From Rhodothermaceae bacterium (lineage in GTDB: Bacteria > Bacteroidota > Rhodothermia > Balneolales > Cyclonatronaceae), in NCBI GenBank assembly GCA_020201275.1, contig JAIVHB010000129.1:11255-58545 (forward strand): a DNA stretch of 47,291 bases, read 5' to 3'. Of the stretch, positions 1 through 47,291 are shown one piece after another. Each line of letters starts with the position of its first letter. Within the stretch, counting starts at the first letter, position 1. Made by a program: the position numbers and the translations under genes. Under the pieces are notes generated by a model that was not told where the DNA came from, ran no database searches, and worked only from the letters and a program-made list of their open reading frames with translations.

Positions 1-33
1 GCCCAATCAATCTATCTCCCGAACCACCACAAG

Positions 34-990
34 TCACTCACCCCTTACAATCACAATCGCCGTCCGTACCGGTCTTTCACCTTCCCGGTCGAACACCCTG
101 TTATCACTGGGATGGTTCACCACACCGCTGCCATCGATATACATTGTACTCGACCCGCCTCCGTCGAGGTTCACCGCATCGGTGCAGCCTAAGTGATGCA
201 TCAACTGTGCAAGTTCGGGCAGGGTAAAACCGATCGCATCGCGGTGCCGCCCGTCGGCAACCAGCAGTATTATGTAACGGTCGTTCGTGAGGCAAACCGA
301 CGTTCTCGGATGGCGCAGTCCCGAATGGCGGATTTCACGGGCAGAGCGCCAGCGTCCGCTCTTAACCGGTTCCGGGATGACGCCACCGTCGATCAGCCGG
401 TGTGCCCCGGCGAGCGCACTCACGGCTTCCGGCCAGTCGGCTGCCCACGCATTATCCTCGCGGTTCTTGAAGATCCAATTACCGCCGGCATCCAGACCGA
501 AGGCCGAACTGCCCACAAACCGCAGCTCTTCCGGTTCTTCCCGGGTGAAGGGCCACACGGTGCCCTGCCATTTAAAAATCCCGGAATTGACCTCTTCCGG
601 ATGGTCTGAGAAGAAGCCGCCGTTCACAACGGCCAGCGCGGGGTGCCTTGCTGCGAATTCCGATGGTCGCATAAACCGGGTATTGGCGTAATTCGCATCA
701 TCCAAAGTGATGTCCGGATTAACCCGGGGAATTCCGTTTGTGTTGCCCGATGCAGCAAACCGGATCCGCCGCGCCGCCGTATCGGCCTGCATCACCAGCA
801 GATTGATGTACTGAGGCGCTCCATTCAGCCTCTCGAAGGCCGCATACTGCCAGGCGATACCTGGAGCAAGTTCAACGTGCTCCCAGACGCCATCCTCAAG
901 GCCCGGATATCCGCCCTGACCGGCAACCGGCACGGCCAGCCCCGCCAGTACCATTCCACAAATCAACAAATTAATTACTCTATTACTCAA
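34..990 (-). CDS. DUF2233/NAGPA-type phosphodiester glycosidase, secreted
   Basis: 318 aa. Residues 1-25 form a signal peptide (hydrophobic stretch NLLICGMVLAGLAVPVAG). The rest shows the landmarks of the NAGPA/DUF2233 family: VVNGGFF near residue 122, RTSVCLTNDRYIILLVADGR in the second half, and the glycine-rich NLDGGGSSTMY close to the C-terminus. The family includes the human enzyme that removes GlcNAc from GlcNAc-1-phosphodiesters, and a Bacteroides homologue has a known structure. The bacterial substrate is usually unknown. The start is TTG at 988-990, whose last two bases are part of the TGA stop (987-989) of the upstream namZ-like gene, so translation is probably coupled. It is the last gene visible in the susC-susD-namZ operon. 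A role in cleaving sugar-1-phosphodiester bonds of cell-wall glycans is inferred from family and context. Confidence 0.85.
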   Translation of the reverse strand: MSNRVINLLICGMVLAGLAVPVAGQGGYPGLEDGVWEHVELAPGIAWQYAAFERLNGAPQYINLLVMQADTAARRIRFAASGNTNGIPRVNPDITLDDANYANTRFMRPSEFAARHPALAVVNGGFFSDHPEEVNSGIFKWQGTVWPFTREEPEELRFVGSSAFGLDAGGNWIFKNREDNAWAADWPEAVSALAGAHRLIDGGVIPEPVKSGRWRSAREIRHSGLRHPRTSVCLTNDRYIILLVADGRHRDAIGFTLPELAQLMHHLGCTDAVNLDGGGSSTMYIDGSGVVNHPSDNRVFDREGERPVRTAIVIVRGE

Positions 991-2075
991 AAAGCATGCA
1001 TCAGATGCACACCCGCCTCCATCGGCCTCACCACGTACGAATCGGTAACCACAATGCGAACACCGTGAACCGTCTGCCCCATCAGCCTTGGACTGGTCGA
1101 CATGCCCTGTATGCTCTGAGGTGTATACGTTGCCGGCTCGAAACGCAGGCCCGGCAGTTCGCGAGCGTTCAGATCGGCCGCCAGTGCCACCGGGTCGCCC
1201 CAGAGCGTTCCGACCAGCCTGAAGGGCTCCATCGTTCCTCTTCCCTCGTTTCCGGTTACGCTCCCGAAGAAGCAGGCCCCGGGATAGATCACAGCCGTCT
1301 CAAAGTCGGGGATGTTCGGACTGGGCGGAATCCACTCCAGGCCCGTCTCCGGCCAGAGCATTTCGCGGCTCCATCCCTTCATCCCAATTACAGTCAGATC
1401 AAGTCCATCCATGCCGTCGAGCAGAGGGAAGTCTTTCAGCATCAGCGCGATCTCGCCGATGGTCATGCCATGCGTTGCCGGTATCTCGTACATGCCGATA
1501 AAGGATGTGTGCTCGGGCTCAAGCGTGAAGCCTTCCACACGCCCGCCGATGGGATTTGGCCGGTCAAGCACCATGAAGCCGATGCCTGCCTCTGCTGCCG
1601 CCTGCATGGCCAGTCCCATTGTGTTGATATAGGTATAAAAACGCGTCCCTACATCCTGCATGTCGAACACCAGTATATCGATGCCATCAAGCATCTCCGG
1701 CGTGGGCTTGTAGGTGTCACCATGCAGGCTGAACACCGTAAGGCCCGTACCGGGATCGGTCTCGGTGATGATTTCCGCCCCCGCATCGCCCATACCCCGA
1801 ATGCCGTGCTCCGGCGCAAACAGGGAAACCAATTCCACATCCGGCGACCGGTGTATGAGGTCGGCCAAATGGTGTTCTCCCACCATGGAAGTATGGTTTG
1901 TGATGAGGCCTACACGCCGTCCGTGCAGCTCCGCGAATCCGTTATCGGTCAATATGAGGGCCCCGATCGTTACGACCGTATCACCGATATCACTGTTATA
2001 ACGTGGCACATCGCCCGTACATCCGCCGCATGAAAGAACAACAGTGAGGGCGAGAACTATAATGGCGTTTTTCAT
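987..2075 (-). CDS. NamZ-like exo-N-acetylmuramidase lipoprotein, copy 1, C-terminally truncated
   Basis: 362 aa from ATG 2073-2075. The frame is open further upstream to 2216, but the start chosen gives a lipoprotein signal MKNAIIVLALTVVLSCGGC. DUF1343 (GH171; NamZ, an exo-beta-N-acetylmuramidase in Tannerella and Bacillus) is recognised from VGLITNHTSMVG, FAPEHGIRG, VFDMQDVGTRFYTYINTMG, LDRPNPIGG, PPSPNIPDFETAVIYPGAC and NEGRGTMEPF. Compared with the two paralogues beside it, the protein stops right after GVHLMHAF. The roughly 61 C-terminal residues present in copy 2 are absent, and the stop overlaps the TTG start of the downstream glycosidase gene. The N-terminal catalytic landmarks are all present, so it may still be active, or it may be a decaying copy. 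Expected location is the periplasm or outer membrane, lipid anchored. Confidence 0.85.
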   Translation of the reverse strand: MKNAIIVLALTVVLSCGGCTGDVPRYNSDIGDTVVTIGALILTDNGFAELHGRRVGLITNHTSMVGEHHLADLIHRSPDVELVSLFAPEHGIRGMGDAGAEIITETDPGTGLTVFSLHGDTYKPTPEMLDGIDILVFDMQDVGTRFYTYINTMGLAMQAAAEAGIGFMVLDRPNPIGGRVEGFTLEPEHTSFIGMYEIPATHGMTIGEIALMLKDFPLLDGMDGLDLTVIGMKGWSREMLWPETGLEWIPPSPNIPDFETAVIYPGACFFGSVTGNEGRGTMEPFRLVGTLWGDPVALAADLNARELPGLRFEPATYTPQSIQGMSTSPRLMGQTVHGVRIVVTDSYVVRPMEAGVHLMHAF

Positions 2076-2222
2076 AGGTGTTCGTAATACCACCAATGAC
2101 CTCCTCCACAAACACTTCACGGTTCTAATGTTCAACTGTTCATTTGTTCGAAAGCATACTAACAGCTCCGTTGTTGTCACCACTAAAAATCTGCACCCCG
2201 GGACGGGCTGCATCACCTGTCG

Positions 2223-3479
2223 CTAGTATAAAAAATACCGCCTGCGAATCTGATCATACACCTCAAGTTCATCCGCCCATGAGGCAATCACTTCCTCCGC
2301 GGTTGCACCTGCCGTAAACATATCGGCTACCCGGTCAGTGCCGGCCAGCCTGCCGACGCGTGGACGATTGAAGAAATCGGCCTTTTCACTGTCTGGCACC
2401 TGGCTCCAGAAAGCGTGGATAATATGCATCCCGGCGGCAACCGGCCGCACAGCGTGCATATCGGTTACCACGTGGCGGATGCCCTGCACTTCAACGCCCA
2501 TATGCTTGGCCCGTGTGGCCATGCCCGGAATAGATTCCGGCGTGTAGGTAACCGCTTCAAATTCCAGGCCCGGCAGGTTTCTCGCGTTCAGGTCGGCAGC
2601 CAGGGCTTCACCATCTGCCCAGGGTGCACCCAACATGATGAATGGCTCGTACGTACCCCGCCCTTCGCTGGCACTCAAACCTTCGAAGTAGCAGGCACCG
2701 GGATAGATAAGCGCGGTCTCGAACGTCGGGATATTCGGGCTGGGCGGGTTCCAGTCGTCAGCGTATTCCGGCCAAAGACTCGTTCGATCCCAGTTCTCCA
2801 GCTCTGCAACGTGCAGATCGAGGTTTTCAAGGCCTGGGAGCCAACCTTCGCCTTTCACCATGTTGGCCAGTTCGCCAATAGTGACACCATGGGTAACGGG
2901 AATCGGGTAGTACCCGACGAACGACTCAAATCCGGTCTCACGAACATGTCCTTCTATCAGGTCGCCAAGCGGATTCGGACGGTCGAGCACCATAAATGAT
3001 ATACCAAGCTCGGCTGCAGCTTCCATACCCTTTCCCATGGTCGATATGTATGTGTAGAAACGCGGACCAATATCCTGGATGTCGAATACCAGCACATCAA
3101 TTCCTTCAAGCATCTCCGGTGTCGGTTTCAGGGTCTCACCATAGAGGGAGTACACCGGCAGCCCGGTCGCTTCGTCGGTCTGAAAGTCGATTTTGTCGCC
3201 GGCCGGTGCATCCCCCCGGATGCCGTGCTCAGGACCATACAGAGCAACCACATTAACCTCTGCAGCCTCATGCAGGATGTCGGCAATATGTCTGTCGCCT
3301 ACAGTAGCTGTGTGATTGGTAATAATTCCGATGTTTTTACCGGCAAGAAAGCCAAAATCATTCTCGATCAGTACTTCAGCACCAGTCTTCAAAACCGGTG
3401 TTTCAGGTTGTTGCTGTGGTTTCGGTTCACAGGCAATGATCACTAAAGCCAGACCGAATACGGGTATCAGGTATTTCAT
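2223..3479 (-). CDS. NamZ-like exo-N-acetylmuramidase lipoprotein, copy 2
   Basis: 418 aa with a lipoprotein signal (MKYLIPVFGLALVIIAC, lipobox I-I-A-C). DUF1343/GH171 motifs in order: IGIITNHTATVG, LYGPEHGIRGDAPAG, VFDIQDIGPRFYTYISTMG, MVLDRPNPLGD, PVTHGVTIGELA, NPPSPNIPTFETALIYPGAC, SEGRGTYEPF, then a complete C-terminal part ending YDQIRRRYFLY. Characterised family members remove terminal MurNAc from the non-reducing end of peptidoglycan fragments. It is the middle of three tandem paralogues, about 147 bp upstream of copy 1 and 58 bp downstream of copy 3. It appears intact and is the best reference copy of the three. Confidence 0.9.
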   Translation of the reverse strand: MKYLIPVFGLALVIIACEPKPQQQPETPVLKTGAEVLIENDFGFLAGKNIGIITNHTATVGDRHIADILHEAAEVNVVALYGPEHGIRGDAPAGDKIDFQTDEATGLPVYSLYGETLKPTPEMLEGIDVLVFDIQDIGPRFYTYISTMGKGMEAAAELGISFMVLDRPNPLGDLIEGHVRETGFESFVGYYPIPVTHGVTIGELANMVKGEGWLPGLENLDLHVAELENWDRTSLWPEYADDWNPPSPNIPTFETALIYPGACYFEGLSASEGRGTYEPFIMLGAPWADGEALAADLNARNLPGLEFEAVTYTPESIPGMATRAKHMGVEVQGIRHVVTDMHAVRPVAAGMHIIHAFWSQVPDSEKADFFNRPRVGRLAGTDRVADMFTAGATAEEVIASWADELEVYDQIRRRYFLY

Positions 3480-3537
3480 TTGTGGGTAGTGTTTGGTGGA
3501 TATTAACAGGCTCTGCCCTCTTCAGGCAATCTTGCCA

Positions 3538-4833
3538 TTATGGATAGATAAAGTAGTTGCGGCGCTGCAGGTCATATTTCTGCAGATCCTCGCCCCAATA
3601 TTGTATAATTTCTTCTGCCGTGGCACCGCTTTCAATCATTTTATAGAGCTGGTCAGTTCCGGCAAGGCGCACGATGGCCGATTTCCTGGGTCCTCCGATA
3701 CGGGACTGTCTGCCTTCCTGAGGCGGATTAAAAAATGTCGTTTTCTCATTTTGCGGTGCATGGTGGTAAAAAGCGTGAAGAACATGAACGCCGGCTTCAA
3801 CCGGACGAACCAGGTCCCTTTCGGTAATAACATAGCGAATTCCCTGCACCTCAGTGCCCATGTATGTGGGATTCATTGCCATCCCGGGAATACTTTCCGG
3901 GATAAATTCTGCCTTCTCAAATTGAAGTCCGGGCAGGTTGCGGGCGTTGAGATCTGCGGCTATAGCCTCTCCGTCGGCCCAGGGTGCACCGAGCTGAATA
4001 AATGGTTCATGGGTGCCGCGCCCTTCACTGGCACTCACACCCTCAAAAAAACAGGCACCGGGATAGATCAGTGATGTTTCAAAATCGGGGATGTTGGGAC
4101 TGGGTGGATTCCAGCTCAGGTTAAGGTCCGGCCATGTCATGGCACGGCTCCAGTTCTGCATTTCTACAATATGAAGGTCCAGTCCGGAAATTCCATCCAC
4201 CATCCCCTCACCTTTAACCATGGCGGCCAGTTCTCCGACCGTAAGGCCGTAGACAACCGGAATGGGGAGATAGCCTACAAAGGATTCAAATTCCTTCTCC
4301 CGTATGAAACCGTCGGTCAGTTCACCTCCGAGAGGATTTGGCCGGTCGAGAACCATAAAGGAAAGGCCTGCATCAGCCGCGGCTTCCATGCCCATAACCA
4401 TCGTGGTCAGATAGGTGTAGAAACGCGCACCAACATCCTGAATGTCGAAAACAAGTACGTCAATGCCATCCAGCATTTCGGGTGTCGGTTTGTGGATGTC
4501 GCCGTACAGTGAATAGACCGGCAGCCCGGTGGCCTCATCTGTCTCAAACGTTATTCTTGCTCCGGCAGGCGCATCTCCGCGTATGCCGTGTTCGGGCCCA
4601 AACAGGGCAACCACATTTACATCATCAGCCTCGTGCAGAATATCGGCAATATGCCGGCCACCAACGGTAGCGGTATGATTGGTGATGATTCCAATATTTT
4701 TTCCTGACAGGAAGCCAAAATTTTGCTCAACAAGCACTTCTGCGCCTGTTTTAAAGGTTCCAGTTTCATTTTTTGGATCAGCCTGGCAGGCTGTGAATAG
4801 CCATGCCAGGCTGATTATGATTGCAAACTTCAT
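3538..4833 (-). CDS. NamZ-like exo-N-acetylmuramidase lipoprotein, copy 3
   Basis: 431 aa from ATG 4831-4833, chosen over the longer open frame (to 4869) because it gives a lipoprotein signal MKFAIIISLAWLFTAC and leaves 16 bp after the susD stop. All DUF1343/GH171 motifs are present (IGIITNHTATVG, FGPEHGIRGDAPAG, VFDIQDVGARFYTYLTTM, DRPNPLGGE, NPPSPNIPDFETSLIYPGAC, SEGRGTHEPF). Relative to copy 2 there is an in-frame insertion of about 14 residues (QSRIGGPRKSAIVR) just before LAGTD in the C-terminal part. It is the first enzyme gene after susD, so it is probably the most strongly translated of the three. Function is known for the family; the reason for three copies is not. Confidence 0.9.
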   Translation of the reverse strand: MKFAIIISLAWLFTACQADPKNETGTFKTGAEVLVEQNFGFLSGKNIGIITNHTATVGGRHIADILHEADDVNVVALFGPEHGIRGDAPAGARITFETDEATGLPVYSLYGDIHKPTPEMLDGIDVLVFDIQDVGARFYTYLTTMVMGMEAAADAGLSFMVLDRPNPLGGELTDGFIREKEFESFVGYLPIPVVYGLTVGELAAMVKGEGMVDGISGLDLHIVEMQNWSRAMTWPDLNLSWNPPSPNIPDFETSLIYPGACFFEGVSASEGRGTHEPFIQLGAPWADGEAIAADLNARNLPGLQFEKAEFIPESIPGMAMNPTYMGTEVQGIRYVITERDLVRPVEAGVHVLHAFYHHAPQNEKTTFFNPPQEGRQSRIGGPRKSAIVRLAGTDQLYKMIESGATAEEIIQYWGEDLQKYDLQRRNYFIYP

Positions 4834-4849
4834 CTTAAACGGATCCGCA

Positions 4850-6118
4850 TCAGAGATTCGGATTTCCATTAATTTCGCTGAGCGGAATGATCATGCATCG
4901 GGAATTGCCGTAAACGGCATTGCCAACCGGATAGGCACCGCTGGGAAATTCATCAACACCGTAAAGGTTCAGGTAACGGCGCATATCGCCGAGACGCTGA
5001 ACCGTAAGGAAGAAGTCGCGGGCTTTTTGATCACGCAGTTCCGCCATCAATGCATCGCCGGTCAGGTTGACCGCTGCCTGTCCGCCCACGTCACGGCGCT
5101 CGTTAACAAAGGTAAGCGTAGCACCGGTAGGGCCATTCGCTTCAGCCACGATATAACGGGCTTCAAGGCCGGAAGAGAACAGATAGCCTGTATTCAGATC
5201 AATAGCCTCGGGGGTTGCAGCACTCCAGCCCTGATATGAACGGGGACGATATGGCAGGAAAACCTCGTTGGCATTCAATCCGAACGACGGCGTTTCAGGA
5301 TGTCTTACCCTGGGGTCGTTCAGGTTCCGAAATTTTGGATCGATACCCATCCATGGGTCAGAACTGATCCACTGCGCCGCATTGATATTGGTTTCCCTTG
5401 ATGAGTTCGAAGACCTGTATACCCATGCTTCAAAGTCGGCCGGTACCTGTGTGGCAAAACTGGCGGCCTCCGTCATATTACCAAGCTGCAGATTTGCTCT
5501 GGCTATTCCAACCCTGGCAATATTGGTGATTCTGCTGGCCCGGGCCGCATCGGTAGCCTGACCCGCAGCAGCCCTTGTAATGGCCTGCTCGAAGTTGCCA
5601 ATTGCCCGGTCAAGAAGCTGTTGCCAGGTTTGTGCCGGGCCTCCGTTGATGGGCGCTTCACAGAAATGCAGTCCAAGCATCAGATTGGCATAGCCCGCGT
5701 AGGCATACGACTCTGCCGCATTTAACGGATTGCCTTCTGCAAAACCGGCAATACGCCCCGCTGCATCTTCTGCAGACACACGTGCTTTCTGAAGGAATGT
5801 ATATGTATTGCTGTTCAATATATTATTTGTCCTTACATCAAACAGGGCCCACTCACGATGATCGATATTGGTGTGGTCTGTATAAACCTCATCGCTGAGA
5901 ATGCTGGCTGTCAATGTCATATAGTTGAACGCGTACTGAAACTCGCTCAACACGCCGTTCACGATCAGCTGCTCCAGCTTCGGATCGCTCAGCTGATCGA
6001 GCTCAATAGCCCCGGGATCACTTACTTCCAACAGATCACCACAAGACGTAAGCAGGGCAATTCCTGCCAGCGTCACGACTAACATCTGTATTCTGATGGT
6101 TTTCATTATTTTGTTCAT
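4850..6118 (-). CDS. susD: RagB/SusD-like outer-membrane glycan-binding lipoprotein
   Basis: 422 aa, lipoprotein signal with lipobox LLTSC (residues about 22-26). The following CGDLLEVSDPGAIELDQL, the helical TPR-like middle (AESYAYAGYANLMLGLHF, IGNFEQAITRA, RVGIARANLQLGN) and the C-terminal RDFFLTVQRLGDMRRY...CMIIPLSEINGNPNL are typical of SusD proteins, which form the extracellular lid over a SusC porin and bind the transported glycan or peptide. At about 420 aa it is on the short side for the family. It lies 37 bp downstream of the TonB-dependent receptor and 16 bp upstream of namZ copy 3, so it should be co-transcribed with both. The ligand is inferred from the operon to be a cell-wall fragment. 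Confidence 0.93.
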   Translation of the reverse strand: MNKIMKTIRIQMLVVTLAGIALLTSCGDLLEVSDPGAIELDQLSDPKLEQLIVNGVLSEFQYAFNYMTLTASILSDEVYTDHTNIDHREWALFDVRTNNILNSNTYTFLQKARVSAEDAAGRIAGFAEGNPLNAAESYAYAGYANLMLGLHFCEAPINGGPAQTWQQLLDRAIGNFEQAITRAAAGQATDAARASRITNIARVGIARANLQLGNMTEAASFATQVPADFEAWVYRSSNSSRETNINAAQWISSDPWMGIDPKFRNLNDPRVRHPETPSFGLNANEVFLPYRPRSYQGWSAATPEAIDLNTGYLFSSGLEARYIVAEANGPTGATLTFVNERRDVGGQAAVNLTGDALMAELRDQKARDFFLTVQRLGDMRRYLNLYGVDEFPSGAYPVGNAVYGNSRCMIIPLSEINGNPNL

Positions 6119-6155
6119 AGTTTTTCCTGATTAAAATGGTTGTTCATTACGCGGT

Positions 6156-9100
6156 TCAGAACTGCAGATTTATGGATGCCGAGAAACGACGTGTCATCGG
6201 CAGGGTCCATGAATCGTTGCGGTCAAAGGTGCTGGCACCGTGGAAGTTGATCTCGGGATCAGCTCCGCCGTACTTGGTCCATATCGCTAGGTTGTGGCCG
6301 GCAAGTGTTAAAGATGCACCCGATATGTTCAACCGATTCACAAATCTGCTCGGTACGATGTAGCGAACTGACAAGTCCCTGAATTTGATGAAATCAGCTT
6401 TCTGGATGTGAATATCATTCTGCCCTGCAAATCGCCGGGCAAGTACCTCACTTGGATCAGCATCCGGATTGATTGTTTCCCAGGAAACGCCTGATCGGTC
6501 ACGGCGCCAGTCTTTTACGTTGAACTGGTAATTGCCGCCCTTGTAGTCAAACAGGGCATACAGCTGTATGTTGCCAAACATGGTCACGGTTGTACCGAAA
6601 CCGATTTCACGGGTTGGCGCCGACGGGCCTTTGTAAACCTGTTCCGCCTCAACAATCGGTTGACCGTTTGTACCAATTACTACATTGCCACTGGCATCGC
6701 GCTGTACACGTGTAGCCCAGAATGCTCCCAGCGGGTATCCTTCCTGAAACCTGTGTATTGGAGCGTACACACCAAAAATCACCTGATCGCGGTCGTCACC
6801 AAATGAAACCAGCTCATTTTTGTTGGTGGTAATTGATATTGTATTTTCAATCCTGAACCGATTCGTGATGAGTGGCACAGTTTTTATGAGGAATTCAAAA
6901 CCCTGGTTTGATATCTCGCCCAGGTTTTGCAGCTGCGAGCCGGAGAATCCAATCGACGGGGCTATGGGAACCCGTATCAGGGCATCCTTTGTTGTAGTAT
7001 TGTAGTAGGTCGCTTCCACTTCCACTCTGCTGTTCAGCATGGCCATATCAAAACCGACTTCAATCTCGGTTCCCCGTTCCGGTTTCAGGTCGGGATTACC
7101 AAAGGTAACATACTGAAGAGCCGACACGGACGAACCGTCAGGCAGTGTGGTGGCTGTTGTTCCGTAGGTCTGGGTAGCGTCGAACGGCCCCGGTGCACTA
7201 CCGGCTTGTCCCCATGCCGCCCTGATGCGAAGCTCATTGATCAGGTCAACATTGAAGAAATCCTCATCCGAAATAACATACGACGCTGAGAACTTTGGAT
7301 AGAAAACCGTATTGATCTCGGTACCAAAAGCGGAGTTATTGTCCATCCGCACCGCACCTGTCAGGAAGAGACGGTCGTTCAACGCCACCTGCTCCTGAAG
7401 GAAAAAACCGAGTGACTTCTGCTCGGAGAAAGATTCATTGCTTTGAGTCACTGCGGCTGAACCAAGTGATCGCACAGCAGCCGATCCAAGATCCTGACCT
7501 ATGGCAGTAGACCGGGCGAAACTTGTGGTGAGATACTGCATCCCAAATGAGGTATTCGACACCACATTTTCATTTACCCTATGGGTAATTGTTCCGTTGT
7601 AGTCAAACGTGAACTCCTGGTTGCGGGGATACGCTTTTGCAATCAGACCGTCATCATTTGCCAGGCCAAGACTGGTTCGGGCCGCAAATGGATTGTCGGG
7701 CGGGAAGTAAATTACGGCGGTACCGTTCGAAAGATCAAAACCCACACGAAGCCGGTTTTCCATCCAGGCAAATGGACGGTATGTTACCGTACCTCCCAGT
7801 ATGAAACGGTCGGTTTGGGTCACGTTGTCGTACGTATTGAAATCGGTAGGATTGATCGTGAAGTAGCCTGTTGTACGGGTAGAAGGATAATACCGGCCAG
7901 GTGTGGCAAGCCAGGAGCTGATGATGAGACCATCGGCGGTATTGTCACCCAGTGGCAGGCCAATCTCCGTACGGGCATAACTTACAGTAGCCGCGAAGTC
8001 GAGATTGTCGAGTGGGTATATCTGGAAGTTGGCCCTTAGAGAACCACGGTCAGCGTAGTTATTATTATATACACCCTCTTCTGTACCATAACTACCGGAT
8101 ACGAAAAATGAGTATTGCTGACCACCGCCCTGTACGGAAAGATTTTGTGTTTGCATGAGACCAGTACGAAGTGCATCAGGATCGTCAGACAGCGGAATAT
8201 TACTTATAATATCACCAACAGACCGGCCAACGCAACCGGGAAAGCCTTCTGCATTATCAATTTGGGCCTGACCGCAGACCGCATAATTAGTCGGTCTCCA
8301 CATTTCCGGCCAGTCGGTCTGACCGATGTCGCTGCGGAAATTCCAGCGCAGGTTGCGCTCTCCCATTGTGCCTCTTTTTGTAATGATCTGGATAACACCG
8401 GCGGCCGCCTCTGCGCCATAAAGGGTAGAAGCGGCAGGGCCTTTGATAATCTCAATCGATTCGATGTCAGATGGGTTGATCGCGTCGAGGGCCGATGTCG
8501 ACTGCCCGAACACATCAAAATTGCCCAGCGTACCAGAATTGATACGGACACCATCCACATATATGATCGGCTGTGTTCTGGCCGTAATGGAGCCTGCGCC
8601 GCGAAGACGGATGTTGGCGGCCGTTCCGGCCGTACCGGAACCGGGGATCAGCGTAAGGCCCGGGGTCTGCGACTGCAGCAAACCGGTTACATTGTTTACG
8701 GAAGATCTGTCCATGATATCGGTGGCACTTACCCTCGAAACCGCATTACCAACGGCCCGGCGGCGGGTATCTCCCGCTGTACCGGTCACGATCAGCTCGT
8801 CCATGCTGAGTGTCTCTTCGGTCAACTCAAAATTCACAACAAGGGCCTCCCCCGATACAACTGTAATATTCCGGCGGATGGTCTGGTAGCCGAGGAATCT
8901 GACTTCCAGTACGTGATTACCGGCCGGCACATTGGCTATAGAATACTCACCATCGATATTGGTAGAGGAACCCTGGTTCAAAGCCGGAAGAATAACGTTC
9001 GCACCCGGTATGCGTTCTCCGGTTTTCGCGTCAGTTACCGTTCCTGATATGGTACCCTGAAGCAAAGCTTCTGACAGTGGCAGTGTGTTTTCACCTGCAG

Positions 9101-9353
9101 GCAGAGCGGAAAAATTGACCACCGACTCGGTAACTACCGCAGCGGGTATAGTAGCGTTGTTATTTTTAGGATTTTCTGATGCAGTTGTTGTTGTTATGGC
9201 CGGTATGTCTGTCAGTCCCTCAGTCATGGCAGATAACGTATCTGCCTGATAAATAATCAACAGGCAGAGCATGATTAATCCTGCTGTTATTCTTCGAAGT
9301 AAATCTGTGTACCTGCGTATGTACACAATTCTTCCGTAACTCTTTTTTAACAT
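6156..9353 (-). CDS. susC: SusC/RagA-type TonB-dependent outer-membrane receptor
   Basis: 1065 aa. The N-terminal export signal lies around residues 20-43 after a long basic start. It is followed by a carboxypeptidase-regulatory-like domain (ISGTVTDAKTGERIPGANV...LEVRFLGYQTIRRNITV, about residues 108-183), a plug domain (DELIVTGTAGDTRRRAVGNAVSRV, PIIYVDGVRIN, IEIIKGPAASTLYGAEAAAGVIQIITKRG) and a 22-strand-type barrel ending ITKYGGADPEINF-like and FSASINLQF. It transports a substrate captured by the adjacent SusD across the outer membrane using TonB energy. An AGGAG Shine-Dalgarno-like sequence lies about 12 bp before the ATG. It is the first gene of the operon, transcribed divergently from hisG across a 413 bp gap. 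Confidence 0.95.
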   Translation of the reverse strand: MLKKSYGRIVYIRRYTDLLRRITAGLIMLCLLIIYQADTLSAMTEGLTDIPAITTTTASENPKNNNATIPAAVVTESVVNFSALPAGENTLPLSEALLQGTISGTVTDAKTGERIPGANVILPALNQGSSTNIDGEYSIANVPAGNHVLEVRFLGYQTIRRNITVVSGEALVVNFELTEETLSMDELIVTGTAGDTRRRAVGNAVSRVSATDIMDRSSVNNVTGLLQSQTPGLTLIPGSGTAGTAANIRLRGAGSITARTQPIIYVDGVRINSGTLGNFDVFGQSTSALDAINPSDIESIEIIKGPAASTLYGAEAAAGVIQIITKRGTMGERNLRWNFRSDIGQTDWPEMWRPTNYAVCGQAQIDNAEGFPGCVGRSVGDIISNIPLSDDPDALRTGLMQTQNLSVQGGGQQYSFFVSGSYGTEEGVYNNNYADRGSLRANFQIYPLDNLDFAATVSYARTEIGLPLGDNTADGLIISSWLATPGRYYPSTRTTGYFTINPTDFNTYDNVTQTDRFILGGTVTYRPFAWMENRLRVGFDLSNGTAVIYFPPDNPFAARTSLGLANDDGLIAKAYPRNQEFTFDYNGTITHRVNENVVSNTSFGMQYLTTSFARSTAIGQDLGSAAVRSLGSAAVTQSNESFSEQKSLGFFLQEQVALNDRLFLTGAVRMDNNSAFGTEINTVFYPKFSASYVISDEDFFNVDLINELRIRAAWGQAGSAPGPFDATQTYGTTATTLPDGSSVSALQYVTFGNPDLKPERGTEIEVGFDMAMLNSRVEVEATYYNTTTKDALIRVPIAPSIGFSGSQLQNLGEISNQGFEFLIKTVPLITNRFRIENTISITTNKNELVSFGDDRDQVIFGVYAPIHRFQEGYPLGAFWATRVQRDASGNVVIGTNGQPIVEAEQVYKGPSAPTREIGFGTTVTMFGNIQLYALFDYKGGNYQFNVKDWRRDRSGVSWETINPDADPSEVLARRFAGQNDIHIQKADFIKFRDLSVRYIVPSRFVNRLNISGASLTLAGHNLAIWTKYGGADPEINFHGASTFDRNDSWTLPMTRRFSASINLQF

Positions 9354-9766
9354 AGAGCTTACTCCTGGGTTTGGTTGTTAGATGGATTTTCAGTTGACGT
9401 GATTAATACTACCTTCATAATCTACAGTCCATGGCAGATTTAGTGGTTCCGGTAGCGCTTTTTTTGCCGTTCGATATAATAATTACTCCGCGTTTACATC
9501 GCAAATGGATATACCCATAAGTTGTAAAAAATATATTGAACCCATTGCCTGCTCCTGAATGGAAACACTACCCGGTTTGTTGGGGCTTGTAATTATTTTT
9601 ATCAGATTTTCCCTATTTTCACATCATTATGAATACAAAAGAAACTTTGCCATTTGCCCCTTCCCAACCGCAATCCCGTTCGTTCGGAGGCTGTAATCAT
9701 CATCCCTGACTCTCCCTTCCATATTGATTGAAACAGCCAACATTAAAACAAACCTAATCTTACTCA
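9354..9766. promoter_or_regulatory. Divergent regulatory region between susC and hisG
   Basis: 413 bp between the minus-strand susC start and the plus-strand hisG start, so it must hold promoters for both operons. Visible contents are an AGGAG ribosome-binding sequence for susC (minus strand, near 9362-9366), AT-rich stretches around 9470-9535 and 9590-9620, and a short ORF (9629-9709) described separately. No clear operator palindrome or known riboswitch was recognised. Confidence 0.6.
9629..9709 (+). CDS. Possible his-operon leader peptide with tandem His codons
   Basis: A 26-codon ORF, ATG 9629-9631 to TGA 9707-9709, ends ...RSFGGCNHHP with CAT CAT at 9698-9703. It ends 57 nt before the GTG of hisG, in the right place for a leader peptide that senses histidyl-tRNA. 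What is seen is the ORF and its tandem His codons. That it is translated and controls attenuation is inference, and only two His codons is weak evidence compared with the seven of the enterobacterial leader. No convincing terminator with a U-run was seen between it and hisG. Confidence 0.35.
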   Translation: MNTKETLPFAPSQPQSRSFGGCNHHP

Positions 9767-10633
9767 GTGGAAACTACATCACTACGAATCGCTATTCAAA
9801 AAAGCGGGCGGCTTACTGAAAAAACAACAAATCTGCTTGAAAATATTGGTCTTAAATTCGACGGCTTTAAAGACAGGCTCCTAGTCAGAAGTCTGAACTT
9901 CGATGTGGAATTGCTTCTCATCCGCGATGACGATATCCCTGAATATGTACAGGATGGCATATGCGATCTGGGTATCGTCGGGGCTAATGTATCCCTTGAA
10001 AAAAATGCCGATGTGGAAGTTATCCGCGATCTGCAGTACGGTATGTGCCGCCTGTCGGTAGCCGTGCCCAAGTCGTCTGGATTCCATAACTTGCAGGATC
10101 TTAACAATAAACGAATCGCAACCAGTTACCCGAATCTTACCCGGAAATACTTCAGCAGCAGGGGCATCGATATTAAGATCGTTGAAATATCCGGTGCAGT
10201 TGAAATAGCACCCCGGCTGGATGTAGCCGATGCAATCGTTGATCTTGTCTCTTCCGGGGGAACGCTGAAAACGAACGGCTTGCAGGAAATGGAAATTATC
10301 CTGCACTCGCAAAGCCAGTTGATCCAGACCAGAAAACAGATTCCTGCCGAGAAGGAAGAACTCATCAACAAGTTCCTGATCCGCATTAACGGGCGTCAGC
10401 TTGCCGAACGCAGCCGGTACATTATGATGAATGCCCCGAGGGAGTCCCTGGATGTTATCTCTAGTCTCATCCCCTCTCTTAAAAGTCCAACCATTCTGCC
10501 GCTCGCCGATCCAGACATGATCGCAATTCATTCAGTTATCCCAACCGATAAATTCTGGGAAGTCATGGAAGAACTTAAAGCAGCCGGTGCATCAGGCATT
10601 GTAATGCTGCCAGTAGAAAGCATGATAGTGTGA
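9767..10633 (+). CDS. hisG: ATP phosphoribosyltransferase, long form
   Basis: 288 aa, GTG start. Catalyses the first step of histidine synthesis, ATP + PRPP to phosphoribosyl-ATP. The N-terminus [15 protein letters not shown], the segment [20 protein letters not shown], and the PRPP-binding region [19 protein letters not shown] are diagnostic. The length and the C-terminal part ([41 protein letters not shown]) match the long HisG form, whose ACT-like C-terminal domain binds histidine for feedback inhibition and which needs no HisZ. First enzyme gene of the operon; its stop overlaps the hisD start. Confidence 0.97.
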
Positions 10634-11928
10634 TGAGCATCCGCATCTATAAATATTCCGGTTTATCCGGTAGCGAGCTGAAATCACTGCTCACAAGACC
10701 AAAAATTGATTTCAGCCAGATATTCGGAATCGTACAACCCATTATCGACAACATCCGCAAAGACGGCGACAGCGCCCTTCGTGCTTACACACTCAAATTC
10801 GACCAGGTACAAATCGAAAAACTGCTTATTGATGTACCGGCAGCGGATTCCATCGATTTGCCCGCCAGGGTCAGGTCCGCTTTCGATGTGGCCTGTTATA
10901 ACATACGGATGTTCCATCTTGCGCAGGTATCCCCTCACCTCAGGGTTGAGACAATGGCAGGCGTAAAATGCAGCCGCCAGGCAAGGCCCATAGGGCGGGT
11001 CGGTCTATATGTTCCCGGAGGTACCGCTGTATTGCCATCAACCGTTCTTATGCTTGCCGTTCCGGCAGTACTGGCCGGCTGCAGCGAAATAGTACTGTGT
11101 ACACCACCCGGCAAGAATGGTACCGTTTCACCTGAAGTACTATATGCAGCCGCCATTGCAGGGGTTTCCAGAATCCTGCTTGCCGGAGGTGCCCAGGCTG
11201 TTGCCGCACTTGCCTTCGGAACAGAATCTGTACCGAAAGTGGATAAAATTCTCGGGCCGGGCAACCAGTATGTTACAGCTGCCAAGATGCTGCTGCAAAA
11301 CAGTGAGGCTATGGTTTCCATTGATATGCCGGCCGGACCGTCAGAAGTTCTGGTTATCGCCGACCGGCATGCCAATCCGGCCTATGTTGCAGCCGATATG
11401 CTGTCGCAGGCAGAACATGGTGCCGACAGCCAATCGGTGCTTGTACTTGCCGGGGTTGAATCAGAACGCCCTTTCCTTGACGAAATAGCGCGGCAGCTCG
11501 CCGAACTGCCGCGCCGGGAAATAACCGAAAAAGCGCTCAAAAACAGCTTTGTGATTCAAACAGATACCATACAGGAGGCCATCGACTTCAGCAACCTTTA
11601 TGCCCCGGAACACCTCATTCTCAATATAGACCAGGCCAGTGATTATACCCCGAAAATCGCTAATGCCGGTTCGGTATTTGTCGGACAATGGTCGCCTGAA
11701 AGTGTGGGCGACTACGCATCGGGAACAAATCACACTCTGCCTACTTATGGGTTTGCCAGAATGTACAGCGGGGTTTCACTCGACTCCTTCCTCAAACAGA
11801 TAACGTTCCAGGAACTTACACCTGAAGGCCTGAAAGTGCTCGGCCCGCACGTTGAGGTAATGGCGGAAACCGAAGGCCTAACAGCCCATAAAAACGCGGT
11901 AACCCTCCGGCTTAGGGATATCTCATGA
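10630..11928 (+). CDS. hisD: Histidinol dehydrogenase
   Basis: 432 aa. Performs the last two oxidations, L-histidinol to L-histidine, using NAD and zinc. Motifs seen: [110 protein letters not shown], and [22 protein letters not shown] near the C-terminus. The frame begins with GTG 10630 immediately followed by ATG 10633. Either start overlaps the hisG stop, so hisG and hisD are translationally coupled. Confidence 0.97.
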
Positions 11929-13010
11929 AATCAGAAAAACCGACAATGCAGACCGCTGATGGCAGCTTTGATCTGAAGCGTTTGATCAGGCCCAATATAC
12001 TGGGTCTGACCCCATACCGGTCGGCCCGCGACGATTTTAAGTCGGGCTTGCTGCTCGATGCCAACGAAAACAGTTTCGGATCAGCTCTGGGCGACCATGA
12101 ACTAAACCGCTATCCCGACCCAAGGCAGGAAAAGTTACGATCCTTGGTGGCAACATTCAGGAATGTGCAGCCTGACCAGGTTTTTTTGGGCGTTGGAAGC
12201 GACGAACCCATAGATCTGTTGATCAGAATTTTCTGCCGGCCCGGATCAGATCGCATAATTATCACTCCGCCAACCTACGGTATGTACAAGGTGAGTGCAA
12301 ATATCAACGATGTGGGGGTTGATGAAGCTCCGCTTAATCCCGATTTCAGCATTGATGCAGATAATATCAGGTCAAGATCCGGAGATCTTCAGAAAATCCT
12401 TTTTCTCTGTTCCCCCAACAATCCCACTGCAAATAATCTGGACCGGAGCCGGATTACGGAGATCATCACTTCATTCAAAGGTATTGTAGTTGTGGACGAG
12501 GCCTATATCGACTTCAGCTCTGCTGAAAGTATGCTCACGGAACTGAACAGATTTCCCAATCTCGTGGTGTTGCAGACCATGTCGAAATCGTTCGGGTTGG
12601 CTGCAATACGTCTTGGGATGGCATTTGCAAGTTCCGGCATAATCGATATTATGAACAGGGTGAAAGCCCCGTATAATGTGAACAACCTGACAGCTGCCGC
12701 AGCTATCGAGGCTATCAAAGATGTAGGTGTCATGAAACGGCACATCAGGGATATTCACAATGAGAGGATACGGCTGGCTGGTGAATTGGTACTAATAACC
12801 GGCGTTCAAAAAATCTTCCCGAGCGATGCCAATTTCCTGTTGGTCAGAATCAACAATGCACAGGATGTCTACCGCAGACTGGCCGGAATGGGAATTATTG
12901 TACGTTACCGCGGTGATCAGATACACTGCGATAACTGCCTTCGTATAACCGTTGGTACACCGGATGAAAACAGCAGGCTGATCAGTGCCCTTAAAGAGGT
13001 ACTTGAATGA
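11925..13010 (+). CDS. hisC: Histidinol-phosphate aminotransferase
   Basis: 361 aa, fold-type I PLP enzyme converting imidazole-acetol phosphate to histidinol phosphate. Recognised from [40 protein letters not shown], the PPTYGMY block, [21 protein letters not shown], and the PLP-lysine segment [19 protein letters not shown], with the arginine-containing C-terminal [11 protein letters not shown]. The ATG overlaps the hisD stop (ATGA), and its own stop overlaps an ATG beginning a 54-codon ORF. Length is normal for the family. Confidence 0.97.
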
Positions 13011-13171
13011 TAAACCGTTATGATGCCATAATGCCGACGCTGTTCCGGAATATGAATTGCGGCAACTGCTGGTCTTACCGGTCAACAAACATGCCTGATC
13101 ATTGTGTGGATGCAGTATTTTTGACAACTTTCCCAAACAACGTTACCAACCGGATTGAGGATTTTTCATGA
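13007..13171 (+). CDS. Unrecognised 54-aa ORF coupled to hisC and hisB
   Basis: 54 codons from ATG 13007-13009 to TGA 13169-13171. The ATG overlaps the hisC stop in an ATGA arrangement, and the stop overlaps the hisB ATG (13168-13170) in another ATGA. Such exact four-base overlaps at both ends are what a translated operon member would show. The protein begins [20 protein letters not shown], is rich in Cys and Asn, and ends HCVDAVFLTTFPNN followed by VTNRIEDFS. I recognise no family. It sits exactly where the phosphatase half of HisB should begin, so it may be a leftover of that domain in another frame, or just spacer that happens to be open. Confidence 0.4.
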   Translation: MINRYDAIMPTLFRNMNCGNCWSYRSTNMPDHCVDAVFLTTFPNNVTNRIEDFS

Positions 13172-14046
13172 GTACCATCAGAATAATGGCTGAAACCATT
13201 GCCGGACCGGATGGCGATCCGTTACCGGGTGTAATCACTTCCATGTATGACCTGCAGAAAGCCGGTTTCACATTTCTAACGGGTACTTTGCCACAGCATA
13301 TTACAACCCTGCTACACAATGAAGGTATTGTGATTGCCGGCCCTGAGATTGAAGATGTTTCGGAAGAATATCCGGTAATAGAAAAAGACGGGAATCAGCT
13401 CATACTGAGAATGATGGATCAGACGCAGGGATTTGACAACTGGAATGAACTGGCCCTCCGGCTCATCTCTCCTCCAAGGTCGGGGTCGGTGAAACGTGAT
13501 ACCCGGGAAACCCATATTTCCGTTGAACTGAACCTGGATGGGTCGGGACAGTTCTCATGCCAGACCGGTCTTGGATTTTTCGATCACATGCTCGAGCAAA
13601 TTGCACGCCATGGTGAGATCGACCTGCACATACTTTGCGACGGCGATCTGCATGTTGATGAGCATCACACTGTCGAGGATGTAGCCCTCGCTCTAGGCAC
13701 CGCACTTGATCAGGCCTTCGGCGACCGGCGCGGAATTGAGCGTTACGGATTTGTACTTCCCATGGATGAAAGCCGGGCCACTGTTGCCCTGGACCTTTCC
13801 GGCCGTCCTTACCTCGTATTCGAAGCTGCCTTCGGCCGCGACAAGGTGGGAGATCTTCCAACGGAGATGGTCAAACACTTCTTCTACTCACTTGCAATGA
13901 ACCTGAGGGCAACCCTCCATTTCGAGGTGAAGGGTGAGAACGATCATCATATGATAGAAGCCTGCTTTAAAGGATTTGCCAAATGCCTGAAAGCCGCCAA
14001 ACTCCGTACCGGATACGGTATTCCAAGTTCAAAGGGAGTTTTGTGA
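13168..14046 (+). CDS. hisB: Imidazoleglycerol-phosphate dehydratase with degenerate phosphatase-like N-terminus
   Basis: 292 aa. Residues from about 110 to the end are a complete IGP dehydratase: RDTRETHISVELNLDG, TGLGFFDHMLEQIARHG, HVDEHHTVEDVALALG, RYGFVLPMDESRATVALDLSGRP, KGENDHHMIEACFKGFAKCL and the C-terminal GIPSSKGVL, with the paired metal-binding His motifs intact. Residues 1-109 are not a free-standing leader. Residues 19-39 (LPGVITSMYDLQKAGFTFLTG) resemble the helix and strand that follow the catalytic loop in the HAD histidinol-phosphatase half of E. coli HisB. The nucleophile motif D-x-D-G-T, the Cys/His zinc loop and the G-D-x-x-x-D motif are all missing. Dehydratase activity is well supported; phosphatase activity is very unlikely. 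Confidence 0.95.
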   Translation: MSTIRIMAETIAGPDGDPLPGVITSMYDLQKAGFTFLTGTLPQHITTLLHNEGIVIAGPEIEDVSEEYPVIEKDGNQLILRMMDQTQGFDNWNELALRLISPPRSGSVKRDTRETHISVELNLDGSGQFSCQTGLGFFDHMLEQIARHGEIDLHILCDGDLHVDEHHTVEDVALALGTALDQAFGDRRGIERYGFVLPMDESRATVALDLSGRPYLVFEAAFGRDKVGDLPTEMVKHFFYSLAMNLRATLHFEVKGENDHHMIEACFKGFAKCLKAAKLRTGYGIPSSKGVL

Positions 14047-14047
14047 T

Positions 14048-14662
14048 ATGATTGCCATCGTGAACTATAAAGCCGGTAATCTGGCCTCCGTTTCGAATGC
14101 CCTTGATCGCCTCGGTGCAGAGCATGTGATATCCAGCAAGGTGGATGAACTCGAGAGTGCCAGCGCTGTGATCTTTCCCGGAGTTGGTCATGCGCAGGCA
14201 GCAATGAAGTCTTTGTATGAAAATAATCTGACGGAATGGCTCATAAATACTAAAAAACCACTGCTGGGTATCTGCCTTGGGATGCAGCTGTTTTTCGAAT
14301 CATCTGATGAGGGAGATACCAAATGTCTTGGTATAATTCCCGGAAGACTCCGCCTTTTCAGCGGCGATAATGTTAAAGTACCGCATATGGGCTGGAATCA
14401 TTTCGGCTCTCTGAGCGAGCATCCCCTGCTCGACGGGATTACCTGTGAAGATTATTTCTATTACGTACACGGCTATTATGCACCGGTAACCGATTATACC
14501 ATTGGATCCTGCAGCTACGACATTGATTTCAGTGCTGTTGTAGCCCGCGACAATTTTGTAGGGGTGCAGTTTCATCCTGAAAAATCAGGAACAAACGGAG
14601 TGAAACTGCTGCAAAACTTTCTGGATTTTGCCGGTGTACAATCCAAAGTTTTAAAGGTCTGA
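14048..14662 (+). CDS. hisH: Imidazole glycerol phosphate synthase, glutamine amidotransferase subunit
   Basis: 204 aa, class I glutamine amidotransferase that feeds ammonia to HisF. The start MIAIVNYKAGNLASVSNAL, the oxyanion-hole region FPGVGHAQAAM, the nucleophile Cys in LLGICLGMQLFFE, and the His-Glu pair in GVQFHPEKSGTNG are all in place. One base separates it from the hisB stop and two bases separate it from hisA, so it is part of the same transcript. Its synthase partner hisF is not next to it but 7 kb downstream. Confidence 0.97.
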   Translation: MIAIVNYKAGNLASVSNALDRLGAEHVISSKVDELESASAVIFPGVGHAQAAMKSLYENNLTEWLINTKKPLLGICLGMQLFFESSDEGDTKCLGIIPGRLRLFSGDNVKVPHMGWNHFGSLSEHPLLDGITCEDYFYYVHGYYAPVTDYTIGSCSYDIDFSAVVARDNFVGVQFHPEKSGTNGVKLLQNFLDFAGVQSKVLKV

Positions 14663-14664
14663 AT

Positions 14665-15387
14665 ATGATGCGTATAATTCCGGCCCTGGACCTGCTCGAC
14701 GGCCGTATTGTCAGGCTTAAACAGGGTGATTATAAACAGGTTACCGTTTACAGCGACGATCCTGTATCAATGGCTCTCACCATTATGGAAGCAGGTTTTA
14801 ATCACATTCACCTGGTCGATCTGAATGGAGCAAAACACGGAGAATTCACCAATCTGCAAATAATTCGGGATATCATCGGAGCCACCGGCCTGTCTGTTCA
14901 GGCTGGCGGGGGTATACGCTCCTACCGAGACTGTGAAATCCTGTTTGAGGCGGGCATAAACAAGATAGTTTCAACATCTATGGCCGTACGCAACGAACCC
15001 GACTGGATGAAGGCCCTGTCAGTTTTTGGTGACAAATGTATTCTTGGAATGGATCTCAGAGATGGGAAAATTGCTCTATCCGGCTGGCTTGAAACGGCTG
15101 AAGAGAGTGCCGATTCCTTTCTGTCCCGCATGGTTGAATCCGGGCTCAGGGAAGTACTTTGTACCGATATCAGCCGAGATGGCATGCTAACCGGCCCAAA
15201 TTTTGACTTGTATAATAATCTGCTCGGCAAATTTCCCGGAACTCAGTTCATCGCGTCTGGTGGTGTTAGCAGTTTCAAAGACCTGGAAATACTTAAAACA
15301 TCCGGTGTTCACGCTGTGGTGGTTGGGCGTGCAATGCTGGAGAACAGAATATCTCTTAAAGAGATGTCTGACTTGCTCAACACCTAG
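14665..15387 (+). CDS. hisA: ProFAR isomerase
   Basis: 240 aa (beta/alpha)8 barrel that isomerises the ribosyl moiety of ProFAR to PRFAR. The first catalytic Asp lies in IIPALDLLDGRIVRL, and the second acid lies in the C-terminal half in LCTDISRDGMLTGPN. Phosphate-binding segments VQAGGGIRS and IASGGVSSFKDLEIL are also present. An AAAGG sequence lies about 10 bp before the ATG. It is the last gene of the first his block; a hairpin about 110 bp further on may end the transcript. Confidence 0.96.
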   Translation: MMRIIPALDLLDGRIVRLKQGDYKQVTVYSDDPVSMALTIMEAGFNHIHLVDLNGAKHGEFTNLQIIRDIIGATGLSVQAGGGIRSYRDCEILFEAGINKIVSTSMAVRNEPDWMKALSVFGDKCILGMDLRDGKIALSGWLETAEESADSFLSRMVESGLREVLCTDISRDGMLTGPNFDLYNNLLGKFPGTQFIASGGVSSFKDLEILKTSGVHAVVVGRAMLENRISLKEMSDLLNT

Positions 15388-15561
15388 ATCTCAGCACGAT
15401 GATTCACGATCTGTTTTCTTATTGTTGAATAGGGCAGATTCCATTTCGAAAAATGACTGTGCCACGAGGATGCTGTAGCTGTTATATCTTTCTCTGCAGC
15501 TTCCCCATCCTCGGGGAAGCAATCAGCACACCAAATGGGGCACGAGTGTTTTCACCGCCCC
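15388..15561. terminator. Convergent gap with a strong hairpin
   Basis: 174 bp between two convergent genes (hisA and the DUF4139 gene). At 15499-15520 there is a perfect 8-bp inverted repeat, GCTTCCCC / GGGGAAGC, with a 6-nt loop. It has no T-run on either strand, so it could be a shared terminator or just a stable hairpin. Nothing else is recognised here. Confidence 0.45.
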
Positions 15562-16935
15562 TCAGTTTCCTGATCTTACGGTAAAAGTGACGGTTGTTTC
15601 TGAGTTAGCAGCCACATCAATATCAAAAACGGCCGTGTTTACGTCTTTCATGGAATGGGCCACTGATGACCTTATGATCTGCTCATTGGCTGATACTCTC
15701 CTTGAGAGTTCGATGCTTACAGGCTCGTTTTTGGCATTAAATAGTATCACCTCAACATCGCGTTCAACAACCCGGCCCTGCAATTGTCTCTGTTCAGTAA
15801 CGCGTTCATCCACCCTGAGGTTAAAGGCGTTACCCGTTGAGAACCGGATAATTGAGCCGACGGAGGAATGGCTGATTGCACTTTCTCCAACGAGCTCGAC
15901 ACCGTCGGTAGTTTGCCTGTAAATTCTTGCAATACCTCCCGGCAGAGGTTCACCCAGGCCCTCATCAGGGTCATTTCTAATCTCAAAATCAACTCCTACC
16001 CTTCCATTATATACTGTGGGTCCGTAGGCCTGGCTCAGATATCTGTATGTTTTACTCACATTAACACTTTCAGTATTAAACAATGCTACCTGTTTTCTGG
16101 CTCCGTTTTTTAGGGTTACCCGGTCTTTTGTGTCAAATGCATAGTACTCGAATGCTTCAGACCGTTCAAAACCAGAATCCCGCATGCCTATGGCATCACT
16201 GGCCACCATGGCCATTTCAGATCGTGGCATGTACCCGCCACCCGCCAGCCTGATTTCACCTGCAATAAGTCGCAGCCTCACATTCTCATAATCGGTACCG
16301 GTAGTGTTTAGCAGTATGGCGGAGCTCGAAATATCGAGCGCATCTTCATTCTCATTCAAAACGAATGCATGTTCAGCGTTCCAGGCCAGCCCTTGTGTTC
16401 TGTAAAATATCCTTACAGTTTGTGTGCCTGATTTCTCTGAGTTAAGTTGAAGTGTTGTTTGGCCCATATTCCGGAATTTATCCGGAAAATCATCCAGTAC
16501 AATCCGGTATTGGCGGATATCCTGCAGATAACTGAACGTACCGTCGTCATGCCTGATAACATAAAGAGCCGGATTTGCTGATACCAGTTCGCCTTCTGTT
16601 CTGTTGTTCGATCCATCTATAAATACGACAGGTTTGCCGACATTTGAACGTAACAATTGATCTGCCCCCGAATGGGGAAGCTGATGATCTACCTCGATCA
16701 GCTTTCCATCAAAAAGGGTAAAAAATGCCACAGCTGAAGCATTTTCGGGTAAATTTCCGAGACTGACATTATTCAGACCCTTATCAAGATCTGCTTCAAT
16801 AAGATGCTGAACCACAGCAACATTGCCAGGGTATATAGTCAGCATTTCGGGCCGGTCACTTTGGGCGGTCAGATTTGTTACTGAAACGAGGAGGAAACAC
16901 GTCAGAAACAGGTAAATCCTTCTGAAATTAGTCAT
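15562..16935 (-). CDS. DUF4139-type secreted protein
   Basis: 457 aa from ATG 16933-16935, chosen because it is followed by a clean signal peptide (MTNFRRIYLFLTCFLLVSVTNLTAQS); the frame remains open to 17070. The body matches the pattern of DUF4139 proteins: an N-terminal LTIYPGNVAVVQHLIEADLDKGLNNV segment, a central VRIFYRTQGLAWNAEHAFVL with LNTTGTDYENVRLRLIAGEI, and a C-terminal beta-rich region with VERDVEVILFNAKNEPVSIEL and AANSETTVTFTVR. The biochemical function of this family is unknown. The gene is convergent with hisA, and a terminator for the next minus-strand gene lies between 17026 and 17062. Confidence 0.75.
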   Translation of the reverse strand: MTNFRRIYLFLTCFLLVSVTNLTAQSDRPEMLTIYPGNVAVVQHLIEADLDKGLNNVSLGNLPENASAVAFFTLFDGKLIEVDHQLPHSGADQLLRSNVGKPVVFIDGSNNRTEGELVSANPALYVIRHDDGTFSYLQDIRQYRIVLDDFPDKFRNMGQTTLQLNSEKSGTQTVRIFYRTQGLAWNAEHAFVLNENEDALDISSSAILLNTTGTDYENVRLRLIAGEIRLAGGGYMPRSEMAMVASDAIGMRDSGFERSEAFEYYAFDTKDRVTLKNGARKQVALFNTESVNVSKTYRYLSQAYGPTVYNGRVGVDFEIRNDPDEGLGEPLPGGIARIYRQTTDGVELVGESAISHSSVGSIIRFSTGNAFNLRVDERVTEQRQLQGRVVERDVEVILFNAKNEPVSIELSRRVSANEQIIRSSVAHSMKDVNTAVFDIDVAANSETTVTFTVRSGN

Positions 16936-17025
16936 ATAGGCTCCCATTTGGTTAAATATTGTGGTGCAATGAAAACGAATTGCTTCTATATAAAAGTACT
17001 TATGGCGCCATGGCGGGCGCACCAT

Positions 17026-17062
17026 TAAAAAAAAGGCATCCCCATAATCGGAGGATGCCTTT
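17026..17062 (-). terminator. Rho-independent terminator
   Basis: A 10-bp perfect stem, AAAGGCATCC (17032-17041) with GGATGCCTTT (17053-17062), is followed on the minus strand by a run of Ts (A-run 17027-17034 on the plus strand). It lies 36 bp downstream of the outer-membrane barrel/SPOR gene and should end that transcript before the DUF4139 gene. Confidence 0.85.
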
Positions 17063-17097
17063 ATAATCACACTATAGAATTGTTCCCTGCAACTGAC

Positions 17098-18342
17098 TCA
17101 GTCGCGAATATCGCGATAGACATCGCGCAGGTGCATTGGACGCGGGAATGAAATAACGAAAGCGTCTCTGTGTGTACCCTGAGCCGTTCTAAGTGCATTA
17201 GCCGTTTCAGGAAACTGGGTGAATACCCCGATGAAAACTTCATAAAACTGGCGCCGTTGTGCGATGAAGACCATCGATTCAGGTACTTCCAGAACTCCTC
17301 GCATCATCTCTATCGTATTCCTGCGAACATTTTGTGCAACCTGAAGGTTGGTGGTCGCAAAGACTTGCACGTAGTGTCCATCAGCCAGGTTCCGAACCAT
17401 ACCGGCATCATCCACATCAAGCCCACGACGGCCACGCTGGGCATTATCTTCCACACGCTGCTCAAGATTTGCAAGGCGTTCGTCGTAGTTGTCCTGACGG
17501 CCTTCAAGCTGATTGATCCTGCTTTCCAGAGTTGAAGTGCGTGAATCAATTTTGGAGTCAAGTTCGTTAATACGACGCTGCTGATCATTCACACGGCTTT
17601 CTACAGTTGTTACTCTGTCGGCGGCCTGGTTAAACCGATCCACATCTTCCTGGGTAAGAGGCACGCCCCGTTCCTGTATTTGCCATGAGTACAACTGGGC
17701 GCCACGTTTCCCAATATTGAAGTTCAGCCCGGCATTCACGGCGCCGAACCGATTGTTATTATCACCAACAAAACCGTCAAGCTGCTTGCTTCGGGTAAAA
17801 TTCAATTCGTACTGAATAAAGAAATCAACCCAGTTATTTATATAAATTTTTGTACCTACACCCGGCGTAAATATCACGGCCCTGAAGCTTCTTTCGGGTT
17901 GCCCTGCTGCTTCAAGATCACTGTTTAACACCCCAAGACCCAGGAATAAATAGGGATTCAGACTCCGGGTTATTGTATAGGTTTGTAACAGATTATTTGT
18001 ATTGACAATACCCCTTACCTGGTAGCCAAAATAATTATTTGTATATGCAGGGTCGCCGGAATTTTCATTCTCAAACCTTCCTGTGAACAGCGTGAATTGA
18101 CCCGTTACGATAGGTGTAAAGTCGTAAGAGATTGATCCGCCAAACATGGGACGATATCCGCTTGAAATATCAAAACTGCCCAAAAAACCACCGCCCCGGC
18201 CAGATACTGCCATTGATAAACCACCGTATGCACTGATTGTCCAGCGTTTCACACCTTCATCACCCTGAGCATTCAAATTTTTGGGAGTTGATAAAAGTGT
18301 TAGTGCGAGGATCGCTGTTAATACTGTTATATTTCTGAACAT
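17098..18342 (-). CDS. Outer-membrane beta-barrel protein with coiled coil and SPOR-like C-terminus
   Basis: 414 aa from ATG 18340-18342, which gives a signal peptide ending around LLSTPKNLNAQG; the open frame runs further to 18549 and would add an unlikely N-terminus. Residues about 30-205 are a beta-barrel-like region (ISAYGGLSMAVSG, FGGSISYDFTPIVTGQFTLF, FTPGVGTKIYINNWVDFFIQYELNF). Then comes a long heptad-patterned coiled coil (VTTVESRVNDQQRRINELDS and on to about LANLEQRVEDN). The last 85 residues resemble a SPOR domain, beginning GHYVQVFATTNLQVAQNVRR and continuing YEVFIGVFTQFPETANALR. SPOR domains bind denuded peptidoglycan, so the protein may tie the outer membrane to the wall; that is inference. 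Confidence 0.7.
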   Translation of the reverse strand: MFRNITVLTAILALTLLSTPKNLNAQGDEGVKRWTISAYGGLSMAVSGRGGGFLGSFDISSGYRPMFGGSISYDFTPIVTGQFTLFTGRFENENSGDPAYTNNYFGYQVRGIVNTNNLLQTYTITRSLNPYLFLGLGVLNSDLEAAGQPERSFRAVIFTPGVGTKIYINNWVDFFIQYELNFTRSKQLDGFVGDNNNRFGAVNAGLNFNIGKRGAQLYSWQIQERGVPLTQEDVDRFNQAADRVTTVESRVNDQQRRINELDSKIDSRTSTLESRINQLEGRQDNYDERLANLEQRVEDNAQRGRRGLDVDDAGMVRNLADGHYVQVFATTNLQVAQNVRRNTIEMMRGVLEVPESMVFIAQRRQFYEVFIGVFTQFPETANALRTAQGTHRDAFVISFPRPMHLRDVYRDIRD

Positions 18343-18416
18343 AGTTACTCTCAATTTTGTTTTACCAGGCTTATTTGCTCTGGATTTTTGTAAATAGTTT
18401 TCAAACAAGCCATACA

Positions 18417-19838
18417 ATGGATCATCACACGGAAGTTTGCGCAGGCAAAATATATGCATTACAACAGAACTATCAAAAATCACTTGGAGGGATACCGGTA
18501 TCATTACGATTGGAATTACTAAAAAAGCTCCAACGTCTAATTGAAACAAACAGATCTAAATTACAAAATGCTGTTAATAACGATCTTGGAAAATCTGATG
18601 CAGAATTTTCAATCAGTGAGTTTACACCCGTAATTCATGAAATTAATCAGGCAAAAAAGAAGATTTTTCGATGGACAAAACCTATAAAAGCAAAACGTAG
18701 CCTCATCTATTTTGCCACCAAAGGGTACATCAGATACGAACCTAAAGGTGCAGTACTGATAATTTCACCCTGGAATTTCCCGCTGAATCTTACACTGGCC
18801 CCTCTTGTATCTGCAATTGCCGCAGGCAACTCTGTAACCATCAAGCCCTCCGAATTGTCGCCCGCAACTTCCGGCGTGATGGCTGAAATAATCAACAATA
18901 ATTTTGATCCACATCTGATTTATGTTCTTACCGGAGGGGCTGAAATCGCCATAGAACTGCAAAAACAACCCTACAACCATGTCTTTTTTACAGGCAGCCC
19001 GGCAATAGGCCGTAAAGTTATGAAAGCGGCATCAGAACATCTTGCATCAGTTACGCTTGAACTCGGCGGGAAATCGCCTGTTATTATAGACCGTGGCACC
19101 GATATTGAAGATGCTGCTGCTAAAGTCGCGGCCGGAAAGTTTCTGAATTGTGGCCAAACCTGTATCGCCCCCGACTACATTCTTGTTCATAAATCCGATG
19201 AAGATAATTTTTTAAAAGCGATCACTGCCGCCTTAAAAAAGTCATACTACCGGGGCACAATACCTGTCCGGCAAAATCCGGATTACGCACGCATTATCAA
19301 CAAACGTCATTTCCACAGGCTGGATTCACTTCTTAATGAAGCCATCGCCGACGGTGCCTTGCTGGTAACCGGCGGTGAAAGGGATGAGGAGTCTCTGTTT
19401 TTTGAACCAACGGTACTAAGCAGGATTAACATGCAATCTGCTATAATGACCGATGAGATTTTCGGTCCTGTACTCCCGGTTTTAACGTATGAAGACGAAT
19501 CAGAAGTGATTGACATAATTCTGGGCCGGCCCAAACCACTTTCACTGTACATCTTCTCAAAAAGAGAGCATATAACCGCCCGTTACATCAACAGGATATC
19601 ATCAGGAAATATATGCATCAATGAAGTACTTATTCAGTTCCTGCATCCCAATCTGCCATTCGGTGGGATAAATACTAGTGGTATTGGAAACAGCCACGGA
19701 TATTATGGCTTCAAAGCATTTTCCCATGAACGGGCTGTGGTCAAACAACCGCTGTGGTTCAGCCTTTCAAGACTGCTCTCTCCCCCATTCAGCCCGTTTG
19801 TAAAACGTCTGATCCACATCACAGAAAAATATCTGTGA
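18417..19838 (+). CDS. Aldehyde dehydrogenase, class 3-like
   Basis: 473 aa from ATG 18417 (the open frame extends to 18357, overlapping the promoter of the divergent gene). ALDH superfamily landmarks are present: ISPWNFPLNLTLAPLVSAIAAGN, IKPSELSPAT, VFFTGSPAIGRKVM, the general-base Glu in VTLELGGKSPVII, the catalytic Cys in FLNCGQTCIAPDYILV, EIFGPVLPVL, and LPFGGINTSGIGNSHGYYGF. The short length, the C-D spacing and the C-terminal hydrophobic tail (LSRLLSPPFSPFVKRL) fit the class 3/fatty-aldehyde group, which often associates with membranes. It oxidises aldehydes to acids with NAD(P); the natural substrate cannot be told. Stand-alone gene, 74 bp from the divergent barrel gene. Confidence 0.92.
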   Translation: MDHHTEVCAGKIYALQQNYQKSLGGIPVSLRLELLKKLQRLIETNRSKLQNAVNNDLGKSDAEFSISEFTPVIHEINQAKKKIFRWTKPIKAKRSLIYFATKGYIRYEPKGAVLIISPWNFPLNLTLAPLVSAIAAGNSVTIKPSELSPATSGVMAEIINNNFDPHLIYVLTGGAEIAIELQKQPYNHVFFTGSPAIGRKVMKAASEHLASVTLELGGKSPVIIDRGTDIEDAAAKVAAGKFLNCGQTCIAPDYILVHKSDEDNFLKAITAALKKSYYRGTIPVRQNPDYARIINKRHFHRLDSLLNEAIADGALLVTGGERDEESLFFEPTVLSRINMQSAIMTDEIFGPVLPVLTYEDESEVIDIILGRPKPLSLYIFSKREHITARYINRISSGNICINEVLIQFLHPNLPFGGINTSGIGNSHGYYGFKAFSHERAVVKQPLWFSLSRLLSPPFSPFVKRLIHITEKYL

Positions 19839-19881
19839 TGTGTCGCTTCAACAATCTGACTGCCGTACCGGTTTGCACCTC

Positions 19882-20436
19882 TTACATGGTGAAGATGGCT
19901 CTGAAGCGTGGTGCGTTATTGCGTTCCAGATAGTAGACGAACTGGCTGTTTCCTTCATCGATGTGCATCATCCAGACATTGGTTGCCGCTTCAGGAAGCA
20001 TATCGGCTGTCTGCTGATCGGCCGGGAAATACTGACGGTATGCATCACCCTGTTCGTTCGCATATCCGCCGTACATTGTGAGATCTTCGGGGGTCCCGTC
20101 ATCATGCCGGTGATCATGCTTGAACAGTAATCTGTCTCCTTGTAGGGTGAGTACCCAGGTTCGGGATTTGTTTTCACCCACGTGAAACGGAATCCTGATC
20201 TCATTTTCAGTACACGATTCTACGATCATTGTATACTCAAATCCGGCCATTTCATGTTCCGGGTCATCCGGATAGTCAATTCCGCCGGTAAGGGTCTGAC
20301 CGCACAGTTCCGATAAATTGTTGAAGAATTCCACAGCCGGTGCCGTTTCCTCTGTGTTGACTTTCTCTTCCGCGCCGCAGGCCATTGCTGCGATTCCAAT
20401 AACTAATATCAACAGAACTTTTAGTAATTTCATCAT
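19882..20436 (-). CDS. Small lipoprotein of unknown function
   Basis: 184 aa with a lipoprotein signal (MMKLLKVLLILVIGIAAMAC, lipobox A-M-A-C). The mature part contains a Cys pair region (LCGQTLTGGIDYPDD ... VESCTENEIRIPFHVGENKS), a His-rich FKHDHRHDDGTPEDLTMYGG segment and a C-terminal FVYYLERNNAPRFRAIFTM. I recognise no characterised family; the pattern suggests a compact beta-rich secreted protein. It is convergent with the aldehyde dehydrogenase gene and divergent from the EEP phosphatase gene. Confidence 0.75.
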   Translation of the reverse strand: MMKLLKVLLILVIGIAAMACGAEEKVNTEETAPAVEFFNNLSELCGQTLTGGIDYPDDPEHEMAGFEYTMIVESCTENEIRIPFHVGENKSRTWVLTLQGDRLLFKHDHRHDDGTPEDLTMYGGYANEQGDAYRQYFPADQQTADMLPEAATNVWMMHIDEGNSQFVYYLERNNAPRFRAIFTM

Positions 20437-20609
20437 AATATTTGGTTTAATATTTTCTGATTCGCTCGTAAATTAATCCTTATCTGTTTAAATACAAGGA
20501 TAAGATACCATTCAGAAACCTGACCATTTTCAGACTCAATTCACAAAAGAATTATCATGATCCGGATACTGCATCTAAAAGATTTTAAAACGGCAATACC
20601 ATAATTATT

Positions 20610-21659
20610 ATGAAAAAAACAGGGTTCACACTACTTATTCTGTTTACAGGTTTTTATCTGCTTTTCCTGTGGGTCAGTGATTCTGCTGATGGACCAGGAG
20701 TGCATGAAGCACAGATTCATGCTACTTCTCTGGGTGATGAAGCCGAAATTACTGTTACTGACACCATCCGCGTTATGACCTGGAATATCGCCTACGGGCA
20801 TGGCATAGGTTCTGATGGCGTTGGTTACATCCCCAAAGACAAAACTGAGTATGAGGAACGGATTCAGAGTATGGCAAGCTTAATCCGCGACAGTAAAGCC
20901 GATATCGTACTGATACAGGAAATTGATTTCCATGCATCCAGAAGCCATAAAATGAATCAGCTTCACCTGTTAAGCAGTCTAACCGACCTGAAATATGGAG
21001 CAGAGGCCGTTTCCTGGGATGCGGGTTATGTACCTTTCCCATACTGGCCACTAAGACATCAGTTCGGCCGCACTGTTAGTGGTGGTGCAGTGCTCAGCAG
21101 ATTCCCGATTAGGGATAACGAGGTGATGCTGCATCCCAAACCTGAAACAAACCCATGGTATTATAATGCATTCTACCTGTTCAGGTATTCGCAGACAGTG
21201 ACTATAATTGCCGGTGATCGTCCGTTCAAGGTGATAAACAATCATCTTGAAGCCTATAATAGTGAGAACCGGGAAGAACAGGCCATATCGCTTGCTGCTC
21301 TTTCCACGAATGATACCGGTTCAGACGCACCCATCATTGTGATTGGCGGCGATATGAATACGGTGCCCGTTCAGGCCACACGCCTTTCCGATTTTGATGA
21401 TGGATACGACGACGACTACCGGGGTGACAGAACGATGAACATATTGAATAACATGCCCGGATTTCGTGAAATTATTCCAGATTCTCTCTACAATTCCCGT
21501 GAAGAGGATTTTCACACCTTCCCTTCTACCACACCGAACAGACGGCTTGATTACCTGTTTATCTCCGATTCCCTGGATGTTGTAAATTTCAGATTCTTCC
21601 CTACAGGTGACCTGTCGGATCATCTGCCCGTAATGGCCACGATTGTCTGGAAACCATAA
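20610..21659 (+). CDS. Endonuclease/exonuclease/phosphatase-family protein, membrane-anchored or secreted
   Basis: 349 aa. An N-terminal hydrophobic segment (KKTGFTLLILFTGFYLLFLW) is a signal anchor or signal peptide. The EEP fold is clear: MTWNIAYGHG, the metal-binding Glu in ADIVLIQEIDFHA, VINNHLEAYN, IIVIGGDMNTVP, RRLDYLFIS and the terminal LSDHLPVMATIVW with the Ser-Asp-His triad. The superfamily includes DNases, inositol phosphatases and sphingomyelinases; the export signal favours an extracytoplasmic phosphodiesterase or phosphatase, but the substrate is unknown. It lies 56 bp upstream of hisF and may be co-transcribed with it. Confidence 0.85.
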   Translation: MKKTGFTLLILFTGFYLLFLWVSDSADGPGVHEAQIHATSLGDEAEITVTDTIRVMTWNIAYGHGIGSDGVGYIPKDKTEYEERIQSMASLIRDSKADIVLIQEIDFHASRSHKMNQLHLLSSLTDLKYGAEAVSWDAGYVPFPYWPLRHQFGRTVSGGAVLSRFPIRDNEVMLHPKPETNPWYYNAFYLFRYSQTVTIIAGDRPFKVINNHLEAYNSENREEQAISLAALSTNDTGSDAPIIVIGGDMNTVPVQATRLSDFDDGYDDDYRGDRTMNILNNMPGFREIIPDSLYNSREEDFHTFPSTTPNRRLDYLFISDSLDVVNFRFFPTGDLSDHLPVMATIVWKP

Positions 21660-21715
21660 ATGCAACAGAATAGCCCGATTCGTCAGATTTGCCTCAAATT
21701 TGATTATCTTAGCGC

Positions 21716-22477
21716 ATGCTTGCAAAACGAATAATTCCGTGCCTCGACATTAAAAACGGCAGAACAGTCAAGGGTGTTAACTTTCTCGGGCTCCGCGATG
21801 CCGGCGATCCTGTGGAATTAGCCACCCGCTATTCCTTGGAAGGTGCCGATGAACTTGTTTTTCTTGATATTACAGCCACCAACGAAAAAAGAAAGACCCT
21901 GGTAGAACTCGTACGCGCGATCGCCCGCAATATCAACATCCCCTTCACTGTTGGCGGCGGTATACAATCGGTCGAAGAGATTGAGGATCTGCTACATGCA
22001 GGTGCTGACAAAGTATCTCTGAACAGTTCAATTATTCTTGAGCCGGAGCTGATATCCAGATCTGCAGCACGGTTTGGCAGTCAATGCATCGTTGCCGCGA
22101 TAGATGCCCGAAGACATGGCGACTCGTGGAACGTGTACACCAGGGCCGGAACCATTGACACCGGTCTGAACGTGCTGGCCTGGTGTAAAGAGGTGGCAAA
22201 ACTCGGAGCCGGCGAGATACTGCTTACCAGTATGGACAGAGATGGTACAAAATCGGGTTTCGACAATGTGCTCCTTTCAAAAATTGCAGGTTCAGTTTCC
22301 ATACCTCTCATAGCAAGCGGCGGGGCCGGAACCATTGAACACTGCATCGATGCTGTTACAAATGGGCATGCCGATGCCATTCTTGCCGCAAGTATATTTC
22401 ATTTCCGGGAAATCGAAATCGGATATCTCAAACAGGCAATGAACCAGGCCGGAATTCCTGTTCGACTCGTAGCATAA
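21716..22477 (+). CDS. hisF: Imidazole glycerol phosphate synthase, cyclase subunit
   Basis: 253 aa (beta/alpha)8 barrel. The start [22 protein letters not shown] contains the first catalytic Asp, and [19 protein letters not shown] contains the second. [17 protein letters not shown] and [18 protein letters not shown] bind the phosphates, and [19 protein letters not shown] is also typical. It closes the imidazole ring using ammonia from HisH. With hisIE, 24 bp downstream, it forms a second his block away from hisGDCBHA. Confidence 0.97.
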
Positions 22478-22501
22478 TCAGCTGATATACCAAACCAACC
22501 G

Positions 22502-23113
22502 ATGAATCCAACCGAACTCAAATACGATCAGAATGGCCTTATACCCGCCATTGTACAGGACAGCGTTACCCGCCAGGTACTCATGTTGGCCTTCATGAAT
22601 CGTGAATCTCTTCAGAAAACCCTCGACACGCGGCTGATAACATTCTACAGCCGAAGCAGGCAACAACTGTGGACCAAGGGTGAAACCTCCGGGAATACAC
22701 TTGAACTGGTACAGATACAAGCCGACTGCGATTCCGATACGTTACTGGTAACGGCGAAGCCCAACGGCCCGGCATGCCATACCGGAAACACATCCTGTTT
22801 TTTTGAGAATGAATTCAGGATAGAAGAATCATATGGATTCCTTAAACAACTTGAAGACCTTCTGCGCAACCGTAAACATGAAATGCCGGAAGGATCCTAC
22901 ACCAGCAGAATGTTTGCCAAAGGGCTCGACAAAATCACCCAGAAAGTCGGTGAAGAAGCAATTGAAACCGTAATCGCGTCAAAAAATGATGATGAAGGTG
23001 AATTTATTTATGAAGCTTCCGACCTGCTCTTTCACCTGATGTTGCTGATGGTGGAAAAAGAAGTACCGTTCGCCAGGCTAATAGATGAACTCGAACGTCG
23101 GCACAGTAAATAG
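22502..23113 (+). CDS. hisIE: Bifunctional phosphoribosyl-AMP cyclohydrolase / phosphoribosyl-ATP pyrophosphatase
   Basis: 203 aa. The N-terminal HisI part (residues 1-110) shows [42 protein letters not shown], and the zinc/substrate Cys residues in [10 protein letters not shown] and [11 protein letters not shown]. The C-terminal HisE part (about residues 115-203) shows [34 protein letters not shown] and [14 protein letters not shown]. It carries out steps 2 and 3 of histidine synthesis. Overall length and domain order match the fused enzyme of Bacteroidota. Confidence 0.96.
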
Positions 23114-23247
23114 CGATTTTCCCACTGGCTAATTATTCATATCCGATTCCAACATACCTGTGTGATATTTTTTTACAGGTAAAAAGCTGTCATTTACTAT
23201 GTGCCACATAAAAACCCACTATTACTGAATAATTTTCGCAGTTTGAA

Positions 23248-23278
23248 TTGAAAATCGTACACAAACATAGTAATTTCA
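23248..23278 (+). promoter_or_regulatory. Candidate Bacteroidota-type promoter for tRNA-Pro
   Basis: A TTG at 23248-23250 followed after 20 bp by TAATTTCA (23271-23278) approximates the Bacteroidota sigma-A pattern TTTG-N19-TAnnTTTG. It ends 6 bp before the tRNA gene, so transcription would start at or just before the tRNA. The match is imperfect. Confidence 0.3.
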
Positions 23279-23284
23279 TGTCTT

Positions 23285-23358
<74 letters not shown>

Positions 23359-23367
23359 CCCTTCATT

Positions 23368-23403
23368 ACGGCAATCAGATAATTCTGTATTGCCGTTTTT
23401 TTT
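23368..23403 (+). terminator. Rho-independent terminator after tRNA-Pro
   Basis: Stem ACGGCAAT (23368-23375) with ATTGCCGT (23389-23396), a 13-nt loop, followed by eight Ts (23396-23403). Confidence 0.88.
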
Positions 23404-23420
23404 ACCCTGCCTGTCGAACC

Positions 23421-23458
23421 AAAAAAAATGGCAGCAGGCTGTAAACCTGCCGCCATTT
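23421..23458 (-). terminator. Rho-independent terminator after gapA
   Basis: On the minus strand the stem AAATGGCGGCAGG / CCTGCTGCCATTT (23446-23458 with 23426-23438, one G-T pair) is followed by a run of eight Ts (A-run at 23421-23428). It lies about 28 bp after the gapA stop and faces the tRNA terminator. Confidence 0.85.
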
Positions 23459-23486
23459 CAATTACAACCGCTGAGTGCTGCTCAGA

Positions 23487-24485
23487 TCAGGCGATTATCG
23501 TGATCAGATGAGCAGTACGTGCAGAGTAACCGGCTTCATTGTCATACCAGCCGACTACTTTAATGAGTTTTCCATCGACCTTAGTGATCTCAGAATCAAA
23601 TATACAGGAGTGGGGATTACCGATAATGTCGGAAGAAACAATCGGCTCATCGGTGTACTCCAATATACCCTTGAGCGGGCCATCTGCAGCTTTCTTGAAA
23701 GCGGCAAGAACTGCATCCAACGTTGCATCTTTTTCTACCACAGCTGTGAAATCGGTGAGCGATCCAGTTGCTACCGGTACACGAACTGCACCGCCGTCGA
23801 GTTTACCTTTAAGATGGGGCAGAACGAGTCCGACAGCTTTGGCAGCTCCTGTAGTTGTGGGAACCATGTTAATAGCAGCAGCCCTCGCTCTGCGAAGATC
23901 CTTGTGAGGACTGTCGACAGTCGGTTGGTCACCGGTATAGGCATGGATGGTTGTCATGAAACCTTTAACAATACCAAAGGCATCATCAAGTACCTTAACC
24001 ATGGGTGCCAGGCAGTTTGTTGTGCAGCTCGCATTTGAAAATACAGTATCCGACTTCTGGATCTCACTGTCGTTAACTCCGAGTACGATCGTTCTCACAT
24101 CTCCCTTGGCAGGAGCGGAAATGATCACCTTTTTTGCTCCGGCTGCTATATGCTTATCGGCAGCTTCTCTGCTGGTGAAAAAGCCGGTGCTTTCCACAAC
24201 CACATTCACACCCATTTCGCCCCACTTCAGGTTGGCTGGATCTTTTTCGGCCGTCACTTTTATACGGTTTCCGTTAATAACCAGATCATTGCCATCTGCT
24301 TTTACATCACCCTGAAAGCCACCCTGTATTGAGTCGTATTTGAAGAGGTGGGCAAGTGTTTTTGCATCTGTAAGGTCATTAACCGATACAATTTCGATCT
24401 GATCATTATAGTGCTTGAAAATACTTCTGGCAACCAGACGACCTATGCGTCCGAAACCGTTAATACCAACTTTAATTTTAGCCAT
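23487..24485 (-). CDS. gapA: Glyceraldehyde-3-phosphate dehydrogenase, type I
   Basis: 332 aa, NAD-dependent glycolytic enzyme. N-terminal Rossmann fold [19 protein letters not shown] with Asp in [15 protein letters not shown], the catalytic Cys in [15 protein letters not shown], the catalytic His about 27 residues later in TIHAYTGDQ, substrate-binding [22 protein letters not shown] and [12 protein letters not shown], and the C-terminal [17 protein letters not shown] purine-rich GAAGGA lies about 12 bp before the ATG. Single gene with its own terminator. Confidence 0.98.
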
Positions 24486-24771
24486 GAATCTATCCTTCGT
24501 TTAATTAATTATTTATGTATTGATATTGGGCCACAAACAGGTGGCCAATTAGCTGTTAAAAATCTAACCTTAAACTATCATTTAAGCGCACGATTATCAA
24601 GTAAATCAGTCATTTGTATAGAATACGATAAAGGCATCAAATTTAATTTGGAAAAGCGCTTTTAATTCGGATTAACCAAGAAACAAGACATTATACCCTT
24701 TCGGCATTCCACCTGTAATTCAGTATATTTAGCTCATACTATTAACCTGATAAATTTACATATAAGTTGCC
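24486..24771. promoter_or_regulatory. Divergent promoter region between gapA and pruA
   Basis: 286 bp, AT-rich, between divergent genes. A TATATTTAG sequence near 24724-24732 resembles the -7 element of Bacteroidota promoters and lies about 40 bp before the pruA ATG. No RNA gene or palindrome was recognised. Confidence 0.4.
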
Positions 24772-26439
24772 ATGGCAAAAAAAATCAGCCCGTTCAAAAA
24801 CGAATCTTACCTTGATTTTAACGACGAAACCATTAATGCAGCTCAGAAGGCAGCTTTGGAAGAAGTCCGGTCAAAACTCGGTGTTGAATACAATATGCTA
24901 ATCGGTGGCAAAAGGGTAAAAGGAAAGAAAGGCACATTTAAACGTGAAAATCCTTCCAATATTAAGGAAACGGTCGGCATTTTTCAGATGGCCAGCCGGA
25001 AGCAAGCCATTAAGGCTCTCGACGCTGCCTGGGAAGCCTTCGAAACCTGGAAGTATGTCTCCCCTGAAATTCGTGCCGACTATCTTTTCCGGGCTGCAGA
25101 TGTTGTACGCCGGCGCCGTCTTGAATTTAATGCCTGGGCTATAACTGAAGTTGGACAGAATTTTGCCGAAACGGATGCTCAGATTGCTGAAGCCATCGAT
25201 TTTCTTGAATACTATGGCAGGGAGGCCCTGCGATATGCCGATGGTATGGATGTTATCGATACACAATCTGAGAGAAACAAAACTATTTACATTCCAATCG
25301 GAGCCGGTATTTCGATCTCTCCCTGGAATTTCCCGTTTGCTATCACCATTGGTATGGCCGCCGGTCCAATAGCAGCCGGAAATACCGTAGTAGCCAAGCC
25401 ATCTCCCGATTCTCCCATGATGGCTCAGCTTGTCAGCGAGGTATTTGAAGAGGTTGGCCTGCCCGACGGTGTTTTTAATCTTGTAACCGGCGACAATATT
25501 GAAGTCGGTGAATCGCTGGTGAAAAGTCATAAAACAAGGTTCATTAACTTTACAGGTTCTCTCGGAGTCGGACTCAGAATTACAAAACTTGCCGGGCAGC
25601 CGAACGACAAGCAAAAGTTCCTGAAACGGGTTGCCACAGAACTCGGCGGGAAAAATGCTGTAGTGGTTGACAGTGAAGCCGACCTTGATGCAGCAGCGCA
25701 GGCAATCGTAACATCAGCTTTTGGATATCAGGGCCAAAAATGTTCGGCCGGCTCACGTGCCATAATCTGTGAGGACGTATACGATCAGGTTACTGAACGT
25801 GTAATCGCCCTAACCGAAGAACTTGAGATTGGTAACGCCATGCACAATTATCCTGTCGGGCCGGTTGTCAATAAGAAAGCGGTTGATAAAATCCTTAAGT
25901 ATATCGACATCGGGAAGAAAGAGGGCCGGCTTGTGGTTGGCGGGAAAAAAGCAAAAACCGATTTCAAGGGTTACTACATTCAGCCTACGGTATTTATTGA
26001 TGTACCAGCCGATGCCAGAATAGCCCAGGAAGAGATCTTCGGACCTGTGGTGGCCTTGATCAAAGCGAAGGATTTTGATGATGCACTGAAAATCGCCAAC
26101 AGCACCAGATTTGGACTCACCGGCGCATTTTTCTCCAAAAACCCGTCAAAAATCGATCGTGCCCTGCGTGAATTTCATGTAGGTAATCTCTATATAAATC
26201 GGAAAAGCACCGGGGCCCTGGTTGGAGCTCAGCCATTTGGCGGATTTAATTTAAGCGGCACAGATTCAAAAGCCGGCGGACGCGATTATCTGCTCTATTT
26301 TCTGCAGGCAAAATCATTAACGGAGCGTCTGCAGCAAGGAAAAAAAGGGCCGGCGCTCTGTTCGGGAACGTCCGGCCCTATCCAACCAACCTTAACGCTT
26401 TCGCGCTATTTAATATCATTAACGTCCGGGAAGCAATAA
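24772..26439 (+). CDS. pruA: L-glutamate gamma-semialdehyde (pyrroline-5-carboxylate) dehydrogenase, RocA-type, with C-terminal extension
   Basis: 555 aa. Oxidises glutamate semialdehyde to glutamate in proline/arginine breakdown. The N-terminus (SPFKNESYLDF, YNMLIGGKRVK), ISISPWNFPFAITIGMAAGP, FINFTGSLGVGLRI, VATELGGKNAVVVDSEADLD, the catalytic Cys in FGYQGQKCSAGSRAI, EEIFGPVVALIKAKDFDDAL, and FGGFNLSGTDSKAGGRDYL fit the Bacillus RocA group. That group normally ends shortly after the sequence equivalent to LQAKSLTERL (about 515 aa). Here the frame continues another 37 codons across a GC-rich hairpin. The extra tail (GKKGPALCSGTSGPIQPTL and onward) looks like non-coding sequence read through after loss of a stop, although it may be real. 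Confidence 0.93.
   Translation: MAKKISPFKNESYLDFNDETINAAQKAALEEVRSKLGVEYNMLIGGKRVKGKKGTFKRENPSNIKETVGIFQMASRKQAIKALDAAWEAFETWKYVSPEIRADYLFRAADVVRRRRLEFNAWAITEVGQNFAETDAQIAEAIDFLEYYGREALRYADGMDVIDTQSERNKTIYIPIGAGISISPWNFPFAITIGMAAGPIAAGNTVVAKPSPDSPMMAQLVSEVFEEVGLPDGVFNLVTGDNIEVGESLVKSHKTRFINFTGSLGVGLRITKLAGQPNDKQKFLKRVATELGGKNAVVVDSEADLDAAAQAIVTSAFGYQGQKCSAGSRAIICEDVYDQVTERVIALTEELEIGNAMHNYPVGPVVNKKAVDKILKYIDIGKKEGRLVVGGKKAKTDFKGYYIQPTVFIDVPADARIAQEEIFGPVVALIKAKDFDDALKIANSTRFGLTGAFFSKNPSKIDRALREFHVGNLYINRKSTGALVGAQPFGGFNLSGTDSKAGGRDYLLYFLQAKSLTERLQQGKKGPALCSGTSGPIQPTLTLSRYLISLTSGKQ
26339..26379 (-). terminator. Strong hairpin inside the 3' end of the pruA frame
   Basis: Perfect 8-bp inverted repeat AGGGCCGG (26346-26353) and CCGGCCCT (26372-26379), preceded by an A-run (26339-26346) that would be a U-run only for minus-strand transcription. 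No minus-strand gene is close by to use it. On the plus strand it could still act as the pruA end if the frame formerly stopped before it. Confidence 0.5.
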
Positions 26440-26477
26440 TCTTATTCTGTACGAAAAATTAATATTCTGATTACATA

Positions 26478-26861
26478 ATGGACCTGACTACACCTGCCCT
26501 TCTTTTTCCGGCCATATCTCTACTATTGCTGGCCTATACCAATCGTTTTCTTACCATTGCCGGACTGATCCGTAAATTGCACGAACAGCATAAATCAGCT
26601 CCGGATCCGTTAATTGCAGGTCAGATTGAAAACCTCAGGAAGAGGCTTACTATGATAAAAAACATGCAGCTTCACGGAGTTGGAAGTCTTTTTCTGTGCG
26701 TACTTTGCATGTTTTTGTTGTTCGCTGGCGAAATATTCGCGGGAAAAATCATTTTTGCCATCAGCCTTCTCATGCTGCTCTACTCCCTATGGCTCTCCAT
26801 CCGTGAGATATATATTTCAGTTAATGCCCTTGATCTGCAACTGAGTGAAATGCAGGGTTGA
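26478..26861 (+). CDS. DUF2721 membrane protein
   Basis: 127 aa. Three hydrophobic segments: residues about 6-20 (ALLFPAISLLLLAYT), 68-90 (GVGSLFLCVLCMFLLFAGEIFA) and 92-112. Between the first and second is the polar stretch RFLTIAGLIRKLHEQHKSAPD...ENLRKRL characteristic of DUF2721. The function of the family is unknown. It lies 38 bp downstream of pruA on the same strand. Confidence 0.75.
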   Translation: MDLTTPALLFPAISLLLLAYTNRFLTIAGLIRKLHEQHKSAPDPLIAGQIENLRKRLTMIKNMQLHGVGSLFLCVLCMFLLFAGEIFAGKIIFAISLLMLLYSLWLSIREIYISVNALDLQLSEMQG

Positions 26862-27124
26862 TATCTGACACCTGGGAATTCTGCAATCTGAATCCTTGCA
26901 CTTCTGTTATATTCCTGTTTCCATCTCATACTGGCTACCCCGCCTGGCACTTCGTAATAATCCATCTGCAATATGCTTCAATATCTCTTCATTTATTAGG
27001 TTAAGCTATTGGTACGCATCGGGCATATGATTTAATATCAAAGAATTACATTCATTTATGTAACAAAACAACGCATAGCGACTCATATAGCAAATGAAAT
27101 TAAAAAGTTCTAATACTTTTAACC

Positions 27125-28732
27125 ATGATTTCTGCTGCTGTATCAAGTAATAAACCTGCGAACGGTAAATACGACAGTGTGATGTCAACGGGCCTCCCGC
27201 CCTTCAATGGATCCTGGACCAAAGTCCAGGCAGCACATCTTGTCCGCAGAACTCATTTTGGGATACGCACAAACAATTTGAACTTCGTCCGGAGCTTTCC
27301 CAATGCAACACAGGCTGTAACAGCCCTGGTCAACAACGCCAAAAGCACTCCCCTGCCCGATAACCCACAATGGTTTAACAGTGGCACATCCGGGAACATC
27401 CTGCATATGTATGATACTCAGTTCCGATGGATGGACAGCATGTACAATGGCGGTCTGCTTCAACGTATGATGTTATTCTGGAGCAATCATTTTGCCGTTT
27501 CTTACAGCAATATGAACGCACTGCCTGATAAAGCCGGCAATAGTTACGCCAGCCATATGTATAAATACTGGACGTTACTTCACCTGCAGTCTTTTGCTGA
27601 TTTCAAAACCATCGTCTCTCAGTTCAGTAAAAACTCGGCCATGGTTTATTACCTGAATAATTATAATTACAGAGCAGGTGAACCCAATCAGGATTTTGCC
27701 CGGGAGTTAATGGAATTATTCACTATTGGGCCAACCGACAAAAACGGAGCTGATAATTATTCTGAAAATGATGTAGCAGAAGTATCTCGTGCAGTTACCG
27801 GATGGCGGGTAAATGATGGCGCTCTCAGCAGTTATTTTGATGCCTCCCGCCACGACACCGGATCCAAAACGGTTTTCGGGCAGACCGGAAATTATGATCT
27901 GGACGGTGTAATCAATCTGATATTTGAACACCGCAGAGAGCAGGCTGCCTGGTTTATCTGCCGAAAATTATATGTCTACTTTGTGAGTGCAGAACCTGAT
28001 ACTACTGTCATCGATTCGATGGCTGCCTACTGTATACATCAAAATTTTGATATCTCAGCGGTACTGACAAATCTGTTGAGCAGTTCCCATTTTTATCAGG
28101 ATCGTTTCATGGGATGCCGTATTAAAAGCCCGATTGAGCTTTTCATCAGCTATTTGAGGGAATTGGAGATTACCCCCACCACACAGATAAAGGAATACAT
28201 TCGCTTGAGAATGCAGGATTCTAACGAGGAGTTATTACGCCCTGAAACTGTATTTGGTTGGGATGGCTACAACCCGCCCTATTCTGATGGTAGTCCGGGG
28301 CATTACAGCTGGATTAACACAAATCTGATGCCGGCCCGGTGGGATAATCTGAACAGCCTGATCAATGGTAGTGCCGGTACAGGCAGTTCTTTCAATCCGA
28401 TATCACTTATTGAAAAAATATCAGATCCTCACAACCCTTTCACCATCGCAGAAGATCTGGCCGGTTACATTCTGGCTGTACCCCTAAACAGATTGGAAGT
28501 GAGGATTGTTGAAGATGATTTTGCGGGCGATCCCAATCTGGCACCAAACCTGACAGGCTTCCCCGAACACAAAATAAATCTCTCAAAAATACTACTCGGC
28601 AGCATACCGTGGTACGAATGGAGGGTTGATGCCGATCAGTCTGGTAACCTGTACTATCAGCCTGTCTTTGCGGAAAGTATCAGACAGTATATATCCTACC
28701 TGCAACAGCTGCCTTCGTATCAACTTATCTGA
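27125..28732 (+). CDS. DUF1800 family protein
   Basis: 535 aa. DUF1800 landmarks: AAHLVRRTHFGIRTNNLNFV, RMMLFWSNHFAVS, HLQSFADFKTIVSQFSKNSAM, GEPNQDFARELMELFTIGP, YSENDVAEVSRAVTGWRVND, ICRKLYVYFVSAEPD, KSPIELFISYLRELEI and GWDGYNPPYSDG. No ordinary signal peptide follows the first Met, although DUF1800 proteins normally partner exported DUF1501 proteins. The DUF1501 gene starts 25 bp downstream, the usual arrangement for this pair. Molecular function is not established. A 263 bp upstream gap holds no recognised gene. Confidence 0.88.
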   Translation: MISAAVSSNKPANGKYDSVMSTGLPPFNGSWTKVQAAHLVRRTHFGIRTNNLNFVRSFPNATQAVTALVNNAKSTPLPDNPQWFNSGTSGNILHMYDTQFRWMDSMYNGGLLQRMMLFWSNHFAVSYSNMNALPDKAGNSYASHMYKYWTLLHLQSFADFKTIVSQFSKNSAMVYYLNNYNYRAGEPNQDFARELMELFTIGPTDKNGADNYSENDVAEVSRAVTGWRVNDGALSSYFDASRHDTGSKTVFGQTGNYDLDGVINLIFEHRREQAAWFICRKLYVYFVSAEPDTTVIDSMAAYCIHQNFDISAVLTNLLSSSHFYQDRFMGCRIKSPIELFISYLRELEITPTTQIKEYIRLRMQDSNEELLRPETVFGWDGYNPPYSDGSPGHYSWINTNLMPARWDNLNSLINGSAGTGSSFNPISLIEKISDPHNPFTIAEDLAGYILAVPLNRLEVRIVEDDFAGDPNLAPNLTGFPEHKINLSKILLGSIPWYEWRVDADQSGNLYYQPVFAESIRQYISYLQQLPSYQLI

Positions 28733-28757
28733 AATCCATTTCAAATCGATTCTGCAT

Positions 28758-30315
28758 ATGTGTATAGATGATAAAAATTCGGGGCATTCACACACACGGC
28801 ACGGCGGTGCCCTTGAGCATGGTGATGCTCATACCCATGATCATAATTCATGGACTCGCAGGAGCTTTCTGAGTACTTTGGGTTTCGCTGCGATAGGTTC
28901 TGGTATGATGCTCGGCGGCATGCCGGTCAGTACTTTTGCACGGTCCAGGTTTTTTAACAGGCTGGCCAGTGCTGAGAACGACCGGGTTCTGATACTCATT
29001 CAGCTTGGTGGTGGAAACGACGGGCTCAATACAATCATCCCCGTCACTAACGACATTTACTATCAAAAAAGACCAACCATCGGTATTCGTAAGCAAGATT
29101 CTATTCTGCTCAGCGATGATATCGGGATGCATCCTGCAATGTCCAGCCTGGAACCCTTCTGGGGTGACGGTAATATGGCGGTAATCCACAACGCCGGGTA
29201 TGCAAGCCAGAACCGTTCTCATGCACGCTCAACCGATATCTGGACATCTGCAAGCTGAATTTCCTTTGGGTGTACGAATTGGAGGATCTGCGAATGTATT
29301 TCAAAGCGAATTCGGTAATCTGGGTGTAACCTTTGGTGGGGCAAGCCAGTTTACGAGATTTCTTGAACAGGGTGGCTTTTATGATGAAGACAATGTACCG
29401 GCAAACGAATTTGGCAGGTCTCTCTCTTTTGCCCGCAAAATTGCCAACTCTTCCTTCAAATATCTCGAGTCTATTCAGGCAGCTGCCGACAGAGCTTCTA
29501 ACCTTGCAGAATATCCGAACAGTGGATTAGCCCGAAGTCTTTCCGTCGTTGCCCGTCTCATACGTGGCGGATTGAATACTAAAATGTATCTGGTATCTCT
29601 CGGTGGCTTTGATACCCACAACAATCAGGGTAGTCTCACCGGCGGACACGCCAATCTGCTTGCAAATATTTCCAATTCGGTTTCTGCCTTCTATAATGAC
29701 CTGGGCTCCGATAACCTGGGACACCGCGCACTTACCATGACATTCTCCGAATTTGGCAGAACGCTGCAGGAAAACTCCTCTCAGGGTACTGATCATGGAT
29801 CCTCTGCTCCTGTCATGGTTTTCGGACCGGTGAAGGGAGGTCAGTATGGTTCGCATGCAACGCTTTCTCAACTCGACGGTTCAGGCGACCCTATTTATGG
29901 TACCGATTACAGATCAATATATACCAGCATACTGGATGACTGGTTTGGACTGCCACCCGAAGATGTAGATTCAGTTATTCCCGGGCAGTATAGCAAGCTT
30001 GATTTCGTGGATGCACTTGCCACCAGTATCACAAGACAGAACGAGATACCAGTCACTGTATCACTAGACCAAAACTATCCCAATCCGTTTAATCCGGCAA
30101 CTAACATCAGCTTCACCCTTCCGGCAGCAGGTGATGTAAGACTGCAGGTATTTGACGTAAGCGGAAGGCTTGTAAGCACTCTCATAAACAGTGCTATGAA
30201 TGCGGGAAAACATACGGTTACTTTCAATGGAGGTTTACTCGCCAGCGGCACCTACCTGTACCGGCTCAGTACCCCTGAAGTGACCCTGACGAAAAAAATG
30301 ACTTTACTCAAATGA
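28758..30315 (+). pseudogene. DUF1501 protein with Tat signal and T9SS sorting domain, frameshifted
   Basis: The gene is split between two frames. The first part starts at ATG 28758 with a His-rich stretch (SGHSHTRHGGALEHGDAHTH), then a twin-arginine signal (WTRRSFLSTLGFAAIGSGMM) and DUF1501 sequence VLILIQLGGGNDGLNTIIPV, and runs to RSHARSTDIWTSAS before a TGA at 29256-29258. The second part, in another frame, resumes at about 29250 with EFPLGVRIGGSANV and includes YLVSLGGFDTHNNQGSLTGGH and TFSEFGRTLQENSSQGTDHG. It ends with a type IX sorting domain containing LDQNYPNPFNPATNISFTLP. The family normally has about 25 more residues at the join (a GWLGRYL-like segment), so a deletion plus frameshift is likely, unless it is an assembly error. 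The family is related to sulfatase/phosphatase folds. Confidence 0.85.
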
Positions 30316-30343
30316 TAATTGACATAAAGGTAAACTAAGCATC

Positions 30344-31365
30344 ATGAAAAAGAGTGTTGTTTGTATGTTGTGTATCATGATTCCTGTATTTATTTCAGGA
30401 TGTAATCTGGTAGACAACCTGACAGGAAAAAAAGAGGAAGATACCGGCAATGTTATCCATCCGGTATTACTAAACGGTAAATGGGGTTACATCAACAGCA
30501 AAGGTCAGATTGCGATTAATCCTGCTTTCGACGATGCCCGTTCTTTTTCTGATGGTATGGCACCTGTTCGGGTCGGTACACTCTGGGGTTATGTTGATGC
30601 AGCCACGTCCAGCCTCGCTATTGAACCCATGTTTACAACTGCCGGCGATTTTGGCGACGGTCTGGCCCCTGTTCAGCTGCCCGGACAACAATACGGGTAT
30701 ATCGACAGGCGCGGAAATTATGTTGTGGAACCTGCTTTTGATTTTGCTTCTCCTTTTTCTGAAGGGTTCGCAGCAGTGCGTACTGATGGATTGTGGGGAT
30801 ACATTACCAAAAACGGTTCATACCTGCTAAGTCCGCAATACAGCAGTGCAAGGGTATTTTCAAATGGAATGGCTGCTGTGGAGACATTCGATGGATGGGT
30901 TTACATCAATAATGACGGTACAGAGGTGATTAACCCAACCTTCCGTATTGCCTCGGCAGGTGAGTTTGTTGATGGTCTCGCCCCCATTCAAACGGCTGAA
31001 GGCTGGGGTTACATTAACAAAAATGGAGAACTAATAATTACTCCCAAATACAGTGAGGCGGGGCGGGCCGGGCATGGATAAGAAATGACAGTTACATCGG
31101 TTTCATTGATAAAAATGAAAAAATGATCGTAGAACCACAGTTCGCAGAAGCTCGATCTTTTTCGGAGGACATGGCTGCCGTAAGACTCAACAGCAACTGG
31201 TTTTATATGGGTAGAAATAACAATCTCATAACCATCACGCAACCCTTTTCCAATGCTGACAGCTTCACTGACGGTATCGCCCGGGTGACCATCGGTAGCG
31301 GTCAGAATGCAAGATATGGTTATATCGATAAAAAAGGTGAATTCATCTGGTTTCCATCACGCTAA
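30344..31365 (+). pseudogene. WG-repeat lipoprotein, copy 1, frameshifted
   Basis: Lipoprotein signal (MKKSVVCMLCIMIPVFISGC) followed by WG repeats of the form GKWGYINSKGQIAINPAFDDARSFSDGMAPVR. The frame ends at 31081 (TAA 31079-31081) within the GC-rich stretch GAGGCGGGGCGGGCCGGGC. The repeat continues in another frame, where the codons read GRAWIRNDSYIGFIDKNEKM, MIVEPQFAEARSFSEDMAAV and so on to a stop at 31365. A normal repeat would need about five more residues at the break, so a small deletion is likely. About 260-300 aa would have been intended. WG repeats are binding modules of unknown partner; the protein probably faces the periplasm or cell surface. Confidence 0.8.
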
Positions 31366-31379
31366 ATCTTTGAAGAATC

Positions 31380-32432
31380 ATGAAGCGCTACTACATCGTA
31401 ATACTGACACTGATTACTGTTGCATTCATTACTTCCTGTAATATTGTCGATTCCATTACAGGAAAAAATGATGATGCTACGGTAGAACTATATCCTGTTC
31501 AGGTTGGCGGGCAATGGGGATACATCAATAAAAATGGCCGAATCGAAATTAACCCTCAGTTCCAGAGCGCGGCTCCGTTTTATGAGGGTCTTGCAGCCAT
31601 TAGGGAATCGAACCGCTGGAAATACATTAACAGCAGAGGTGATGTGGTAATAGATGGGAATTTCTCCAGTATCAGCCGTTTCTCTGAGGGCAAGGCTGCT
31701 GTTCAGCTTGATGGCAGATGGGGATATATCAATAAAAAAGGGAACTTTGTTATCAATCCGAAATACCGGAGTGCATTTCCTTTTTCAAATGGCAGGGCAT
31801 TTATTCGTAGTGTCAATTTTTCCGAACATTATTACATTGACGCGGGCGATAAGCGTATTCAATCTCTAACCCTACCGGGATCTGTTGATTATGTTGAAGA
31901 TAATGAGTTTCGTGACGGCAGGGCCATGGTTCGCAGGCAAAATCTGTTTGGCTACATCGATAAAGACGGCAACGCTGTGGTTGATCTAAAATACTCCGAA
32001 GCAAGGCCATTTTCCGAGCGCCTTGCGGCAGTACGGATTAGCGACCGCTGGGGTTTTATTGATGGAAATGGAGATGTTGCGATAACACCCGGATTCATAA
32101 GTGTGGGTGATTTCGGCGATGGGCTGGCTCCGGCCAGAGCCTCATCAAACCTGTTCGGTTATGTTGATAAAGCAGGTAACTTTGTAATCGGTGAGCAATT
32201 TGAAGTTGCGGAGCCATTTACGGAAGGCCGGGCTGCTGTTTTTGTCGACGGCAGATGGACCTTCATTGACAAAAAGGGAAATACTATTACTTCTCCCAAA
32301 TTTGATGACGTCAGACCATTTTATAACGGTCTTGCCAGGGTTACAATATTAGTACCAGTAGGCGAGAATATTCAAACCCATCGTGGCTATATAAATAAAT
32401 CGGGCCAGTATGTCTGGTACCCCACAAACTGA
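31380..32432 (+). CDS. WG-repeat lipoprotein, copy 2
   Basis: 350 aa, intact paralogue of the preceding gene. The lipoprotein signal MKRYYIVILTLITVAFITSC is followed by CNIVDSITGKNDD, matching NLVDNLTGKKEED in copy 1. At least seven WG repeats follow, for example GQWGYINKNGRIEINPQFQS, GRWGYINKKGNFVINPKYRS, LFGYIDKDGNAVVDLKYSEA, DRWGFIDGNGDVAITPGFIS and GRWTFIDKKGNTITSPKFDD. It starts 15 bp after the end of copy 1, so the two are tandem duplicates in one transcript. Function unknown. Confidence 0.88.
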   Translation: MKRYYIVILTLITVAFITSCNIVDSITGKNDDATVELYPVQVGGQWGYINKNGRIEINPQFQSAAPFYEGLAAIRESNRWKYINSRGDVVIDGNFSSISRFSEGKAAVQLDGRWGYINKKGNFVINPKYRSAFPFSNGRAFIRSVNFSEHYYIDAGDKRIQSLTLPGSVDYVEDNEFRDGRAMVRRQNLFGYIDKDGNAVVDLKYSEARPFSERLAAVRISDRWGFIDGNGDVAITPGFISVGDFGDGLAPARASSNLFGYVDKAGNFVIGEQFEVAEPFTEGRAAVFVDGRWTFIDKKGNTITSPKFDDVRPFYNGLARVTILVPVGENIQTHRGYINKSGQYVWYPTN

Positions 32433-32441
32433 TTTGGATAT

Positions 32442-33152
32442 TTAGTCTAAACCCGAATCCGGTTCGTCGGCGTCTTCATCTGCTACATCTTCCGTTCCTG
32501 TATCGATATCTTCATTCGGCGTATAGTCATCATCATCGTCGTCGTCATCATCAGCAGGCTCAACCGGTGCGGTTTTTTTCGTGGATTTTTCCTCAATCGC
32601 TCCTGCCCTGCGCAACATGAGCGTTACCTCAATGTGATCGTTTTCGTTGGCCATGGCAAGAGCGTTCTTCCCATTCTTGTCTTTGACTTTGACGTCTGCA
32701 CCTTTGTGAATGAGGAAACGCACAATATCGGCATGGCCCTCCCGTGCGGCCTGCATCAGGGCTGTTTGCCCCCAACTCTGCCGGGCATTCACATCCGCCC
32801 CTTTATCAAACAATAATCTTACAGCATCGAGTTTTCCTTCCCTGGCAGCAATTATCATTGCCAGAGGGCCTACTGCCGCTCCGTTTTCAAGCAGGAATCT
32901 CATCATACCGGTATTGCCGTTTTCCGCAGCCCTGTTCAATGCAGTACCGCCAATTTTATTGGTCAGGTTTACATCTGCGCCTTTTTCCACTAAAAGAGTG
33001 ACGCAATCCACTTGATTAGACTGCGCTGCATAAATGAGTGCGGTTGATCCGTTTTTGGCCGACTCGTTAATGTCGGCACCGCCTTCAAGTAATTTCTTTA
33101 TTTCGGCTGCATTTCCTTCAGTTGCGGCCTGGTGCAGTGCGGGAAGTTCCAT
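32442..33152 (-). CDS. Ankyrin-repeat protein with acidic tail
   Basis: 236 aa. About five ankyrin repeats occupy residues 1-165 (LPALHQAATEGNAAEIKKLL, GSTALIYAAQSNQVDCVTLL, GGTALNRAAENGNTGMMRFL, REGKLDAVRLLFDKGADVNA, GQTALMQAAREGHADIVRFL, KNALAMANENDHIEVTLML). After them comes a Lys/Thr linker and a strongly acidic tail with nine consecutive Asp residues. There is no signal peptide, so it is probably cytoplasmic and mediates protein binding. The gene is convergent with the WG gene, 9 bp away. Confidence 0.88.
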   Translation of the reverse strand: MELPALHQAATEGNAAEIKKLLEGGADINESAKNGSTALIYAAQSNQVDCVTLLVEKGADVNLTNKIGGTALNRAAENGNTGMMRFLLENGAAVGPLAMIIAAREGKLDAVRLLFDKGADVNARQSWGQTALMQAAREGHADIVRFLIHKGADVKVKDKNGKNALAMANENDHIEVTLMLRRAGAIEEKSTKKTAPVEPADDDDDDDDDYTPNEDIDTGTEDVADEDADEPDSGLD

Positions 33153-33333
33153 GATAATACGTTGTAGTTCGCGGTTGTTGAGGTAAACACCGAAACGATG
33201 AATACCTGCAGATGTTTCAAATTTTGTGTTTTAAACCTGATACTGAATTTCATAAATCAGATTGGGCAAAATTAAGAAACTTGTAACAGAGTCTTCACAT
33301 GTTTTAATGAAAAAATTATGACCTCCATGATAC

Positions 33334-34263
33334 TTATTCTATAACACTTGCGCCTTTATAGCCCCTGAAAAACTCTGATGCCTCCATGATTTTTTTGCCT
33401 TCAAGCTGCACTTTTAGCAGCTCAACAACCCCATCAGCACATCCGGCAAACACCTTGTTATTATCAGTTATTACTTGTGCCGGACGGATACCAGGTAAAG
33501 TAATCCCAGCCGGTCTGCACTCGTGAATGCGTAAACGAAGCCCGTCGAGAACAGCCCACGCTCCAGGCGATGGACTAAGCCCCCTTATTTTATTATAAAT
33601 ACGGGTTTTATTCTCCGAGAAATCAATCCGGCAGTCATCGGGGAAAATTTTGGGAGCTGGTGTTGCTACTTTATCATCCTGGCGAAACAATTCATATTTC
33701 CCATCTGCAATAAGCTGTACTGATCTTAACAGCAGATCAGCACCCAGATACATAAGCCGTTCATACACTGACCCTGTATTTTCATGCGGTCCTATTCCCG
33801 TTTTCTCTTGCAGCAGAATGTTGCCGGTATCTATTTTCTCATCCAGAAAAAAAACAGTGCATCCCGTTTCTGTATCACCATTCATAACAGCATGGTGAAT
33901 AGGTGCAGCACCACGGTAACGCGGCAGCAGAGATGCGTGCAGGTTCACGGAACCTATGTGCGGTATATCAAGAATTACCTGCGGCAGCACCCGGAAAGCT
34001 ACTACCACGAAAAGGTCGGCATCGCTTGTCTTCAGCTTTTGAATGAAATCAGCCGATTTCAGATCTTCAACTTCTATAACTGGCAGCCCAAGACGTATTG
34101 CCGAATTTTTCACAGCAGTAGGAGACTTTTCTCTACCCCGCCCCCGTCGCTTGTCGGGGCCTGTAACTACAGCAACAACATTATGATGGCTTGAATGCAG
34201 TTTTTCAAGGGATGGGACGGCAAAATCCGGCGATCCCATAAAAACAATCCGTAATGTTTTCAT
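33334..34263 (-). CDS. fmt: Methionyl-tRNA formyltransferase
   Basis: 309 aa. Formylates initiator Met-tRNA using 10-formyl-THF. Motifs: IVFMGSPDFAVPSLEKL, the conserved GPDKRRGRGREKSPTAVKNSA loop, and catalytic residues in SVNLHASLLPRYRGAAPIHH (Asn and His) and LDEKIDTGNILLQ (Asp). The C-terminal domain contains IRGLSPSPGAWAVLDG and FAGCADGVVELLKVQLEGKK. It lies 48 bp downstream of def, the usual pairing, so the enzymes that add and remove the formyl group are co-transcribed. Confidence 0.97.
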   Translation of the reverse strand: MKTLRIVFMGSPDFAVPSLEKLHSSHHNVVAVVTGPDKRRGRGREKSPTAVKNSAIRLGLPVIEVEDLKSADFIQKLKTSDADLFVVVAFRVLPQVILDIPHIGSVNLHASLLPRYRGAAPIHHAVMNGDTETGCTVFFLDEKIDTGNILLQEKTGIGPHENTGSVYERLMYLGADLLLRSVQLIADGKYELFRQDDKVATPAPKIFPDDCRIDFSENKTRIYNKIRGLSPSPGAWAVLDGLRLRIHECRPAGITLPGIRPAQVITDNNKVFAGCADGVVELLKVQLEGKKIMEASEFFRGYKGASVIE

Positions 34264-34311
34264 ATTGATGTACCTTTATTCTGCACTGAAATTCTGCAAC
34301 TGAGGAATTGA

Positions 34312-34851
34312 TCACCAACCGTTTGGTGGTATTGTAATTTTGACCTGCATCAGTTTTCCCTTGAGAAGACGCTTGCGGAATGAACCCAGGTAATCTATAA
34401 ACAGAATGCCGTCGAGATGGTCAATTTCATGCTGTATGACCCTTGATGACCAACCAGTCACATTCAGTTCCCTTGACTTGAAATTCCGATCGAAAAATTT
34501 CACCGAGATTGATTCCGGTCTGTTTACACTGTCGCGTACACCGGGAATGCTCAGGCAGCCTTCTTCAACGGATACCTGAATATCACTCTTTTGAGTTACT
34601 TCGGGGTTAATAAAAACAAGGGGGCCTAAATCATCCTCATCGGTATCTTCAGTCATTACGTCAGCATCCATCACAAAAAGGCGAATTGACTTGCCTATCT
34701 GTGGTGCTGCGAGCCCGACTCCGCTACCGTTGTACATGGTTTCAAACATATCGTCGATAAGGGTCTGTAAATCCTGTGAATCTGCTGATATATTTTCTGA
34801 TTCCTGCCTGAGTACGGGGTCATCGTACGTTACAATTGGTAATACACTCAT
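34312..34851 (-). CDS. def: Peptide deformylase
   Basis: 179 aa from ATG 34849-34851 (the open frame extends to 34944 inside ruvX). All three metalloenzyme motifs are present: GVGLAAPQIG, EEGCLSIPG with the metal-binding Cys, and QHEIDHLDGILFIDYL with the two metal-binding His and the catalytic Glu. It removes the formyl group from nascent proteins. It starts 4 bp after the ruvX stop and is followed by fmt. Confidence 0.97.
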   Translation of the reverse strand: MSVLPIVTYDDPVLRQESENISADSQDLQTLIDDMFETMYNGSGVGLAAPQIGKSIRLFVMDADVMTEDTDEDDLGPLVFINPEVTQKSDIQVSVEEGCLSIPGVRDSVNRPESISVKFFDRNFKSRELNVTGWSSRVIQHEIDHLDGILFIDYLGSFRKRLLKGKLMQVKITIPPNGW

Positions 34852-34855
34852 TGAT

Positions 34856-35275
34856 CTAATTTCGGTCAAGATAATCCTGCAGTAATATAGCGGCTGCCAC
34901 AGCGTCAACCAATCCTTTTTCCTGCCTTCGTTTCCTGGAAACACCAGATGCCATAATACTTTGCTGCGCTAACTGTGAAGTAAATCTTTCGTCAAGAGTA
35001 ACAATCTCGACACCGGGGAGCTCTTTTTTTAGCTTTTTAATAAAATTCTCAACCATTTCGGTAGCATGACCGGTTTCACCTTTTAGATTAACAGGCCATC
35101 CGACTACAATTTTTTCAAATCGTTCAGATAAAAAAAGGTTTTTCAGATACTGAAAAACCTTGGTTGTATCGAAAGCGCCGACCGGGGTTGCAATAGTTTG
35201 CAACACATCCGATCTGGCGATTCCTATTCTTTTGATTCCAACATCCAGACTCAGAATCCGGCCTTTTATAACCAA
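34856..35275 (-). CDS. ruvX: RuvX/YqgF-family resolvase-like nuclease
   Basis: 139 aa. RNase H-like fold with the first acid in GRILSLDVGIKRIGIARSD, the second in KIVVGWPVNLKGETGHATEM, and the DERFTSQLAQQSI and KGLVDAVAAAILLQDYLD motifs. YqgF proteins act in pre-16S rRNA 5' end maturation and have been proposed as Holliday-junction resolvases. It lies 12 bp after the HU gene and 4 bp before def. Confidence 0.95.
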   Translation of the reverse strand: MVIKGRILSLDVGIKRIGIARSDVLQTIATPVGAFDTTKVFQYLKNLFLSERFEKIVVGWPVNLKGETGHATEMVENFIKKLKKELPGVEIVTLDERFTSQLAQQSIMASGVSRKRRQEKGLVDAVAAAILLQDYLDRN

Positions 35276-35287
35276 AACTGGATCCTG

Positions 35288-35605
35288 TTACTTGGTTGCC
35301 GTCTCTTCGAGAGGCTGACGTAGGAACTCTTTCAATAATTTGCTTGGCTTAAAGTGCGTTTTACGGTGTTCTGGCACGTAAATGACTTCATTTGTTTTAG
35401 GATTACGGGCTTTTGGTTTTGCCTTGGTAATCTTTACTTCGAACACACCAAAATCTCTGATTTCAATTCGGCATGTTGGATTGGCATCCATCATTGTTTC
35501 ACGAAGCGCAGTTATAACGTCGTCGACCCAGGGTTCTACCTGAACCATTGGCAGGTTTTTACTCTCTGAAATGCGACGTACAATATCTCTTTTTGTGTAG
35601 GTCAT
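35288..35605 (-). CDS. HU/IHF-family DNA-binding protein
   Basis: 105 aa. Begins TYTKRDIVRRISESKNL and contains the beta-arm region FGVFEVKITKAKPKARNPKT and the conserved end VYVPEHRKTHFKPSKLLKEFL-like sequence (IYVPEHRKTHFKPSKLLKEF). It is a small dimeric nucleoid protein that bends DNA. It is the first gene of the HU-ruvX-def-fmt cluster; its promoter should lie in 35606-35700. Confidence 0.93.
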   Translation of the reverse strand: MTYTKRDIVRRISESKNLPMVQVEPWVDDVITALRETMMDANPTCRIEIRDFGVFEVKITKAKPKARNPKTNEVIYVPEHRKTHFKPSKLLKEFLRQPLEETATK

Positions 35606-35863
35606 AAGTCCTTGTATGCTAATGTGTTATTATTATTAGTAAGCAGTTTGTCCAACTGCTTATTTTGTACTTTCGGGCTGTAATTTCAATTCCGACCCTA
35701 AATCATATCTATTCAGTGGGTTCAGAAAGGGGTAATCGTCTGTTTTTACATTTGTTATAGAATACGGAATTCTAACGAGAAGTTAAAGAAGATAAACGCA
35801 AAAAGTTGTATAAAAACGGTACTTAGGCTAAATCCAGCAATTTCAATTCAAAAAATAAACCAT

Positions 35864-35897
35864 GTTAATTGTCATCTAACAACGACTAACAATTAAC
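35864..35897. repeat. 9-bp perfect inverted repeat
   Basis: GTTAATTGT (35864-35872) and ACAATTAAC (35889-35897) are perfect complements separated by 16 nt. It could be a repressor site or a weak hairpin. There is no T-run directly after it. Confidence 0.7.
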
Positions 35898-35929
35898 CTT
35901 ATTTTAGTGGTTAGTTTATAAATTCGTCA

Positions 35930-35978
35930 GGTTCATATAGAACCCTTGGCAAGCATCATTTGAACTTACATAGGGTTC
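35930..35978 (+). promoter_or_regulatory. Two alternative hairpins sharing one arm
   Basis: GGTTC (35930-35934) can pair with GAACC (35940-35944), while GAACCCT (35940-35946) can instead pair with AGGGTTC (35972-35978). The two structures exclude each other, as in a switch. The arms are short, and function is only a guess. Confidence 0.35.
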
Positions 35979-36056
35979 CATGAAGAATCAACACCTTGGC
36001 TGGTAAACCGACCAATTATAAAGATATATAGTAGTCATGGATTGTTGCCCTCCGAT

Positions 36057-36128
36057 ATGAAACAAGCCATCTGTCCCCTCTTATTTGCTTTCCTTATAAT
36101 AGTAATAACCAGCTGTTTTGTTGGTTAG
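36057..36128 (+). CDS. Stand-alone lipoprotein signal ORF (23 aa)
   Basis: ATG 36057-36059 to TAG 36126-36128 encodes MKQAICPLLFAFLIIVITSC followed by FVG. This is a complete lipoprotein signal with lipobox V-I-T-S-C and almost no mature part. It could be a very small lipoprotein of the entericidin kind or the remains of a decapitated lipoprotein gene. It lies 92 bp before the PARCEL gene on the same strand. Confidence 0.4.
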   Translation: MKQAICPLLFAFLIIVITSCFVG

Positions 36129-36220
36129 ATGAAAATGAACTACTTATTTAGAGGGTTATATTAGAATAGTTATATTACTTTTATAAACAGAGTAAACCTT
36201 CAGACTAATCATCTGCTGCT

Positions 36221-38281
36221 ATGAAATGGTCAATACTTCCTCTCATCCTGATTATTCTTACAACCCATCTGTACGGTCAATCCATTACCATTGATGACAA
36301 TGGGATAGTGAAGTGTAAAGGAGTGGAAATCGGAACTACCGAAGTCGTCAATGGCGATACGTATGAGGTAGTCGACAGAAACCTGTTGATTCAGAGAAGA
36401 GATGAGGGAGCAGATCTCACAAAGGTGTGTGTGAGTAATGTTACGAATATGAGTGAGATGTTTTATCGGAGACAATTCAACCAACCCATTGACAATTGGG
36501 ATGTGAGTAATGTCACGGATATGAATTCGATGTTCAAACAAAGTCAATTCAACCAACCTATTAACAATTGGAATGTGAGTAATGTCACGGATATGAATTA
36601 CATGTTCCAAGAAACTCCATTCAACCAATCGATTGTGGATTGGGATGTGAGTAATGTGATGTTAATGAAAGGGATGTTTGGTAGTACTCCATTCAACCAA
36701 CCAATTGGAAATTGGGATGTGAGTAACGTGACGGACATGAGACAAATGTTTATGAATTATGATAGTCAATTCGACGAACCAAATCGCATTAAATTTAACC
36801 AGCCCATCGGGGATTGGAATGTGGGAAATGTGACGAACATGAGTGAAATGTTTGCCGGAGGTAATTTCAACCAGCCCATCGGGGATTGGGATGTGGGGAA
36901 TGTGACTGACATAAGTCTGATGTTTGCAAACAGTCCATTCAATCAACCCATCGGGGACTGGGACGTGAGTAATGTGTCGGATATGAATGGTTTGTTTCGT
37001 GAAAGTGAATTCAACCAACCCATCGGGGACTGGGACGTGAGTAATGTGTCGGATATAGGTGCAATCTTTCGGTTTAGCCATTTCAATCAACCTGTCGGGG
37101 ATTGGGACATAAGTAATGTGACGGATCTGGGTTCAGTGTTTGCAGGTAGTCAATTCAATCATCCCATCGGGGACTGGGATGTGAGCAATGTGACGAGCAT
37201 GAGCGGGATGTTTTCGTGGAGTCAATTCAACCAACCAATTGGGGACTGGGATGTGGGTAATGTGACGTACATGAGTAGCATGTTTAATCTGAGTCCATTC
37301 AACCAACCTATTGGGGATTGGAATGTGAGTAGTGTGACTGATATGAGATGGATGTTTGCACGAAGTCCATTCAATCAACCAATCGGGGACTGGGACGTGA
37401 GTAACGTTACAGCTATGGGTTCGATGTTTCAGGATAGCCCATTCAACCATCCCATCGGGGATTGGGACGTGAGTAATGTTACGAGTTTGGGTGGGATGTT
37501 TGCGGGTAGTCGGTTTAATCAACCCATCGGGGACTGGGACGTAAGTAATGTTATTATTATGGGTTCGATGTTTTGGGCAAGTCAGTTTAATCACCCCATT
37601 GGGAATTGGGATGTTAGCAGGGTCAGGGATATGACTTTACTGTTTCGTAAAAGCCGATTCAACCAACCAATCGGTGACTGGGATGTGGGTAGTGTAACAT
37701 ATATGAGAGAGATGTTTTTTGGCAGTCAATTCAACCAACCCATCGGAAATTGGGATGTGAGTAATGTGATAAATATGGAGACGATGTTTAGGGATAGTCA
37801 ATTCAACCAACCTATCGGGGATTGGGATGTGAGTAGTGTAACCGATATGAGATGGATGTTTTTTGGCAGCAAATTCAACCAACCAATCAATATCTGGTGT
37901 GTGACAGAAATAACATCTGAACCACTTAATTTTTCCGCCGATAGTCCACTTACTGATGAAAACAAACCGAAGTGGGGAACCTGTATTGACACATCCATCG
38001 ATTCCGAAGAAGTACCCGTTCAATTTATATTGAATCAGAACTACCCCAATCCATTCAATCCAACCACACAGATTCAGTACTCACTACCTGTGACTTCCCA
38101 TGTACGTATGGAAGTATTCTCCTTATTGGGTCAATCGGTTTCAGTTCTGGTAGATAATATCATAACAAGTGGAACACATACCGTAACATTCGATGCCAGA
38201 TCCCTGTCAAGTGGGGTGTACATCTACAGATTAACGACTCCGGATTTCAGTCAGACTCGGCTGATGAACCTGTTGAAGTAA
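36221..38281 (+). CDS. DUF285/PARCEL-repeat surface protein with T9SS sorting domain
   Basis: 686 aa. Signal peptide MKWSILPLILIILTTHLYGQ, then a short domain with CKGVEIGTTEVVNGDTYEVV (residues about 30-60). About 20 tandem 24-residue units follow, of the form MF-x-x-S-x-FNQPIGDWDVSNVTDM, and these are the hallmark of DUF285 (BspA-like, also called PARCEL). The unit around residue 185 has a short insertion (YDSQFDEPNRIK). The C-terminus is a type IX sorting domain (LNQNYPNPFNPTTQIQYSLP, then GVYIYRLTTP). The protein should be secreted and attached at the cell surface. Roles in adhesion or binding are suggested for the family but not proven. DUF285 arrays are known to spread horizontally among unrelated microbes. 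Confidence 0.92.
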   Translation: MKWSILPLILIILTTHLYGQSITIDDNGIVKCKGVEIGTTEVVNGDTYEVVDRNLLIQRRDEGADLTKVCVSNVTNMSEMFYRRQFNQPIDNWDVSNVTDMNSMFKQSQFNQPINNWNVSNVTDMNYMFQETPFNQSIVDWDVSNVMLMKGMFGSTPFNQPIGNWDVSNVTDMRQMFMNYDSQFDEPNRIKFNQPIGDWNVGNVTNMSEMFAGGNFNQPIGDWDVGNVTDISLMFANSPFNQPIGDWDVSNVSDMNGLFRESEFNQPIGDWDVSNVSDIGAIFRFSHFNQPVGDWDISNVTDLGSVFAGSQFNHPIGDWDVSNVTSMSGMFSWSQFNQPIGDWDVGNVTYMSSMFNLSPFNQPIGDWNVSSVTDMRWMFARSPFNQPIGDWDVSNVTAMGSMFQDSPFNHPIGDWDVSNVTSLGGMFAGSRFNQPIGDWDVSNVIIMGSMFWASQFNHPIGNWDVSRVRDMTLLFRKSRFNQPIGDWDVGSVTYMREMFFGSQFNQPIGNWDVSNVINMETMFRDSQFNQPIGDWDVSSVTDMRWMFFGSKFNQPINIWCVTEITSEPLNFSADSPLTDENKPKWGTCIDTSIDSEEVPVQFILNQNYPNPFNPTTQIQYSLPVTSHVRMEVFSLLGQSVSVLVDNIITSGTHTVTFDARSLSSGVYIYRLTTPDFSQTRLMNLLK
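36425..37905 (+). repeat. Tandem 72-bp PARCEL repeat array, about 20 units
   Basis: In-frame 72-bp units encode 24 residues each. Some neighbours are nearly identical at the DNA level: the stretches at about 36950-36985 and 37018-37057 share a run covering CCCATCGGGGACTGGGACGT and the bases that follow up to GTGTCGGATAT. This suggests recent unit duplication. The repeat is so regular that minus-strand frames also stay open through it. Confidence 0.93.
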
Positions 38282-38299
38282 ACACACTAAAAAAGTTGT

Positions 38300-40540
38300 T
38301 TATTCGTATCGGTAAACTTGTTTTATCCCGTCAATCTTCTGGATGCGTTTAATAACCTTCTCAAGATGCTTAATATTATCAACGAATATAATTAAAGTTC
38401 CTTCAAAGCTGCCACTGTCGCTGTTTACGTTAATACTTTTCATGTTGGTTTTCAGGGTATTGGAGATCACATTCGAGATATCGTTGATAAGCCCCACCCT
38501 GTCTTCACCAATTATCTTAACGGCACCGATAAACTGGCTTTCAGTATTCTTGGCCCATGATACATCAACAATACGTTCTGCATCATTTTTTATGAGATGC
38601 TTCAGATTTTTACATGCGGTTCGGTGTACTTTCACTTCACCATCACGGCTAATGAAGCCGACTACATCATCGCCCGGTATCGGATTGCAGCAGCGTGAAT
38701 AGCTGTATTTCACATCGGCAAGAAGTCCGTTCAGAATCAGGCCCTGACCGGTTCGCATCGAGCGGGCATCATCCAGAAAGAGCTCCCTGGCCTCATCGTC
38801 TCCTTTACCCGGTGTACGCGATAATTTCTCTTCTTCTATCCTGCCCTTGCTCTGATAGCTTTTAACGGCTTTTGTAAATTTACTGATATCATAAATCCCC
38901 GATCCAATATCAACAAACAGCCGGTGCAGCGATTCATAATTGACCAGTGAGGCTATTTTCATCAGATCCTGGTCATTAACATTAATTCTGTTCTTTTCTG
39001 CCCGCTTCTCCCATAATTCACGGCCAATATCATAAATGTGCCGCTCTTTTTGTTTGATAAACTGACGAATTCTGGATTTGGCTTTATGCGTAGCCACATC
39101 ATTGATCCAGTCCGGGTTCAGATTAACCTGTTTGCCTGTAATGATCTCAACCTGGTCACCGCTCTTCAGCTTGTGCCTTAAGGGCATAATTTTGCCATTC
39201 ACTTTGGCAGCAAGAGACCTTTCGCCGACCTCACTGTGTATATCAAATGCAAAATCAATAGGTGTTGAACCGTTTGGCAGCGTTTTCAGCTCGCCTTTAG
39301 GGGTGAACACATAAATTTCATCTGTATACAGATTCAGCTGAAAGTCTTCCACGAATTCTGTAGCCGCTTCAGGACGCGGATTATCCAGCACCTCCCGAAC
39401 CCAGTTTACAAACTTGTCGATGGTGGTCCTGTCATGCCCCTCCTTGTATTTCCAGTGAGCAGCCAGACCTTTTTCCGCAATTTCATCCATCTTGTGAGTA
39501 CGGATCTGTACTTCCACTTTTATACCGCGGTTTGTTATAAGGGTGGTATGCAGCGACTGATACCCGTTTGCTTTGGGAACAGATATAAAATCGCGGAAAC
39601 GTTCCGGTATGGGTGTGTAGGAATCGGTGATGATGGAATAAACGCGCCAGCAGTCTTCTTTGGAGTGCGGATCGTTTAATATTATCCGGATTGCGAACAG
39701 ATCATAAATTTCCTCAAAAGGCTTTTGCTGCCGCATCATCTTTTTGTAAATCGAATAGATATGCTTGGGGCGGCCCTTAATTTCAAAATTGAACCCGCCC
39801 TCTGTCAGCTTTTCCTGAATTGGTTCCATGAACTGATTCATGAATGTTTCGCGCGACTCTTTTCTCTCTTTCAGTTTACGGGCGATAAATTTGAAACCGT
39901 TCGGGTCCAGTGCTTTAAAACTCAAATCCTCAAGCTCACTTTTTATCTTAAACAGTCCAAACCGATGGGCAAGAGGAGCATACAGCTCCATGGTTTCAGT
40001 GGCTATTGTAAGCTGTTTCGCCTTTGGGAGATGGTACAGCGTACGCATATTATGGAGGCGGTCGGCAAACTTAATAAGTACAACACGAAGGTCTTCGGCC
40101 ATCGTGATAAGCAGCTTCATAAATGTTTCAGCCTGCTTTGTACCTTTTGTTTTGAAGACACCGGATATTTTGGTTAATCCGTCGATCAGATGGCTAACTG
40201 TCGGACCAAATTCCATTTTGATGTCATCCAGGCTTACACTGGTATCCTCAACTGTATCATGCAGTAGCGCGGCAACGATTGAAACATCGTCCATACCTAT
40301 TTCACGGGCAATAATATAGGCGACTTCAAGCGGGTGCATGTAGTAGGGCTCGCCCGATGCACGGGTTTCACCATCGTGCATCAAATAACTCAGCTTGAAA
40401 GCACGGCTAATCAGGTCATTATCAACATTTTCAATGTGCTGGGAACAAACCTTCAGCAGGTTGGCCAGTTCTTCTGCCTGTGGCTCCGGCAGGCTGTATT
40501 CCGCCAGATTTTGTTTTATGTTGATAGCACTGTCACTCAT
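38300..40540 (-). CDS. Bifunctional (p)ppGpp synthetase/hydrolase, RelA/SpoT
   Basis: 746 aa. N-terminal HD hydrolase domain (YMHPLEVAYIIAREIGMDDV, ALLHDTVEDTSVSL, KFADRLHNMRTLYHL) has the intact His-Asp metal site. The synthetase domain follows (EEIYDLFAIRIILND, ERFRDFISVPKANGYQSLHT). Then come TGS (IYVFTPKGELKTLPNGSTPI), a zinc-finger-like CCNPIPGDDVVGFISRDGEV and a C-terminal ACT domain (VKIIGEDRVGLINDISNVIS). Both catalytic domains look functional, so it makes and degrades the stringent-response alarmone. Full length for the family. Confidence 0.97.
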   Translation of the reverse strand: MSDSAINIKQNLAEYSLPEPQAEELANLLKVCSQHIENVDNDLISRAFKLSYLMHDGETRASGEPYYMHPLEVAYIIAREIGMDDVSIVAALLHDTVEDTSVSLDDIKMEFGPTVSHLIDGLTKISGVFKTKGTKQAETFMKLLITMAEDLRVVLIKFADRLHNMRTLYHLPKAKQLTIATETMELYAPLAHRFGLFKIKSELEDLSFKALDPNGFKFIARKLKERKESRETFMNQFMEPIQEKLTEGGFNFEIKGRPKHIYSIYKKMMRQQKPFEEIYDLFAIRIILNDPHSKEDCWRVYSIITDSYTPIPERFRDFISVPKANGYQSLHTTLITNRGIKVEVQIRTHKMDEIAEKGLAAHWKYKEGHDRTTIDKFVNWVREVLDNPRPEAATEFVEDFQLNLYTDEIYVFTPKGELKTLPNGSTPIDFAFDIHSEVGERSLAAKVNGKIMPLRHKLKSGDQVEIITGKQVNLNPDWINDVATHKAKSRIRQFIKQKERHIYDIGRELWEKRAEKNRINVNDQDLMKIASLVNYESLHRLFVDIGSGIYDISKFTKAVKSYQSKGRIEEEKLSRTPGKGDDEARELFLDDARSMRTGQGLILNGLLADVKYSYSRCCNPIPGDDVVGFISRDGEVKVHRTACKNLKHLIKNDAERIVDVSWAKNTESQFIGAVKIIGEDRVGLINDISNVISNTLKTNMKSINVNSDSGSFEGTLIIFVDNIKHLEKVIKRIQKIDGIKQVYRYE

Positions 40541-40696
40541 ATTAGGCAGTAAATGTACTTAATTCGTTGCTTTTACACTATGTACATTCTTTTTTCATTT
40601 TCTACTTTGTGATTTACTCTATAACGGAACATTCACTTGAAAACACATTGCCAGGCAAAATAATTCTCGGTGCATCTGTTAACCCTATGACAATCA

Positions 40697-41800
40697 TTAC
40701 AATAACTGATCCGGGTTTAGGCACTTCAGGTCGTCGGTAACAAATAACCGGCCTTTTCTAACCAATACACCATCAAGAAAAACATCAGCACCTATGCATA
40801 CAAGGTCCCAATGAATATTACTTTTATTCCCATTGGATGCCTCTTCATAATCCTGACCCAGCGTCAGATGGTTCGAGCCATATATTTTTTCATCAAACAA
40901 AATATCGTACATAGGAGCCTCAATTACGGGATTTGTGCCAAAGCTGAATTCACCAAAACGCCTCGCCCCATCATCTGTATCAATTATCTCTTCAAGCGCC
41001 TGATTATTGGACGAGTCAAAACCGGTAACAACTCCGTTTTTCACCATTAGCTTAACAAATTCAAATGGCTTGCCCTGGTATACCGAGGGCGCATAGGTGA
41101 TCTCACCGTTAACTGAGTCTATAATTGGGGAACTGAACAATTCACCATCCGGTATATTCCTTGAACCGTAACAAGTAATCCAGTTCTGACCTTCAACCGA
41201 AAAAGTGATATCGGTTCCCCTGCCAGCCAGCCGGATTTCCCTGGTTTTGCGAAGCCGCTCTTCAAGGGGTTTCATTGCATCTCTCAGCTTATTGTAATCG
41301 AGCAGACATGCATTGTAATAGAAACGGCTGAACTCCCGGGTTGGCATTTTGGCATTCATGGCAAATGAGGCCGAGGGATATCTTAGAATGCACCATTTTG
41401 TGTGATTAACTCTCTGTTCAAAGTGCACAGGTTTCAAAAAAGATTCCGCATACGCTTTATTGGCCACACCACTCACGCCTGATCCCTCATATATATTCTC
41501 GGTTGCCCGAACACCGATAAATGCCTGCATCTGCTTCATAAGCGGGAGGTGGTCGGTATCAGTCTGGTTTTTCCAGAATCCATGGTCACCCTTCTCAAGT
41601 AATTCCCTTTGAATTTCAGAATCTTCAATACGTACGAACGGATGCGCTTTCATTTTCCGGGCAACCTCAGCAAGGGCCCTGGCCAGGCCTATCCCGTTGA
41701 GACCAATCAGCTGTATCATTACGTTTTCGTTTTCCTGCAGATCGACACTGTATGTTAGCAGTTTTTCAGCAAGAAGGTAGTCTTCGTTTCTGTAGCTCAT
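40697..41800 (-). CDS. M29-family aminopeptidase
   Basis: 367 aa. Thermophilic aminopeptidase (M29) family, two-metal exopeptidase. Family landmarks: LAEKLLTYSVDLQENENVMI, NWITCYGSRNIPDGELFSSP, GEITYAPS, and the metal-ligand region in the C-terminal third with FGEFSFGTNPVI, DEKIYGSNHLTLGQ, NIHWDLVCIGADVFLDG. Its start is 15 bp downstream of the stop of the ABC ATPase gene, so the two are probably co-transcribed. Cytoplasmic, since there is no signal peptide. Confidence 0.92.
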   Translation of the reverse strand: MSYRNEDYLLAEKLLTYSVDLQENENVMIQLIGLNGIGLARALAEVARKMKAHPFVRIEDSEIQRELLEKGDHGFWKNQTDTDHLPLMKQMQAFIGVRATENIYEGSGVSGVANKAYAESFLKPVHFEQRVNHTKWCILRYPSASFAMNAKMPTREFSRFYYNACLLDYNKLRDAMKPLEERLRKTREIRLAGRGTDITFSVEGQNWITCYGSRNIPDGELFSSPIIDSVNGEITYAPSVYQGKPFEFVKLMVKNGVVTGFDSSNNQALEEIIDTDDGARRFGEFSFGTNPVIEAPMYDILFDEKIYGSNHLTLGQDYEEASNGNKSNIHWDLVCIGADVFLDGVLVRKGRLFVTDDLKCLNPDQLL

Positions 41801-41815
41801 AGTATGTATTAACGT

Positions 41816-42436
41816 TTATATCTTAAAATCGTTTATGTGAAGAATTTCATCGCACAGATCCAGCTCTGTCTGCTGGTTCGTTGCAAGTAACACGAGCCTG
41901 TTGGCCGCTCTTGAATCATCCAGTACCGATGCAATCATATCATTACCATCCCGGTCAAGATTGGAACCGGGCTCATCGAGAAATAGTATCGGTGAATCTT
42001 TAATAAGTGCCGAAGCAATTCGTACCCTTTGCTGCTGCCCGCTGGAGAGTGACCCGACCAGCTGATCGCCAATATCTGAAATGGCCAGCCTGTCGAGCAT
42101 ATCTGAGGCTGTGACTGATGGTTTGTCGAGAAGCCTGCTCAGAAATTGAAGATTTTCCAGAACAGTTAGTTCAGAGTAGAGATTGATGTACGGTCCTGAA
42201 AAACCAACCTTGATCAGGCGTTCTCCGGGCGAAAGTGTTTCTCCGTTCACGCTTACATCAACCCGGCCGGAACCGGGTTTCTGCAACCCGATGATACATT
42301 TCAAAAGTGTAGATTTACCACTTCCGTTAGGTCCCGCAATTCCATGTACTCCAGAGGTAAAAACTGCGTTTATGCTTCTGAACAACAGCTTATTGCCAAA
42401 TCGTTTTGACAAATTGGAAATTTCAATTTTTTGCAT
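41816..42436 (-). CDS. CcmA-like ABC transporter ATP-binding protein, orphan
   Basis: 206 aa from ATG 42434-42436 (a GTG two codons earlier is also possible). Complete ABC ATPase: Walker A GIAGPNGSGKSTLLKCI, Q-loop region VGFSGPYINLYSELTVLENL, signature GSLSSGQQQRVRIASAL, Walker B SPILFLDEPGSNLDRDG, and a switch region LLATNQQTE in which the usual His is replaced by an Asn-Gln-Gln sequence. It is close in length and style to the haem-exporter subunit CcmA, but no permease (CcmB/C) gene lies nearby. The transport substrate is unknown. Confidence 0.88.
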   Translation of the reverse strand: MQKIEISNLSKRFGNKLLFRSINAVFTSGVHGIAGPNGSGKSTLLKCIIGLQKPGSGRVDVSVNGETLSPGERLIKVGFSGPYINLYSELTVLENLQFLSRLLDKPSVTASDMLDRLAISDIGDQLVGSLSSGQQQRVRIASALIKDSPILFLDEPGSNLDRDGNDMIASVLDDSRAANRLVLLATNQQTELDLCDEILHINDFKI

Positions 42437-42528
42437 GGACACAAGGTAACGAGTGTAAATTCAAATCCCCAATCAAATGGATTTGAAGAGGCTTAACTTA
42501 CGCCCTATATTTGAAAAAAAAATAATCT

Positions 42529-44598
42529 ATGGAACGAATACAAAAAACGATCACAGAAAAACTGCTTAACAAGCTACCGTCCGATCTTGAATACATTGAT
42601 CCACAATGGTTGGGCGGATTTGGAATTCCCGTTTTTCTGGTCGAAAGAGTAAAATTCGAGCTTAATAAAAATCTGGGCGATTCGGTTGTGCGTCCAAAAA
42701 CGGATTGGGCCGATATGAATGCCAAGCCTGTGCATGCAGCCTGGGTCCGCTTCATTGAGGCCATCGAAGCCGAAATACGCCTTCCCTCAGCTTTTGCAGA
42801 ATCAGTTATTGAATCGGCAGTTGGTGATGTTCTCGGTATTCTTGTTGAACCCCGAAAGAACCTGCCCGACTATCTATTTGGCAACGATAAAACACTGGAT
42901 TTCAGAGAAGCATCGGAAAGGGCGGAAACGATAGTCGTATACACACATTTTGGTCAGCATCTGCCCAATTATATGCGGAGAAAACAGCTTGATTTCATCG
43001 ACAGAGAACGATTTTCAAGCTTCATCAGTCAGCTTGATGAAAAGCTGACCGCTCAGTACAGCCCTCTTAACTGGGCCCAGTTGCTGGCACCACTGTTCGA
43101 ATTGAACAATCAGCTTGTAGATCCTGAATTACTCGTTCGCTTTTTCCGTGATAAAAATCGAGCCCGGCTGGCGGAACTATTTGAACGCCCGGACGGAGCT
43201 ATAGATCAGACACAACTTATTGAGATGCTGTCTGCACCGGCTGTTGATCATGATTCGGATACTGATACTGATACTGATACCATCAGCACTCCCGCTCCCG
43301 CTCCCATTGCTGCAGCACCCGCGCAACCTCCGACAGCAACATCAACCGGGGAACAGGAAAAAACTGACGTATCACATAAACAACCCAGCCCGGCTGAACC
43401 GGCACCGGCACCGGTACCATTTCCAGCTCCAGAAAGAGAACAAGAAAGAGAACAAGAAAAGGCACCTGAACAAGAACAAAAACAAACTCCGGCACCTGCA
43501 ACACCTGAAATTAGTGAACCAGTTCAACCCGAAAGCAGGTCAGATGCAGACCAGGAAAACTCGCAGATTGAAACGGCCCCTTCCAGGCTGCCCGGTTCGG
43601 ACAAAGAGACTGTAATACCGGTGCAAGATGCGGAAACCGATTCGGACAAATATACAGGACCGGAACCTGAACTATCATCTGCCCCTGAAATTTCGTCTGA
43701 ATCTGACCATGCTTCAGATCAGGAGAACATTGAACCAGCAAGTATAGAGCACGAGGCCACTGAGGCTAATGATGCCCGGATGTCTGAACAATCTCAGGAT
43801 ACCGCCGCTGCAACGGACAAGTCAGGCACTGAGGTTCCAAAAGAGACAAAAACAGAGACTCAGGCAGAACCAACTCCGCTATGGCAGCAATTCAGGCAGG
43901 TGGATGATACTCAATCAAAACGTGCAGATGATACTACCCGGGAATATTTTATAGAAAAACCTGCCTCAAAAACTGATCTTTCCAACGTAAAACCACTTTT
44001 TTTATCAAAACCGGAACCAGAGGCCGACTCGTTCTCCCAACATGAGACTGAATCACAGGCCAAAAATGATGAAGTACGTCCTCTTGTTGATAGATTTAAA
44101 AATGATGAATCGGCTGCTATAGAATCATACGATAAAACAACCGAAGAAACGGCAGCCGATACGGCCGGATCCACCGGTGGCAGTAATCCGGAAACCCTCC
44201 CAATTTGGAAAAGATTCATATCCGCTGCATCCTCCGTCAGGATGCCGGAATTGGGTAAGGGTAATGAGGATAAACCATTAGCCGACAGATTCTCTCAACC
44301 GGATGATGAATACGACTATGAACTGGACATCGATATAAGCAATCCACTTCGTATTGATGAGATAAAAAAAACACTCGAAGACAAAAAGAAATATTATATA
44401 AAGCGATTCTTTAAAGATGATCAGGCAGCTTTCAATACAGTAATCAGGGATCTGGCTGAGATGGAAACATGGAGTGAAGCAGGACCCTACATCACAAAGA
44501 ATGTTTTCAAGAAAAACAAAATTGATCCCTATTCTGACGAAGCTGTTAATTTCATTGACAGGCTTCAATCTTATTTCACTTCACATATCAAAAAGTAA
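42529..44598 (+). CDS. Large acidic protein with low-complexity centre and repeated P-[LI]-x-x-[RQ]-F motifs
   Basis: 689 aa, not recognised. Residues 1-235 appear folded and mostly helical (KLLNKLPSDLEYIDPQWLGG, VRFIEAIEAEIRLP, FFRDKNRARLAELFERPDGA). Residues about 240-595 are disordered and rich in Pro, Glu, Gln, Ala and Thr, with simple repeats (DTDTDTDT, PAPAP, EREQEREQEK). Inside the second half of the disordered part are four similar short motifs: PLWQQF (450), PLVDRF (518), PIWKRF (558) and PLADRF (583). The last 90 residues form another helical domain (IDEIKKTLEDKKKYYIKRFF ... VNFIDRLQSYF). There is no signal peptide. It may be a cytoplasmic scaffold or adaptor; that is a guess from architecture. 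Confidence 0.75.
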   Translation: MERIQKTITEKLLNKLPSDLEYIDPQWLGGFGIPVFLVERVKFELNKNLGDSVVRPKTDWADMNAKPVHAAWVRFIEAIEAEIRLPSAFAESVIESAVGDVLGILVEPRKNLPDYLFGNDKTLDFREASERAETIVVYTHFGQHLPNYMRRKQLDFIDRERFSSFISQLDEKLTAQYSPLNWAQLLAPLFELNNQLVDPELLVRFFRDKNRARLAELFERPDGAIDQTQLIEMLSAPAVDHDSDTDTDTDTISTPAPAPIAAAPAQPPTATSTGEQEKTDVSHKQPSPAEPAPAPVPFPAPEREQEREQEKAPEQEQKQTPAPATPEISEPVQPESRSDADQENSQIETAPSRLPGSDKETVIPVQDAETDSDKYTGPEPELSSAPEISSESDHASDQENIEPASIEHEATEANDARMSEQSQDTAAATDKSGTEVPKETKTETQAEPTPLWQQFRQVDDTQSKRADDTTREYFIEKPASKTDLSNVKPLFLSKPEPEADSFSQHETESQAKNDEVRPLVDRFKNDESAAIESYDKTTEETAADTAGSTGGSNPETLPIWKRFISAASSVRMPELGKGNEDKPLADRFSQPDDEYDYELDIDISNPLRIDEIKKTLEDKKKYYIKRFFKDDQAAFNTVIRDLAEMETWSEAGPYITKNVFKKNKIDPYSDEAVNFIDRLQSYFTSHIKK
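43241..43480 (+). repeat. Low-complexity coding repeats
   Basis: Hexanucleotide repeats (ACTGAT repeated about four times at 43260-43283) and AGAGAACAAGAA-type purine repeats (about 43434-43480). Both have units whose length is a multiple of three, so copy-number change would alter the protein length but not the frame. Confidence 0.7.
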
Positions 44599-44619
44599 CC
44601 CGGACTAACCACTACCAGA

Positions 44620-46170
44620 ATGGATCAGAATGGCAAAGTTGCAAAGCTTCTGAGTTTGCGTAAAGAAGCGCTACTTGGCGGAGGGCAGACACGAATCGAC
44701 AAGCAGCATGAAGCCGGGAAAATGACGGCCCGTGAGCGGATTGATTTTCTGCTCGACAAAGACAGTTTTGAAGAAATCGGTGCATTGGTAACACATCGTT
44801 CACGCGATTTCGGCCTTGATAAAATAAGCTACCCCGGAGATGGCGTCATTACCGGTTTTGGCACAATTGACGGCAGGCCGGTTTATGTTTTCAGTCAGGA
44901 CTTCACCGTTTTCGGCGGATCTCTCTCGGAAGCTCATGCTGAAAAAATCTGTAAGATTATGGATCTGGCTATGAAAAATGGTGTTCCAATAATCGGAATC
45001 AACGATTCAGGTGGTGCTCGTATCCAGGAGGGTGTGGCATCGCTTGGCGGATATGCCGAAGTGTTCTGGAGAAACAGCATGGCATCGGGTGTTGTACCGC
45101 AGATTTCTGCAATCATGGGTCCATGTGCGGGCGGTGCAGTATATAGCCCTGCACTCACCGATTTTGTTTTCATGGTAAAAAACACCAGCTACATGTTCGT
45201 TACCGGACCTAATGTGGTTAAAACAGTAACCCATGAAAACGTAACCTCAGAGGCTCTCGGCGGTGCATCAACCCACAGTACCAAATCGGGAGTAGCCCAT
45301 TTTTCGAGCGATAACGACGCACAGTGTCTGCTCGACATACGCAGGCTAATGAACTACCTTCCACTGAATTGCGAAGAAAAAGCGACTGTACGTGAATCGG
45401 CTGAACCCGATCCTGAAAAAGCAAAACGACTGGAATCCATTGTGCCCGAGAACCCCAATAAGCCATACGATATGAAGGATGTGGTGAGGGGTGTGGTCGA
45501 TGCGGATTCCTTCATGGAAATACATGAACACTATGCCGATAACATCATAGTGGGTCTGGCAAGGCTTGACGGAAAAAGCGTTGGGATTGTTGCCAATCAG
45601 CCGCTGTCACTTGCAGGATGTCTCGACATTAGTGCATCCATTAAAGGAGCACGATTTGTTCGTTTTTGCGACTGTTTCAACATCCCCCTGCTTGTCTTTG
45701 AAGACGTTCCAGGCTTTCTTCCGGGTACTGATCAGGAGTGGGGAGGTATTATCAAACACGGCGCAAAGCTGCTTTATGCCTTCTGTGAGGCAACTGTTCC
45801 CAAGCTTACAGTCATCACCAGAAAAGCTTATGGTGGTGCCTACGATGTTATGAACTCAAAACACATACGGGCTGATTACAATGTGGCCTGGCCGAGTGCC
45901 GAAATCGCTGTTATGGGAACAAAAGGAGCTGTAGAAATCATCTTCCGAAAGGAAATTTTGACCGCAGAGGATCCTGCCGCCCGCCAGTCTGAGTTTGAAA
46001 AGGAATATGAGCAGAAATTCGCCAATCCGTATATAGCAGCTCAGCGTGGCTATATTGATGATGTAATCCTGCCCGGTGAAACACGCACGAAACTGATCAA
46101 AGCCCTGCATGTTATCAGAAACAAGGTCGATTCTGTTCCCAGAAAAAAACATGACAATCTGCCGCTTTGA
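44620..46170 (+). CDS. Acyl-CoA carboxylase carboxyltransferase (beta) subunit, propionyl-CoA type
   Basis: 516 aa crotonase-fold carboxyltransferase. N-half: [81 protein letters not shown]-half: [77 protein letters not shown]. These match PccB/methylmalonyl-CoA decarboxylase alpha subunits, which carboxylate propionyl-CoA to methylmalonyl-CoA with a biotin protein. No biotin carboxylase or carrier subunit is encoded next to it, so its partners lie elsewhere. It starts 21 bp after the preceding gene. Confidence 0.95.
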
Positions 46171-46173
46171 GTA

Positions 46174-46578
46174 ATGCTGGTTACTGTTGCCACATATAAC
46201 CAGATTTATCTGGCCGATCTTGATAAAGCCAGGCTGCTCGACCACGACATCCCCTGCGTAATCCAGGATCAGAATATGGTGGGCATGAATCTGTTTTATT
46301 CAAATGCTGTTGGCGGAATTAAACTGCAGGTTCCTGATCTTCACGTCCAGCAGGCACACGATATCCTGAACGGTTACGAAGAGAAGGAAAGTGGTATTTC
46401 CATATTTCCCGTATGCCCCGTATGCAGATCGGAGGATGTACTACCAAAGCGCTATAACTCCATTGTACTCATACTGAGCTTCGTTCTCTTTGGAGGTCAG
46501 ACCCTTTTTTCTACAGCAGATTCCCGGTACCGCTGCCAGAGTTGTGGCAATATCTGGGATATGGCCGGCGACGACTGA
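46174..46578 (+). CDS. DUF2007-type protein with C-terminal zinc ribbon
   Basis: 134 aa. N-terminal half resembles DUF2007, a small signalling-like fold (VTVATYNQIYLADLDKARLL, DIPCVIQDQNMVGMN, GGIKLQVPDLHVQQAHDIL). The C-terminal half has two CxxC-type pairs, CPVCRS and CQSCG, flanking a hydrophobic segment (SIVLILSFVLFGGQTLF), as in a zinc ribbon interrupted by a short membrane-like stretch. It starts 3 bp after the carboxyltransferase stop. The function is unknown. Confidence 0.8.
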   Translation: MLVTVATYNQIYLADLDKARLLDHDIPCVIQDQNMVGMNLFYSNAVGGIKLQVPDLHVQQAHDILNGYEEKESGISIFPVCPVCRSEDVLPKRYNSIVLILSFVLFGGQTLFSTADSRYRCQSCGNIWDMAGDD

Positions 46579-46580
46579 AG

Positions 46581-46614
46581 ACTACGATGACTATGTATGA
46601 CTATGTATGACTAT
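46581..46614 (+). repeat. 10-bp tandem repeat at a start region
   Basis: The unit CTATGTATGA occurs at 46591-46600 and 46601-46610, with partial copies on both sides. The ATG used for the next gene (46607-46609) lies in the second copy. Because 10 is not a multiple of 3, gain or loss of a unit would change which upstream ATG is in frame. Confidence 0.75.
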
Positions 46615-47038
46615 AATGCCTGATGACTACGATGAAAAAGTGCTGTTTCCTAAACTTTTGTTTGTTTTTCCCCTGCTATTTGTACTAATATCGTGCGAAA
46701 AGCCACTTGACACAGTAGTTGATATTTCCGGCCGATGGACCGGTACGGTTACCAATTTCGTTGACATAGGCGACGGATCAACTCCTATTACCATACTCTT
46801 CGAACAGGACGAAGAACTGCTGGCAGGAGTGCTTACCACAGGCCTCGGAGACCGTTATGAGTTTACAGGCAGTATTTTGAGAGATGACATCTTCTTTTAC
46901 TGGCGAAACAGTGTTGATGAGATCGATCACCGGTTTACTGGACTGTTTATGGGCAGAACCATTTCAGGTACCTGGCGAATGGGCGATACGAAATCATTTG
47001 AGACACTGAGAGACGGTCAGTGGACAATAACCCGATAA
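46607..47038 (+). CDS. Small lipoprotein of unknown function
   Basis: 143 aa as drawn. The frame contains a lipoprotein signal (VLFPKLLFVFPLLFVLISC) followed by a beta-rich domain with ISGRWTGTVTNFVD, ITILFEQDEELLAGVLTTG and ISGTWRMGDTKSFETL, typical of small lipocalin-like secreted domains. The polar stretch MTIMPDDYDEK before the signal is unusual. A GTG at the Val of VLFPK could be the real start, in which case the signal would be tidy. Confidence 0.65.
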   Translation: MTIMPDDYDEKVLFPKLLFVFPLLFVLISCEKPLDTVVDISGRWTGTVTNFVDIGDGSTPITILFEQDEELLAGVLTTGLGDRYEFTGSILRDDIFFYWRNSVDEIDHRFTGLFMGRTISGTWRMGDTKSFETLRDGQWTITR

Positions 47039-47125
47039 GAACCAGCATCGGCGATTTTGACAACCCCCGTTACCGGAACCAGAATAATTTACTAGCGGAT
47101 AGGCTCAATCTCTGCCTGACGGAGA

Positions 47126-47291
47126 TCAGAATGCTTCGCCAAAAGTGAGATAAAAGCCACTTACCCCTTTCCCCACGCCATAATCGATACGCAGGTTGGT
47201 TGTATCATTTTTATTCAGGTTAAATCGCAGACCCACTCCAGCGGCATACTTCGGATCTGTTACACTGAAGTCACTAAACCGTGACCACACC
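47126..47291 (-). CDS. C-terminal end of an outer-membrane beta-barrel protein (partial)
   Basis: The last 55 codons of a gene that continues beyond the window, stop at 47126-47128. The sequence VTDPKYAAGVGLRFNLNKND, LRIDYGVGKGVSGFYLTFGE and AF ends in Phe, with alternating hydrophobic strands as in the last strands of BamA/TamA-type (surface antigen D15) barrels of Bacteroidota. The family assignment is tentative because only the C-terminus is visible. Confidence 0.6.
   Translation of the reverse strand, partial: VWSRFSDFSVTDPKYAAGVGLRFNLNKNDTTNLRIDYGVGKGVSGFYLTFGEAF

Follow-up and report, generated by a model that had tools for sequence, protein, structure and literature searches.

Organization of the his locus

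The window, that is, the whole stretch of 47,291 nucleotides analysed here, contains a his gene cluster whose hisB gene encodes a complete dehydratase preceded by about 104 extra residues. The relevant features are as follows:

9767..15387, plus strand: hisG-hisD-hisC-hisB-hisH-hisA cluster (names taken from ORF translations; the family test covered hisB)
13168-14046, plus strand: hisB ORF, 292 aa
13168..13479, plus strand: putative pseudo-HAD mini-domain, HisB N-terminus, residues 1-104 (AF2, Foldseek, hhalign, motif counts)
13216..13341, plus strand: HisB residues 17-58, first helix, second strand and second helix (hhalign against intact HAD)
13408..13479, plus strand: HisB residues 81-104, last strand and helix, F-D-N-W-N-E-L...P-P-R (PRK05446 match; conserved W and R)
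13480..14046, plus strand: imidazoleglycerol-phosphate dehydratase (IGPD) part of HisB, complete, residues 105-292 (PF00475, NCBIfam)

The Pfam IGPD profile PF00475 matched residues 133-274 of HisB over the full profile (E 3.2e-63), and the metal-binding His/Glu motifs DEHHTVED and ENDHH were found in the translation. PRK05446, the NCBIfam model for bifunctional HisB, aligned through its positions 144-355 with residues 81-292. This match starts inside the last part of the HAD half, so that this part of the phosphatase can already be recognised in the window's HisB. The alignment identifies residues 81-104 as homologous to the HAD-half end plus linker of bifunctional HisB. Residues 1-111 alone gave no sequence match in Pfam, NCBIfam or the PDB.

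The his genes are split within the window. About 6 kb of other genes separate the end of hisA at 15387 from the start of hisF (PF00977) at 21716. A 203-aa ORF at 22502, after hisF, may be hisIE.

The mini-domain is a probable relative of the HAD phosphatase half

The mini-domain is predicted to adopt a beta-alpha-beta-alpha-beta-beta-beta-alpha arrangement. Sequence searches of the N-domain against Pfam, NCBIfam and the PDB, singly and with 22 members, returned nothing credible. We compared 73 or 80 intact HisB HAD domains with a profile built from 57 mini-domains and cut before the linker. hhalign gave P 7.1e-6 (probability 84%) for the set of 73 and P 3.9e-7 (93%) for the set of 80, with reversed-profile and dehydratase controls at P 0.2-0.6 overall and reversed controls at 0.2-0.5 for the set of 80, and a global profile alignment covered the whole mini-domain (P 1.3e-6). 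Residues 17-58, which carry the pattern L-P-G-V-I...L..L..AG ... L.NEGI, align with the stretch after the HAD nucleophile loop. The initial annotation had placed residues 19-39 in this region; that match is real, and the profile alignment extends it to about 17-58.

An AlphaFold2 model of the mini-domain, built from an alignment of six pseudo-domains and no intact HAD, reached a pLDDT of 85.3. Foldseek ranked GmhB (4pnh, probability 1.00) first among PDB structures and E. coli HisB-N (2fpr, 0.98), the comparison proposed at the outset, fifth. The best matches had E values of 0.003-0.012 (best 2.9e-3) and a TM of about 0.40, none passing E 0.001, so that the fold evidence for HAD is supportive, not conclusive. 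By the profile comparisons, the mini-domain is a shortened relative of the phosphatase (HAD) half found in bifunctional HisB.

Catalytic motifs are absent from the mini-domain

Across the 57 mini-domains, D-x-D-G (motif I) was found in none within the first 25 residues, against 78-80 of 80 intact HAD domains. Motif III K-P with the zinc loop was likewise absent from all 57, compared with 80 of 80 intact HAD domains, as were motif IV, GD[RS]x[ST]D (78/80 intact domains), and [ST]NQ (78-80 of 80). TIGR01261, the model of the HAD-type histidinol-phosphatase, matched neither the window's HisB nor anything else in its genome. The reported loss of the D-x-D-G-T nucleophile, the zinc loop and the last Asp motif thus extends to every relative in the set, and the description of a shrunken, catalytically empty HAD half in front of a complete dehydratase is borne out.

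No conserved catalytic-type polar cluster is left among the 57 mini-domains. The best-conserved positions are hydrophobic, joined by Glu52, Trp92 and the junction Arg. Glu52 is kept in 56 of the 57 (98%), which counts against a pure spacer, since a spacer would not need such a residue. From its motif content, the N-domain is predicted to be without phosphatase activity.

An IMPase-type HisN is a candidate for the missing phosphatase

With the HAD half predicted to be inactive, histidinol-phosphate phosphatase would have to be encoded outside the window, as had been claimed, and a genome search for a PHP- or IMPase-type enzyme yielded one candidate. A TIGR02067 HisN lies on a separate contig, unlinked to hisB (C152:12084-12815), and scores 272.3 bits against a curated cut-off of 275.15, which is exceeded in 13 of 41 relatives. 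HolPase motif 5 (Asp plus aromatics) and a non-Gly residue at position 219 separate HisN from other IMPases (PMC5516325). The C152 protein reads W-G-D-A-Y-G-H at motif 5, with the Asp and aromatics of IMPase-type HisN (TIGR02067; PMC5516325), and W-D-A-A-A-L at the second site, with no Gly after W-D-x-A-A (position 219). Its last motif-5 residue is His, where verified enzymes have Tyr. The missing histidinol-phosphate phosphatase is very probably this IMPase-type HisN, whose motifs predict histidinol-phosphate phosphatase activity. We know of no experimental test of an IMPase-type HisN in Balneolales.

Two other candidates were rejected. PHP-type HisJ (TIGR01856) was above cut-off in 0 of 41 genomes, and its matches were mostly frames of about 600 aa with a PolX-like look. 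GmhB-type HAD proteins occurred only in some relatives, scored below 80 bits for TIGR01261 and were not found in the window's genome.

A scan of the class found a strong HisN in 69 of 72 genomes of the order, and every one of the 69 genomes whose HAD half is eroded or lost carries HisN; about 20 of these were classed by HisB frame length alone, in one (G120) HisB is only a fragment at the edge of a contig, and the count is of genomes, not of evolutionary events. Strong HisN is missing from three genomes: G164 and G166 retain an intact HAD half, and G133 lacks HisB altogether. When HisN was compared with HAD loss by independent contrasts, the contrasts were too few for significance.

The reduction is old and the domain is under purifying selection

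HisB was detected in 58 of 60 relatives searched, mostly as frames of about 300 residues, and the N-domain spans about 103-107 residues in most Balneolales HisB loci read. Family f3 and G160 have low-complexity insertions within the mini-domain. In one f3 protein (L129) this is a (GQ)n run; other f3 members carry long insertions.

In quick trees of the dehydratase part, Balneolales HisBs fell on one branch in three samplings (SH-aLRT 98, 96 and 92), surrounded by bifunctional HisBs from Gammaproteobacteria and Bacteroidota. A long-branched Bacteroidales protein with an intact HAD (L059) lay within this branch in the first tree, probably through long-branch attraction. Because Balneolales HisBs share one branch, the HAD reduction is ancestral to the order, not recent. 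It is common to the whole order and older than its families, and the earlier suggestion of recent reductive evolution does not hold.

The N-domain gave dN/dS of 0.05-0.33 and the dehydratase 0.01-0.07 in close pairs, dS being saturated in more distant ones. The N-domain is thus under purifying selection and evolves several times faster than the dehydratase. The remnant is retained in frame, as the initial annotation stated: relatives share the same short frame, and dN/dS is below 1.

The mini-domain is wholly missing in G008 and in a HisC-HisB fusion lineage, so full loss has occurred in at least two lineages of Balneolales. The fusions (L034, L036 and L181) are about 630 aa long, belong to one Balneolales lineage and show no trace of the mini-domain. 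A structural role for the domain is possible: its dN/dS is well below 1, yet it can be lost.

Two 1.5-Mb genomes of the order, G164 and G166, encode intact bifunctional HisBs (L177 and L178), which sit outside the Balneolales clade on a long branch; neither genome has HisN. The two proteins are probably a different HisB lineage, possibly a replacement by transfer. Families f8-f10 of the same class have HisD-HisB fusions (L184-L188), whose frames mostly measure 620-690 aa. Among these fusion genomes, HisN is strong in G066 and G162, and none is strong in G065, G072 and G077.

Similar and half-eroded domains occur outside the order

A similar mini-domain was found in ten genomes read of family f26 of the same phylum, and none in two others (G226 and G197). 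We guess that f26 may be the Melioribacter group. HisN was above cut-off in 12 of 12 f26 genomes; in the neighbouring f23, with intact HAD, HisN scores reached only 168-180 bits. The f26 and Balneolales mini-domains matched each other (P 4.9e-11) better than either matched true HAD domains. The dehydratase tree favours two origins of the mini-domain, in Balneolales and in f26. A single origin costs 2.3 log units and is not rejected (p-AU 0.45).

Two HAD halves of about 150 residues are half eroded, one from a gammaproteobacterium (L051) and one from G249 (L213). Their zinc loop is gone, and D-R-D-G-T is replaced by D-G-E-E-T / Q-R-D-G-T in L213 and L051. They appear to be intermediates of erosion. 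The genome of L051 has HisN; G249 combines an eroded HAD half with no strong HisN.

Discussion

We propose that Balneolales HisB derives from a bifunctional HisB made of a HAD phosphatase and a dehydratase. In the Balneolales ancestor, the HAD half would have shrunk to about 100 residues, giving up the nucleophile loop, the zinc loop and the final Asp motif and keeping a small alpha/beta fold without catalysis. Dephosphorylation of histidinol phosphate would have passed to an IMPase-type HisN encoded elsewhere. Purifying selection on the fold and the junction holds the remnant in place, and its most likely role is limited to supporting the structure, solubility or assembly of the dehydratase. 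The remnant is dispensable, because some lineages lost it. We give this explanation as a whole, from ancient HAD remnant to HisN takeover and structural appendage, a probability of roughly 0.8.

The strongest competing view is that the mini-domain is no relic and was exapted for a selected role of its own, such as multimer assembly, docking to HisH, HisC or HisN, or ligand sensing. Retention in nearly all families of the order, a similar domain in f26, the low dN/dS, the near-invariant Glu and the W and R at the junction are all consistent with such a role. However, the N-domain changes several times faster than the dehydratase, its conserved positions are mostly hydrophobic core, and G008, the HisC-HisB fusion lineage and the f26 members G226 and G197 have dispensed with it entirely. 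We therefore consider exaptation possible and do not favour it.

That an unrelated small alpha/beta domain makes up the N-domain and resembles HAD by chance is improbable. A second AlphaFold2 model, of a distant member (L037), matched anticodon-binding domains weakly and not HAD, and for that reason the anticodon-binding fold was tested. The mini-domain profile reached only P 2.4e-3 and a probability of 12% against anticodon-binding domains, several orders of magnitude worse than against HAD, and this fold was rejected; the L037 model itself was set aside because of its low confidence (pLDDT 67.9). Although no member has a credible library match and a 2021 survey saw no similarity to the HisN moiety (PMC8305728), the HAD similarity is seen at either end of the domain and at the same position, and the closest dehydratase relatives are bifunctional HisBs.

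Activity of the shrunken domain on histidinol phosphate through a new active site, which the 2021 authors left open (PMC8305728), is very unlikely. No conserved polar cluster is available, the DxD, Lys and terminal Asp motifs are lost, and HisN is present wherever the HAD half is eroded in the order, including the lineages that lost the domain. That an assembly or start-site artefact of this draft genome (253 contigs) conceals a full HAD domain has next to no probability: we looked for a hidden HAD upstream and found none, an in-frame stop (TGA, 13156-13158) three codons before the hisB ATG and a hisC-hisB gap of 157 nt leave no room for a full HAD upstream, and the same short frame recurs in about 70 independent assemblies, near-complete ones included.

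The short HisB domain itself is not a new observation, because Del Duca et al. (2021, PMC8305728) had reported that the HisB N-terminal domain of four Balneolota and Melioribacter roseus is shorter and does not resemble the phosphatase moiety. They called its role unclear; their PHP, HAD and GmhB queries gave no phosphatase, and IMPase-type HisN was not among the queries (PMC8305728). Their domain is very probably the same as that of the window. The papers we searched contained no later treatment of it. Here the domain is tied to HAD and a HisN is located. What our computations add is the homology that points to HAD ancestry, the loss of all motifs, the order-wide age, the purifying selection and the presence of HisN as a candidate replacement. 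They offer a computational answer to the 2021 question about the nature of the short Balneolota HisB domain and the source of the missing histidinol-phosphatase.

The window's HisB resembles the bifunctional HisB, or His(NB), of E. coli and Bacteroidota in domain order, linker, complete dehydratase and nearest dehydratase relatives, and its HAD half can be recognised by the helix-strand-helix and the C-terminal helix. It differs in the length of the HAD half (about 100 residues, against about 165) and in the loss of the nucleophile, zinc-loop, Lys and final Asp motifs. Dehydratase activity is expected, as for monofunctional HisB, which is without the N-terminal domain of about 104 residues.

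Intact HAD, half-eroded HAD, mini-domain and complete loss may form a natural decay series of a fused enzyme half after takeover by an unrelated enzyme, in which HAD and IMPase enzymes would be interchangeable at one pathway step. Annotation pipelines that name such a HisB bifunctional from its dehydratase would be misled. More tentatively, a dead mini-HAD could have been shaped in Bacteroidota once, and then spread, or twice, and been kept for some benefit to the dehydratase; the mini-HAD would then count as a distinct pseudo-enzyme module that has a function of its own and one nearly invariant Glu.

Elsewhere in the window, three adjacent paralogues of the exo-beta-N-acetylmuramidase NamZ lie at 987-4869 on the minus strand, and the plus strand encodes, at 36221-38281, a 686-aa protein in which seven DUF285 stretches are combined with a Por secretion tail.
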